Source: Streptosporangiales bacterium (GTDB taxonomy: Bacteria > Actinomycetota > Actinomycetes > Streptosporangiales > WHST01). Taken from it: DNA of 49,684 bases. The stretch lies in assembly GCA_009379825.1 (NCBI GenBank), contig WHTA01000038.1, positions 1 through 49,684 on the forward strand, in the 5' to 3' direction. Shown here one piece after another: positions 1 to 49,684 of this stretch. The notes under the pieces are model-generated. The model saw only the letters and a program-made list of their open reading frames with translations. It made no database searches and was not told the DNA's origin. A program made the translations under genes and the position numbers. The first letter of the stretch is position 1; each line of letters opens with the position of its first letter.

Positions 1-61
1 CCACGTGATCGTCGACCACCACATACAGTGCTGTCAGGAGGGTGTTCAGTTCTTTGGTCAC
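1..61 (-). CDS. IS982-like transposase, 5' end only (cut by window edge)
   Basis: Twenty codons are visible on the minus strand from a GTG at 59-61: VTKELNTLLTALYVVVDDHV. This resembles the conserved N terminus of IS982-family transposases of actinobacteria, which begin with a similar L-x-TLxTALYV-x-xDD pattern. The rest lies beyond the left edge. The insertion sequence end must lie between this start and the truncated transporter gene at 135-341, so the element probably caused that truncation. The assignment rests on a short N terminus recalled from family knowledge. The catalytic DDE residues are not in view. Confidence 0.6.
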   Translation of the reverse strand, partial: MTKELNTLLTALYVVVDDHV

Positions 62-83
62 ACATCGATCTTGAACACCCTCC
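37..83 (-). promoter_or_regulatory. Inverted repeat spanning the transposase translation start
   Basis: GGAGGGTGTTCA at 37-48 is perfectly repeated in inverse at 72-83 (TGAACACCCTCC) with a 23-base loop. In the transposase mRNA the upstream arm begins with GGAGGG, a ribosome-binding-site-like sequence, and the downstream arm lies inside codons 5-9. The GTG start is in the loop. Such a hairpin would hide the ribosome site, as known for IS10 and IS50, where it blocks transposase translation from read-through transcripts. The repeat is seen directly; the function is inferred. Confidence 0.5.
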
Positions 84-134
84 GCCCCACGTCTCCGCAG
101 CCGCGCCGACCACACCCTTCAAGGAATCACTCAT

Positions 135-341
135 CTAGATGATCGCGTAGCTGAATATTGCTCCTCCACGGGCGGAGAAGATCATCTCTCCGGAGCCGAT
201 CGTGATCGACGCTACGATGGCCCCGGGGCCGAAGACGCGCAGTGCGCCCACGAGACCGAAACGTCGGGTGGCGACGGCGGGATCAGGCTCCGGATAGTCG
301 ACGGGCGCGTCCGGCACATCGGAAACTGCGTTGTTCCCCAT
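135..341 (-). pseudogene. N-terminal fragment of Nramp-type transporter
   Basis: From ATG at 341 the frame encodes about 68 residues ending in ...RGGAIFSYAII-stop. The segment GPGAIVASITIGSGEMIFSA resembles the first membrane helix of Nramp/MntH-like transporters, which normally run about 400 residues or more. The homology stops abruptly next to the IS982-like element, so the gene is truncated rather than short. It lies 22 bp downstream of the rpiB-like gene on the same strand and was probably co-transcribed with it. An upstream AGAAGG supports the start. Confidence 0.6.
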
Positions 342-363
342 GGAGTGGGCCCTTCTATGCCAT

Positions 364-832
364 CTACCCCGTCGCACGCACCTCGGCCGCTGCCTGCTGC
401 TCCATCTCGCTGAGCTTGGCGACCCGACGACGGAACTGCTCCTCGGTGCTGAACCGGGCGTTCAGGAAGGCCCGGATGACTTCCTCGGCGATGACCGGCC
501 CGACGATCCACGCGCCGAGGCAGAGTACGTTGACGTCGTCGTGCTCTACCGCCTGCCGCGCCGAGTACATGTCGTGGCATACGGCCGCACGAATTCCTGG
601 GACCTTGTTCGCGGCGATGGCGGCACCGACCCCCGTGCCGCAGAGCATCAGCCCACGGTCTGCGTCGCCCGCCCGAACCGTGCCGCAGACGGCCGCCGCG
701 ATGTCCGTAGTCGACGGGCTGCTCGGTATGCGTTCCGTGGTCCAGCACCTCGGCGCCCACGTTGTCGAGCAGCTCCTGCACGTGCGGCTTCAGCGACAGC
801 CCACAGTGGTCGTTGCCGAGCGCGATCCGCAT
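364..832 (-). pseudogene. rpiB: RpiB/LacAB sugar-phosphate isomerase, frameshifted
   Basis: Ribose-5-phosphate isomerase B-type enzymes interconvert aldose and ketose phosphates in the cytosol. The N-terminal part (MRIALGNDHCGLSLK, then HGTHTEQPVDY) is in one frame. The rest (DIAAAVCGTV, LMLCGTGVGAAIAANK, CHDMYSARQAVEHDDVNVLCLG) follows in another, with the switch near position 706, where VDY should continue to PDIA. Two bases appear to be missing. Apart from this, the length (about 155 residues) and the CGTG motif fit the family. It could be a real pseudogene or a sequence error. Together with the downstream transporter remnant it may have formed a sugar or polyol uptake and use operon. Confidence 0.75.
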
Positions 833-960
833 CTCCCGCCCTTCCCTCGACCGTCACGACAGCGCAAGAATGATCGAGATCCGCTCGACCAGTCAACCCC
901 GGATACTTACCGCCTGAGCGGCAAACTATGTCGCAGCCGATGCGTAGAACGGAGGGGACG

Positions 961-1323
961 ATGCCACGCACGCCGGCCGTCGAGGTCCGGCGCGTCTACG
1001 ACGAGCCGGCAGACACCGACGGCGCCCGCGTTCTCGTCGACCGGGTGTGGCCGCGCGGGCTGAGCAAGCAGCGCGCTGCACTGGACCGTTGGTGCAAGGC
1101 GGTGGCACCGACCACCGAGCTGCGCAAGTGGTACGGACACGACCCGGACCGCACGGCTGAGTTCGCGCGGCGGTACCGCGCGGAGCTCGACGACCCGGAG
1201 CGCGCTGCCGCCCTCGACGAGCTGCGCGCGCTCGCCCGGCGTCGGCGGGTCACCCTCCTCACCGCGACGAAGGACGTAGAGCGCAGCCACGCCGCCGTGC
1301 TGGCCGAGCTGCTCGACGGGTAG
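961..1323 (+). CDS. DUF488 family protein (YeaO-like)
   Basis: 120-residue protein with the DUF488 signature: VRRVYDEPADTDGARVLVDR at the start, then WPRGLSK, a KWYGHDPDR segment and the C-terminal VTLLTATKDVERSHAAVL. Homologues are small cytosolic proteins of unknown biochemical role, around 115-125 residues, so this copy is full length. The ATG at 961 is preceded by GGAGGGG at a good distance, preferred over the upstream in-frame start at 928. It stops 6 bp before the convergent methyltransferase gene, with no clear terminator between. Confidence 0.85.
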   Translation: MPRTPAVEVRRVYDEPADTDGARVLVDRVWPRGLSKQRAALDRWCKAVAPTTELRKWYGHDPDRTAEFARRYRAELDDPERAAALDELRALARRRRVTLLTATKDVERSHAAVLAELLDG

Positions 1324-1329
1324 GACGCG

Positions 1330-2267
1330 CTACCGCAGGTTGGCCGCGCTGATCGCGGCGACGTGCGGGTGGTCGGTCCCGCAGCAGCCGCCGAGCACCG
1401 TCAACCGCGGCAGCGTGTGGCGCAGCTTCTGGTAGTCGGACGCAAGCTCGTCCGGGTCGCCGGCGTCGAGCTCCTCGGCCGCGTCCAGCTCGACGTGGCT
1501 GAGCTTGGACGCATTGGCCCGGACACCGTGCAGCCGCTCCGCCCACGGCGCGTCGGGTGCGCGCAGTTGACCATGTAGTAGGCCGGGTAGCCCTCGGTGT
1601 CGCGGTCCACGGCAGTGATGGCGGCGCCCAGCGTCTCGCCGCTCGGGAGCGTACCGTCGATCTCCACCGTGAAAGAGATGACCACGGGCACCCCCAGCTC
1701 CACCGCCGCGTCGACGATCCCGGTCGCCTCGGCGACGTTCGTCATGGTGATCGCCGTGACGAGGTCGGCGGTGGAGTCGGCGAAGCACTCGATCTGCGGC
1801 GCGTGGTAGGCGCGCGCCTCCGCACGGGTCATCAACGTCTCGGGCGCGTAGCCGTCACCCCGCGGGCCGACACAACCGCTGATCACGACCGGCGTTGGTG
1901 CGGTCTCGTACCGGCGCCGTACGTCGAGGAGGAGGTCCACTGCGTCGCGGTTGGCGCGCGCGAGCTGCGCGGCGTCGTACCCGCGACGGGCACCCCAGTC
2001 GGGGCTGGCCCGCCAGGTCGCCGTCTCCAGCACGATGCCTACGCCGTCGCGGTTGGCGATGTCGGCGTAGCGGTCGAAGTAACGCACCAACGCCGCGCGG
2101 CCGGCCGGGTCGGCCAGCAGCGTGAACGCGGCGAAGTCGGGCAGGTCGAGGCCGTCGGCGAAGATGAGCGTGGTCTCGATCCCGCCGTCGGCCAGGAACA
2201 TGTCGGCCTCGAGCTGCGGCCACCGGTGGCGGTAGATCGACGTGGGCCGGCTCATCTGCGTCCCCAT
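1330..2267 (-). pseudogene. Homocysteine S-methyltransferase, disrupted by deletion/frameshift
   Basis: MmuM-type enzymes move a methyl group from S-methylmethionine or a related donor to homocysteine, using zinc held by three cysteines. The N-terminal two thirds is in one frame (FLADGGIETTLIF, GIVLETATWRASPDWG, PVVISGCVGPRGDGY) up to YYMVNCAHPT. From APWAERLHGVRANASKLSHV the homology continues in another frame to the zinc motif GGCCGTDHPHV. The junction is near 1553. Because the spacer after NCAHP usually includes several more residues, a short deletion is more likely than a one-base slip. The start is ATG 2267 or, with a better GGGGAC ribosome site, ATG 2255. Confidence 0.8.
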
Positions 2268-2355
2268 TCTTCGGCACGAGCTTCACCGCCGACGTTTCCT
2301 TGGCACGCCCTCAGCCACCAGGGACATGCCCCTGACAGTGCCCCGACAAGGTGAC

Positions 2356-3182
2356 CTACAGGGCAGCACGCACGGTGGCCGCAAACTCGTAGTCGCGGCG
2401 GGTGTCGGTGTCGGTCGGTGCGAGGATCACGCGTTCCGCCCCGGCCGCCGCGTAGGCCGCCAACTGTGCAGCCGTGCGCGCCGGGTCGCCGTCAGGCACG
2501 GCGACGACGGTGGCCTGCGGAGCCGGCCGCCCGTGCTCGCCGGCGAGGTCGGCGAGCTCACCGAGCCCCGCGGACAGCTCCTCGGGGGACGGTGCGAGCG
2601 ATATCCAGCCGTCTCCGTACCTGGCGGCGCGCCGGCGCGCGCGTACGCCGTTGCCCGCCACGAACACCGGCGGCAAGGTGGCGCCGGGGCCGAGACGCGT
2701 CTCGGTGCCGTCCGGAAGGTGACCGGCTCGCCACGCACGAGGCCGGGCAGCACGTGCAACGCTTCGTCCGTACGCGTGCCGCGGCCCTCGAACGGTACGC
2801 CCGCCGCACGCCAGCCCGCGTCCCCGTGCGCCGGGTTCCCGGTGCCGACGCCGAGCAGCAACCGGTCGCCGGAGACGTACTGCAACGTACTGATCTGCTT
2901 CGCCGCCCACGCGACCGGCCGCAGCGCCAGGATCAGCACGTTGAACCCGACGAGGATGTGTTCGGTCGCGGCTGCGGCGGACGCCAGCACCACGGTGCTG
3001 TCGAGTATCGGCGCGCTCGCCACCAGATGGTCGGTGGACCACACGGACTTCAGCCCCAGCTCCTCGGCGAAGCGTGCGCTTTCCGTGACGTCCCCGAGGA
3101 TATGGCGACTCGGGTCCGGGGTGGAGGTCGGCAGGATGACTCCGATGTCGAGCATGCTCATGACAACCCGCGCGTCCGGCAC
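2356..3182 (-). pseudogene. LLM-class flavin/F420-dependent oxidoreductase, frameshifted
   Basis: Luciferase-like monooxygenase fold of the F420-dependent type. Recognisable parts are LDIGVILPTSTPDP, FAEELGLKSVWSTDHLV, LLLGVGTGNPAHG and, after a shift near 2718, PPVFVAGNG and AARYGDGWISLAPSPEE. The N-terminal frame runs into GEPVTFR; restoring one C gives GEPVTLPDGTETRLGPGA and a continuous protein of about 275 residues, the normal length. A GTG at 3182 with an upstream GGGGA is the likely start; ATG 3161 is possible. The substrate cannot be told. The neighbours do not form an obvious operon. Confidence 0.8.
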
Positions 3183-3203
3183 CGTGTTCCCCGGAATCTC
3201 GGG

Positions 3204-4274
3204 TCACCCGGTGGCCGGGTACCGCTTCGGCAGCTCGAACCCACGTTCGGTCAGCACGGCGCGCAGCCGGTCCGGGTAGTCGGTGATGATGCCGTCGACA
3301 CCGTCGTCGATGAGCTTGTGCATGGTGGCGGGATCGTCGACGGTCCACGGCACGACCTCGATGCCGGCGTGGTGCGCGTCGCGCACCATCCGCTTGGTGG
3401 TGTACGGCTCGTAGTCGGGATCACCTACCTCGCCGTCCTGCGGGTTGCCGTGCACCGGCGAGAGCCCGCCCGCGCCGAAGGAGTCGACGGCAGCGACCAG
3501 ATCGCCGTCGAAGTCGTCGATGTCGATACCGCCCAGCCACGGCGACGCGCCGGGTTGGCCGGGCTGCAGGAACTGGTCGCCGTTGGTCAGCGCGACGATC
3601 GGCAGCTGAGGCGCGACCGCACGCATCCGCATCAGCGCGCCCCAGTCGAAGCTCTGGATCATCACCCGGTCGGCCAGTCCGGACTCGCCCACCAGCCGGG
3701 AGACGATCTGCACGAACTCCTCGCGCGGAGCGGTCTCCTCGGGTGCGCCAGCCTCGACCTTGGTCTCGATGTTCAGCCACACCTTGTCGGCGTGGCGCTC
3801 CTCGACCAGGTCGAAGACCTCGGTGAGCAACGGCATCCGCGCACCCGGGCTCGGCCGCTGGCCCGGGTGCTGCGGCAGCGTCTTCGTCCCGCAGTCCAGG
3901 GTGCGCACCTGCGCCAGGCTCAGGTTCACGACGTACTTGCCGACGTACGGATACTCCGGGTCCCCGGGGAACGCAGGGGCGGTGTCGGTGCACTTCGCGC
4001 CGGAGACCTGCCGGTCGTGCGTGACGACGGCGCGGTGGTCCTCGGTGATCTGCACGTCGAGCTCGAGGGTGCTCACGCCGACCTCGAGGGCGTTGCCGAA
4101 CGACGCCAGCGTGCTCTCCACCACCAGGCCGAGCCCACCGCGGTGGGCCTGCAGGTCGAAGTCGTCCGGGCCGAGCCCGTCGTCGGGTGGTGCCGCGTGC
4201 GCCGGCGACGCGACTAGGAGGAGGAGGAGGAGGAGGAGGAGGGCGCTGCAGACGGCGGCCAGCACAGGGCGCAC
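3204..4274 (-). CDS. Secreted glycerophosphodiester phosphodiesterase
   Basis: 356 residues. GDPD enzymes hydrolyse glycerophosphodiesters to glycerol-3-phosphate and an alcohol. The catalytic pair is visible as QAHRGG (about residue 43) and later STLELDVQITED with VTHD, followed by WLNIETK, VMIQSFDW and PWTVDDPATMHKLIDDGVDGIITDYPD, the usual C-terminal GDPD signature. An N-terminal signal peptide with a run of nine leucines ends at PAHA-A, so the enzyme is exported. The start is GTG 4274, preceded by AAGGTGA. The signal peptide core is encoded by a nine-unit trinucleotide repeat. The gene lies alone, 103 bp from the ArsR gene on the same strand. Confidence 0.9.
   Translation of the reverse strand: MRPVLAAVCSALLLLLLLLLVASPAHAAPPDDGLGPDDFDLQAHRGGLGLVVESTLASFGNALEVGVSTLELDVQITEDHRAVVTHDRQVSGAKCTDTAPAFPGDPEYPYVGKYVVNLSLAQVRTLDCGTKTLPQHPGQRPSPGARMPLLTEVFDLVEERHADKVWLNIETKVEAGAPEETAPREEFVQIVSRLVGESGLADRVMIQSFDWGALMRMRAVAPQLPIVALTNGDQFLQPGQPGASPWLGGIDIDDFDGDLVAAVDSFGAGGLSPVHGNPQDGEVGDPDYEPYTTKRMVRDAHHAGIEVVPWTVDDPATMHKLIDDGVDGIITDYPDRLRAVLTERGFELPKRYPATG
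4216..4242 (-). repeat. Nine-copy AGG/CCT trinucleotide repeat inside a signal peptide
   Basis: Nine tandem AGG units on the plus strand (CCT on the coding strand) encode most of the leucine core of the GDPD signal peptide. Slippage would change the hydrophobic core by whole residues without breaking the frame. Confidence 0.85.
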
Positions 4275-4377
4275 GGTGTCTCACCTTCGGCGTGGAACGG
4301 GACTGGTACGACGACGAGCCTGCGCCATCGACCTGAAAGCCGACCACGTCGACGGTGACCAACCGGCGACGAGTCGG

Positions 4378-4728
4378 TTAACCGCGGGCCGTGGTGCGGA
4401 GTCCGACGTGCCCGCCGACGTCGTCGCCGTGCGCCGCGTCGAGCACCGACTCGAGCAAGCCGGGGAACCGGGTCTCCAGGTCGTCGCGGCGGAGGGTGAC
4501 GTAGCAGCGGGTGCCTTCCTGACGGGTCCGGGTCAGGCCGGCATCGCGCAGCATCCGCAGGTGGTGGCTCAGCGTCGACTTCGTCACCGGCGTACGCAGC
4601 TCGCCCCAGCCACGTTCCTCGCCGTCCGACAGCAACCGGACCAACCCCACCCGGAGCGGATCACTGAGGGCCGCCAGCACGTCGGTCAGCCGGATCTCCC
4701 CCACGTCCGGGTGGTACGCCTCTCGCAT
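4378..4728 (-). CDS. ArsR-family transcriptional regulator
   Basis: 116-residue winged helix protein. The DNA-binding part reads LTDVLAALSDPLRVGLVRLL, then a recognition region KSTLSHHLRMLRDAGLTRTR followed by the wing QEGTRCYVTLRRDDLETRFPGLL. No metal-binding CxC motif is present, so it is probably not a metal sensor but one of the ArsR members common beside oxidoreductases. It is transcribed divergently from the SDR gene, with an almost perfect palindrome 15 bp upstream of its start. That arrangement is typical of a repressor controlling itself and its partner gene. Confidence 0.88.
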   Translation of the reverse strand: MREAYHPDVGEIRLTDVLAALSDPLRVGLVRLLSDGEERGWGELRTPVTKSTLSHHLRMLRDAGLTRTRQEGTRCYVTLRRDDLETRFPGLLESVLDAAHGDDVGGHVGLRTTARG

Positions 4729-4742
4729 GCCGGCAATGCTAC

Positions 4743-4773
4743 CTTGTTTGATGTTTCACGAACATCGAACAAG
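4743..4773. promoter_or_regulatory. ArsR-type operator palindrome
   Basis: CTTGTTTGATGTT at 4743-4755 and AACATCGAACAAG at 4761-4773 form 13-bp arms with one mismatch around a 5-bp centre. The site lies between the ArsR start (4728) and the SDR start (4783), ending just before the SDR ribosome site GGGAGG. Binding there would block both promoters or translation initiation regions. The palindrome is seen directly; the binding protein is inferred. Confidence 0.75.
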
Positions 4774-4782
4774 GGAGGCGCG

Positions 4783-5529
4783 ATGCCGCACAGCGACCGA
4801 GTCGCCATTGTCACCGGCGCCGGCTCCGGCATCGGCCGTGCGACGGCGTTGGCGTTCGCCGCGGCCGGTGCACGCGTCCTCGGGGTCGGCCGGCGCCGCG
4901 ACGCCCTGGCCGCCGTCGCGGGGGCCGACGGACGCATCGCCACCCTGCCCGCCGACCTCCGCGCGGACGGCGCACACCAGGCGGTCGTCGACGCGGCCGT
5001 CGACCGATGGGGCCGCGTCGACACCGTGGTCAACAACGCCGGCGCCACCGCGCTGATGCCGCTGAGCGAGGCGACGGCGGCACGCATCGCGGACCTGTTC
5101 TCCCTCAACGTCACCGCCCCGAGCCTGCTCGCCCGGGCGGCGCTGCCGCACCTCCGCCGCACCCGGGGCTCGATCGTCAACGTCTCGAGCACCTACGGGC
5201 ACCGGCCGATCCCCGGCGCCGCGCACTACGCCGCGTCCAAGGCGGCCCTGGAACACCTCACCCGCAGCTGGGCGCTGGAGCTCGCGGCGGACCACGTCCG
5301 GGTCAACGCCGTCGCCCCCGGCCCGACGGCGAGCGAGGCGCTCGCCGCAGCCGGCCTGCCGCCCGACGCCGTCGCGGCCATCGAGCAGGACGAGACCGCC
5401 CGCATCCCGCTCGGCCGCCGCGGCGAACCCGCGGAGATCGCCCGGTGGATCCTGCATCTCGCCGACCCGGCGGCCGACTGGCTCACCGGCCAGGTGCTCA
5501 CCGTCGACGGCGGGCTGGAACTGACCTGA
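4783..5529 (+). CDS. Short-chain dehydrogenase/reductase
   Basis: 248-residue classical SDR. The NAD(P) site is TGAGSGIG near residue 11, the structural motif NNAG follows near residue 85, then the catalytic Ser in IVNVSSTYG and Tyr/Lys in YAASKAALEHLTRSW. The C terminus ends in LTGQVLTVDGGLELT, as in FabG-like enzymes. The ATG at 4783 has GGGAGG upstream. It is probably repressed by the divergent ArsR protein, suggesting an inducible reductase for a small carbonyl or hydroxyl compound. The substrate is unknown. It converges with the beta-propeller gene 7 bp downstream. Confidence 0.92.
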   Translation: MPHSDRVAIVTGAGSGIGRATALAFAAAGARVLGVGRRRDALAAVAGADGRIATLPADLRADGAHQAVVDAAVDRWGRVDTVVNNAGATALMPLSEATAARIADLFSLNVTAPSLLARAALPHLRRTRGSIVNVSSTYGHRPIPGAAHYAASKAALEHLTRSWALELAADHVRVNAVAPGPTASEALAAAGLPPDAVAAIEQDETARIPLGRRGEPAEIARWILHLADPAADWLTGQVLTVDGGLELT

Positions 5530-5536
5530 CCGCGGG

Positions 5537-6745
5537 TCAGCTCGCCGCGAGCAGCAGGTCGTCGCCGCTGGGGAACAGCAGGCCACGACCGGTGTCCACG
5601 TCCAGGTCGACGGTGCCGTACGAGACGTCCGCGACGGACACCTCGGTGTCGTCGTAGGCGTAGCGCGGGACGTCGAGGTACTCGGTGAGGTCGATGTCCG
5701 TACGCGACCGCTCCTGGCCGGTCGCCGCGTCGTAGACCAGCAACCTGCGCTGTGTCGCCGTCGTCGTCCTGACCGTGTAGAGCAGGTCGCCGGCGAGGTA
5801 GGCGCCGGACCACGATCCGCCGCGACCGCGCCTGATGGTCCACGCCAACTCGTCCGCGGCGAGGTCCCAGCCGGCGAGCACGACGCTGCGCGTGCCGACG
5901 CCGCCGTCGTAGCTGACCAACGTGTCCCGGGTGCCGGCGACGAACGTGCCGGCGGGCGCACGCACGCTGCCGAGCCGCTCGCCCCGCGCGGCGGAGTGCA
6001 ACACGGCGGTGCCGTCGCCGCGGGCCAAGGCGACGCGTTCGTCGTCGACGGGGACGACGGCGGTGCGGCCCGCACCCCACGGCCCCCACCGCACGGCGCC
6101 GCGCCGGGTGTCGAGCGCGACCGCGCCACAGCTCATGCGCAGGACGAGGATGTGCCCCGCCCGCGCGTCGTGGCGTGCATCGGCGCCTGACCGGCACCCG
6201 CGCGGCAGGTCGGCTGCCCATTTCTCCTCCCCGGTCGCCGCGGCGAACGCCCGCGCCTCACCACTGCGCACCACGAGGACGACGTCGCCGGCGAGCCGCA
6301 GCCCCATCTCGCCAGCACCGTCGGCCAGCATCCGGTGCCAGACGACCTCGGCCGCCCGCGGGTCGAAGGCCGCGAGCAGCCCGTCGGCCCACCGCACGTA
6401 GAGCGCGCCACCGGTCTCCTGCACCTCACGCACCTGTACGTCGGGGCGCGCGTAGCTCCAGAAGCGCTCGCCCGACCGCAGGTCGTACGCGGTCACCGTG
6501 TCCGAGGTGCGCGCCGTGTTGCCGACCACGACCCGCAGGCCGTCGACCACCACGTCGGTGTCGCCGCGGGCGACCACCCGTGACGGGTGCACCGGTGAGC
6601 CGCCGCCGACCGCTTCGGGGTACGGCCCGCGCCCGCTGCGGATCCGTTCGCCGTAGTCCGGCCACAGCACGACTGCGCTGACACCGGCGGCGGCAGCCAC
6701 CACCAGCGCGGCTGCCGCCGCGAGCACAACGCGTCGCCGAGGCAT
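5537..6745 (-). CDS. Membrane-anchored PQQ-like beta-propeller protein
   Basis: 402 residues. An N-terminal segment, VVLAAAAALVVAAAAGVSAVVLW written here in part as ALVVAAAAGVSAVVLW, forms a signal anchor after MPRRR. The rest is made of repeated blades with the PQQ-like pattern of a strand, A-x-D-x-x-x-G and a Trp: YDLRSGERFWSYAR, FDPRAAEVVWHRM, FAAATGEEKWAADL, LDTRRGAVRWGPW, YDAATGQERSRT. Such proteins act outside the membrane as binding scaffolds; no quinoprotein active-site residues were recognised. It starts 11 bp after the XdhC-like gene on the same strand and is probably co-transcribed with it. Confidence 0.82.
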   Translation of the reverse strand: MPRRRVVLAAAAALVVAAAAGVSAVVLWPDYGERIRSGRGPYPEAVGGGSPVHPSRVVARGDTDVVVDGLRVVVGNTARTSDTVTAYDLRSGERFWSYARPDVQVREVQETGGALYVRWADGLLAAFDPRAAEVVWHRMLADGAGEMGLRLAGDVVLVVRSGEARAFAAATGEEKWAADLPRGCRSGADARHDARAGHILVLRMSCGAVALDTRRGAVRWGPWGAGRTAVVPVDDERVALARGDGTAVLHSAARGERLGSVRAPAGTFVAGTRDTLVSYDGGVGTRSVVLAGWDLAADELAWTIRRGRGGSWSGAYLAGDLLYTVRTTTATQRRLLVYDAATGQERSRTDIDLTEYLDVPRYAYDDTEVSVADVSYGTVDLDVDTGRGLLFPSGDDLLLAAS

Positions 6746-6756
6746 CGGCGTCGACC

Positions 6757-7770
6757 TCAGGAGCCGCTGCCGATGCGGCCGTCCGTGGCCGCCAGTGGCC
6801 GGGCCGCTCGCCCGGACTGCGCGGCGACGACCTCGGCGCAGATGCTCACCGCGGTCTCCGCCGGGGAGCGTGCGCCGATGTCCAGGCCCACCGGCGCGTG
6901 CATCGCGGCGAGGTCGGCTTCGGTCATCCCGGCGGCGAGCAGCCGCTCCCGGCGCGCCGCCTGTGTACGGCGGGAGCCGAGCGCACCGAGGAAGCCGCGG
7001 CCGTGGCGCAGCCCGTCGACGAGCAGGGCGTCGAACTCGGGCGCGTGGTCGAGCAGCACGAGCACGTCAGCGTGCGTGAACCCGGCGACGGCGGCACCTG
7101 CCTCGGCCAGTGCCGTGACGCTGCGGGCGCGCCAGCCGAGCAGCTCGGCCTGGGCGGCGAGGGCGTCGCCGATGGCGCCGGTGCCCACCACGAGCAGCGT
7201 CGGCACGGGGATCCAGAGGTCGAGCAGCACCTCGAGGTCCGCGACCTGGAGCCGCTCGGTAGCCGTGGCGCCGCGCCGCAGCAGCCGACCCGCGGCGTCG
7301 ACGGCGGCGTCGTCGGCCGCCTGGTCACCGAGGGTGCCCTGGCGCTGCACCTCAGGCGTCCACGTCACGACCAGCTGGCTGGCGCCGTCGACGGTCGCCA
7401 CCAGCGAGACCGGGTGACCGGTGGCCAGGGCGTCGCCCAGCGCCGCGGCCTCGCCGGCGGGCAGCGGATGGGCGAGCAGCCGCGCGTGCCCCGCGCACAC
7501 CAGGCCCGCGTCCAGCGCGGCCCGCTCGGCCACCTGGGCGTCCACCGCCTGTGCCTGGTCGACCGCGGACGCGGCCAACGGGCGGGCGACGTCGTCGACC
7601 ACGCCGGCGAGCAGGGTGCCCGCGACGTCGCCGTCCGCCGTGCCGGCCAGCACCTGACCGGGCGCGACCGTGCCGAACCCGTGCCGGTCGAGCAGCCGCA
7701 CCACACCTACGCCGCCACCGGCCCACCGCCGGATCGCCGTGCCGAGCTCGCGCGGGAAGTCATCGTCCAT
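6757..7770 (-). CDS. XdhC/CoxI family protein
   Basis: 337 residues. XdhC-type proteins bind molybdenum cofactor and help sulfurate and insert it into xanthine dehydrogenase or CO-dehydrogenase-like enzymes. The N-terminal domain has VGVVRLLDRHGFGTVAPGQ; the C-terminal Rossmann-like domain has LLVVGTGAIGDALAAQAELLGW, LLDHAPEFDALLVDGL, FLGALGSRRTQAARRERL and APVGLDIGARSPAETAVSI. These are the standard family motifs and the length is normal. No molybdenum hydroxylase genes are in the window, so its client lies elsewhere. The start lies 27 bp from the iron box shared with the divergent permease gene. Confidence 0.88.
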   Translation of the reverse strand: MDDDFPRELGTAIRRWAGGGVGVVRLLDRHGFGTVAPGQVLAGTADGDVAGTLLAGVVDDVARPLAASAVDQAQAVDAQVAERAALDAGLVCAGHARLLAHPLPAGEAAALGDALATGHPVSLVATVDGASQLVVTWTPEVQRQGTLGDQAADDAAVDAAGRLLRRGATATERLQVADLEVLLDLWIPVPTLLVVGTGAIGDALAAQAELLGWRARSVTALAEAGAAVAGFTHADVLVLLDHAPEFDALLVDGLRHGRGFLGALGSRRTQAARRERLLAAGMTEADLAAMHAPVGLDIGARSPAETAVSICAEVVAAQSGRAARPLAATDGRIGSGS

Positions 7771-7796
7771 GCGGTGAGGGTAACCCGCACCGCCAT

Positions 7797-7815
7797 GGGT
7801 TAGGCTTACCTAACT
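7797..7815. promoter_or_regulatory. IdeR/DmdR-type iron box upstream of siderophore permeases
   Basis: The segment contains TTAGGCTTACCTAA at 7800-7813, a palindromic match to the actinobacterial iron box recognised by IdeR/DmdR1 with Fe2+. It lies 34 bp before the GTG of the first permease gene and 27 bp upstream of the divergent XdhC gene. It should repress iron uptake when iron is plentiful. A second box of the same type lies before the binding protein gene at 11771-11789. Confidence 0.88.
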
Positions 7816-7848
7816 CATGGCGGCATCGGACGGGTGCAAGGAGCGCCG

Positions 7849-8850
7849 GTGGGACGATGGCGGCTGGGTGGGCTGATCGCTCTTGCGATCGTTCTCTGCG
7901 GCTGCGTGCTGCTCGGCCTGGTACTCGGGTCGCGACCACTCCCCCTCGGTGACGTGCTCGCCGCGCTGCTCGGCAAGGACGTCGGCGACGCGACGATCAT
8001 CGTCCTCGACCAACGGCTGCCGCGTACGGTGCTCGGCGTCGTCGTCGGGGCGGCGCTCGGCGTCGGTGGCGCGGTCGCCCAGGGCATCACGCGCAACCCG
8101 CTCGCCGACCCCGCACTGCTCGGGGTCTCCGCCGGCGCCGCGCTTGCGCTGGTGATCGGCTCGTTCGCGTTCGGCATCGTGACGCTGACCGCCCAGATCC
8201 CGGTGGCCAGCCTCGGCGCCGCGCTCACCGGGTGCCTGGTGCTCGGCCTCGGCACGCACGGCCGGGCGGCCATGACCCCCACCGGTCTCGCCCTCGTCGG
8301 CCTCGCGCTCTCCGCGATGATCGTGTCGGTCATCTCCACCCTCGTGCTGCTCGACGCGCAGACGCTCGACGAGTACCGGTACTGGCTCGTCGGCGCGCTC
8401 GCCGGCAAGGGCTTCCCCACGGTGACGGTGGTCGCGCCGGTCGTCGCGGTCGGTCTGGTGTTCGCCGTGCTCACCGTCCGCGGCCTGGACGCGCTCGCGC
8501 TCGGCGACGACGTGGCACGCGGACTCGGCCTGCGGCTGCGGTGGACCCGCAGCCTGGCCGGGCTCGCGGTGGTCGTCCTCACCGGCACGGCGGTGGCCGC
8601 CACCGGGCCGATCGCGTTCGTCGGGCTGGTCGTGCCGCACGCCGCGCGGGCGCTCACCGGCCCGCGGCACGGCTGGCTGCTGCCGTACGCGGCAGTGCTC
8701 GGCGGCGCGCTGCTGGTGCTGGCCGACTCGGTCGGCCGGGTGATCGCGCTGCCGAACGAGGTGCAGGTCGGGGTCATCACCGCGCTGGTCGGCGCCCCGC
8801 TGGTGCTGGTGGTCCTGCGGCATGCGCGGGTCACGGAGCTGACCACATGA
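7849..8850 (+). CDS. Iron-siderophore ABC transporter permease 1 (FecCD family)
   Basis: 333 residues, multi-pass membrane protein of the FecCD/BtuC type. Characteristic segments are LDQRLPRTVLGVVVGAALGV, QGITRNPLADPALLGVSAGA and, near the end, GPIAFVGLVVPHAARALTGP with LPNEVQVGVITALVGAPLVL. The GTG at 7849 sits 5 bp after AAGGAG and is preferred over the upstream GTG at 7834. It overlaps the second permease by ATGA, so the two are translationally coupled and should form a heterodimeric channel for a ferric siderophore. Iron control is expected from the box just upstream. Confidence 0.93.
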   Translation: MGRWRLGGLIALAIVLCGCVLLGLVLGSRPLPLGDVLAALLGKDVGDATIIVLDQRLPRTVLGVVVGAALGVGGAVAQGITRNPLADPALLGVSAGAALALVIGSFAFGIVTLTAQIPVASLGAALTGCLVLGLGTHGRAAMTPTGLALVGLALSAMIVSVISTLVLLDAQTLDEYRYWLVGALAGKGFPTVTVVAPVVAVGLVFAVLTVRGLDALALGDDVARGLGLRLRWTRSLAGLAVVVLTGTAVAATGPIAFVGLVVPHAARALTGPRHGWLLPYAAVLGGALLVLADSVGRVIALPNEVQVGVITALVGAPLVLVVLRHARVTELTT

Positions 8851-9947
8851 CGCCGCTGCTCGCCCGCTCCGGATCCGACCTGGTCGCGCGCGCCGGCCGG
8901 TTCAGCGTGCTCGTCCAGCCGCGGACCTGGCTGGTCAACCTGCTCCTGCTCGGCGTGGTGGCCGCGCTCTTCGTCGCGGCGGTCACCATCGGCACCACCT
9001 GGCTCCCGCTCGGCGACGTCGTGCGCGGCATCGTCGGCGCAGGCGACAGCGCCACCAACCTGATCGTGCAGCGGTTCCGGATGCCGCGCGCGGTCGTCGG
9101 CGTGCTCGTCGGCGCGGCACTCGCCGCCGCCGGCGCCCTCGTCCAGACGGTGACCCGCAACCCGATCGCCACCCCGGACGTCATCGGCGTCACGGCGGGC
9201 GCGAGCTTCGGCGCGGTCGCCACCTTGCTGGCGTTCGGCGGGGCGACGTTCGGCTACGGCGGCGCGGCCGCCGGGCTGTCCGCCGTCGGCCTGCCGGTGG
9301 GGGCGATCGCGGGTGCGTTCCTCGCCGCAGTGCTCGTCCTCGGGCTGGCGACCAACCGCAAGCACGGCGGTGAGCGGTTCAGCACCCGGCGCGTCGTGCT
9401 GGCCGGCATCGTGCTGCACTCCGCGTTCATCGGGCTCGTGCACTGGGGGCTGGCCAGTGGCGACGTCGACGAGGCGAGCAAGGCGCAGGTGTGGCTGGTG
9501 GGCACCCTGCACGGCCGCGGCTGGGAGCACGTCGCGGGTGTCACGCTCGCCCTCGCCGTCCTGACGCCGGTGGTCGTGCTCCTCGGGCGCAGGCTGCTCG
9601 GCCTGCAGCTCGGCGAGACGTCCGCGACGACGCTCGGCGTGCCGGTCGTGCGTACCCAGCTGCTGGTGTTCGCCGTCGCGTTCGCGCTCACCGGCACCGC
9701 GGTCGCCGCCGCAGGACCGGTCAACTTCGTGGCGCTCATCGCGCCGCAGATCGCGCGCCGGATCGCCCGCCGGGCGGCCGCGCCGCTCATCTCGTCCGCG
9801 CTCACCGGGGCGGCGCTGCTGCTCGCCGCCGACCTGGCCGCGCGGCTGCTCGTGCCCGGCCACGAACTGCCCGCAGGCTCCGTCACCGCGCTCGTCGGTG
9901 CCCCGTACCTGCTCTGGCTCGTCGTCCGCTCGGAAGGTCACCGATGA
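8847..9947 (+). CDS. Iron-siderophore ABC transporter permease 2 (FecCD family)
   Basis: 366 residues, second FecCD-type permease, with about ten membrane segments. Family motifs are RFRMPRAVVGVLVGAALAAA, VQTVTRNPIATPDVIGVTAGA, AAGPVNFVALIAPQIARRI and LPAGSVTALVGAPYLLWLV. It begins inside the stop of permease 1 and ends inside the start of the ATPase, both by ATGA overlaps, so the three form one tight operon. It differs in sequence from permease 1, pointing to a heterodimeric pore, as in enterobactin-type FepDG systems. The substrate, a ferric siderophore, is inferred from family and iron box. Confidence 0.93.
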   Translation: MTPLLARSGSDLVARAGRFSVLVQPRTWLVNLLLLGVVAALFVAAVTIGTTWLPLGDVVRGIVGAGDSATNLIVQRFRMPRAVVGVLVGAALAAAGALVQTVTRNPIATPDVIGVTAGASFGAVATLLAFGGATFGYGGAAAGLSAVGLPVGAIAGAFLAAVLVLGLATNRKHGGERFSTRRVVLAGIVLHSAFIGLVHWGLASGDVDEASKAQVWLVGTLHGRGWEHVAGVTLALAVLTPVVVLLGRRLLGLQLGETSATTLGVPVVRTQLLVFAVAFALTGTAVAAAGPVNFVALIAPQIARRIARRAAAPLISSALTGAALLLAADLAARLLVPGHELPAGSVTALVGAPYLLWLVVRSEGHR

Positions 9948-10747
9948 TCCCCTCGCACACTGCACCGGCGCTACGCACGGAAGGGCTACGGCTGGCGTAC
10001 CGCCCGGACCGGATCGTCATCGACGATCTCGACTTCACCCTGCCAGGTGGCGCCGTGACGGCGATCGTCGGCGCGAACGGCTCGGGGAAGTCCACCCTGC
10101 TGCGCGCACTCGCCCGGCTGCTCGCACCCACCGCGGGGCACGTGCTCCTCGACGGCCGGGACCTGCATAAGATGCGCACCCGCGAGGTCGCGCGCAGCCT
10201 GGGACTGCTGCCGCAGGCACCGGTGACCCCGGAGGGCATCACCGTCCGCGACCTCGTCCGCAGGGGGCGGCTGCCGCACACGTCGCTGTTCCGGCAGCTG
10301 TCCGCCGAGGACGAGACCGCAATCGCCGATGCGCTGGCCGCCACCGACCTGACCGAGCTCGCCGACGAACCCGTCGACACGCTCTCCGGCGGCCAGCGCC
10401 AGCGCGCGTGGCTCGCCCTCGTCGTCGCGCAGGGCACTCCGCTGTTGCTGCTGGACGAGCCGACGACGTTCCTCGACCTCGCGCACCAGCTCGACGTGCT
10501 CGAGCTGGTGCGCAGGCTCAACCGCGACGAGGGCCGCACGGTGCTGATGGTGCTACACGACCTCAACCAGGCCTGCCGGTTCGCCGACCACGTGGTGGCG
10601 CTGCGCGAAGGCGCGGTCGTCGCGGCGGGCCGGCCGGACGAGGTGGTGACGGACGAGCTCGTCGAGGCGACCTTCGGCGTCGAGTCACGGGTCGTCCCCG
10701 ACCCGGTCACCGGCCGCCCGCTCGTCGTCCCACTCGGCCGGTCCTGA
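9944..10747 (+). CDS. Iron-siderophore ABC transporter ATP-binding protein
   Basis: 267-residue ABC ATPase of the FecE/FepC group. Walker A is VGANGSGKSTLLRAL, the Q-loop follows in LGLLPQAPVTPEGITVRDLV, the signature is TLSGGQRQRAWLALVVAQ, Walker B is LLLLDEPTTFLD and the switch His lies in MVLHDLNQACRFAD. RGRLPH after the Q-loop region is typical of siderophore ATPases. It overlaps permease 2 and ends 21 bp before the convergent lipoprotein gene. It powers uptake through the two permeases. Confidence 0.95.
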   Translation: MIPSHTAPALRTEGLRLAYRPDRIVIDDLDFTLPGGAVTAIVGANGSGKSTLLRALARLLAPTAGHVLLDGRDLHKMRTREVARSLGLLPQAPVTPEGITVRDLVRRGRLPHTSLFRQLSAEDETAIADALAATDLTELADEPVDTLSGGQRQRAWLALVVAQGTPLLLLDEPTTFLDLAHQLDVLELVRRLNRDEGRTVLMVLHDLNQACRFADHVVALREGAVVAAGRPDEVVTDELVEATFGVESRVVPDPVTGRPLVVPLGRS

Positions 10748-10768
10748 CCCGCCGCGACATACGGTGCG

Positions 10769-11752
10769 TCAGGACCGTGCGGGATCCACGTCGAAGATCT
10801 TCGCCATCTCGTCCATGGCCAGGTGCGCGCCCTGCGGGCTCACCGACATCATCCAGGTGTCGTCGCGCACGTCGTGCACGTTGCCGGCCTTGACGCCGTC
10901 GAGCTCCTTCCACAGCGGGTTGCGCTTGAAGCGCTCCTCGGCGGGTTCGCCGCCCTCGTAGGTCGTCACGAAGATGTAGTCGCCGTCGGCCTTCCTGATC
11001 TGTTCCTCACCGATCTCCACGGCGAACTCGTCGACGTCCTGCGGCTTGGGGCGTGCGATCTCCATGTCCTTCAAGATGATGCCGATGAAGGACTCCCTCG
11101 CGTACAGCCTGGTGGGACCGTCGAGGAAGCGGACGACGGAGAAGGTCGGGTCGCCGGCCTTCTTGTTGATGGCCTTGCCGAGTGCGGCGGCGCGCTTCTC
11201 GTAGTCGCCGATCACCTGGTCGGCCTTCTTCTCCGCGCCGAGCGCGTCGGCCGTCTTGCGCACGTTCGCCTTCCACGTCGGCCCGGTCGTCTCCACGAAC
11301 ACGGTCGGCGCGATCGCCTTCAGCTCGTCGTAGATCGCGTCGTGCCTGATGCTCGCGGAAACGATCAGGTCGGGCTTCAGCGCGGTGATCGCCTCCAGGT
11401 CGGGCGACTCGAGCGGCCCGACGTCCTCGGTCTTCTTCACCGCGTCACCGAGGTACTTCGGGAAGCCTTGCTGGCCGACGTAGCTGGAGACGCCGCCGAC
11501 GACCGGCCGGTCGAGCGCGACGACCGTCTCCACCAGGCTGGGATCCAGGGCGACGATCCGCTTGGGCTTGTGGTCAAGCTCGGCCTTCCCCTTGTGGTGC
11601 TTGACCGTACGGGGGAAACCGGCGCCCGGGTCGTCGGTCGACTCGCTGCTGGAGTCTGCTCCGCCACCGCAGGCGGTGAGAGTCACGAGCAGAGCGAGCG
11701 CGGGCGCCAACACCGCCGCTGCTCGGCGGGCCGTTCTGTACAAGGGCAACAC
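10769..11752 (-). CDS. Iron-siderophore ABC transporter substrate-binding lipoprotein
   Basis: 327 residues. The N terminus has a signal peptide ending in the lipobox LTAC with Cys near residue 28, so it is lipid-anchored outside the membrane. The mature part has the FepB/FhuD-like fold: PKRIVALDPSLVETVVAL, FPKYLGDAVKKTEDVGPLE, PDLEAITALKPDLIV, DELKAIAPTVFVETTG and FVTTYEGGEPAEERF. The GTG at 11752 follows GGAGG by five bases; upstream in-frame starts would not give a signal peptide. It faces the permease-ATPase operon and has its own iron box, so all four genes should respond to iron together. Confidence 0.92.
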   Translation of the reverse strand: MLPLYRTARRAAAVLAPALALLVTLTACGGGADSSSESTDDPGAGFPRTVKHHKGKAELDHKPKRIVALDPSLVETVVALDRPVVGGVSSYVGQQGFPKYLGDAVKKTEDVGPLESPDLEAITALKPDLIVSASIRHDAIYDELKAIAPTVFVETTGPTWKANVRKTADALGAEKKADQVIGDYEKRAAALGKAINKKAGDPTFSVVRFLDGPTRLYARESFIGIILKDMEIARPKPQDVDEFAVEIGEEQIRKADGDYIFVTTYEGGEPAEERFKRNPLWKELDGVKAGNVHDVRDDTWMMSVSPQGAHLAMDEMAKIFDVDPARS

Positions 11753-11770
11753 GAGAACCTCCGAGGGGGA

Positions 11771-11789
11771 TTTAGGTAAGCCTAACTTT
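11771..11789. promoter_or_regulatory. IdeR/DmdR-type iron box upstream of binding protein
   Basis: TTAGGTAAGCCTAA at 11772-11785 is the reverse-sense equivalent of the box at 7800-7813 and lies 19 bp upstream of the GTG of the lipoprotein gene. It fits iron-dependent repression of that gene. Confidence 0.85.
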
Positions 11790-11900
11790 AACGTGAGCCA
11801 CATCGACGGTCCGCACTGGTTCGCCGTCGCCTCTTGCACCTCTGAACCGACCGACATACCGTCTGACAATCGTACGACGGCGTCGAGAGGACAGCCGATC

Positions 11901-13216
11901 ATGCAGAGCGGCAAGGATGCGGTTCAGCAGCGGTCATCGGTCACGAAGGTGGCGACCGCCAGCCTCATCGGGACGACCATCGAGTGGTACGACTTCTTCA
12001 TCTTCGGCACGGCATCGGCCCTGGTCTTCGGGAAGCTGTTCTTCCCCCAGTTCTCCGAGCTCGCCGGCACGCTCGCGGCATTCGCCTCGTTCGCCGTCGG
12101 CTTCGTCGCCCGGCCGCTCGGCGGGCTGGTGTTCGGGCACTTCGGCGACCGGATCGGCCGCAAGGCCATGCTGGTCGTCACCATCACCATGATGGGCGCG
12201 GCCACGTTCCTGATGGGCCTGATGCCGACGTACGCGACGATCGGGATCGCCGCGCCGATCGCGATGGCCGTGCTGCGCTTCACGCAGGGCCTCGCCGTCG
12301 GCGGCGAGTGGGGTGGTGCCGTCCTGATGGCGACGGAGCACGCCGGTAAGAAGCGGCGCGGCTTCTTCGGCAGCTTCGCCCAGGTCGGCAGCGCGAGCGG
12401 CGGCCTGCTGTCCACCGGCATGTTCGTCGCCCTGCAACGCCTCCCCGAGGACGACTTCCTCTCCTGGGCTGGCGGGTGCCGTTCCTCGTCAGCATCGCCC
12501 TGGTGGCGTTCGGCCTGTTCATCCGCCTGCGCATCATGGAGTCGCCGGTCTTCGCCCAGATCAAGGAGACCCGCAGCGAGGTCAAGATCCCCGTGGTGGA
12601 GCTGTTCCGCGGCGACCTGAAGAACGTGCTGCTCGCGGCCGGCCTGTACCTGGCGCACGGCGTCATCTTCTACGCGCTGACGGTCTACACCGTCGCGTAC
12701 ACGACCAGCCGGTTCGGCATCGCGGAGAACCGCTACCTGATCGGCGTCTCGGCCGCCGCCGCGCTGCAGATCTTCCTCGTGCCGTTCTTCGGCCGACTCT
12801 CCGACCACCTCGGCAGACGGCCGGTGATCACGTTCGGCACGATCTTCATCACCGTGTTCGCCGTGCCGCTGTACTTCATGATCAACTCGCAGGTGACGGT
12901 GCTCGCCTGGCTCGCGGTGATGATCGGCATCGGCATCGGCCACTCCGCGGTGTACGGGCCGACGGCGGCGTTCTACACCGAGCTGTTCCCGGCCCGGGTG
13001 CGCTACAGCGGTGCGTCCATCAGCTACCAGCTCGGCGGCGCGATCGCGGGGTTCGTCCCGCTCATCGCGACGTCCATGGTCGGCGCCGCCGGCGGCGCGT
13101 TCTGGCCGATCCCCATGCTGATCGCCATCGCCGCGCTCATCGGCCTGCTGTGCGTCACACTCGCCACCCGCGCCCGCGAGGAGGAGCCGGTCGCCGAGCC
13201 CGCCACCAGCTCCTGA
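11901..13216 (+). pseudogene. MHS-type MFS transporter, frameshifted
   Basis: About 438 residues if repaired. The N terminus SLIGTTIEWYDFFIFGTASA is typical of the metabolite:H+ symporter branch of the major facilitator superfamily (relatives include ProP, KgtP and ShiA). The loop motif GHFGDRIGRKAM and GLAVGGEWGGAVL are also present. At about 12467 the frame changes: FLSWAGG should read FLSWGWRVPFLVS, and one extra G in the GGG run would restore it. The second half (LVSIALVAFGLFIRLRIMES to VARLSDHLGRR-like loop) is intact. ATG 11901 has GAGAGG upstream. It may be a pseudogene or a sequencing error. The substrate is probably an organic acid. Confidence 0.85.
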
Positions 13217-13219
13217 CCG

Positions 13220-13969
13220 CTACGAGGCCGCCTCTTCCTCGACGATCGGGGCGGCCACCGTGGCGGCGTGGATGCCGATGACGCTGACGACCTCCAGCAC
13301 CTCCATGATCTCCGCAGCCGTCGCGCCCAGCCGTACCGCGTTGCGCATGTGCAGCTTCAGCCCAGGCTGGTACAGGTGCGTCGCGGCCGCGTCGAAGGCG
13401 ATGTAGACGAGCTCCTTCACCTTCGGCTCCAGGGTGCCGCTCACCCACGGCACGGCGGAGAACTCCAGGTACGCCTCGAACAGCTCCGGGTCGAGCTCGA
13501 GGAAGTCGTCGAACGTCTCGTGCCAGTAGCCGCGCTTCTCGGTGAACTCGGCCTTCAGCGCCTCCTGCTCGGGTGTCAGCTTCGCCGGCCCGGTACGTAC
13601 GCCCTCCTCCTCCAGCACCTCGACCAGCAGCGGGACGCCGATGTTGCAGGCATGGATGCCGAGCGTGCTGGTGAGCTCGAGCACCTCCATCACCTCCGCC
13701 GGGGTCGCACCGTGGTCGAACGCGGCGCGCACGTGCTGCCCGATGCCCGGCTCGTACAGGTGGGTCGCGGCGGCGTCCACCGCGATGAAGACGAACTCCC
13801 TGACCTTCGGCGAGAGGTGCCCCTTCTTCGCCGGCACGGTGCTGAGCTTCAGGTAGGCGGCGAGGAACTCGGCGTCGAGCCGCAGGATCGACTCCCACGA
13901 CGACCCCCACGTCCCCCGAAGCCGGGTGAACTCATCCTTGATCTCCTGCTGGCGGGCGGTCAGCGACAT
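13220..13969 (-). CDS. Double-domain carboxymuconolactone decarboxylase-like protein
   Basis: 249 residues with two copies of a CMD/AhpD-like helical domain, roughly 1-120 and 130-249. Matching parts are KVREFVFIAVDAAATHLYEP with GQHVRAAFDHGATPAEVMEVLEL, and KVKELVYIAFDAAATHLYQP with KLHMRNAVRLGATAAEIMEVLEV. In AhpD-like and many CMD proteins a cysteine lies where both copies here have Ala-Ala-Ala-Thr, so redox chemistry by a CxxC pair is unlikely. The His in QHV/LHM is kept. It converges on the MFS gene (3 bp apart) and may share its metabolic role. The ATG has GGAGAAG upstream. Confidence 0.85.
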   Translation of the reverse strand: MSLTARQQEIKDEFTRLRGTWGSSWESILRLDAEFLAAYLKLSTVPAKKGHLSPKVREFVFIAVDAAATHLYEPGIGQHVRAAFDHGATPAEVMEVLELTSTLGIHACNIGVPLLVEVLEEEGVRTGPAKLTPEQEALKAEFTEKRGYWHETFDDFLELDPELFEAYLEFSAVPWVSGTLEPKVKELVYIAFDAAATHLYQPGLKLHMRNAVRLGATAAEIMEVLEVVSVIGIHAATVAAPIVEEEAAS

Positions 13970-13989
13970 CGCTTCTCCAGTTACGCGCG

Positions 13990-14012
13990 GATTGTATGAC
14001 CGTCGTATAATC
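13990..14012. promoter_or_regulatory. Possible operator/promoter of the CMD-like gene
   Basis: GATTGTA (13990-13996) and TATAATC (14006-14012) form an imperfect inverted repeat, 21 bp upstream of the CMD-like start. On the minus strand the same segment supplies TACAAT, a possible -10 box. The element is AT-rich against its surroundings. No regulator gene lies beside it, so the role is a guess. Confidence 0.35.
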
Positions 14013-14051
14013 GCACATGAGCGCCGCGAATGCCGCCTGTAGGAGCCGCCT

Positions 14052-14999
<948 letters not shown>

Positions 15000-15011
15000 C
15001 CATCGTCTCCT

Positions 15012-16757
15012 TCAGATATCCGCTACGGCGCCGACCCGCTCGACCAGGTCGGACACGGTGAGCACCGGGCGCACCCAACCGAGTTCCCGGCCGAGCCGGG
15101 TGAGCTGCGGCGGGTGCACGGCCGCCTCGCGCAGCACGGCGTCGTCGAGGAACGCGTCCGCCACCGGGGTGTCGGCGAGCACCCGACCGCGCGCCATGGT
15201 GACGATCCGGTCGAAGTTCTCGGCGGCGAAGTCCATGTCGTGGGTCACGGCGATCACCGTGCGCCCCGCCTTCGCCAGCATGCCCACCACCGCACGCAGC
15301 GTCTGCATGGTGCGGTAGTCCTGCCCGGTCGTCGGCTCGTCCAGGATGACGACCGGCGTGTTCATCGCCAGCACGCAGGCCAGCGCGACCCGCTTCTGCT
15401 CGGTCTGGGTCAGCTGGTACGGGTGGTCGTCCGCGAACCGGGTCAGCGAAAGCGCACGCAGTGCTGCGTCGGTCAGCTCGGCGACGCGTTCCTGGGCGTA
15501 GCCGAGGTTCCGCGGCCCGAACTCCACCTCCCGCCGTACGGTGCGCGCGAACAGCTGTTCTGCCGGGTTCTGGAAGAGGTACGCCACCCGTTGCGCCAGC
15601 TGTGCGACCGAGTGCTCGCGGGTGTCCCAGCCGCCGACGAGCACCTGGCCGTCGCTCGGCCGGAAGATGCCGTTGAGGTGTTTGACGAGCGTCGTCTTGC
15701 CGGCGCCGTTCTCCCCGATGACGGCGACCCGCTCGCCAGGCGCGACGGTGAGGTCGACGCCGTCGAGCGCGGTCACACCGCTGGGGTAGCGGAACCGCAG
15801 CCCGGTGACCTCGAGGTCGGCGCTGCCGCCGTCGTCGGTGACCGGCCAGTCGAGGCGCACCTCGCCGGCGGCCGGCTCCCCCACCTCGACCGCCGCGGGC
15901 CGTACCGCCGCGGCACCGGTGAGCCTGCGGACCGCGTCGACCGCGTCGCCGAGCGACACGGGGATCTCCACGTCCGGTCGCCACCAACCGCGGGTGCGCA
16001 GCTCGCGGGCGGCACGGGAGAACCTGGTGCCGCCCACGCCCCACGCCTCCAGCTCGTCGTGCGCGAGCACCTCCCGCGGCCGTCCCTTCGCGCGTACGAC
16101 CCCGTCGGCGAGCACGACGACCGAGTCGGCGTACTGCTCGAGCTGCTCGAGCTTGTGCTCGATCAGCACCGTGGTGAGGTCGGTGTCGCGCAACGCCCGC
16201 AGCGCGGTGAAGACCAGGTCGGTGCCGGCCGGGTCGAGCTGCGACGTCGGCTCGTCAAGCACCACGACCCGCGGCCGCATCACGAGGATGGCCGCGAGCG
16301 CGACGAGCTGTTGCTGCCCGCCGGACAGCTCGTACGGCGACCGCGACGCGAGGTGGTCGATGCGCAACGTCTCGAGCATCTCGTCCACCCGCGCACCCAT
16401 CTCGCGCTCGGGCACGCCGAGGTTCTCCAGCCCGAACGCCACCTCCTCGCGGACGGTGAACCGGGCACCGGAGATCTGGTTGAACGGGTTCTGCAGCACC
16501 AGCCCGACGCGCGGGACGATGTCCTCCATCCGCGAGCTCGCGATGTCCAGACCCGCGACGTGCACCTCACCGTCGAGCTCGCCACCCTCGAAGTGCGGGC
16601 AGAAACCGGCGAGCACCTGCGCGAGCGTCGACTTGCCCGCGCCGTTGGCGCCGACAATGGCACAGATCTCGCCCTCGGCTACGTCCAGGCCGACGTCGCG
16701 CAGCGCCGGCAGCTCGCCTTCCGGATAGGTGTACGAGACGCCCCGCAGCCTGATCAC
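15012..16757 (-). CDS. ECF transporter ATPase, two fused ATP-binding domains
   Basis: 581 residues with two ABC ATPase domains in one chain. The first has Walker A VGANGAGKSTLAQVLAG, signature ELSGGQQQLVALAAIL and Walker B VVVLDEPTSQLDP. The second, from about residue 285, has IGENGAGKTTLVKHLNGI, a YQLTQTEQKRVALACVLAMN signature region and PVVILDEPTTGQDY. LTQTEQ replaces the usual LSGGQ, a variation seen in the second half of fused EcfA proteins. It begins 4 bp after the EcfT gene with GTG 16757. It energises the S-T membrane pair encoded upstream, like YkoD in the YkoEDC type of ECF system. Confidence 0.92.
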   Translation of the reverse strand: MIRLRGVSYTYPEGELPALRDVGLDVAEGEICAIVGANGAGKSTLAQVLAGFCPHFEGGELDGEVHVAGLDIASSRMEDIVPRVGLVLQNPFNQISGARFTVREEVAFGLENLGVPEREMGARVDEMLETLRIDHLASRSPYELSGGQQQLVALAAILVMRPRVVVLDEPTSQLDPAGTDLVFTALRALRDTDLTTVLIEHKLEQLEQYADSVVVLADGVVRAKGRPREVLAHDELEAWGVGGTRFSRAARELRTRGWWRPDVEIPVSLGDAVDAVRRLTGAAAVRPAAVEVGEPAAGEVRLDWPVTDDGGSADLEVTGLRFRYPSGVTALDGVDLTVAPGERVAVIGENGAGKTTLVKHLNGIFRPSDGQVLVGGWDTREHSVAQLAQRVAYLFQNPAEQLFARTVRREVEFGPRNLGYAQERVAELTDAALRALSLTRFADDHPYQLTQTEQKRVALACVLAMNTPVVILDEPTTGQDYRTMQTLRAVVGMLAKAGRTVIAVTHDMDFAAENFDRIVTMARGRVLADTPVADAFLDDAVLREAAVHPPQLTRLGRELGWVRPVLTVSDLVERVGAVADI

Positions 16758-16761
16758 GCGA

Positions 16762-17535
16762 TCACACCCACAGCCGAGACACGACGGCACCGACCGCGAG
16801 CAGCACCAGGCCCCACCGCGCCACCTGCTGCGTCCGTGAGTCGGGTATCACCACCAGGCTGGTCTTCGGCCCGCGGACGGTGAACGCCCGCGCCTCGATC
16901 GCGACCGCACGCTCACCGACCTCGGTGAACGCGCCGAGCACCAACGGGCTGAGCAACGGGACCAACGCCTTCGCGCGCCGCCAGCGGGATCCCTCGGTGT
17001 CCAGCCCGCGGGCCCGCTGCGCCTGGACGATCGCGTCCGCGCGGCGCTGGAAGTTCGGGATGATCTGCAACGTCGCTGAGACGACGTAGCTGATCTTCGG
17101 CGACATCCCGCGTTGCACGAGCGCGGCCATCATCCTCCCCGCATGGGTGGTCAGCAGCAGCGCGGCGAAGACACCGACGAGCACGAGCAACCGGCTCGCC
17201 GTCTGCGCCGCGAACAGCACGCCTTCACGTTCCACGGTGATCGGCCCGAGGCCGAAGATGACCTCCCTGCCACCCGGGTAGAACAGGCTCTGCACGATGA
17301 ACAGCATCACCAGCAGCGGCAGCAGGAATTTCGCCAGCATCGCGAAGAACCGCCGCTGCACGCCGCCGATCGCCACGGCGGGCACGAGCACCACGACGAA
17401 GAGCACCGCGGACGCCCACCACGGGCGTGACAGCGCGAACGCCATGACGATCAACGCGAGCCCGGCCACCAGCTTGGTCACCGGGTTGAGCCCGTGCAGC
17501 GGCGAGGACCGGTCGACGTAGAACGTGGTCGTCAC
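16762..17535 (-). CDS. ecfT: ECF transporter transmembrane T component
   Basis: 257 residues. EcfT proteins couple the ATPase to the substrate-binding S protein in energy-coupling factor importers. The N terminus FYVDRSSPLHGLNPVTKL and the cytoplasmic segment IVQAQRARGLDTEG, carrying the Ala-Arg-Gly coupling motif, identify the family. About five hydrophobic segments lie around residues 25-60, 65-85, 105-125 and the C terminus. The start is GTG 17535, only one base after the stop of the S gene, and the gene is followed 4 bp later by the ATPase, so the three are made together. Confidence 0.92.
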   Translation of the reverse strand: MTTTFYVDRSSPLHGLNPVTKLVAGLALIVMAFALSRPWWASAVLFVVVLVPAVAIGGVQRRFFAMLAKFLLPLLVMLFIVQSLFYPGGREVIFGLGPITVEREGVLFAAQTASRLLVLVGVFAALLLTTHAGRMMAALVQRGMSPKISYVVSATLQIIPNFQRRADAIVQAQRARGLDTEGSRWRRAKALVPLLSPLVLGAFTEVGERAVAIEARAFTVRGPKTSLVVIPDSRTQQVARWGLVLLAVGAVVSRLWV

Positions 17536-17536
17536 G

Positions 17537-18379
17537 TCACTGTGCCTCGCTGCGCTCTTCCGTCGTGGGCGTCGCGCGCGCCTTCCGCTTGCCGAACACC
17601 CGGTGTCGCTGCACGAACGGGAACCGATAGCGGAACCTGGACGGCAGGGCGACGAGGATGAGGTACACGACGAAGAACGTCACCATCTTGTCCGCCGGGT
17701 CGGACAGGAACCCCTGCAACGTGGAGGCGCCGAGCAGGCTGGCACCGTACGCGAGGAACGCCGCGGTGATGGCCGAACGCCCCGCCGAGACGTCCACCGC
17801 GCCGAAGACGAACGCGGAGATCGGCGCGGAGATGATCGCCGACACGACGCCGACGAGCAACCCGACCAGCGGCGGCCACCACGGCCGCCGGAACGCACCG
17901 AGCCGCGCGAACAGGCCGGCGAGCAACCCGATCTCCGCCGCCGTCACGGCGAACGGCATCAGCGGCGGGTTGATGGTCAGGCCCCAGATCACGTTCGAGA
18001 GGGCACCGGTAGCTGCGCCGGCCGCCGGCCCGGCGAGCACGCCGACCGCCACCGTCCCGATGGAGTCGAGGTACAGCGGGCCGCCCAACACGGTGTTGAC
18101 CTGACCGACCACGATGTTGATGGCGATCCCGACGGGAATGAGCGCAAGCGTCATGGTGGTGAGGTTGCGCATCGCGCCGGAGATGATGAGCGCCGAACCG
18201 ATCAGGTAGCCGCCGAGCGCGATCAGCGAGCCTGGACCTGCACCTGCGCCCTCACCGGCCTCGGCCGGCCGCGCGAGCACGAGGTACACGTACGTGGCTA
18301 CGATGACCAGCGCCCCGAGAACCAGCAACAGCACCTGGCTGACCGTCCGCGACTGTTGCGGCTGCACCTGCTGCGCCAT
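17537..18379 (-). CDS. ECF transporter S component (substrate-specific)
   Basis: 280 residues and strongly hydrophobic. Segments such as VLLLVLGALVIVATYVYLV, LIALGGYLIGSALIISG, IPVGIAINIVVGQVNTVLG and GTVAVGVLAGPAAGAATGAL match S proteins of dedicated ECF importers. GPAAGAATGALSNVIWGLTI resembles the fold signature shared by these vitamin-binding subunits. The ATG at 18379 has GGGAG nine bases upstream. It heads the S-T-AA-nucleoside hydrolase operon. The ligand cannot be read from sequence; the hydrolase suggests a nucleoside, nucleobase or deazapurine. A 10-bp perfect hairpin lies about 40 bases before the start. Confidence 0.85.
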   Translation of the reverse strand: MAQQVQPQQSRTVSQVLLLVLGALVIVATYVYLVLARPAEAGEGAGAGPGSLIALGGYLIGSALIISGAMRNLTTMTLALIPVGIAINIVVGQVNTVLGGPLYLDSIGTVAVGVLAGPAAGAATGALSNVIWGLTINPPLMPFAVTAAEIGLLAGLFARLGAFRRPWWPPLVGLLVGVVSAIISAPISAFVFGAVDVSAGRSAITAAFLAYGASLLGASTLQGFLSDPADKMVTFFVVYLILVALPSRFRYRFPFVQRHRVFGKRKARATPTTEERSEAQ

Positions 18380-18418
18380 GCCGATCACTCCCGTCATCAA
18401 CCGGACGCGCGACGGCAA

Positions 18419-18445
18419 CGACCCGTGAACGACGGTCACGGGTCG
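18419..18445 (-). promoter_or_regulatory. Leader hairpin before the ECF operon
   Basis: CGACCCGTGA (18419-18428) and TCACGGGTCG (18436-18445) are perfect 10-bp arms with a 7-base loop, 40 bp upstream of the S gene in its likely mRNA leader. There is no T-run after it, so it is not a classical terminator. It may be an operator or part of a regulatory leader. It did not match any riboswitch known to me. Confidence 0.5.
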
Positions 18446-18601
18446 CCTGTACCCCCGCCGCCAGTCCCGCGAATCGTTCCACCACGCTACTCCGCGACCT
18501 CGGGAAACTCCATTGCCTCGCCCCGATAACACTCCCAGCCGCTGGCGCCCGCAGCCGGGGCCGAACGGCAGTACGGCAGGGCAGAACCGGCGTAAGCTGC
18601 C

Positions 18602-18623
18602 CTCAACCAAGTAGTTGGTTGAG
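18602..18623. promoter_or_regulatory. TetR-type operator, perfect palindrome
   Basis: CTCAACCAA (18602-18610) and TTGGTTGAG (18615-18623) are perfect 9-bp arms around GTAG. The site ends 12 bp before the ATG of the TetR gene and overlaps its ribosome site region (GAGAGG). This supports autoregulation and argues for ATG 18636 over TTG 18615, which lies inside the palindrome. Confidence 0.8.
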
Positions 18624-18635
18624 AGGTCGTCTGCG

Positions 18636-19178
18636 ATGACGACAACCGGCATCTACCGCCGCGATGCGCTGGTCACCGCTGCCCTCGACTGCCTGGCCGA
18701 GAAGGGCTTCAAGGGGTTGCGGCTGCGAGATGTCGCCACCCGCGCGGGCATCGACCACTCGACCCTGCACCACCACTTCGCGACCAAGCGAGATCTCGTC
18801 GACCGGGTCGGGGAGCACGTCGTGCGTCAGTTCTGGCCGACGATGCCGCAGACCGGCCCGCCAGCCGAACGGCTGCACGAACACCTGGCGGCACTCGCCC
18901 GGATGATCCAGGAGCAACCGACCCTGTTCGCCGTGCTGAGCGAGTTCGACCAACGTGCGCACCACGATCCGCAGGTGCGCGCGATGCTGGCGGAGCACGA
19001 ACACGGCTGGCGCACGGTGCTCGGGCAGCTGTTCCGCGCAGGCACCTGGCGCACACGTGTCGATCCGGACGCCGCCGTCGAGCTCGTCATCGCGGCCGTG
19101 AAGGGCGTCAGCCGTAACCCTGACGCAGCCGCTCCGGTGCTCACCCAACTCGAGGCGCTCCTCGCCCGAAGACCGTAG
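18636..19178 (+). CDS. TetR-family transcriptional regulator
   Basis: 180 residues. The N-terminal helix-turn-helix reads RRDALVTAALDCLAEKGFKG, LRLRDVATRAGIDHSTLHHH and FATKRDLVDRVGEHVV. The ligand-binding part is helical, ending in TQLEALLARRP. It sits directly behind a perfect 22-bp palindrome and should repress itself. It is followed after 24 bp by the PAP2-like gene, a possible co-regulated target. The ECF operon starts 220 bp away on the other strand and may or may not be controlled by it. Confidence 0.9.
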   Translation: MTTTGIYRRDALVTAALDCLAEKGFKGLRLRDVATRAGIDHSTLHHHFATKRDLVDRVGEHVVRQFWPTMPQTGPPAERLHEHLAALARMIQEQPTLFAVLSEFDQRAHHDPQVRAMLAEHEHGWRTVLGQLFRAGTWRTRVDPDAAVELVIAAVKGVSRNPDAAAPVLTQLEALLARRP

Positions 19179-19202
19179 CGAGGACCCGCGGGAGGCGATG
19201 TC

Positions 19203-19805
19203 ATGTTGCGACACGACCGACCGACACCCACACTCGCCGTTGCAGCAGCCGCGGCGGCCGCAGTCTTCCTCGGCTGCACGCTGCTCGCGGTCGCTCGGCC
19301 GCGCCGGGGTGTGGACCTCGCCGTCGTCCGCTGGATCGGGCAGCACCAGCAACCCTGGCCGATCACAGCAGCCGACGGTGTCCGACTGGTCGCCGGGCAG
19401 GCTGCCGCTGCTCGCCACGCCCGTTCTCGCGCTGTTCGCCTGGCGGCGGCACTCGGCGCGCCGGGCGTACTGCCTCGTCGGCGCCGTCAGCGGCACGTTG
19501 GTGGTCAGCGTCGCCACCAAGCTGGCCGTCGCCCGGCCACGGCCGGAACCCGCGCTGCTGCGCCTCCCCACCGGGGACACCGAGTGGAGCTTCCCCAGCT
19601 CCAGCGCCGCCGTGGCCGTCACGTTCTGGGGCCTCCTGATACTTGGCTGCCCGCGCCGGCGCGACGGACGATCCAGGTCGCCGGCGTGCTCGCCGGTTAC
19701 GCGCTCGGCACCGCGGCGCTCCTGGTGGCCTCGTACCTCTCGGTGGCGTACGTCAGCGGTCGGCGCGCAGGCCGAGCAGCGGCACCACCGCGCAGCCGGC
19801 GCTGA
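19203..19805 (+). pseudogene. PAP2-type phosphatase, decayed
   Basis: Type 2 phosphatidic acid phosphatase-like membrane protein of about 200 residues. The first part (TPTLAVAAAAAAAVFLGCTL, DLAVVRWIGQHQQPWP) is in one frame, the middle (LPLLATPVLALFAWRRHSAR, KLAVARPRPEP, EWSFPSSSAAVAVTFWGLL) in another, and the end (ARRTIQVAGVLAGYALGTAA, SYLSVAYVS) back in the first, with changes near 19395 and 19640. The KxxxxxxRP motif is kept, but PSGH is PSSS and the last motif lacks its His, so even a repaired protein would lack key catalytic residues. It overlaps the convergent gene at 19753. ATG 19203 has GGAGGCG upstream. Confidence 0.75.
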
Positions 19806-20199
19806 CGAGCACCACGAGCGAAGGCAGGCCGACCTCGACGAACGTCAGGCCGTTGGCCCCAGGCGCGGCGACGGCCAGGCCGAGGAACAGCAACGTCGGC
19901 ATCGTCAGCCAGGCCGCCGCGGCCGCGGTCAGCCGGTAGCCGTACCGACGCCGCCGCACCAGGCCGACGAAGCCCAGCGCGGCGAGGAGCGTCGGCACCA
20001 GCAGCCACAGCAACGGGATGACGGAGAAGATGGCCACGTACCCGTGCGGGTCGCGGTCGGGCGCACTGGACGACACGAGCAGCGCAAGCAACACGCCTTC
20101 GACCGCCAGGAGCACACCCCCGAGCGCCCCCGCGACGGCGAGACTCGCCCACCACAGCGGCGGCCGCTCCGCTCGGCGCGCAGCCCCCAGCTCGTGCAC
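19753..20199 (-). CDS. Small four-helix membrane protein, unknown function
   Basis: 148 residues starting at GTG 20199 (VHELGAARRAERPPLWWASL). Four hydrophobic segments are visible: ASLAVAGALGGVLLAVEGVL, IFSVIPLLWLLVPTLLAALG, AAAAWLTMPTLLFLGLAVAA and VGLPSLVVLVSAGCAVVPLL. It has short charged loops (VRRRRYGYR) and no recognised family motif. Its 3' end overlaps the decayed PAP2 gene by 53 bp on the other strand. It lies 30 bp downstream of the ArsR-like gene on the same strand and may share its transcript. The ribosome site is weak, so the exact start is uncertain. Confidence 0.65.
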   Translation of the reverse strand: MHELGAARRAERPPLWWASLAVAGALGGVLLAVEGVLLALLVSSSAPDRDPHGYVAIFSVIPLLWLLVPTLLAALGFVGLVRRRRYGYRLTAAAAAWLTMPTLLFLGLAVAAPGANGLTFVEVGLPSLVVLVSAGCAVVPLLGLRADR

Positions 20200-20228
20200 A
20201 TTCGGGAGCCTAGCCGGCGGTTGGCCGC

Positions 20229-20924
20229 CTAGGTGGGCGTGACGGCGGCCGTGACGATTGGGCCGAGTAGGGCGTGTAGGGCTTGCTCGCCGTCGGGGGT
20301 GAGGCGGACGGCGCGGCTGGTGCCGATCCGGCGGATCCAGTGCTGGGCGAAGAACGCGCTGCAGAGGTGGGCGCCTGCCGCGCCGGCGAGGTGCGGGCGG
20401 CGCTCGGTCCAGTCGAGGCAGCTGCGGGAGAGCGGGCGGCGACCTGCGACCACCGGGCCGCCGAGATGCTCGGCGATCCACTCCAGCCCGTCCGGCGTGA
20501 CGGCGAGCCTGGCGTCGAGCACGCCGCGGGTCCTGAGGGCCTCGCTGACGGCCACGCCGAGTCGGCCGGCCAGGTGGTCGTAACAGGTGCGGCCGCGGGC
20601 GAGCGCGTCCCGCCTCGACACTGCCTTGAGGCTGCGCAGCACCGCGGGGCGGGGCTCGGTCAGAGCAGCCAGGTCCTCCAGGCAGGCGGCCACGCGCGGC
20701 CCGGCCAGCTCGACGTACCGGCTCCGCCCGCGCCGGTGCTCCGTGCACAGGCCGGCGGCGACGAGCGCGGTCACGTGCTCGCTCGCCGTCGGCAGGGCGA
20801 CGCCGGCTTCCCTCGCCAGCCGGGAGACGGACCACGCCTGGCCGTCCATGAGGGCATTGCAGAACTCGGCGCGCGTGCGGTTGGCCAACACCGACGCGAC
20901 AGCGGAAAGTCCTTCGGCCGTCAT
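20229..20924 (-). CDS. ArsR/winged-helix regulator with C-terminal extension
   Basis: 231 residues, twice the size of a plain ArsR protein. The N-terminal winged helix reads LSAVASVLANRTRAEFCNAL, SVSRLAREAGVALPTASEHV and TALVAAGLCTEHRRGRSRYV. The C-terminal half contains CYDHLAGRLGVAVSEAL and LDWTERRPHLAGAAGAHLC, typical of the longer ArsR-like regulators whose effector is unknown. ATG 20924 is chosen because the upstream GTG (20960) lies inside a palindrome. It is divergent from the P450-like/PEP-mutase fusion, whose expression it probably controls. Confidence 0.85.
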   Translation of the reverse strand: MTAEGLSAVASVLANRTRAEFCNALMDGQAWSVSRLAREAGVALPTASEHVTALVAAGLCTEHRRGRSRYVELAGPRVAACLEDLAALTEPRPAVLRSLKAVSRRDALARGRTCYDHLAGRLGVAVSEALRTRGVLDARLAVTPDGLEWIAEHLGGPVVAGRRPLSRSCLDWTERRPHLAGAAGAHLCSAFFAQHWIRRIGTSRAVRLTPDGEQALHALLGPIVTAAVTPT

Positions 20925-20944
20925 GGGGAGATCGTCCCCCGCGG

Positions 20945-20968
20945 ACGCTTCGGAGTCCACCGAAGCGT
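20945..20968. promoter_or_regulatory. Operator palindrome between ArsR-like gene and fusion gene
   Basis: ACGCTTCGG (20945-20953) and CCGAAGCGT (20960-20968) are perfect 9-bp arms with a 6-bp spacer, midway between two divergent starts at 20924 and 20990. Its position fits autorepression and control of the fusion gene by the ArsR-like protein. Confidence 0.75.
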
Positions 20969-20989
20969 TACCCGCCTACCGTCCAGGGC

Positions 20990-22279
20990 ATGGAGATCCT
21001 GACCGACCCCACCTACACCGTCCCCGCGGTGCCGCAGGCGGACACGGGCGTGGCCTGGCTGCGCGCGAGCGTCCCCAGGTTCGCCGAGGGCGAGCCGCAC
21101 GCCAGGCGCCGCGCGCTCGCGGAGCGGCTGCTCGCCGCGGTCGACCCAGCTGCGCTGCGCCGCCCCGGCGCACCCGTCGCCAACCTCGCCGAGGCGCTCG
21201 GCCTGCCGCGCACCGTGGTGGGTGACGTGGCCGAGGTCGCCTCCTGCTACCAGCCGCACCTGCCGGTCACCACGGCCGCCGACGAGGCGGTCGCCCGGTT
21301 GGTGACCGCGGCCGGCGGCCGCTGGGACGAGCCGACCGCCGTGCGGATCGGACTCCTCGTGCAGGCGTCCGGCCCCACCGACGCGCTGCTCGCCGGCCGG
21401 CGGCCGCCGGTGCCGACCACCCGCCGGGTCGCACCCGACGGCACCGAGCTCGCCGTCGACCTCACCGACCACCCGTTCGGGGCGGGCCGGCACGCCTGTC
21501 CGGCGCAGGCCCACGCCGAGGCGATGGTGGAAGGCGCACGGCTCTTCCACCGCATGCACCAAGGACCCGAGCCGCTGGTGCTGCCGAACGCCTGGGACGT
21601 GGCGTCGGCCGCCGCACTGGTGGCCGCCGGCTTCGGTGCGGTCGCCACGACCAGCCTCGGCGTCGCGGCGGCGCACGGCCTCCCGGACGGGGCAGGCAGG
21701 ACCCGCGCGGAGACCGTGGCGCTCGCCCGGCGGCTGGTGGCGCTACCGGTGCCGGTCACCGTCGACGTCGAGTACGGGCTCGGGGCCGACCCGGCCGAGC
21801 TGGCGGCCGAGCTGTCCGCCCTCGGCGTCGCCGGCATCAACCTCGAGGACGGCCGGCCGGACGGCCTCGCGCTCGCGGCGGACCACGCGCAGCTCGTCGG
21901 CCGGGTGAAGGCGGCCGCGCCCGAGCTGTTCGTCAACGCCCGGGTCGACACCCACTGGCAGGGCATCGACCTGGAGGAGACAAGGCCCCGCGCTGCGCGC
22001 TACGTGGACGCCGGCGCCGACGGCGTCTTCGTGCCCGGGCTCACCGACGAGCCCGAGATCGGCAGGCTCGTCGAGGCCCTGCCGGTGCCGCTCAACCTGC
22101 TGAGCCAGCTGCCGCTCGGCCGGCTGCGGGCGCTCGGCGTCCGCCGGGTGAGCACCGGCTCGCTGCTGTTCCGCGCGGCGCTCAAGGCGACCACCGACGC
22201 CGCCGCGGCGATCCTGGCCAGCGGCCAGGTCACGGACGTGCCCTCGTACGACGAGGTCGCCGGACGTAGCGTGCCCTAG
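20990..22279 (+). CDS. P450-like domain fused to isocitrate lyase/PEP mutase-family enzyme
   Basis: 429 residues. Residues from about 182 form a PEP mutase/isocitrate lyase superfamily barrel: PLVLPNAWDVASAAALVAAG, VATTSLGVAAAHGLPDG, PVTVDVEYGLGADPAELAAE, AGINLEDGRPDG and FVNARVDTHWQG. Homologues usually begin just before LFHRMHQGPEPLVLPN. The first 180 residues look like a cut-down cytochrome P450: a C-helix-like EGEPHARRRALAERLL and the haem-ligand motif HPFGAGRHACPAQAHAEAM with Cys170. The I-helix and ExxR regions are missing or unrecognisable. The frame is open throughout, so it is a fusion or a join by deletion. Activity of the P450 part is doubtful. The gene shares a CTAG stop with the convergent SnoaL-like gene. 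Confidence 0.85.
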   Translation: MEILTDPTYTVPAVPQADTGVAWLRASVPRFAEGEPHARRRALAERLLAAVDPAALRRPGAPVANLAEALGLPRTVVGDVAEVASCYQPHLPVTTAADEAVARLVTAAGGRWDEPTAVRIGLLVQASGPTDALLAGRRPPVPTTRRVAPDGTELAVDLTDHPFGAGRHACPAQAHAEAMVEGARLFHRMHQGPEPLVLPNAWDVASAAALVAAGFGAVATTSLGVAAAHGLPDGAGRTRAETVALARRLVALPVPVTVDVEYGLGADPAELAAELSALGVAGINLEDGRPDGLALAADHAQLVGRVKAAAPELFVNARVDTHWQGIDLEETRPRAARYVDAGADGVFVPGLTDEPEIGRLVEALPVPLNLLSQLPLGRLRALGVRRVSTGSLLFRAALKATTDAAAAILASGQVTDVPSYDEVAGRSVP

Positions 22280-22683
22280 TCGTCGTGCGGGAACGAGTGG
22301 TGCTCGTGCGTGACCTGCCAGCGGCCGTCCACCTTGCGCAGGCCGATGGTCAGCCGGAGCCGGTTCGCCGGTTTCGCGGCGAAGTCGTCCGCCGTGCCGC
22401 AGCGCAGCAGCGCGTGCGCGAACGCCACATCGCTGCCCGCGGTGACGTCCAGGCTCTCGAGGTCGAACGAGGAGCCCTGCGCCTGCCACTCGAAGAACGG
22501 CGGCCAGGTCGCGCGGTACGCGTCGATGCCGCGCACACCCTGGTACGGCGGCGGCACGTCATACATGACGATGTCGTCGGCGTGGTCGGCGAGCACGGTG
22601 ACCAGGTCTCCCGCGTGGACGGCACCCGCCCACCGTTCGATCAGGGTACGGATCTCGCGCTCGTCGTCGGTGCGGCCGGCCAT
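22276..22683 (-). CDS. SnoaL-like/NTF2-fold protein
   Basis: 135 residues of the NTF2-like fold (SnoaL/YybH-type). Typical parts are REIRTLIERWAGAVHAGDL, VLADHADDIVMYDVPPPYQG, RATWPPFFEW and DVAFAHALLRCGTADDF, ending in GLRKVDGRWQVTHEHHSFPHD. Members are small cytosolic proteins that act as isomerases, cyclases or unknown-ligand binders. HSxP near the end is common in the family. It lies 13 bp downstream of the PPOX-like gene and is probably co-transcribed. Its stop overlaps the convergent fusion gene stop. Confidence 0.85.
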   Translation of the reverse strand: MAGRTDDEREIRTLIERWAGAVHAGDLVTVLADHADDIVMYDVPPPYQGVRGIDAYRATWPPFFEWQAQGSSFDLESLDVTAGSDVAFAHALLRCGTADDFAAKPANRLRLTIGLRKVDGRWQVTHEHHSFPHDD

Positions 22684-22696
22684 GGCGTCTCCCGTT

Positions 22697-23100
22697 CTAC
22701 CCGTGGACCGTGCGGGGCATGTCGTACCACTGGTCGCCGGCCGGCTCGCCGGCGAGGTTCCAGCTCCACGAGACGGTCGGCGTGATCCGAGCGTAGAACC
22801 CGGGACCGACCATGCCCACCCGTTCCACCGGCGGCTGCGCGCGGCCGTAGATCCGGATGCCCCGCACGACGAACGGGTCGAACGAGACCAGGTCGTCGAT
22901 CACGAGGGCGACCAGCTCGTTGCCGGCGGCGATGTTGCGGAACTTCCTGGTGCGCAGCACCCGGAGCCGCCGACCCAGAAGTCCGCGCCGTCGAACTCCA
23001 ACGCGACCGGCACCGCGTCCGGCTGCCCGTCGGCCTGGGTGGCGATCCGCGCGAGCGGCTGCGACCGCAGGTACGCCACCTCGGCATCGGTGAATGACAC
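22697..23100 (-). pseudogene. PPOX-class F420-dependent oxidoreductase-like gene, frameshifted
   Basis: Split-barrel flavin- or F420-binding protein of about 134 residues if repaired. The first part, VSFTDAEVAYLRSQPLARIA and QADGQPDAVPVALEFDGADF, is in one frame. The second, LRTRKFRNIAAGNELVALVI, FDPFVVRGIRIYGRAQPP and YARITPTVSWSWNLAGEP, is in another. The change is near 22963, where one missing C explains it. The N terminus is typical of PPOX F420-family enzymes, including the TVSWSW ending. The GTG start at 23100 has GGGGAG five bases upstream. It could be a pseudogene or an error. It is divergent from the MFS-HyuAB operon. Confidence 0.8.
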
Positions 23101-23251
23101 GTGCACTCCCCTCGTCGTTCCGATCTCACCTCTTACCCGAACGGCTCCGGCCGGATCGACAGCCGCGCGGCATACGGTACGATCCTCTTTGAATATTGCT
23201 CGTATACCAACGCCGGGTGCGGGGGTCTGCAGCCTGCGGAGGTCGGTACGC

Positions 23252-24509
23252 ATGACAGAACAACAGGTCACGGCGCAGGATGTCACCGCGAAGGACGCGC
23301 GCAGGGCGTTGGCGGCCGCCGGCATCGGCTGGGGGCTGGACGGCCTCACCTGGACGATGTACGCGTTCGCGCTCACCGCCGTCATGCCCGTGCTGGGCAT
23401 CTCCGAGGGCGCCTCCGGCTGGATCACCGCGGTGAGCATCGGGGCCTCCGCGATCGGCGGTGTCGCCTGTGGCTCGCTCGCCGACCGGTTCGGCCGGGTG
23501 CGGGTGCTGACCTGGGTGATCGTCGGCTACTGCGTCTTCACCGCGCTTCACCGCGACGGCGCAGGACGTCACCCAGTTCGCCATCTGGCGGGTCCTCGAG
23601 GGCTTCGCCTTCGGCGGCGAGTGGGCGGTCGGCGCCGCCCTCATCGCCGAGTACGCGGCGCCGAAGCGCCGCGGCCGGGTGCTCGCGTTCGTACAGAGCT
23701 GTTACGCGATCGGCTGGGCGATCTCCACCGGGCTCTACCTGGTCGTGTTCTCGTTCGCGCCTGAGGACGTCGCCTGGCGGTACCTGTTCCTGGTGGGCGT
23801 CGTGCCGGCCGTCGCCGCGTTCGTCATCAGGCGCACCACCCGCGACCGGGTGCAGGTGACGGCCAAGCGGAAGGAGCCGTTCGGCCAGCTGTTCCAGCGG
23901 CGGAACCTGAAGACCACGCTGCTCGCGACCGGTGTCGGCCTCGGCATCCAGGGCATCTACTACTCGGTGTTCGTCTTCATGCCGCTGTTCCTGCGTACGG
24001 AGCGCGACCTGACGGTCATCGGCACCGCCACCTACACCTGGGTGGTGATCGTCGGCTCGTTCATCGGCTACGTGGCTTCCGGCTTCGTGCACGACGCGCT
24101 CGGCCGCCGACCCACGTTCACGGTGTTCTTCATCGGCTCCGCGGGCGCGATCGCGCTGTTCGTCTTCACGCCCGTCGTGCGCCCTGAGCTGGGGTACCTG
24201 ATCAGCTTCCTGCTCGGCTTCTTCGCGTCCGGCCAGGCCGGCGGCATGGGCGCGTACCTGGCCGAGCTCTTCCCCACCGACGTGCGCGCGAGCGGACAGG
24301 GCTTCGCGTACAACGTCGGCCGCGGCGTCGCCGGTTTCGGACCGTTGACCATCGGGGTCCTGGCGGCAGAGACCGGTTTCGGCCACGCGATCGCGTGGGT
24401 CGGGTTCGTCGCCGCCGCACTCGGCATCGTGACGGTGTGGTCGCTGCCGGAGACCAAGAGCAGGAACATCCTGAAAGACGTCATGCCCGTCGACCAAGGA
24501 AGCAGATGA
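23252..24509 (+). pseudogene. MFS transporter of HyuAB operon, frameshifted
   Basis: About 418 residues if repaired, 12 predicted membrane helices. The N terminus LAAAGIGWGLDGLTWTMYAF and loop GSLADRFGRVRVL are MFS features. After GYCVFTAL the frame is lost near 23548, where one extra T is present; without it the protein runs on as TATAQDVTQFAIWRVLEGF and FGGEWAVGAALIAEY. The C-terminal half is intact, ending KSRNILKDVMPVDQGSR. The stop overlaps the HyuA start by ATGA, so this is the likely importer for the HyuAB substrate. ATG 23252 follows GGAGG. Confidence 0.88.
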
Positions 24510-26545
24510 CAGAAACCACTGACCAGGCAAGGGTCGCGATCGACACCGGCGGAACCTTCACCGACGTGGCGCTGCGCAGCGCCGACGGCCGGGTGACCGT
24601 GCAGAAGGTGCCGTCCCGGCCGTCCGCACCCGACGACGCGGTGCTCGCCGGGCTGCGCAAGGCGTGCACGACGACGGGCGTACCGGAGACCGCGGTCAGC
24701 AGGCTGGTGCACGGCACGACCGTCGCGACGAACGCGTTGCTCACCCGCGGCGGCGCGCGCGTCGGCCTGGTCACCACGGCCGGCTTCCGCGACGTGCTCA
24801 CCATCGGCTACCAGACGCGGCCCTCGCTGTACGACCCACTGGCCAGGCACCCGGCACCGCTGGTGCCGCCGGAACGCACCTGGGAGGTGGACGAGCGGGT
24901 GCTCGCCGACGGCAGCGTGCGCACACCACTGCCGGCCACCGACGTCCACGCGCTCACCACCTCGATCAAGGCCGAGGCGCCTGACGTGGTCGTCGTCGCG
25001 CTGCTGAACAGCTACGTGAACCCGGACCACGAGCGCGAGTGCGCGCGCCTGCTCGGCGACGCCGGGGCCGCGCCGGTCGTCTTCGCCGCGACCGACGTCG
25101 CCGCCGAGATGCGCGAGTACGAGCGGATCTCCACCGCCGTACTGAACGGGTACGTCGAGCCGGTGGTCGCCGGCTACGTCGGCCGGCTGGAGTCGCGGCT
25201 GGCCGAGGACGGGCTCGCCGGCGGCCTGTGGATCATGCAGTCCAACGGTGGTCTGATGAACGCGTCTGCGGTGCGCCGGCAGAGCGTGCGCACCATCCTC
25301 TCCGGGCTCGCCGGCGGGGTGATCGGCGCCGCGCGGTGGGCGCACGACCTCGGCCTGCAGAAGGCGGTCAGCCTGGACATCGGCGGCACCAGCACGGACA
25401 TCGCGTTGATCAGGGACGGCAAGCCGGACGAGGTGACGTCCGCGGAGATCGACGGCTTCCCCATGCGGATGCCCGCTGTGGACGTGCACACCATCGGCGC
25501 CGGCGGCGGCTCGATCGCGTGGCGCGACGCCGGCGGCGGGCTGCGCGTCGGGCCGCAGTCGGCCGGCGCCGATCCCGGGCCGGTGTCGTACGGCCGCGGC
25601 GGCGACCGCACGACGGTGACCGACGCGCACCTGCTGCTCGGCCGGCTGGGCACCGACCTCCTCGACGGCGAGCTGAGCCTCGATGCGGAGGCGGCGCGTA
25701 CGCAGCTGGCGCTGCTCGCCGACGCTCTCGGCCTGCCGACCGAGGAGACCGCGGCCGGGGTGCTCCGGGTCGCGAACGCGACCATCGCACGCGGCATCCG
25801 CGCCGTGAGCGTGGAACGCGGCGTGGACGTCCGCGACTGCACGCTGATCGCGTTCGGCGGCGCCGGGCCGCTGCACGGCGCCGAGCTGTTGCACGAGCTG
25901 GGCATGCGTGCGGTGGTCGTACCCCCGCATCCCGGCATCGCGTCCGCCGTCGGCATGCTCGACGCGCCGATCCGGCACGACTTCGCCGCCGCAGCGACCG
26001 CGCGTTCCGCGGCCGACCTGCCCGACACCGGCAAGGTGCTCGACGCGCTGGCCGCGGACGCGCTTGCATTCATGACGGACGCGGAAGACCTCCCCGCGAC
26101 CGAGGTCGACCTGTGGCGTGGCGTCGACGCGCGCTACCTCGGCCAGAGCTACGAGCTCACCATCGACTGGCGCGCCGACTTCGACGCGCTGCGCACGGCG
26201 TTCGACGCCGCACACCTGGAGCGGTACGGCTTCGCCGACGACGACGCCACGCTGGAGATCGTCGCCGTCCGCGTCACCGCGACCGCGCCGATGGCGGAGA
26301 GCACCACTCAGGAGCGCACCGCCCCATCGGCCATGCCCACCCCGGTCGCCCACCGCACCGCGTACATCGCAGGTGCGTGGCACGAGACGCCGGTCTACCG
26401 CCGCGACGCACTGCCGGCGGACCAACCGATGGCCGGCCCGCTCATCGTGGAACAACTGGACAGCACGGTCGTCGTCGCGGCCGGACAACTATGCACCGCC
26501 GACGCGGAGGGGTTCCTCCGGATCGAGGCGGAGGGAGCACGATGA
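24506..26545 (+). CDS. hyuA: Hydantoinase/oxoprolinase subunit A (HyuA)
   Basis: 679 residues. HyuA proteins with HyuB form ATP-dependent amidohydrolases or carboxylases acting on hydantoins, 5-oxoproline, acetone or acetophenone. The two phosphate-binding motifs of the actin-like fold are visible: AIDTGGTFTDVALRS at the N terminus and SLDIGGTSTDIALIRDG in the middle. LVHGTTVATNALL, IMQSNGGLMNA, IGAGGGSIAWRD, CTLIAFGGAGPLHGAEL and VPPHPGIASAVGML are also classical. The length is normal. It overlaps both the MFS gene and HyuB by ATGA. The substrate is not readable. Confidence 0.93.
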   Translation: MTETTDQARVAIDTGGTFTDVALRSADGRVTVQKVPSRPSAPDDAVLAGLRKACTTTGVPETAVSRLVHGTTVATNALLTRGGARVGLVTTAGFRDVLTIGYQTRPSLYDPLARHPAPLVPPERTWEVDERVLADGSVRTPLPATDVHALTTSIKAEAPDVVVVALLNSYVNPDHERECARLLGDAGAAPVVFAATDVAAEMREYERISTAVLNGYVEPVVAGYVGRLESRLAEDGLAGGLWIMQSNGGLMNASAVRRQSVRTILSGLAGGVIGAARWAHDLGLQKAVSLDIGGTSTDIALIRDGKPDEVTSAEIDGFPMRMPAVDVHTIGAGGGSIAWRDAGGGLRVGPQSAGADPGPVSYGRGGDRTTVTDAHLLLGRLGTDLLDGELSLDAEAARTQLALLADALGLPTEETAAGVLRVANATIARGIRAVSVERGVDVRDCTLIAFGGAGPLHGAELLHELGMRAVVVPPHPGIASAVGMLDAPIRHDFAAAATARSAADLPDTGKVLDALAADALAFMTDAEDLPATEVDLWRGVDARYLGQSYELTIDWRADFDALRTAFDAAHLERYGFADDDATLEIVAVRVTATAPMAESTTQERTAPSAMPTPVAHRTAYIAGAWHETPVYRRDALPADQPMAGPLIVEQLDSTVVVAAGQLCTADAEGFLRIEAEGAR

Positions 26546-28128
26546 ACGGAGACACCCGACTGGACCCGGTGGCGCTCGAGGTCGCCAGGCACCGACTGGA
26601 GTCGGTCGCGGAAGAGGTCGGCATGGCGCTCATCCGCACCTCGTACTCGCCGAACATCAAGGACAGGCGCGACTGCTCCGCCGGCATCTACGCCCCCGAC
26701 GGCGAGCTGATCGCGCAGGCCGAGCACATCCCGCTCCACCTCGGCCTGATGCCGTCGATGATCAAGGCGGCGGTCGCCGAGGTCGGCACGGCGCAGCTGC
26801 GGCCGGGTGACGTGCTCATCACGAACAACCCGTACATCGGCGGCTCGCACCTGCCGGACACCTGCGTCATCACCCCGGTGCACGACGGCGACGAGCTGGT
26901 GGCGCTGCTCGCGAACATGGCGCACCACGTCGACGTGGGCGGCAGCACGCCGGGGTCGATGGCCGCCGACGCGACGGAGATCTTCGCCGAGGGCATCAGG
27001 ATCCCGCCGATGCGGCTGATCACCCGCGGCCGGCTGCGCACCGACGTGCTGCAGCTGTTGATGGCCAACGTGCGGACGCACGAGAAGACCCGCGGCGACC
27101 TGATGGCCCAGGTCGCCGCGAACGAGCTCGGCGCCCGCCGGATCCGCGAGCTGGTGGCCGAGTGGGGCGTCGACGGCCTGCAGGATGCGTGCCTCGCGCT
27201 CGTCGAGTACGCCGAGCGGCGCACCCGGGCCGCGCTCGCCGAGCTGCCAGACGGCACCGGCTCGTTCACCGACTTCCTCGAGCACACCGGCACCCGGCCG
27301 GCGGACATCCCCATCGCGGCGACCGTGCGCAAGTACGGCAGCGAGCTCGCCGTCGACCTCACCGCATCCGCCGACCAGGTCGAAGGTGCGGTGAACTGCT
27401 CGTCCGCCATCACGCAGGGCTGCATCGCGTACGTGGTGAAGATGCTGACCGACCCGACGCTGCCGTCGAACGCCGGGCTGATGCGCCCGATCAGCGTCGA
27501 CACGCGCCCGGGCAGCGTGGTGTCCGCGCGGTTCCCTGCACCGGTCGCGAACGGCAACACCCAGACGGCGCAACGCATCGTGGACGCCGTGCTCGGCGCG
27601 TTCCAGACGTTCGCGCCTGAGCGGGTGCCTGCGGCGAGCAGCGGCAGCATGAGCATCGTCACGGTCGGCGGCCTGCATCCGGAGACCGGGCAGTACTTCT
27701 CGTACGTGGAGACGTACGGCGGCGGGCAGGGTGCGCATCCGTTGCTCGACGGCGCCGACGCGGTGCACACGCACATGACCAACACGAGGAACACCCCGTG
27801 CGAGGTCATCGAGCGGGAGTACCCGTTGCTCGTGCGGAGGTATGCGGTCGCCAGGGACACCGGCGGGGCGGGCCGGCACTGCGGCGGCGCGGGGCTGGTC
27901 AGGGAGCTCGAGCTCACCGCGGGTGAGGCGGTCGCCGTGGTGGCCACCGCCAGGGTGGACCGGCGCCCCTGGGGCCTGGACGGCGGCGAACCCGGCCGGC
28001 CGGCAACCGTGCGCGCCGTCCTCGCCGGCGACGAGGTGCAGCTGGAAGCCATGTCGCGGCTGAAGCTCACGGCTGGCGACCGCGTACACATCCAGACCGC
28101 CGGCGGCGGCGGGTACGGCCAACCCTAG
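26542..28128 (+). CDS. hyuB: Hydantoinase/oxoprolinase subunit B (HyuB)
   Basis: 528 residues. Standard HyuB motifs: RLESVAEEVGMALIRTSYSP, IKDRRDCSAGIYAPDGELIA, HIPLHLGLMPSMIKA, LITNNPYIGGSHLPDTCVI, MAHHVDVGGSTPGSMAADAT, VVSARFPAPVANGNTQTAQR and GGGQGAHPLLDGADAVHTHM, ending TAGGGGYGQP. The metal-binding His residues in MAHHVDVGG are kept. Its stop TAG lies in a CTAG that forms the left flank of the IS481-derived element. Removing that element would place the stop of the next gene on the same CTAG. It acts with HyuA. Confidence 0.94.
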   Translation: MNGDTRLDPVALEVARHRLESVAEEVGMALIRTSYSPNIKDRRDCSAGIYAPDGELIAQAEHIPLHLGLMPSMIKAAVAEVGTAQLRPGDVLITNNPYIGGSHLPDTCVITPVHDGDELVALLANMAHHVDVGGSTPGSMAADATEIFAEGIRIPPMRLITRGRLRTDVLQLLMANVRTHEKTRGDLMAQVAANELGARRIRELVAEWGVDGLQDACLALVEYAERRTRAALAELPDGTGSFTDFLEHTGTRPADIPIAATVRKYGSELAVDLTASADQVEGAVNCSSAITQGCIAYVVKMLTDPTLPSNAGLMRPISVDTRPGSVVSARFPAPVANGNTQTAQRIVDAVLGAFQTFAPERVPAASSGSMSIVTVGGLHPETGQYFSYVETYGGGQGAHPLLDGADAVHTHMTNTRNTPCEVIEREYPLLVRRYAVARDTGGAGRHCGGAGLVRELELTAGEAVAVVATARVDRRPWGLDGGEPGRPATVRAVLAGDEVQLEAMSRLKLTAGDRVHIQTAGGGGYGQP

Positions 28129-28270
28129 TTGTATTGATCCGCAGGGTTGTTGACGCGGCTGATGGCTGGTTGCCCCTCGCCGGGGCGTGATCGTTCGTAG
28201 CGGCGGATGACTTGGCCGGTGGGCGGCGCGAGCAAGGTCGCTGTCTTGGGACACGCCGGCGAGGCCGTCC
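28125..28270 (-). pseudogene. IS481-family transposase remnant (left end of cargo element)
   Basis: The minus-strand frame ends in APPTGQVIRRYERSRPGE directly joined to GQPAISRVNNPADQYN-stop. The first piece matches the conserved IS481 segment before the catalytic core (RPTGxVIRRYExxxPGE). The second matches the very C terminus of the same transposases (PPISRVNNxxGQYx). The whole catalytic region between them is deleted. The 3' end overlaps the terminal inverted repeat, as usual in this family. Upstream frames are too broken to follow. This is a clear sign of a past IS481-type element. Confidence 0.75.
28129..28154 (+). repeat. Left terminal inverted repeat
   Basis: Begins TTGTATTGATCC after CTAG and includes GTTGTTGAC at 28146-28154. 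It pairs with 30409-30434 in inverse (18 of 26 positions), and a GGCTG block matches further inward with a one-base gap. Confidence 0.65.
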
Positions 28271-28333
28271 GTGGGACATACGAATGCCGAGGCCAGGAAG
28301 GCGGCGACCGCGGACGAAGAAGCGTCGAGCTCC

Positions 28334-29278
28334 TCAGCTGTTGGGGAAGGGAACCTTCGTGAGCTCTTCGGAGATCTGCCAGATGCGCTGGGCCTCCTCG
28401 GTGCTGCGAAGGCGGGAGTAGAGCTTCTGCTCTCCGGGAGGGCCGCCCATGTGCCCGAGCCCGCGCGGCCCATAGAACCCGCCACGCTGAGCGTCGGGGG
28501 AGGTAGCGGCGTAGAGGGCGGGAAGTTGCGCCGTTTGGGCTGTCCCGACGAGGATGCCGCGGGCGGACAGAGCCCGGATCATGCGCACGCTCCTGGTGTC
28601 CTGGTCCCGTCCGACCTCGGGGCGCGCGGCGAGCAGGTTCGTCGGAGCGACCCCGGGATGGGAGAGGTTGCTCGTGATGTCCCAACCCTTGGCCTGGCTG
28701 CGCCGGTCGAGTTCGAGGCCGAAGAGCCCGAAAGCGATCTTCGACTGGCTGTAGGCCTTCATGCCATCGTAGGAGCGTTCCCAGCTCAGGTCGTCCCAGT
28801 TGATGGCGCCCTGATTCGCCGCGACGCTGACCTGCGAGGTCACGCGTGCATGGCCGGCGCGCAGCAGCGGCAGCAGGTGGGCCACCAGGGCGAAGTGGCC
28901 GAGGTGGTTGGTGCCGAACTGAAGCTCGAACCCGTCGGCGGTCGTCTGCCGGTCGGGCGGGGTCATGACGCCGGCGTTGTTGATGAGGAGGTGGATCGGT
29001 CGGCCCTCCTCGCGCAGGGTCTTGCCGAGGGCCGCGACGGAGTCGAGCGAGGACAGGTCGAGCTCGCGGAGCGACACGTTCGCGTGGGGGGTCGTCTGAC
29101 GGATCGTGGTGATCGCGGCCTGGCCCTTGCGTGGATTGCGAACCGGCAGGAGCACTTCGGACCCGACCGCGGCGAGCCTCGTCGCGAGGCCGAGCCCGAT
29201 GCCGTCGCTTGCTCCAGTGACGACGGCGCGCCTACCGGACAGGTCGGGGACGGTGACGTCCATGGGTTTGCGTGGCAT
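28334..29278 (-). CDS. SDR-family oxidoreductase (cargo of the CTAG-flanked element)
   Basis: 314 residues, resembling retinol dehydrogenase/WW-domain-type SDRs of bacteria. The cofactor site is [20 protein letters not shown], then [60 protein letters not shown] and the catalytic [16 protein letters not shown]. The C terminus carries [20 protein letters not shown]. The start at ATG 29278 follows AGGAG by eight bases. It is divergent from an XRE regulator, a pairing common in actinobacteria, where the regulator controls the SDR. Both are enclosed by the IS481-type ends, so they were probably moved together. Confidence 0.9.
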
Positions 29279-29468
29279 GTGCCCACTCCTGGAAGTTGTG
29301 TCGTTGCCTCCACCGTCGCGGAAGACGGCGGCGTGATTCAGGGCTGCTCGATCCACTGATCAGGAAGGCCAGACTCCGGCCGTAGCGGCCGCAACTCGGG
29401 AAGGGGGATCGACAATCCGTGGATGTCGAGATGCGCGGGCGGTAGAAATGAGCATCGAAGGAGGCACG

Positions 29469-30326
29469 GTGACGGAGGCGCACACGGTGATCGATCGGAC
29501 CGGACTGGCGGAGTTCCTCCGGCGCCGCCGGGAGTCGCTGCAACCCGAGGACGTCGGCCTCCCGCGCGGACGACGCCGCAGGACAAGCGGGCTACGGCGG
29601 GAGGAAGTGGCTTCCCTCTGCCATATGTCGACCGACTACTACACGCGGCTGGAGCGGGAGCGCGGACCCCAGCCATCCGAGCAGATGATCGCCTCCATCG
29701 CGCAAGGACTCCACCTCTCCCTCGATGAGCGCGACCACCTGTTCCGGCTCGCCGGACACACACCACCCACGCGGGGCGCGGACAGCGAACACATCAGCCC
29801 CGGCCTGCTGCGCATCCTCGACCGCATGCACGACACTCCCGCGGAGATCGTCACCGAGCTCGGCGAGACGCTGCGGCAGACCCCGCTCGGCATCGCGCTC
29901 ACCGGCGACCTGACCGCCTACAGCGGCCCGGCCCGCAGCATCGGCTACCGATGGTTCACCGACCCCGCCACGCGACAGCTCTACGCCCACGACGACCATC
30001 CGTTCCTCACCCGCATGTTCGTCTCGGGCCTCCGCGGGGTGGCCACGCTGCGGGGGCCTGATTCCCGCGCGGCCCACTACGCCGACCTGCTGCTCGCTCG
30101 AAGCGAAGAGTTCCGGCGGGTGTGGAACGACCACGAGATCGGCATTCGCCCCAACGAGGTGAAACACTTCATCCACCCCGAGCTCGGCGCATTGGAGCTG
30201 ACCTGCCAGACGCTGCTCGATCCGAACCAGTCGCATTTCCTGCTCGTCTACACCGCCGTTCCCGGCAGTGCGAGCTACGAAAAGCTGCAGCTGCTGTCCG
30301 TCATAGGAGCGCAGGCGCTGCGCTAA
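29469..30326 (+). CDS. XRE-family regulator with MmyB-like ligand domain
   Basis: 285 residues. The N-terminal helix-turn-helix is LAEFLRRRRESLQPEDVGLP, RRRRTSGLRREEVASLCHMS and TDYYTRLERERGPQPSEQMI. From about residue 105 a MmyB-like ligand-binding domain follows: LGIALTGDLTAYSGPARSIG, YRWFTDPATRQLYA, FIHPELGALELTCQTLLDP and LLVYTAVPGSASYEKLQLLS. The GTG at 29469 is placed just after AAGGAGG; the upstream ATG (29448) is less well supported. It faces the SDR gene across a 190-bp gap and likely controls it. Confidence 0.9.
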   Translation: MTEAHTVIDRTGLAEFLRRRRESLQPEDVGLPRGRRRRTSGLRREEVASLCHMSTDYYTRLERERGPQPSEQMIASIAQGLHLSLDERDHLFRLAGHTPPTRGADSEHISPGLLRILDRMHDTPAEIVTELGETLRQTPLGIALTGDLTAYSGPARSIGYRWFTDPATRQLYAHDDHPFLTRMFVSGLRGVATLRGPDSRAAHYADLLLARSEEFRRVWNDHEIGIRPNEVKHFIHPELGALELTCQTLLDPNQSHFLLVYTAVPGSASYEKLQLLSVIGAQALR

Positions 30327-30390
30327 GGGGCTCCACATGGGCGATCTGACAGCATCGTGTCGCCTGGCATCACCTCCTCGCCAGACCGCG

Positions 30391-30438
30391 TTCCTGCCCA
30401 CAGCCACTGTCAACAACGCTCGTGGCCAGTACACCTAG
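30391..30438 (+). pseudogene. Right-end IS481 C-terminal remnant within the inverted repeat
   Basis: The plus-strand frame FLPTATVNNARGQYT-stop resembles the C terminus of IS481 transposases (VNNxxGQYx), as does the left end in the opposite direction. Since it lies in the terminal inverted repeat it may simply reflect the repeat rather than a second transposase copy. Nothing recognisable precedes it. Confidence 0.45.
30409..30434 (-). repeat. Right terminal inverted repeat
   Basis: Read on the minus strand it begins GTGTACTGGCC next to CTAG and contains GTTGTTGAC at 30409-30417. It pairs with 28129-28154. Confidence 0.65.
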
Positions 30439-31055
30439 GTTGCGCGGACGGCCGCCAGCAGGGCGCCGGGGTCGTCGGCGTGCAGGCGGACGGCCGTCAC
30501 CTCGGCCACGCCGCCGCGGGGCAGCCGGACGGGCACCGGGCGGGTGAGGGCGAGCTCCACGGCGTACTGGCTGGTGGCCACCACGTACAGGCACTCCCCG
30601 ACCACCTGCACCGAGCGGCCGTCGCGGGTGCCTCGCACGGCGCGCGCCGTGGCGATCGCGTCGCGGGGCAGGAACAGCTCGAACGTGGCGCCGTGGCGCA
30701 CCCGTACGCCGGCCGGCTCCACGACGTGCGGGTACACGCTGACCGCTGCCAGCATGCCGAGCATCAGCACCGCTCCCCACACTCCGGCGCCGAGCACCAG
30801 GAAACGCAGCCAGGCCCACGGCCACGGCACGGCGACGTCCACCACCACGACCTCGAGCGTGGAGAGCACGAGGAACACGGTGATCGGCAGCACCATCGGC
30901 CCGCGGTAGCCGAGCGCGACGCCGTCCTTCGCGACGGCCGGCCGCCTGGCCAGCCACCTGGCGAGGCTGCGCCAGGTGCCGAGCTCGAACCGCCACGCCC
31001 GGAGGGCGAGGCGCCTGGCACCCTCGACGCCGTCGCGCTGCGTTGTCGTCACCAT
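30435..31055 (-). CDS. Hypothetical membrane protein, TetR-controlled
   Basis: 206 residues. After a basic N terminus (ARRLALRAWRFELGTWRSLA) there are two membrane segments, PMVLPITVFLVLSTLEVVVV and AWLRFLVLGAGVWGAVLMLG. They are followed by a soluble domain with VRHGATFELFLPRDAIATAR, VQVVGECLYVVATSQYAVEL and VPVRLPRGGVAEVTAVRLHA. The latter resembles a PH-like fold seen in actinobacterial membrane proteins, but this is a weak impression. It is divergent from a TetR gene with a 28-bp palindrome between, so it is the likely target. Its stop shares the right-flank CTAG of the IS481-type element. Confidence 0.75.
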   Translation of the reverse strand: MVTTTQRDGVEGARRLALRAWRFELGTWRSLARWLARRPAVAKDGVALGYRGPMVLPITVFLVLSTLEVVVVDVAVPWPWAWLRFLVLGAGVWGAVLMLGMLAAVSVYPHVVEPAGVRVRHGATFELFLPRDAIATARAVRGTRDGRSVQVVGECLYVVATSQYAVELALTRPVPVRLPRGGVAEVTAVRLHADDPGALLAAVRAT

Positions 31056-31067
31056 CTCCGCCCCAAA

Positions 31068-31095
31068 GTTTTACATTGCAACTGCAACGTAAAAC
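31068..31095. promoter_or_regulatory. TetR operator, 28-bp near-perfect palindrome
   Basis: GTTTTACATTGCAA (31068-31081) and CTGCAACGTAAAAC (31082-31095) match in inverse at 12 of 14 positions. The site is 12 bp upstream of the membrane protein start and 48 bp before the TetR start. It is much more AT-rich than its surroundings. Confidence 0.85.
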
Positions 31096-31113
31096 ACTCA
31101 AGGGCAGTTGTCA

Positions 31114-31125
31114 ATGCAGATGCAT
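31114..31125. promoter_or_regulatory. Second, weaker TetR site
   Basis: ATGCA-GA-TGCAT is a perfect palindrome, followed by CGTGAAAC, which resembles the CGTAAAAC end of the main operator. It lies 18 bp before the TetR start and may be an accessory site for autorepression. Confidence 0.5.
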
Positions 31126-31142
31126 CGTGAAACCATGCGGAC

Positions 31143-31733
31143 GTGCCGAAACGAGTGGACCACCGCGCCCGCCGCACCCTCATCGCCGACGCGCTCATGC
31201 GGGTGGCCGCGGAGCGTGGCATCGAGGCGGTCAGCCTGCGGCACGTCGCCGCGGAGGCCGGGGTGTCCGCCGGCATGGTGCAGCACTACTTCCGCACGAA
31301 GGACGAGATGATGACGTTCGCCGTGCAGGTGGTGAGCGAGAACGTCCAGGCCCGGCTGGCCGCGGACGAGGCCGGGACGCCGGAGTCAGCGGTCGCCGCG
31401 ATCCGGGTGCTGCTCGCGCAGCTGCTGCCGCTCGACGAGCAGCGGCGGATCGAAGGGCACGTCGCTCTCGGGTTCTACGCGTACGCCGCCGCCAGGCCCG
31501 CGGTGGCGGACGCGCTGCGGCGCGACCTCACGGTGCAGCGGGCCGCCCTGGCGGAACAGATCCGGGCCGCCCAGGACGCCGGCGAGCTACGTGCCGGCGT
31601 CGACGCTGCGCACATCGCGACCGGCCTGCTCGCGCTGGTGGACGGCCTCGGCGTGCAGGTGCTCACCGGCTTCTACTCCCCTGCGGAAGCACTCGCCACC
31701 TTCGACTCGCACCTGGCACTGCTGGCCGCATAG
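31143..31733 (+). CDS. TetR-family transcriptional regulator
   Basis: 196 residues starting at GTG 31143 (MPKRVDHRARR). The helix-turn-helix is TLIADALMRVAAERGIEAVS, LRHVAAEAGVSAGMVQHYFR and TKDEMMTFAVQVV. The C-terminal domain, with LPLDEQRRIEGHVALGFYAY and LLALVDGLGVQVLTGFYSPA, is like the BetI/TetR_C_6-type ligand domains. No clear ribosome site precedes the GTG, so the mRNA may be leaderless or the start slightly different. It is divergent from the membrane protein gene, with two palindromes between. Confidence 0.9.
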   Translation: MPKRVDHRARRTLIADALMRVAAERGIEAVSLRHVAAEAGVSAGMVQHYFRTKDEMMTFAVQVVSENVQARLAADEAGTPESAVAAIRVLLAQLLPLDEQRRIEGHVALGFYAYAAARPAVADALRRDLTVQRAALAEQIRAAQDAGELRAGVDAAHIATGLLALVDGLGVQVLTGFYSPAEALATFDSHLALLAA

Positions 31734-31794
31734 CCCGGGTGAGACTAGCGTCAGAGGCAGGCAGGTGGACGGCGCGACCAGGAGGCCCACGACC

Positions 31795-34515
31795 ATGCCC
31801 ACGCTGACGCAGTGGCCGACCACCGAGGACGACGTGCTGTTGCGGCACGGCGCGATCGCCAGCGTCCGGCTGGTGCGCGAGACCGACCGCGACGCGCTGA
31901 TCGAGCTGCACCGCAGCCTCTCCGACCAAAGCAGGTACCTGCGCTTCTTCAGTCTCGGCGAGCACAGCGCCGTGGACTTCGTCGACCGGCTCATCGCCGG
32001 CACCGCCCGCCAGCAGGCGGTCGCCTTCGTGGTGTCCCTGCACGACCGGGTCGTCGGGCTCGGCAACTGCACGAGCATCGACGACAAGACGGCCGAGGTC
32101 GCGTTCGCCGTCGCCGACGACATGCACGGGCAGGGCATCGGCACGCTGCTGCTCGAACGGCTCGCCGAGTGCGCGGAGCGTTCCGGGGTTACCGAGCTCG
32201 TCGCGAACGTGCTCGCGGACAACCGGGCGATGATCGACGTCATCAAGGCGTCCGGCTTCTCCACCACGACGGTGCGCGACTACGACACCGTCGAGCTGCG
32301 CTTCCCCGTGTACCTCACCGAGCAGCTGCTCGACGCGATCGCCACCCGGGAGGGCGAGACCGACGCGGCGTCGATCCGCGCCCTGCTCGCGCCGGCGTCG
32401 GTCGCCGTCATCGGCGCGAGCAGGAAGCCCGGCGCCCCGGGACACGTCGTGATGCAGAACCTGCTGGACAGCGGTTTCCCCGGTCCGGTGCACCCGGTCA
32501 ACCCCGCCGCCGGCGAGATCCTCGGGCGGCCGGCGTACGCCTCGATCCTCGACGTTCCCGAAACCGTCGACCTGGCGGTCGTCGCCGTGCCCGCACCCGC
32601 GGTGCCCGGCGTCGTCCAGGAGTGCGCCACCAAGCGGGTCAAGGGCATCGTCATCCTGTCATCCGGGTTCGCGGAGACCGACCCCGCCGGCCGGGCGCTC
32701 CAGGACGACGTGCTGCGTGCAGCGCGGCGCGGCGACATGCGGGTGATCGGCCCGAACTGCCTCGGCATCGCCAACACCGACCCCGAGGTGCGGATGGACG
32801 CGACGTTCGCGACCACGTCGGTGTTGCCCGGTTGCGTGGGCATGATGACCCAGTCGGGTGCGGTGGGGATCGCCGCGCTACGCCGTGCGACCGAGCTCGG
32901 CATCGGCCTGTCCAGCTTCGTCTCCGCGGGCAACAAGGCGGACATCAGCGGCAACGACATGCTGATGTACTACGGCAGCGACGAGCGCACCCAGGTCATC
33001 GCGCTCTACCTGGAGTCGTTCGGCAACCCGCGGAAGTTCTCCCGGCTGGCCCGGATGGTGAGCGTGCGGAAGCCGATCGTCGCGCTGGTCGGGGGTGCGA
33101 GCAAGGCCGGCCGCCGCGCCGCGAGCGGGCACACCGCGGCGGCGGTGACGTCGAGCTTCGCCGTGGACGCGCTGTTCGGCCAGTGCGGTGTGGTCCGCGC
33201 GCACTCGCTCGAACAGTTCCTGCACATCACCGGGGTGCTGAGCCACCAGCCGCTGCCACAGGGCCGCCGGGTGGCCATCGTAGGCAACGGCGGCGGCCCA
33301 GGGGTGCTCGCCGCGGACGCCTGCGCCGAGGCCGGCATCGACCTCGCCGAGCTCGACGAGGGCGTCACCTCGGCGATCCGCACCGCGGTGCCCGGCGTCG
33401 CGTCCGCGAGCAACCCGGTGGACCTGGGCGCGGGCGTCACGACGGAGCAGTTTGCCGAGGCGCTCGACGCGGTGGCACACGATCGCGGTGTGCACGTCGT
33501 GGTCGCCGTGCACACGCCGGTGGCCGGCTTCGGCGACGACGACTTCGCGGCCGTCGTGCGGGCAAGCACCGCGCTGGCCGGGAAGACCACGCTCGCGGTG
33601 ATGCTCGGCGAGCGCACCGGCAGGGAGCCGATCGCGTGCGGGGACTCCATGGTGCCGGTGTTCAGCTTCCCCGAGGACGTCGCCCAGGCGCTGCAACCGA
33701 TCCTGGCCTACGTCGACTGGCGCGCCGCCGCGCGCGGTGACGTGCCGCAGCTCGAGCACGTCCGTACCCAGGACGCACGTGACCTGGTGGCCGCGCAGCT
33801 CGAGGCGCATCCAGGCGGGCGCCGGCTCGACTCCGACACCACCAGCGAACTGCTCGGGCACTACGGCATCTCTGTCGTGCCGGCGACGAGCGCAGCCGGC
33901 GCGGAAGCTGCCGTGGAAGCGGCGAGCCTGGCCGGGTTCCCTGTCGTGCTCAAGCTCGCTGATCCCGACCTCGTGCACAAGAGCGACGTCGGCGGTGTGC
34001 GGCTCGACCTCGATACGACGGACGAGGTGCGGTCCGCGTACGAGGACATGGCGGCCGCGGACACCCAACGAGACGCGCCGCTGGTGCTGGTCCAGCGCCA
34101 GGTGAAGGGCGGCACCGAGCTCATCATCGGCGTCAGCCAGGACCCGATCTTCGGCCCGCTGCTGATGTTCGGGCTCGGTGGTACAGCCACCGAGCTGCTC
34201 GCCGACCGGGTGTTCCGGCTGACCCCGCTGACCGACGCGGGCGCAGCGGAGACGGTCCGCTCGCTGCGCGGCTCGCCACTGCTCTTCGGCTACCGCGGTG
34301 CAGCACCCGCGGACGTGCCCGCGCTCGAAGACCTGCTGCTGCGGCTGAGCCGGCTCGCCGACGAACTACCGCAGATCGCGGAGATCGACCTCAACCCGGT
34401 CATCGCGTACGAGCACGGGGTCGCCGTGGTGGATGCGAAGATCCGCATCCACCCGGCGCCCTATCTGCCGAGCCCGGTGCTACGCAGGCTGAGCCCTACC
34501 ATGGCTGCTCACTAG
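31795..34515 (+). CDS. Pat-like protein acetyltransferase: N-terminal GNAT fused to ADP-forming acyl-CoA synthetase-like domains
   Basis: 906 residues. The N-terminal part (about 20-170) is a GNAT acetyltransferase, with AFAVADDMHGQGIGTLLLER and VLADNRAMIDVIKASGF. The rest is acyl-CoA synthetase (ADP-forming)-like: SVAVIGASRKPGAPGHVV, VIGPNCLGIANTDP, SGAVGIAAL, GRRAASGHTAAAV near residue 445 with the phospho-His position kept, and a C-terminal ATP-grasp domain with FPVVLKLADPDLVHKSDVGG. Domain order is reversed against enterobacterial Pat/YfiQ but matches the Streptomyces type (SlPatA). Such enzymes acetylate and switch off acetyl-CoA synthetase. AGGAGG lies upstream. Its 3' end overlaps the convergent gene by 36 bp. 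Confidence 0.9.
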   Translation: MPTLTQWPTTEDDVLLRHGAIASVRLVRETDRDALIELHRSLSDQSRYLRFFSLGEHSAVDFVDRLIAGTARQQAVAFVVSLHDRVVGLGNCTSIDDKTAEVAFAVADDMHGQGIGTLLLERLAECAERSGVTELVANVLADNRAMIDVIKASGFSTTTVRDYDTVELRFPVYLTEQLLDAIATREGETDAASIRALLAPASVAVIGASRKPGAPGHVVMQNLLDSGFPGPVHPVNPAAGEILGRPAYASILDVPETVDLAVVAVPAPAVPGVVQECATKRVKGIVILSSGFAETDPAGRALQDDVLRAARRGDMRVIGPNCLGIANTDPEVRMDATFATTSVLPGCVGMMTQSGAVGIAALRRATELGIGLSSFVSAGNKADISGNDMLMYYGSDERTQVIALYLESFGNPRKFSRLARMVSVRKPIVALVGGASKAGRRAASGHTAAAVTSSFAVDALFGQCGVVRAHSLEQFLHITGVLSHQPLPQGRRVAIVGNGGGPGVLAADACAEAGIDLAELDEGVTSAIRTAVPGVASASNPVDLGAGVTTEQFAEALDAVAHDRGVHVVVAVHTPVAGFGDDDFAAVVRASTALAGKTTLAVMLGERTGREPIACGDSMVPVFSFPEDVAQALQPILAYVDWRAAARGDVPQLEHVRTQDARDLVAAQLEAHPGGRRLDSDTTSELLGHYGISVVPATSAAGAEAAVEAASLAGFPVVLKLADPDLVHKSDVGGVRLDLDTTDEVRSAYEDMAAADTQRDAPLVLVQRQVKGGTELIIGVSQDPIFGPLLMFGLGGTATELLADRVFRLTPLTDAGAAETVRSLRGSPLLFGYRGAAPADVPALEDLLLRLSRLADELPQIAEIDLNPVIAYEHGVAVVDAKIRIHPAPYLPSPVLRRLSPTMAAH

Positions 34516-35070
34516 CGGCCTGTCCTCGAAGTACGAGTCCACGCCGCCCGGCAACAGGTCGAGCGGGTCGACCCGTTTCATCAGCTCGTCCACGAGATAC
34601 CGCCGGCCGCCGTCCTCGACGACGCGGTACGGCAGGTAGCACGGCTGGAAGTCGACGACGTCCAGCCGCTCGATCTCCGTCGGCCGGTACTTCCGCACCA
34701 CGTAGTTGCGGAAGAACTCACGCCAGCGCTTGCGCACCTCGTCCTCGCCGTAGCGCTCCCCGATGACGACCTCGTCGCCGACCTCCCGTTCCTCCAGGCC
34801 GGGCAGCTTGACGTCGACGAGACCACCGCGGCCGGTCACCGCATCGACGGCACCGGCGACCCGGATGCCGTCGATGCGGCGGAACGGCAACTTGACCGAG
34901 GCTTCGCCCTTGATCATGACGATCGGCCAGTACGCGCGTCCCGTCGGCACCGGACGCGGTGGTGCGATGCGCAGCAGATGTCGCACTGCCGGCAGCACGT
35001 CGCGCCGGGCGACCAACCGGCTCACCTTCTGGTCGCCCAACGCGGCCGCGATGACCTGCACGCCCGACAT
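34480..35070 (-). CDS. Conserved protein of unknown function, last gene of symporter operon
   Basis: 196 residues, soluble, no signal peptide. It begins MSGVQVIAAALGDQKVSRLV, continues GRAYWPIVMIKGEASVKLPF, LVDVKLPGLEEREVGDEVVI, RWREFFRNYVVRKYRPTEIE and PCYLPYRVVEDGGRRYLVDE. I do not recognise a family. It starts 2 bp after the SSS symporter and is surely co-transcribed, so a role in the same uptake and catabolism is likely. Its last 12 codons overlap the end of the Pat-like gene on the other strand. The start ATG 35070 is the only good one. Confidence 0.75.
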   Translation of the reverse strand: MSGVQVIAAALGDQKVSRLVARRDVLPAVRHLLRIAPPRPVPTGRAYWPIVMIKGEASVKLPFRRIDGIRVAGAVDAVTGRGGLVDVKLPGLEEREVGDEVVIGERYGEDEVRKRWREFFRNYVVRKYRPTEIERLDVVDFQPCYLPYRVVEDGGRRYLVDELMKRVDPLDLLPGGVDSYFEDRPLVSSHGRAQPA

Positions 35071-35072
35071 CG

Positions 35073-36644
35073 TCAGCCCGCCTTCGCCCGGTGGGCCGCG
35101 TCGCCGGCCGCACCGTCCCGCTCGTCGCCGCTCTCCGCCTGGTCGAGCATCGCCAGGTGATCCGCGGGCAACGGCTTGCCGAGCAGGCTGATGCCCGCAC
35201 ACAGCACGATGCCGAGGATGCACGCGACACCGGTGGACGCGAACGGGTTCTGGTTGAACGGGTAGAACCCTTCGTACATGCCGAACTGCGGACCCAGGTG
35301 GATGAAGAAGTAGAACGCGAACGTCAACAACCCACCGGCGATGGCGCCGGTCTTGTTCGCGCGGCGACGCCAGAAGATCGCCAGGAACATCGGCCCGCTG
35401 AGGGTGGCGATGATGCCGCCGATGCCGACCCACAGCAGGATCGACAGCAGCTCGGGCGGCGAGTACACCGCGATCCCCGCGACGACACCGGCGACCACGA
35501 TGCCGATCCGGCCGATCAGCAGCGCCCGCTTGTCCACCTGAGGCGACTCCGGGTCCTTGCCCCGCCACGGTATCCACGTCTTGCGGTAGAGGTCGTTGGC
35601 GGCGAGCTGCGAGATGCTCATCAACAGCCCGTCCGTCGTGGAGATGATCGCCGACAACACCGCGACACTCAGCAGCGCCGCCGTCCACGCCGGCAACAGT
35701 GCCGTCAGCATGCTCGGGATCACGGCATCGGGGTGGATGTCCTCGATGCCCATGGCCCTGCCGAGCACACCGCCGAGGAACAGAAACCCGACGGCGAGGC
35801 CGACGATGCTCGACATCAGCACGAACTTGCGCGCCTGCCCCGTGCCGCGCAGGGCGAAGAACTTGTTGCCCAGGTGCGGCAGCGTGAAGAAGCCGAAGTG
35901 CGCGATGAGCAGCAGCACGATCACCCACCACGACGAGAACGTCGGGTTGGCCGGGTCGGTGTGCACGTCCCACTGCATCTTCGCCGGCAGCGCGTCGTTG
36001 ACGGCGGCCGGGCCGAAGCCCTCGACACCCGCGCCGACGAGGAACGCCACGATCACGAACGCGGCGACCACCAGCATGAACAGGCCCTGGATCGCGTCGG
36101 TGATGATGTCGCTGTGGCTGCCGCCCATGATCATGTAGACCATGACGATGCCGATCGCCACCCAGACCCCGACGTTGTACGGGATGCCGAGGATGGTCTC
36201 GAACATCTGCCCGGAGGCGGCGAGCTGCGCCATCACGTAGTAGATGAGGAACAGCGAGATGAGCGCGGCGATGGCACGCAGCACCGGGCTGCGGTAGATG
36301 TCACCGAGGAAGTCCGGCACCGTCTGCGAGTGCAGCCGGTCACCGAGCCGTTTCATGTGCCGCACGACGAGCATCGTGCCCAGGTAGATGCCGATCGGGT
36401 ACAGCATCGGGTAGTACCCGGCCTTGAAGCCGGACTCGTAGGCGAGGCCGGGAATCCCGAGGAAGGTCGAGCCGCTCGCCACCATGGCCATGTAGCTCAG
36501 CCCGAGTACCAGACCCCCGTACGCTCCGCGCGCCGTCGCGAAGTCGTCGGAGCTCTTCGTCCGACGCATCCCGACCACGCCAAGCGCAAGCATCATCGCC
36601 GTGTAGCCGACGAGGAAGATCCAACCCCACACCACGACACTCAT
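35073..36644 (-). CDS. Sodium:solute symporter (SSS family)
   Basis: 523 residues with about 13 membrane helices. Family signatures are DFATARGAYGGLVLGLSYMA, ASGSTFLGIPGLAYESGFKA, MGGSHSDIITDAIQGLFMLV and LSVAVLSAIISTTDGLLMSI, where the Ser-Thr pair sits at the sodium site. The C terminus is a charged tail. It imports the substrate of the locus using the sodium gradient; the compound is unknown, probably an organic acid or small ring compound. It overlaps the 45-residue peptide gene upstream by ATGA, and the unknown gene follows 2 bp later. Expression probably comes with the upstream cyclase gene. Confidence 0.93.
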   Translation of the reverse strand: MSVVVWGWIFLVGYTAMMLALGVVGMRRTKSSDDFATARGAYGGLVLGLSYMAMVASGSTFLGIPGLAYESGFKAGYYPMLYPIGIYLGTMLVVRHMKRLGDRLHSQTVPDFLGDIYRSPVLRAIAALISLFLIYYVMAQLAASGQMFETILGIPYNVGVWVAIGIVMVYMIMGGSHSDIITDAIQGLFMLVVAAFVIVAFLVGAGVEGFGPAAVNDALPAKMQWDVHTDPANPTFSSWWVIVLLLIAHFGFFTLPHLGNKFFALRGTGQARKFVLMSSIVGLAVGFLFLGGVLGRAMGIEDIHPDAVIPSMLTALLPAWTAALLSVAVLSAIISTTDGLLMSISQLAANDLYRKTWIPWRGKDPESPQVDKRALLIGRIGIVVAGVVAGIAVYSPPELLSILLWVGIGGIIATLSGPMFLAIFWRRRANKTGAIAGGLLTFAFYFFIHLGPQFGMYEGFYPFNQNPFASTGVACILGIVLCAGISLLGKPLPADHLAMLDQAESGDERDGAAGDAAHRAKAG

Positions 36645-36778
36645 GACGTACCTCCGGTCTTGTCCTGCGCGCCGTTGTCACTCGCCGTGGGCAGGTACCG
36701 CTCCTGCCGTTTCATCCAGATCGCCACCACGATGAAGTAGCCGACGATCGCCAGGAGCCCTACCACCATGACGTTCAC
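36641..36778 (-). CDS. 45-residue single-helix peptide, SSS symporter accessory protein
   Basis: GTG 36778 opens a 45-codon frame with one membrane segment (MVVGLLAIVGYFIVVAIWM, residues 4-22) followed by a basic KRQER and a polar tail ending KTGGTS. The stop overlaps the symporter start as ATGA. Very short proteins of this shape are often encoded right before SSS symporters and may help their assembly. No known motif beyond that. GGAG lies upstream of the GTG. The overlap with the symporter is the main support. Confidence 0.75.
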   Translation of the reverse strand: MNVMVVGLLAIVGYFIVVAIWMKRQERYLPTASDNGAQDKTGGTS

Positions 36779-36795
36779 GTGTCTCAACTCCTCTG

Positions 36796-38064
36796 TCAGA
36801 GACCACGGGGCTGCGCAAGCGCAGCGGGAGGTGTGTTGCCCGCGGTCGCGCCTTCCGCGTACTGCGGCGTGACGATGTAGACGAACTCGTACACCTCGTC
36901 GTCGGCGAGTCCGTCCGAGACCATCGACTCCCCGATCCTGACCCCGTAACGCATCAACAGCTCCTGGTGCACAGGGAAGGCGGAACCGTCGTTGTTGACG
37001 TCGTTGCCGACCACCTCGAGCGCCCAGCTGTCGCTGCCGACGATCGCCGGTCGCCGCTCACCCAGCCACCTGGCTTCCCGCAGGTACGGCCCTGGCAGGC
37101 CCTTGGACGCCTCCCACCGCTCGATGTCCTTCGGGTCCCGCTCGGCCAGCAGCTGGTTCCAGCCGGTGCGGAACAGCACCACGTCGCCGGGCAGGATCTC
37201 GTCGATGCCGCCCATGTCCATGGCTGCCTTGATGTCCTCGAGGGTGATCCGGTAGTTCTCCTTGAGCAGCGGCTTGCCGTTGGACGCCGGCTCGGCCAGG
37301 TCGCCGTCGTCACCGTTCGCGATCTTCACGCCGAGGATGTCGAGCAGCACACCACGGGTGACGATCGGGCCCATGTGCTCGTTGCCGAGCTTCGTCGTGC
37401 CCCAGCCCTTCGCGATGTCGCGGCCGCGGTTGCCGTTGTAGAAGTAGTCGTCGGCACCGAGGTGGTTCAGGTTGTCGACCTGCGTGGCGATCTGGTACGT
37501 CGTGGACGTCGGCTCCGGGTGGATCTCGTACTTCTTGCCGAGGAACCGCTCCTCGTGGATGCTCACCTTGTTCTCGGCGAGCGGCTCCTCGGAGGTGACG
37601 ATGCCGCCTTCGTCCCTGAAGTTCGGCGGCACCGGGTAGCCGGAGATGCTCAGCCGTTGCTCGAGGGTGCGCGGCGGGTCGGTCTTGAACGCGGGGAAGC
37701 CGTTGAACATCAGCTCGCCCATGTTGTAGGTCCTCACCGGCAGGTGCCTCTTCAGCAGACCCAGGGCCGCCGCGGTCTTCGCCGAGTCGACCTCGTTGAA
37801 GGTGCCACGCTGGTCGTCCGCACCGTACCTGCTGGGCGCCCAGTCGGACAGGTTGTCCGGGTCCGAGTAGTCGAACCACTCGTCGCTGTAGTCGTCCTTC
37901 TTCGGGCGTTCAGCCGGGCGTTCGGCGGCCCCTGCGGTGCCGGACGCGGAGAGGCCGGCCCACGCGGCGGCGCCCGCCGCACCGGCGGTGCCCGCCAGCT
38001 TCATGGCATCGCGACGGCTCACCTGATGCTTGTCGAAGTACTTGCGCAACAGCTCAGGATTCAT
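36796..38064 (-). CDS. Tat-exported cyclase-family hydrolase (PF04199-like)
   Basis: 422 residues. The N terminus has a twin-arginine signal, VSRRDAMKLAG (Arg17-18), then AGAAGAAAWAGLSASGTAGA and cleavage near AGAAERP. The mature protein shows the cyclase/kynurenine formamidase-like fold: YQIATQVDNLNHLGADDYFY takes the place of the metal site (HxGTHxD) in the manner of the QxD-x-x-x-H subtype. GDVVLFRTGWNQLLAERDPK and AIVGSDSWALEVVGNDVNND complete the pattern. Known relatives open cyclic amides or lactones, such as isatin hydrolase. It is exported, so ring opening would occur outside before symporter uptake. 17 bp separate it from the small peptide gene. Confidence 0.85.
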   Translation of the reverse strand: MNPELLRKYFDKHQVSRRDAMKLAGTAGAAGAAAWAGLSASGTAGAAERPAERPKKDDYSDEWFDYSDPDNLSDWAPSRYGADDQRGTFNEVDSAKTAAALGLLKRHLPVRTYNMGELMFNGFPAFKTDPPRTLEQRLSISGYPVPPNFRDEGGIVTSEEPLAENKVSIHEERFLGKKYEIHPEPTSTTYQIATQVDNLNHLGADDYFYNGNRGRDIAKGWGTTKLGNEHMGPIVTRGVLLDILGVKIANGDDGDLAEPASNGKPLLKENYRITLEDIKAAMDMGGIDEILPGDVVLFRTGWNQLLAERDPKDIERWEASKGLPGPYLREARWLGERRPAIVGSDSWALEVVGNDVNNDGSAFPVHQELLMRYGVRIGESMVSDGLADDEVYEFVYIVTPQYAEGATAGNTPPAALAQPRGL

Positions 38065-38125
38065 CGGAGACTCCCTTGTTTCCTTGGCAACGGTCGTTGG
38101 TGCTTCCTGCTGTCGCGGCCGCCCG

Positions 38126-39556
38126 TCAGAGCTTGACGACCACCGTCTTGGTCTGCGTGTAGGCGTCCAGTGCCTCGATGCCCTTCTCCCTGCCGTAGCC
38201 GGAACGCTTGAAGCCGCCGAACGGCAGCTCCACCCCGCCCCCGGCGCCGTAGGTGTTGACGTACACCTGGCCGGCCTGGACCTGTCCGGCCAACCGGTGC
38301 GCCCGCCCCACGTCCCTGGTCCACACCGCGCCGAGCAGCGCGTAGTCGGTGCCGTTGGCGAGCGCGACGGCCTCCTCCTCGCTGTCGAACGTCATCGCGG
38401 CGAGCACCGGGCCGAACACCTCCTGCTGCGCGATCTCCGACTGCGGGTCGACGCCGTCGATGAGCGTCGCCGAGTAGTATGCGCCGCCGGCGAGGTCGTC
38501 GTCCTTCGGTACGTCGCCGCCGACGATCACCTCGCCCCGCCCGAGCCGGTCGACCATGCCGACGACGCGGCTCTGCTGCTTCGTCGAGACCAGCGGCCCC
38601 AGGTCGGGATCGTCCAGGCCGCGGCCGACGGTGACCTTGCCGAAGTTCTCCGCGACCTTCGCGATCAGCTCGTCGTGCACAGAGCGGTCGACGAGCAACC
38701 GGGAGCCCGCGGAGCACGTCTGGCCGGCGTTCTGCAGGATCGCCTTGGTCGCGAACGTGGCGACGGTGTCCAGGTCCGCGTCGCCGAAGACCACGTGCGC
38801 GCTCTTGCCGCCGAGCTCGAGCAACGCCGGTGCCACCCGGTCGGCCGCGGCGTGGGCGATCTTCGACCCCACCTCGGGCGACCCGACGAAACCGATGTGC
38901 GCGACCTGCGGGTGTGCGGCCAACGCAGCGCCGGCCTCCGCGCCGATCCCAGGCACCACGTTGAAGATCCCCGCGGGCAGCCCGGCCTCGGTGGCGAGCT
39001 TGGCGACCTCCACCGCCGTACGCGGTGTCTCGTCCGCCGGCTTGATGATGGTCGCGTTGCCGGTCGCGACCGCAGGCGCTACCGCGCGGGCGAGCAGCTG
39101 CAGCGGGTAGTTCCACGCCACCACGGACCCGACCACACCGAACGGCTCGTTGCGCGTGTACACGTGCACGTCCTGCGCCAGCGGGATGGTGTGGCTGTAG
39201 TACGAGTCGATCGCGTGGCCGTAGAACCTGAAGTACCGCGCGCAGACGGTCGCGTCGGTGCGCGCCTGCGAGATCGGCTTGCCGGTGTCCTCGCTCTCCA
39301 GCCGGGCGAGGCGTTCGGCGTCACGCTCGATCAGGTCGGCGATCGTGGTGAGCATGCGTGCCCGATGCTCGGGCAGCGTGGCGTTCCACGCCGGCTGCGC
39401 CTGCCGCGCCGCCTCGACGGCCTGGTCCACCTCTGCCGCACCACAGCGCGCGACGGCACCGAGGACCTGACCGGTCGCCGGGTCGATGTTGTCGTAGGTG
39501 TCGGCGGCGGCCACCGACGCTCCGTTGATGTAGGCCTGTGTGGTGCCCTCGGTCAT
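38126..39556 (-). CDS. NAD(P)-dependent aldehyde dehydrogenase
   Basis: 476 residues, betaine aldehyde dehydrogenase-like. Cofactor and active-site motifs: VAWNYPLQLLARAVAPAVAT, IIKPADETPRTAVEVAKLAT, IGFVGSPEVGSKIAHAAADR, LELGGKSAHVVFGDADLD with the general base Glu, and AGQTCSAGSRLLVDRSV with catalytic Cys near residue 281. EVFGPVLAAMTFDSEEEAVA is also standard. ATG 39556 has GGAAG nine bases upstream. It lies between the cyclase and the alcohol dehydrogenase on one strand and would oxidise an aldehyde to the acid that is CoA-activated next. The substrate is unknown. Confidence 0.93.
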   Translation of the reverse strand: MTEGTTQAYINGASVAAADTYDNIDPATGQVLGAVARCGAAEVDQAVEAARQAQPAWNATLPEHRARMLTTIADLIERDAERLARLESEDTGKPISQARTDATVCARYFRFYGHAIDSYYSHTIPLAQDVHVYTRNEPFGVVGSVVAWNYPLQLLARAVAPAVATGNATIIKPADETPRTAVEVAKLATEAGLPAGIFNVVPGIGAEAGAALAAHPQVAHIGFVGSPEVGSKIAHAAADRVAPALLELGGKSAHVVFGDADLDTVATFATKAILQNAGQTCSAGSRLLVDRSVHDELIAKVAENFGKVTVGRGLDDPDLGPLVSTKQQSRVVGMVDRLGRGEVIVGGDVPKDDDLAGGAYYSATLIDGVDPQSEIAQQEVFGPVLAAMTFDSEEEAVALANGTDYALLGAVWTRDVGRAHRLAGQVQAGQVYVNTYGAGGGVELPFGGFKRSGYGREKGIEALDAYTQTKTVVVKL

Positions 39557-39589
39557 CGTTCGCATCTTCCGTTCGTGGGTGTGCAGCGG

Positions 39590-40681
39590 TCAGTCGTCCG
39601 CGATCACGAGCGCGGCGCGGGTGACCTTCTTGTCCTCGGCGGCCTGCACGGCCGCGCGCGCCTGGCCGAGCTCGTAGTCCGCGTCCACCAGGTCCTCCCA
39701 CGGGTACTGGGGGGTGGCCTCGATGAAGCGGATGGAGTCCGACAGCAGGTACGGGGCGTATCTGATCACCGCGTGCATGGTCACGCCGGAACGGGTGAAC
39801 AGGCCGGGGTCGAAGTCGGTGAGCTTGTTCGGGCTGATGTTGCCGACACTGACGAACCGGCCGCCAGGCCGCACCATCCGCACGCCTTCGGCGAACGCGC
39901 TCGGCACGCCGGTCAGGTCGACCACGACGTCCCCGCCGCCACCGGTCAGGTCGCGCAGCATCTCGACCCGGCCGGGGCCGTCGGCCGCCGCCGTGAGGTC
40001 CACCGTGTGGTGCGCGCCGAACTGCTTCGCCTTCGCCAGCCTGGACGGCGCCATCTCGGCGATGAACACCTCGGCGCCCGCCTCGCGGCACATCGCCGCT
40101 CCGGCCAGCCCGAGCCCGCCGGCACCGAGCAGGATGACCTTCTCGCCGCGCCGCACCTGGCCGTGGTGGGTCGCGCTGACCATCTGCGAGATCGCGCAGT
40201 TGGCCGACGAGACCGCCTTGCTGCTCACCGAGTCAGGCACCTTGTAGACGTACTGGTCGCGACCCAGCGACCAGTACGTGCCGAAGGTGCCGTAGAAGTG
40301 CGGCGCCTGGTCCGCCGGCCTCGACCAGCGCTGGTACGCGTTACCGCAGATCTGCAGGTCCCCCCTGTTGCACTGCGGACACCGGCGGCACGCCGCGAAG
40401 TAGGTGGCGACCACCCGGTCGCCTTCGCTCAGCGGCGCGCCGGCAAAGTCGGTGGTGGCACCCTCGCCGAGCCGCGCGACCCGGCCGACGCCCTCGTGGC
40501 CGATGGCGCAGCCGGGCTGGATCAATGGGTGGTGCCCCTTGAGGATGTGGACCTCGGAACCACAGACGTTGGCGCGAATCATCTGCAGAACAACCCCGCC
40601 GACCTCCGGGTCGGAGACCGGGTACTCGCGTTGCTCCAGCTCGCCTGGTCCGGTCAGTACCGTGGTCACGCCGTTCGTCAC
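39590..40681 (-). CDS. Zinc-dependent alcohol dehydrogenase (MDR family)
   Basis: 363 residues. The catalytic zinc site is built from MIRANVCGSEVHILKG and CAIGHEGVGRVARLGEG. The structural zinc has four Cys in FAACRRCPQCNRGDLQICGN. The NAD site reads VILLGAGGLGLAGAAMCREA. GGGGDVVVDLTGVPSAFAEG and VSVGNISPNKLTDFDPGLFT complete the medium-chain fold. The length is normal. It overlaps the end of the hydratase gene by ATGA and is transcribed with it, then 33 bp later comes aldehyde dehydrogenase; the two could act in succession on an alcohol. Confidence 0.92.
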   Translation of the reverse strand: MTNGVTTVLTGPGELEQREYPVSDPEVGGVVLQMIRANVCGSEVHILKGHHPLIQPGCAIGHEGVGRVARLGEGATTDFAGAPLSEGDRVVATYFAACRRCPQCNRGDLQICGNAYQRWSRPADQAPHFYGTFGTYWSLGRDQYVYKVPDSVSSKAVSSANCAISQMVSATHHGQVRRGEKVILLGAGGLGLAGAAMCREAGAEVFIAEMAPSRLAKAKQFGAHHTVDLTAAADGPGRVEMLRDLTGGGGDVVVDLTGVPSAFAEGVRMVRPGGRFVSVGNISPNKLTDFDPGLFTRSGVTMHAVIRYAPYLLSDSIRFIEATPQYPWEDLVDADYELGQARAAVQAAEDKKVTRAALVIADD

Positions 40682-41583
40682 TGTGGCCTCCTTGCCTCTG
40701 GTCCTTCGAGAAAGCGCACCTCGACCGTAGCGTGCCGAGGTTCACGTGCGGTTGCGACGCGCAGTTCGGCGCCGTCGTCCGGCTGCGGTTCACCGAGCGC
40801 CAGCAGCTGCTCGCCGGCGAACAGCGGCCGCCGCAGGCGGTACGTCAATGAATGCAGCTGCCGTTCAGGCGCGCTGCGGCGCACCAGCTCGAGCATGAGC
40901 AGCACGAGCAGCGGCCCGTGCACGACCAGCCCGGGATAGCCCTCCACCTGCTCTGTGTAGGGCGCGTCGTAGTGGATGCGGTGTGCGTTCGCGGTGAGCG
41001 CGCTGAACCGGAACAGCAGCGTCGGGTCCGGGCGACGGGCCAGCTGCCAGCTGGCGTCCGCGGCCGGCGCGTGCTCGGTGTCGATCGCGTGCATCGCCTG
41101 CCGCCGCGGGTCCTCCCCGCTGCGGTACACGAAGTCGCTCTCCTCGACCACGCACACCTGCGCGCCCTGGCTGATCTCGTGCCGTACGGTCACGAACACC
41201 ATCTCGCCGCTGCTGCCCTGCTTCACCCGCACGTCGTGCAGCGTGCTCACCCGGCTGGCCGACACCCCGAGGGTCGGCGCCGCGCGCCACTCCGCCCGAC
41301 CACCGGCGAACATCCGTCGCCGGTCGGGCAGCGGCGGCAAGAAGTGTCCCTCCCCCGGGTGGCCGTCGGCGCCGAGCTCGGCCTGCGCCGGCCACTCCAG
41401 GAAGTACAGCCAGTGCCACATCGGCGGCAACAGGTCGCCGTCCGGCAGCGGCCTGGGCAGGTCGAGCAGGGCGCCCAGCCGTTCGGCCGGGGCGGCCGGC
41501 AGCTCGTCGCGCACGGTGACCGGGCCGGGCACCCACGACGCGAGGTACCGGTCCAGCCCTTCCGGGCGAGCGTGCATCGCCAT
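40678..41583 (-). CDS. MaoC-like mesaconyl-C4-CoA/itaconyl-CoA hydratase family protein
   Basis: 301 residues with two hot-dog domains. The N-terminal half starts LDRYLASWVPGPVTVRDELP and has PMWHWLYFLEWPAQAELGAD with HFLPPLPDRRRMFAGG, the typical pattern of FAS1-type dehydratase domains. The C-terminal half contains RFSALTANAHRIHYDAPYTE and VEGYPGLVVHGPLLVLLMLE, with catalytic Asp/His of the hydratase motif. Known relatives hydrate mesaconyl-C4-CoA or itaconyl-CoA to citramalyl-type CoA esters. It is the first gene of the leftward operon and begins close to the first GGCCGTAC repeat. Confidence 0.9.
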   Translation of the reverse strand: MAMHARPEGLDRYLASWVPGPVTVRDELPAAPAERLGALLDLPRPLPDGDLLPPMWHWLYFLEWPAQAELGADGHPGEGHFLPPLPDRRRMFAGGRAEWRAAPTLGVSASRVSTLHDVRVKQGSSGEMVFVTVRHEISQGAQVCVVEESDFVYRSGEDPRRQAMHAIDTEHAPAADASWQLARRPDPTLLFRFSALTANAHRIHYDAPYTEQVEGYPGLVVHGPLLVLLMLELVRRSAPERQLHSLTYRLRRPLFAGEQLLALGEPQPDDGAELRVATAREPRHATVEVRFLEGPEARRPQ

Positions 41584-41639
41584 CTCCCCTCAGCGGCGCC
41601 CCGCTCGCCGTCGAGTGCTGCGACCAGTCGTGTCATGAA

Positions 41640-41752
41640 TGGCCGTACAAAGGTTTCGACATTGTGGGCGTGCCGGCTGGCGGACGTCAATAGCAACTCG
41701 CAATCTCTACGAATCAACGGGAGTTGACCTCGTCAGTTTTTGGCCGTACAAA
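41640..41752. promoter_or_regulatory. Divergent promoter region with two 12-bp direct repeats
   Basis: TGGCCGTACAAA occurs at 41640-41651 and again at 41741-41752, exactly 101 bp apart and in the same orientation. Between them an additional palindrome, TCAAC (41714-41718) and GTTGA (41723-41727), is seen. The region separates the leftward hydratase operon from the rightward PrpD operon, and the GntR regulator at 45474 is the natural candidate to bind. Both sides would then be controlled together. Confidence 0.65.
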
Positions 41753-41810
41753 TGGTTGGGTCAGGCCGCGTCGTAGGCAACGACGCCCGACGGAAGCGGA
41801 AAACACGACC

Positions 41811-43010
41811 ATGGTCAGCATCACGGATACCCTCGCCAGCTGGGCACACGACTATGTCCCGGACACCGATGACCTGGCCCTCGCGCACCGGTCGCTCGTG
41901 GACACGGTCGGCGTCACGCTCGCTGCGCGTGACCACCCGGTACGTACGATCGCCGCGCAGCTGCCCGAGGTGGCGCGCTGGGCGGCCGTCGGTCACGTGC
42001 TCGACTTCGACGACCTGCACGTCGAGTCCACGGCGCACATCAGCGTGGTGATCACGCCGACGGTGCTCTCCGCAAGCGGCGACGCCCGGGCGTATCTGGC
42101 CGGTGCGGGTGTCATGGCCCGCCTCGGCACCATGCTCGGCTGGTCGCACTACGCGGCGGGCTGGCACGCCACCTGCACCGCAGGCGCACCGGCCGCGGCC
42201 GTCGCCGCCGGGGTCGCCTGGGGTCTGTCCGCACGGCAGCTGGCCACCGCCATGGCGCTTGCCGTACCGGGCGCGGGCGGCGTACAGACGGCGTTCGGCA
42301 CCGACGGCAAGTCGCTACAGGTGGGCTTCGCGGCGGAGGCCGGCATCCGCGCTGCCCGGCTGGCCCGCGCCGGCGCGACCGCCGACCCGCGCGCGCTGGA
42401 CGACTGGCTCGAGCTGGTCGGCGGCACGGCCGGGCCGGTCGACACCAGCGGACCTGCCGTGCCAGGCGGCCTCGCGATAAAGATGTTCCCCTGCTGCTAC
42501 GCGATGCAGCGGCCGATCGCCGCGCTCCGCGGGCTGCGCGGCGACATCGACGACCAGGTCGCGCACGTGACGGTGTCCACGCCCGCGGCCACCCTTCAGC
42601 CGCTCATCCACAACTACCCGCGTACCGGCCTGCAGGGCAAGTTCAGCATGCAGTACGCCGTCGCGGCGACACTGCTCGACGACTACCCGGGGTTCGCCAG
42701 CTTCACCGACCCTGCGGTCGGCCGCGGCGAGGCGCAGCAGCTGCTGTCCCGCGTCGACGTCGACCGCACCCCCGGCGGCGACGGCCTGCTGGACGGCGAG
42801 GTCGACGTACGGGTGGCGCTGGCCGGCGGCCGGACGCTGCAGGCGCGGCTGGGTGACCCGCCCGGTGCTCCGCGCCGGCCGCCCACGGACGCGGAGCTGC
42901 GGGAGAAGCTCGCCGCGTGCGGCGAGGACGTCCCGAAGCTGCTCGACGGCATCACCTGGCAGTGTGCCGCTGAGCTGCTGCGCACTGAGCTGCCACTGGT
43001 CAGGGACTGA
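41811..43010 (+). CDS. MmgE/PrpD family protein
   Basis: 399 residues, shorter than the 440-460 usual for 2-methylcitrate dehydratase or cis-aconitate decarboxylase. Motifs: LAHRSLVDTVGVTLAARDHP, AAVGHVLDFDDLHVESTAHI, YAAGWHATCTAGAPAAAVAA, GTDGKSLQVGFAAEAGIRAA and IKMFPCCYAMQRPIAALRGL, and NYPRTGLQGKFSMQYAVAAT later. The residues HVLDFDDxH and KMFPCC are those around the family active site. It may hydrate, dehydrate or decarboxylate an acid. It opens the rightward operon; CoA-transferase follows 4 bp later. ATG 41811 has CGGAAG upstream. Confidence 0.9.
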   Translation: MVSITDTLASWAHDYVPDTDDLALAHRSLVDTVGVTLAARDHPVRTIAAQLPEVARWAAVGHVLDFDDLHVESTAHISVVITPTVLSASGDARAYLAGAGVMARLGTMLGWSHYAAGWHATCTAGAPAAAVAAGVAWGLSARQLATAMALAVPGAGGVQTAFGTDGKSLQVGFAAEAGIRAARLARAGATADPRALDDWLELVGGTAGPVDTSGPAVPGGLAIKMFPCCYAMQRPIAALRGLRGDIDDQVAHVTVSTPAATLQPLIHNYPRTGLQGKFSMQYAVAATLLDDYPGFASFTDPAVGRGEAQQLLSRVDVDRTPGGDGLLDGEVDVRVALAGGRTLQARLGDPPGAPRRPPTDAELREKLAACGEDVPKLLDGITWQCAAELLRTELPLVRD

Positions 43011-43014
43011 TCCG

Positions 43015-44199
43015 ATGGCGCCACTCCCCCTCGAAGGCACCACCGTCGTCAGCGTCGAACAGGCCGTGGCAGCGCCGTTCGCAACCAGGCAGCTTGCCGA
43101 CCTCGGCGCCCGGGTGATAAAGATCGAGCGGCCGGGCGGCGGCGACTTCGCCCGGCGATACGACACCACCGTGCACGGCCAGGCGAGCTACTTCGTCTGG
43201 CTGAACCGGTCCAAGGAGTCGCTGACCGTCGACCTCAAGGCACCGGCCGGCCGGAAGATACTCGACCAGCTGCTCGCCGACGCCGACGTGTTCGTCCAGA
43301 ACCTCGCGCCGGGAGCGGCGGCCAGGCTCGGGTGCGACGCCGCCACGCTGAACGAGCGGTTCCCTTCGCTCGTGGCGTGCACGGTCAACGGGTACGGCTC
43401 GGCCGGCTCCTGGTCCGACCGCAAGGCCTACGACCTCCTGGTGCAGTGCCAGACCGGCCTGGTGTCACTGACAGGCACGCCCGAGGAGGCCGCGAAGGTC
43501 GGCATCTCCGTCGCCGACATCGCCGCCGGCATGTACGCGTACTCCGGCATCCTCACCTCGCTGCTCACCCGCGCGACGACGGGGAACGCGCCGGCCGTCG
43601 AGGTCTCGCTGTTCGACGCACTCGCCGAGTGGATGAGCCAGCCGGCGTACTACACCAAGTACGCCGGCACCCAGCCGCCACGGGTCGGCGCACAGCACGC
43701 GACGATCGCGCCCTACGGCCCGTACACCGCCGCCGACGGCAAGGACGTGCTCCTCGCCATCCAGAACGAACGCGAGTGGGCCGAGCTGTGCCGGCAGTTC
43801 TTGGGCCAGCCGGACCTCGTGCACGACCCCCGGTTCGCCACCGGTTCTGCCCGGGTCGCCCATCGCGACGAGCTGAACGCCGTGGTGTCGGCACGGTTCG
43901 CCCAGCTCGACAGCGCCGATGCCATGGCCCGGCTCGACGCAGCGAACATCGCCAACGCCGGGGTGAACTCCGTACCGGAGTTCCTCGACCATCCGGTGCT
44001 CGCCGAGCGCGACCGCTGGCGCGACGTGGGCATCCCCGGCGGCAGCATGCAGGCGCTCGTACCGCCGACCAACCTCACCGGGATCACGGCGCGGATGGAC
44101 CCGGTGCCCGCCGCAGGCGAGCACACCGACGACATCCTCGCCGCGCTCGGCCACGAACCCACCACCATCGCACGTCTCCGCGCCGACGGAGTCGTCTGA
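43015..44199 (+). CDS. Class III CoA-transferase (CaiB/Frc family)
   Basis: 394 residues. Motifs: TTVVSVEQAVAAPFATRQLA, DLGARVIKIERPGGGDFARR, YFVWLNRSKESLTVDLKAPA, FVQNLAPGAAARLGC and YGSAGSWSDRKAYDLLVQCQ. The catalytic Asp lies in the latter segment (KAYDLLVQ). IAPYGPYTAADGKDVLLAIQ and the final NLTGITARMDPVP fit. These enzymes pass CoA from one acid to another, e.g. succinyl-CoA to mesaconate or itaconate. Placed between PrpD and acyl-CoA dehydrogenase it should activate the acid of the pathway. The start is ATG 43015, four bases after the PrpD stop. Confidence 0.93.
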   Translation: MAPLPLEGTTVVSVEQAVAAPFATRQLADLGARVIKIERPGGGDFARRYDTTVHGQASYFVWLNRSKESLTVDLKAPAGRKILDQLLADADVFVQNLAPGAAARLGCDAATLNERFPSLVACTVNGYGSAGSWSDRKAYDLLVQCQTGLVSLTGTPEEAAKVGISVADIAAGMYAYSGILTSLLTRATTGNAPAVEVSLFDALAEWMSQPAYYTKYAGTQPPRVGAQHATIAPYGPYTAADGKDVLLAIQNEREWAELCRQFLGQPDLVHDPRFATGSARVAHRDELNAVVSARFAQLDSADAMARLDAANIANAGVNSVPEFLDHPVLAERDRWRDVGIPGGSMQALVPPTNLTGITARMDPVPAAGEHTDDILAALGHEPTTIARLRADGVV

Positions 44200-44232
44200 G
44201 AAGTCAACCAGCCCGACCAAGGAGCCGACCAG

Positions 44233-45399
44233 GTGAGCACTCTCGATCTGCTGAGCCGCGACGAACAGCTGATCGTCGCGGCAGTACGTGATTTCGTGGA
44301 CAAGGAGATCAAGCCGGTCGTCCAGGAGCTCGAGCACGCCAACACCTACCCGGAAGACCTGATCGAGCAGATGAAGCAGCTCGGCATCTTCGGTCTGGCG
44401 ATCCCTGAGGAGTACGAGGGCACCGAGGTGTCGGCGTCGTGCTACGTCCTCGTCACCGAGGAGCTCGCCCGCGGCTGGATGAGCCTCGCAGGTGCCATGG
44501 GCGGGCACACGGTGGTGTCGAAGCTGTTGCTGCACTTCGGCACCGAGGAACAGAAGCAGCGTTACCTGCCGCGGATGGCCACCGGCGAGGTGCGCGCCAC
44601 CATGGCGCTGACCGAGCCTGGCGGCGGCTCGGACCTGCAGGCCATGCGCACCGTCGCCCGCAAGGACGACGGCAGTTACGTCATCAACGGCGGCAAGACC
44701 TGGATCACCAACGCGCGCAGGTCGCAGCTGATCGCGTTGCTGTGCAAGACGGACCCGGACGCCGAGCCGAAGCACAAGGGCATCTCCGTACTGCTCGTCG
44801 AGCAGGGGCCTGGCCTGACCGTCTCGCGGGACCTGCCGAAGCTGGGTTACAAGGGCGTGGAGAGCTGCGAGCTTGTTTTCGACGACTACCGGGCACCGGC
44901 CGACGCCGTGCTCGGCGGTGTCGAGGGCAACGGGTTCGCCCAGATGATGAAGGGCCTGGAGACCGGGCGCCTGCAGGTCGCGGCGCGTGCCCTCGGCGTA
45001 GGCCGGGCCGCGCTCGACGACTCGCTGCAGTACGCGCAGGAGCGCGAGGCGTTCGGCAAGCCGATCTGGCGGCACCAGTCGGTGGGCAACTACCTGGCCG
45101 ACATGGCCACGAAGCTGTCCGCGGCGCGACACCTCACCCTGCACGCCGCACGCGAGGCCGACGCCGGCAGGCGGGTGGACATGGAGGCCGGCATGGCGAA
45201 GCTGCTCGCGTCCGAGACGGCCATGGAGGTCGCGCTGAACGCCGTACGCGTCCACGGCGGCTACGGGTACTCGACCGAGTTCGACGTGGAGCGCTACTTC
45301 CGCGACGCGCCGTTGATGATCGTCGGTGAAGGGACCAACGAGATCCAGCGCAACGTCATCGTCCGCCAGCTCGTCTCGCGCGGCGGCCTGGACGCGTGA
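44233..45399 (+). CDS. Acyl-CoA dehydrogenase
   Basis: 388 residues, FAD-dependent, forming a double bond in an acyl-CoA. Motifs: QLGIFGLAIPEEYEGTEVSA, MALTEPGGGSDLQAMRTVAR, YVINGGKTWITNARRSQLIA, YAQEREAFGKPIWRHQSVGN and VRVHGGYGYSTEFDVERYFR. The catalytic Glu is in VGEGTNEIQ, near residue 366. The length is normal. GTG 44233 is preceded by AAGGAG. It is 33 bp after the CoA-transferase, in the same operon, and would produce the enoyl-CoA that the hydratase acts on. Short-chain substrate likely. Confidence 0.94.
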   Translation: MSTLDLLSRDEQLIVAAVRDFVDKEIKPVVQELEHANTYPEDLIEQMKQLGIFGLAIPEEYEGTEVSASCYVLVTEELARGWMSLAGAMGGHTVVSKLLLHFGTEEQKQRYLPRMATGEVRATMALTEPGGGSDLQAMRTVARKDDGSYVINGGKTWITNARRSQLIALLCKTDPDAEPKHKGISVLLVEQGPGLTVSRDLPKLGYKGVESCELVFDDYRAPADAVLGGVEGNGFAQMMKGLETGRLQVAARALGVGRAALDDSLQYAQEREAFGKPIWRHQSVGNYLADMATKLSAARHLTLHAAREADAGRRVDMEAGMAKLLASETAMEVALNAVRVHGGYGYSTEFDVERYFRDAPLMIVGEGTNEIQRNVIVRQLVSRGGLDA

Positions 45400-45473
45400 G
45401 ACGACATCGTGACCGCTGACGTCATGGAGGAGTGCTCCTACTACATTCGCAGGTGAGTTCGGGGAGGTGGCAG

Positions 45474-46229
45474 ATGGCGCAGCGTACCGGCGCGAGCGGT
45501 CGCGACAGTGCGTACGTTCGGCTGGCGCAAGAGCTGCGTGCCGCCATCCTCAGGCACGAGTTCCCCGACGGCGTACGGCTGCCCACCGAGGCGGAGCTCG
45601 CCGAGAGCCACAAGGTCAGCAGGCAGACGGTGCGGCGCGCGTTCCAGGACCTCGTCGCCGAAGGCATGGTCTACCGGGTGCCCGGGCGCGGGACGTTCGC
45701 GGCGCCACGTGAGGGGCAGTACCTCAGGCAGTTCGGGTCGGTCGAGGACCTGATGGGCCTGTCCATCGACACCAACATGCGGCTGATCTCGCCGCTGCGG
45801 CAGCAGGTCGACCTGGACACCGCCGGCCGGCTGCGGCTGCAGTCCGACCGGGTGTACAAGCTCGCGTTCCTCCGCATCCACGACGAGGTGCCGTTCTGCC
45901 ACACCACCGTGCACCTGCCGCCGGCCGTGGGCCAGCTCGTGGAGCGCGTACCGGAGTTGCTCGAACCTGGCGCCTCCAGCCACATCACGGTCATCGGCCT
46001 GCTCGACCCGCGGCTGCCCGATCCCATCTCCGAAGCGGAGCAGAGCATCACCATCGGCGTCGCGACGGCCGAGGTGGCTGAATACCTGGGCTGCTGCCCC
46101 GGCCAGCCGCTGCTGCGCGTCGACCGGCTCTACTTCAGCTCGACCAACCAGCCGGTCGAGCTGGCGATCAGCTACTTCAACCCCGAGCACTACTCCTACC
46201 GGGTACGGCTGCGCCGCAACCTCCGCTGA
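45474..46229 (+). CDS. GntR-family regulator with UTRA domain
   Basis: 251 residues. The N-terminal winged helix reads YVRLAQELRAAILRHEFPDG, RLPTEAELAESHKVSRQTVR and RAFQDLVAEGMVYRVPGRGT. From about residue 95 a UTRA ligand domain follows (HutC type): RLRLQSDRVYKLAFLRIHDE, GVATAEVAEYLGCCPGQPLL and ELAISYFNPEHYSYRVRLRR. ATG 45474 follows GGGGAGG. It closes the rightward operon, and its direct-repeat target candidates lie at the divergent promoter. An intermediate of the pathway is the likely inducer. Confidence 0.93.
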   Translation: MAQRTGASGRDSAYVRLAQELRAAILRHEFPDGVRLPTEAELAESHKVSRQTVRRAFQDLVAEGMVYRVPGRGTFAAPREGQYLRQFGSVEDLMGLSIDTNMRLISPLRQQVDLDTAGRLRLQSDRVYKLAFLRIHDEVPFCHTTVHLPPAVGQLVERVPELLEPGASSHITVIGLLDPRLPDPISEAEQSITIGVATAEVAEYLGCCPGQPLLRVDRLYFSSTNQPVELAISYFNPEHYSYRVRLRRNLR

Positions 46230-46232
46230 CGG

Positions 46233-47829
46233 CTAGCCGCCGGCCAGGTCGCGCCGCCGGAACGCGGCGAACGCCAGCGCGCCGAGTACGGCTGCGGCGG
46301 CGAGGAGTGCGAGCACGGGCGTGAATGCGAAGTCCTCGACCGGCAACCGCGGGATGTGCTGCAACGGCGAGGTGTTCATCAGCCAGCTCGGCCACCCCAG
46401 GTTCGGCGCGAAGAACCGCACGATCCCGCCGTAGACGAGCACCGCCCACGCCACACCCACGACTCGCGGCACGGCGGCGAAGAGCAGCGCCGCCAGCGCG
46501 AGCACGAGGAGCACCTCGGGCGCCCGGACGAGGTACGCGGCGGTGAGCTCGGCGACCAGGCTCGCGTCACCGCCCGCGGCGACCGCACCCACACCGGTCG
46601 CCACGCCGGTCGCGGTCAGCAGCAGCACCGCGGCGCCCCCGGCGACGAGGATCGAGCTGCCCAACCAGGCGGACCGACCGGTCGCGGCCGCGAGCACCGG
46701 CGTGACGCGGCCACCGGTCTCGTCCTTGCGCCAGGCCTGCAACCGCGAGGATGGCGAAGGCGCCCACCACCGACGTAATCATGACCACCATCAGGCTCAG
46801 GTACCCGCGCAGCACGTCCACACCGCCGCCGAAGAAGTCGGCGTCGGCGCTCGCTGCGACCAGCGGGCCCAGCCTGCCGTAGACCAGGCCCGCGGCGAAC
46901 AGCACCACGAGCCACCACAGGATCGTCCGCCGCCGCAGCCGCACCTCGAGCGCGAGCACCGACCGCACCCACCGCGGCGCCGCGGCGCGCCCCGTCCTGG
47001 ACGGCAGCAGGCCGGCACCGAAGTCCCGCCGCGCCGACAGCACGTACGCGCCCGCGGTAGCCAGCACGGCGAACCCGACGGACAGCAGCAGCGGCCACCA
47101 CCGCTGGTCGTCGAGCACGCGGGTCAGCAGCGGCCACGCCAACGGCGACAGCCAGGCGAGAGCACCGCCGTCCTCGTCGTTCACCACGCCGAACGCCCGC
47201 AACGCCCACGCCACACCGAGCACCATGGCCGCCAACCCACCGGCGGCCCTGGAGTGCTCGGTCAGCTGCGTGGCGCAGGCCGTGACGCCGGCGAAGACCA
47301 GGCCGGTCGCGGCAACGCCTGCGCCGAAGAGCAACGAGCTGTCGCCGGGAAAGCCCAGCCCCATGAGTGCAACCGCGATCAACCCGCCTAGACCGGCGTT
47401 CGCCAGCACCGCGAGCACGAGTGCTGCGGTCAACGACGCGTGCCGGCCGACCACGGCCGCACGCACCAGCTCCGCCCGGCCGTTCTGCTCCTCGGCACGG
47501 GTGTGCCGGGCAACGAGCAGGATGCTCATGAACGCGGCGGCGAGCAGGAACTCCATGGTGTAACCGAGGAAGTACCGCTCCAGCGTGACGTGCTCGAGGC
47601 CGAACAACGGTCCGGCGAACACCCGGCCCATCGCGTTGTTCAGCAGGTCGACCGACTCCTGCAGCTGCTGCCGCGATGTCGTCGTCATCGACAACACCGT
47701 GTAGAAGTACGGCACGAACGCCGTGACGGCGAGCAGCCAGACGGGCAGCTTGACCCGGTCGCGGCGCAGCCCGATACGCACCAGGGCGCCGGAGCCGGTC
47801 AGCGCGCCGGCCACCGAGCGGCGCGTCAT
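46233..47829 (-). pseudogene. ABC exporter permease, frameshifted
   Basis: About 531 residues if repaired, resembling exporters of the polyketide antibiotic type (TnrB3-like). The first 360 residues are in one frame with about seven helices (VWLLAVTAFVPYFYTVLSMT, YFLGYTMEFLLAAAFMSILL, GVVNDEDGGALAWLSPLAWP). After VVGAFAILAV the frame is lost near 46741 by one extra base; the rest is QAWRKDETGGRVTPVLAAAT and ILVAGGAAVLLLTATG to AAFRRRDLAGG. The ATG overlaps the stop of the ATPase (ATGA). A true break would make the exporter incomplete. Confidence 0.85.
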
Positions 47830-48704
47830 CGCGCCGCTCCCGCCCCGTAGTGCCTGAGCATCAGCTCCTCGAGGGTGGGCGGGTGCGTGGTCAACGCGCG
47901 GATGCCGTACTCCCCCAGGTGTTTCATCGCCGCGTCGAGGTGTTCCGCGTCCACCGTGAACCGCGCCCGGGTGCCCGCGACGTCGGCATCGTGCACACCG
48001 GCGAGGTCGCCGAGACCGCCGACCGGCATTGCGGTCTCCGCCTCCACGGTCGTACGGGTCAGGTGCCGTAGCTCGGCCAGCGTCCCCGACTGCACGATGC
48101 TGCCCTGCCTGTCGGCCAGCCGCTCCACCTGGGCGAGGATGTGGCTGGACAGCAGCACCGTGCGCCCGGCCGCCCGCACTTCGCCGACCACCTCCTGGAA
48201 CGCCGCCTCCATCAACGGGTCGAGCCCCGACGTCGGCTCGTCGAGCAGCAGCAGCTCCACCTCGGACGCCAGGGCGGCGACGAGCGCGACCTTCTGCCTG
48301 TTGCCCTTGGAGTAGGTGCGGCCCTTCTTCGTCGGGTCGAGCTCGAACCGGTCGATCAGCTCGGTGCGGCGCTTCCTGTCCAGCCCGCCGCGCAGCCGGC
48401 CGAGCACGTCGATCGCCTCACCGCCGGTGAAGTTGGGCCACAGCTCGACGTCGCCAGGCACCTACGCAAGCCGCCGGTGCAGCTCGACCGCGTCCGCCCA
48501 CGGGTCGCCGCCGAGCAGGCGCGCCCGGCCGTCGTCGGCGCGCAACAGCCCGAGCAACACCCGGATGGTCGTGGACTTCCCCGCCCCGTTGGGACCGAGG
48601 AAGCCGTGGACCTCGCCGATGCGGACGGTGAGGTCCAGGCCGTCGAGTGCGCGGGTGGCGCCGTACGTCTTGACCAGCCCCTCGGTAACCACGGCGGTGT
48701 TCAT
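47826..48704 (-). pseudogene. ABC exporter ATP-binding protein with in-frame stop
   Basis: 292 codons from ATG 48704. The first 80 residues hold Walker A ([20 protein letters not shown]). A TAG at 48464-48462 (codon 81, where HRRLA-stop-VPGDVELWPN is expected to read LAYVPGDV) interrupts the frame. A single C-to-G change from TAC (Tyr) explains it. After it the frame is intact: ELIDRFELDPTKKGRTYSKG, NRQKVALVAALASEVELLLL, DEPTSGLDPLMEAAFQEVVG, TVLLSSHILAQVERLADRQG. Part of a TetR-ATPase-permease operon for drug or metabolite export. A nonsense mutation or an error. A late restart at GTG/ATG is possible but would lack Walker A. Confidence 0.88.
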
Positions 48705-49288
48705 CGGCTGCTCCGGTAGGTGGTGTGCCGCAGCACGTGCACGAGGTACTCCTCGATCTCCGCCGCGCTGCACGAGTCCGGGTAGGTCAGCAGGTGCGTG
48801 GCGACCGCGCCGGTGAGGATCCGCTGGATGACCGCCAGGTCGGTGTCGGGCGGGAAGTCGCCGCGGTCGCGCGCCTGCTCGAGCACGGCGGCGATCGCCC
48901 GGTCGCGCTGGTCGATGCTCGCCTCCCGGTACGCCTTGGCGAAGTCCGGATGGTCCTGCATCGACGTCATCAGCCTGCGGGTGAGCTGACGCAGCCGCGG
49001 ACGCGCGAGCGTCTGCGCCCAGTACGACAGCATCTCCTCGACGTCGGCGACCTCGGGCAGCTCCGCCGGCTCCTGGTGCCCGGCCTTGATCGCGGCGATG
49101 ACCAGCTGGTCCCGCTCCGCGTACCGCCGGTAGACCGTCGCCCTGGTGACCCCGGCGCGCCGGGCGACCTGCTCGACGCTGACCGCACCGATGCCGCGGT
49201 CGATCAGCAGGTCGAGCGCAGCCGCCACGATGCCGGCGTCCGCCTCGGCACTCCGCGGCCGCCCAGGCCCGCGGCTGGTGGTGACCAT
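48701..49288 (-). CDS. TetR-family regulator of the ABC exporter
   Basis: 195 residues. The helix-turn-helix is [40 protein letters not shown] and [18 protein letters not shown]. The C-terminal domain, [20 protein letters not shown] and [20 protein letters not shown], resembles TetR_C_11-type domains. It overlaps the ATPase start by ATGA and heads the operon, with a palindrome 9 bp upstream. It should repress the exporter until an inducer is bound. ATG 49288 is preceded by a weak ribosome site. Confidence 0.92.
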
Positions 49289-49297
49289 GGGGAAACA

Positions 49298-49316
49298 ATA
49301 CAGAGCAGCACTGTAT
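49298..49316. promoter_or_regulatory. TetR operator upstream of exporter operon
   Basis: ATACAG (49298-49303) and CTGTAT (49311-49316) are perfect 6-bp arms with a 7-bp spacer, 9 bp before the TetR start. The site is markedly AT-richer than its flanks. The arrangement fits autorepression. Confidence 0.65.
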
Positions 49317-49340
49317 CGAAATAAGGGCGGAAGTAGGACC

Positions 49341-49624
49341 GCGTAGTACGTGGGAGTCCGCGCCCCGCCTACGGCGGCACGGGGGCGCCGGCAGCGACCG
49401 CATGCCCGGCGCCGCGACCGCCGGCACAGCCGGTCGACCCGCCCCGCCCGCACCCAGTCGGCGGCCGCGGCGAGCGAGTGCAGGCGTCCGCGACACCGGG
49501 CCGCCCCGCAGTACATGGGGGTCCGGCCGCGCCTACCGCGACTCCGGCGCTCCCACGACCTCGCAGCACATGGGCCTCCTACCGCGACACCGCGGCAGCA
49601 CATGGGGAGGCCACGCCTACCGCG
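49341..49624. repeat. Four degenerate copies of an intergenic repeat
   Basis: Copies at 49341-49375, 49507-49541, 49563-49586 and 49594-49624 share the frame GCAGYACATGGG, then a variable part, then GCCTACCGCG (the first copy as GTAGTACGTGGG ... GCCTACGGC). After the first and last copies, about 60 bp of GC-rich sequence are also alike (49373-49431 and 49621-49680). The region between the TetR gene and the next gene is thus built from partly duplicated sequence. Nothing else is recognisable in it. Confidence 0.7.
49369..49570 (-). pseudogene. Degenerate copy of the 3' end of the next gene
   Basis: On the minus strand, [20 protein letters not shown] followed by a stop at 49371-49369 nearly repeats the final [20 protein letters not shown] of the gene entering from the right edge. 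In another frame upstream of it [19 protein letters not shown] can be read, so at least one frameshift lies between. It looks like a decayed tandem copy of the end of that gene. The family is unknown to me. Confidence 0.5.
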
Positions 49625-49684
49625 GTACCGGGGTGCCGGCGGCGACCGCGTGGCCGGCGCCGCGGCCGTCGGCGCAGCCGAGCA
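49617..49684 (-). CDS. 3' end of an unidentified gene (cut by window edge)
   Basis: The last 21 codons of a minus-strand gene: [20 protein letters not shown] and R, then TAG at 49619-49617. The Gly-Ala-rich tail gives no family assignment. It is supported mainly by the near-identical tail copy at 49369, which differs mostly by conservative changes, implying that this sequence has been kept as coding. Confidence 0.5.
   Translation of the reverse strand, partial: LGCADGRGAGHAVAAGTPVPR

Follow-up and report, generated by a model that had tools for sequence, protein, structure and literature searches.

Natural cytochrome P450 fusions such as CYP102, CYP116B and CYP51-ferredoxin combine full P450s with redox partners. 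Bacterial P450s, among them P450BioI and CYP107, are about 400 residues long and are built in the order C-helix, I-helix, beta1-4, Cys loop and L-helix, and the ExxR motif is near-universal in P450s. Members of the isocitrate lyase (ICL)/PEP mutase superfamily (PF13714; Dfa0005) have a complete domain with conserved metal and 2-oxoacid residues, and ArsR-type regulators (HTH_20) combine a winged-helix domain with a divergent gene and a palindromic operator.

Here, we describe a locus in which these components appear to be brought together, within a window of 49,684 nucleotides (the whole stretch of DNA that was analysed). Like the natural P450 fusions, its central protein seems to combine a P450 part and a further domain in a single chain, but the P450 is a miniature and the partner is of the lyase type. 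The N-terminal domain shares with P450BioI and CYP107 the order of structural elements, the Cys-ligand signature and the predicted haem-propionate contacts, and its model aligns with P450s over 173 of 193 residues. It differs from them in having only about 185 residues, in lacking the ExxR helix, the acid-alcohol pair and the meander region, and in having a lyase in place of a redox partner. The lyase domain is complete and keeps the conserved residues of its superfamily, although, unlike Dfa0005 and other PF13714 members, it has an N-terminal P450-derived domain and no lyase-type catalytic Cys loop. The regulator has the winged-helix domain, divergent gene and palindromic operator of the ArsR type, but it is a 243-residue form whose long C-terminal half contains TCYDH and CLDWTERR. 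In the open-licence literature that we searched for a P450 with PEP mutase and ArsR, for truncated P450s and for P450 fusions, we found no description of this module. Each component comes from a known superfamily, and what is new, as far as that literature goes, is the miniature P450 and its module with the lyase. To our knowledge, about 190 residues is roughly half the length of the smallest P450s known.

The fusion gene and its lyase domain

The fusion gene is a single frame running from ATG to stop, 429 residues long and free of internal stops (Table 1). As the initial annotation had described, it joins a haem-ligand-like motif around Cys170 to a complete PEP mutase domain; the match to PF13714 covered profile positions 1 to 240 of 240. 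Four residues of this domain (D259, E261, E286 and R318) are invariant in 46 of 46 lyases, and from knowledge of the superfamily we take them to be the metal and substrate (2-oxoacid) residues. The closest solved structure was that of Dfa0005 with 2-oxoglutarate bound (2ZE3; E 7e-32, Z 20.5, 40% identity in the structural alignment). Against the NCBIfam equivalogs, the lyase scored far below the cut-offs for PrpB (56 versus 354 bits) and PEP mutase (31.5 versus 320).

Table 1. Features of the fusion locus, in window coordinates
Feature	Position	Strand	Basis
ArsR-like regulator with long C-terminal part	20229..20960	-	HTH_20
Predicted palindromic operator, ACGCTTCGG-N6-CCGAAGCGT	20945..20968	.	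Motif shared upstream of relatives' mini-P450 genes
-10-like TACCGT	20977..20982	+	Sequence reading; 7 nt before fusion ATG
Fusion gene, P450-derived domain plus PEP-mutase/ICL-superfamily domain	20990..22279	+	Open frame, ATG start, 429 aa
P450-derived domain, short type, residues 1-185	20990..21544	+	Profile similarity to canonical P450s; alignment of AF2 model with P450s
C-helix counterpart, residues 35-49, H37xxxR41 (predicted haem-propionate contacts)	21092..21136	+	Conservation in relatives
I-helix counterpart, residues 114-134, Gly128-Pro129 replacing acid-alcohol pair	21329..21391	+	Alignments, model helix, column contents
Arg145-Arg146 after PPVPTT, predicted beta1-4 haem-propionate contact	21422..21427	+	Invariant in 12/12 of short type
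Cys-ligand loop F163-GAGRHAC170P-A172	21476..21505 (Cys codon 21497-21499)	+	PS00086 match
PEP_mutase/isocitrate-lyase superfamily domain, residues 186-409	21545..22216	+	PF13714, 226 bits

P450 descent of the N-terminal domain

Searched alone, the N-terminal part gave zero matches in Pfam, NCBIfam and PDB sequence searches. The short type did align with a profile built from P450s of the window genome itself (hhalign probability 89.7, score 39.6), compared to scores of at most 7.8 for 15 column-shuffled control profiles. Long relatives matched the P450 profile with a probability of 99.9, and those that are unfused lay above the Pfam p450 cut-off (24-78 bits) and matched solved PDB P450s at E 1.6e-20. 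In one relative, a single ORF matches Pfam p450 at 45 bits as well as PEP_mutase at 249 bits. The profile score relative to the shuffled controls, together with the conservation of Cys-Pro in relatives (59 of 59 family members), ruled out a chance Cys motif.

We also examined an AF2 model of residues 1-193, which was built template-free from a three-sequence alignment (pLDDT 67, pTM 0.67). Its helices at residues 35-49, 114-134 and 171-190 are equated by the alignment with the C, I and L helices, and its Cys loop is of low confidence (pLDDT about 28-35). Foldseek with this model returned no match at E <= 0.001. After re-alignment, P450s made up 50 of the 50 matches listed, the best having a Z of 9.8 over 173 residues at 4.4 A, for a model with a pLDDT of 67. 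When we used the whole fusion in a fold search, the matches were all taken up by the lyase domain. Taken with the profile comparisons, the model argues that the N-terminal part truly derives from a P450.

The initial annotation had suggested a remnant haem pocket, and an apparent pocket does seem to have been kept, consisting of Cys170 and the predicted propionate contacts. FGAGRHACPA (residues 163-172) fits PROSITE PS00086, as do the corresponding residues in 12 of 12 short relatives. In ordinary P450s, the positions equivalent to H37, R41, R145-R146 and H168 contact the haem propionates. Among the 12 short-type relatives, H37 is present in 11 and R41 in all, and the HxxxR pattern occurs in 56 of 59 family members. 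The residues that are invariant in the short type are R41, R145, R146, F163, G164, G166, H168 and C170.

Both the I-helix and the ExxR region had been described as absent at the outset. We confirmed that the window protein has no ExxR or K-helix; ExxR was found in 0 of 12 short members and in 27 of the 59 members of the whole family. An I-helix counterpart, however, could be identified from the alignments and the model at residues about 114-134, where it contains LLVQASGPTDAL, though it is without the oxygen-activating residues. The acid of the acid-alcohol pair, replaced along with its partner in the window protein, is retained in 10 of 12 short relatives and in many long family members.

Regulator and putative operator and promoter

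A divergent ArsR-like gene and a perfect palindrome had been noted upstream of the fusion, and our analysis bears out both. The regulator frame matched HTH_20 at 38.1 bits (cut-off, 27) and the NCBIfam HTH_metalloreg model at 49.1 bits (cut-off, 55). By our reading of the sequence, its GTG start falls within the palindrome, and a downstream ATG at 20924 may be a likely alternative as the true start. Two motifs mark the regulator family, TCYDH (in 30 of 33 members) and C.DWTER (32 of 33), and these are possible metal or thiol sites. An ArsR orthologue adjoins 33 of the 62 loci that we compared.

The palindrome spans 24 bp and belongs to a family motif, ACGnTTCGG-N6-CCGAAnCGT. Allowing up to 3 mismatches, we found that 50 of 62 loci carry this motif on the 5' side of the P450-like gene; only 11 further matches occur in 469 kb. 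The window palindrome is the only site with 0-1 mismatches in its own 6.15-Mb genome, where the search for further operators gave 2-mismatch sites only. The position of TACCGT, 7 nt before the ATG, suggests a leaderless transcript, and TAnnnT is found at the equivalent place in many relatives. The ArsR protein presumably binds the palindrome and represses.

Relatives and the origin of the join

Scanning species genomes with the N-terminal 185 residues gave matches in Streptomonospora alba (74%) and Actinotalea subterranea (66%), and over the full alignment the fusions of loci L023 and L024 are 74% and 66% identical to the window protein. Both species have the same uninterrupted fusion, the same divergent ArsR and a similar palindrome. 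In total, the 62 loci include ten intact fusions and one join formed by internal deletion (L125); a further fusion lies on a Streptomyces plasmid. Retention of the same join across three genera, along with independent fusions elsewhere, upholds the proposal that the fusion is genuine. Within its own family (three genomes), the fusion is present in the window genome only, a pattern that points to acquisition by transfer or to loss in the others. The viral contigs that we searched contained no relatives.

In other actinobacteria, the P450-like part is a protein of its own, about 200-390 residues long, with the lyase gene directly after it. The lyase is fused, or downstream on the same strand, in 46 of 62 loci, and 16 have no adjacent lyase. 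The wide genome searches scored only a small number of candidates in each genome, and figures on distribution are therefore lower bounds. Among the 11 unfused pairs that we inspected, 9 have a lyase start overlapping the P450-like stop as ATGA or GTGA. The only broadly recurring neighbours were ArsR, the mini-P450 and the lyase, other shared ones being confined to groups of related loci. This gene content indicates that ArsR, miniature P450 and PEP-mutase-like lyase are a conserved module across Actinomycetota.

The initial annotation had raised the concern that relatives might carry two separate genes, leaving the fusion unique to one assembly. Two-gene relatives do exist, but the join is shared by three genera. 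It had also suggested a deletion join of two neighbouring genes, and as an account of origin this is half right. The separate genes overlap by ATGA, so fusion would need little beyond loss of the stop and overlap with a change of frame, but shrinkage of the P450 part predates the join. Unfused, the short form, which has about 205 residues and lacks the K-helix, occurs on Embleya plasmids and, next to a lyase encoded separately, in three further genomes (L127-L129), and thus its shrinkage was not caused by the join. A phylogeny of the P450-like part places the short forms together in a single clade, within which the window fusion is nested, and shortening therefore preceded fusion. Constraining all fusions to one clade was rejected (p-AU 0.0001), while constraining the long-type fusions to one clade was not (p 0.069), and parsimony on the P450-like tree gave three changes. 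Therefore, only two independent origins are firm, with three by parsimony, and fusion arose at least twice.

Proposed function

Because of the repeated fusion, the coupled translation and the shared operator, we consider it very probable that the two parts act jointly, although the loci without an adjacent lyase mean that this partnership is not absolute. We put the chances slightly better than even that the partnership is a functional one between a haem-thiolate domain and the lyase, while a catalytic role for the haem seems rather doubtful. In the scheme that we propose, the ArsR-type repressor would bind the 24-bp palindrome and turn the leaderless promoter off until its ligand arrives, upon which the haem-thiolate mini-domain and the Mg-dependent lyase would be made together, from two translationally coupled genes in most relatives and in one chain in the window. 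The lyase, as a Dfa0005-like member of the ICL/PEP-mutase superfamily, would act on a 2-oxoacid-like substrate. The mini-domain, in which the haem cradle is apparently kept while the ExxR helix and the I-helix pair for oxygen activation are lost, would either perform peroxide- or isomerase-type haem chemistry on the substrate of the lyase or gate the lyase. Those same losses make it unlikely to be a classical monooxygenase, and we infer that either of these roles is more likely than classical monooxygenation. Haem binding, repression and a shared substrate are all presumed here. Tentatively, and with somewhat less than even confidence in the whole, we picture a P450-fold haem-thiolate protein of about 190 residues that has abandoned monooxygenase chemistry and now assists a 2-oxoacid-type lyase, within a dedicated module under ArsR control whose genes have fused recurrently.

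Alternatively, the P450-derived part could be haem-free, a structural or oligomerisation domain on which the lyase came to depend. Several features are in keeping with this idea, including the progressive loss of the K-helix, ExxR and acid-alcohol pair, the short length, the low-confidence Cys loop of the model, and a locus (L064) in which a P450 part that has been cut further still sits beside a lyase gene. However, a mere scaffold would have no reason to keep Cys-Pro in every family member or predicted propionate contacts that vary little or not at all in the short type, and we consider this explanation unlikely, if worth taking seriously. Slightly less likely again is that the haem domain acts as an on-off switch for the lyase, sensing gas, redox state or a ligand and doing no chemistry itself. 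Such a role would suit haem contacts that are kept while oxygen-activation residues are lost, as well as direct fusion to an enzyme and a dedicated repressor, but the parts are separate proteins in most relatives, which are less suited to direct gating, and a pure sensor would not need the I-helix acid that so many short and long members keep. Finally, the fusion could be a decaying pseudogene or an assembly artefact, produced by read-through by chance or by a deletion join. This has a real counterpart in L125, where parts of both domains are gone, but for the window it is extremely improbable and is already refuted by conservation of the fusion across three genera in separate assemblies, by intact lyase residues, by the GC3 values of the two halves (0.95 and 0.96), and by dN/dS from codon counts among the window, Streptomonospora alba and Actinotalea subterranea fusions (N-terminal part, 0.31-0.37; lyase part, 0.23-0.39), which places both halves under purifying selection. 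The same join in the two named genera and the other fusions likewise rule out a one-off event.

If the short haem-thiolate domain that we favour does bind haem, it would push down the minimum size of the P450 fold and illustrate a natural, stepwise path from P450 to minimal haem module. Recurrent fusion with one lyase family opens a direct way to study what two orphan groups do, the mini-P450s and the Dfa0005-like lyases, and the operator and repressor offer a ready route to the inducer.

Variants and surroundings of the locus

In the window, a SnoaL_3-like gene (22276-22683, minus strand) converges on the fusion gene, their stops overlapping by 4 bases; it was not seen as a conserved neighbour among the relatives' loci. 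Further along (24395-28128, plus strand), the frame at 24395-26545 and the end of the frame at 25039-28128 resemble by eye a hydantoinase/oxoprolinase A-B pair.

The short P450-like genes of L025 (3980-4597), L026 (3980-4609), L126 and L130-L132, two of which lie on Embleya megaplasmids, are still preceded by the palindromic operator, and no adjoining ArsR or lyase was found. In L125 (2830-3858, plus strand), the C-helix part runs into the middle of the lyase domain, and this is probably a decaying copy; in its close relative L124, the two genes are apart. A stop in L064 (4412-4711, minus strand) cuts the P450-like part to about its first 65 residues, with the lyase gene downstream. The P450-like protein of L010 (658-1749, minus strand; = L053) ends in an apparent lyase C-terminal tail, LPSYTDVQAL, as though an in-frame deletion had removed the lyase. 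L094 (2614-4143, minus strand; P0001), L102, L110, L111 and L113 share a C-terminal extension (DHWHAS, GTGWSFR) that gave no Pfam match and looks DinB-like by eye. Lastly, in L057 (3993-5207, plus strand), the P450-like N-terminal part is tandemly duplicated within one frame.
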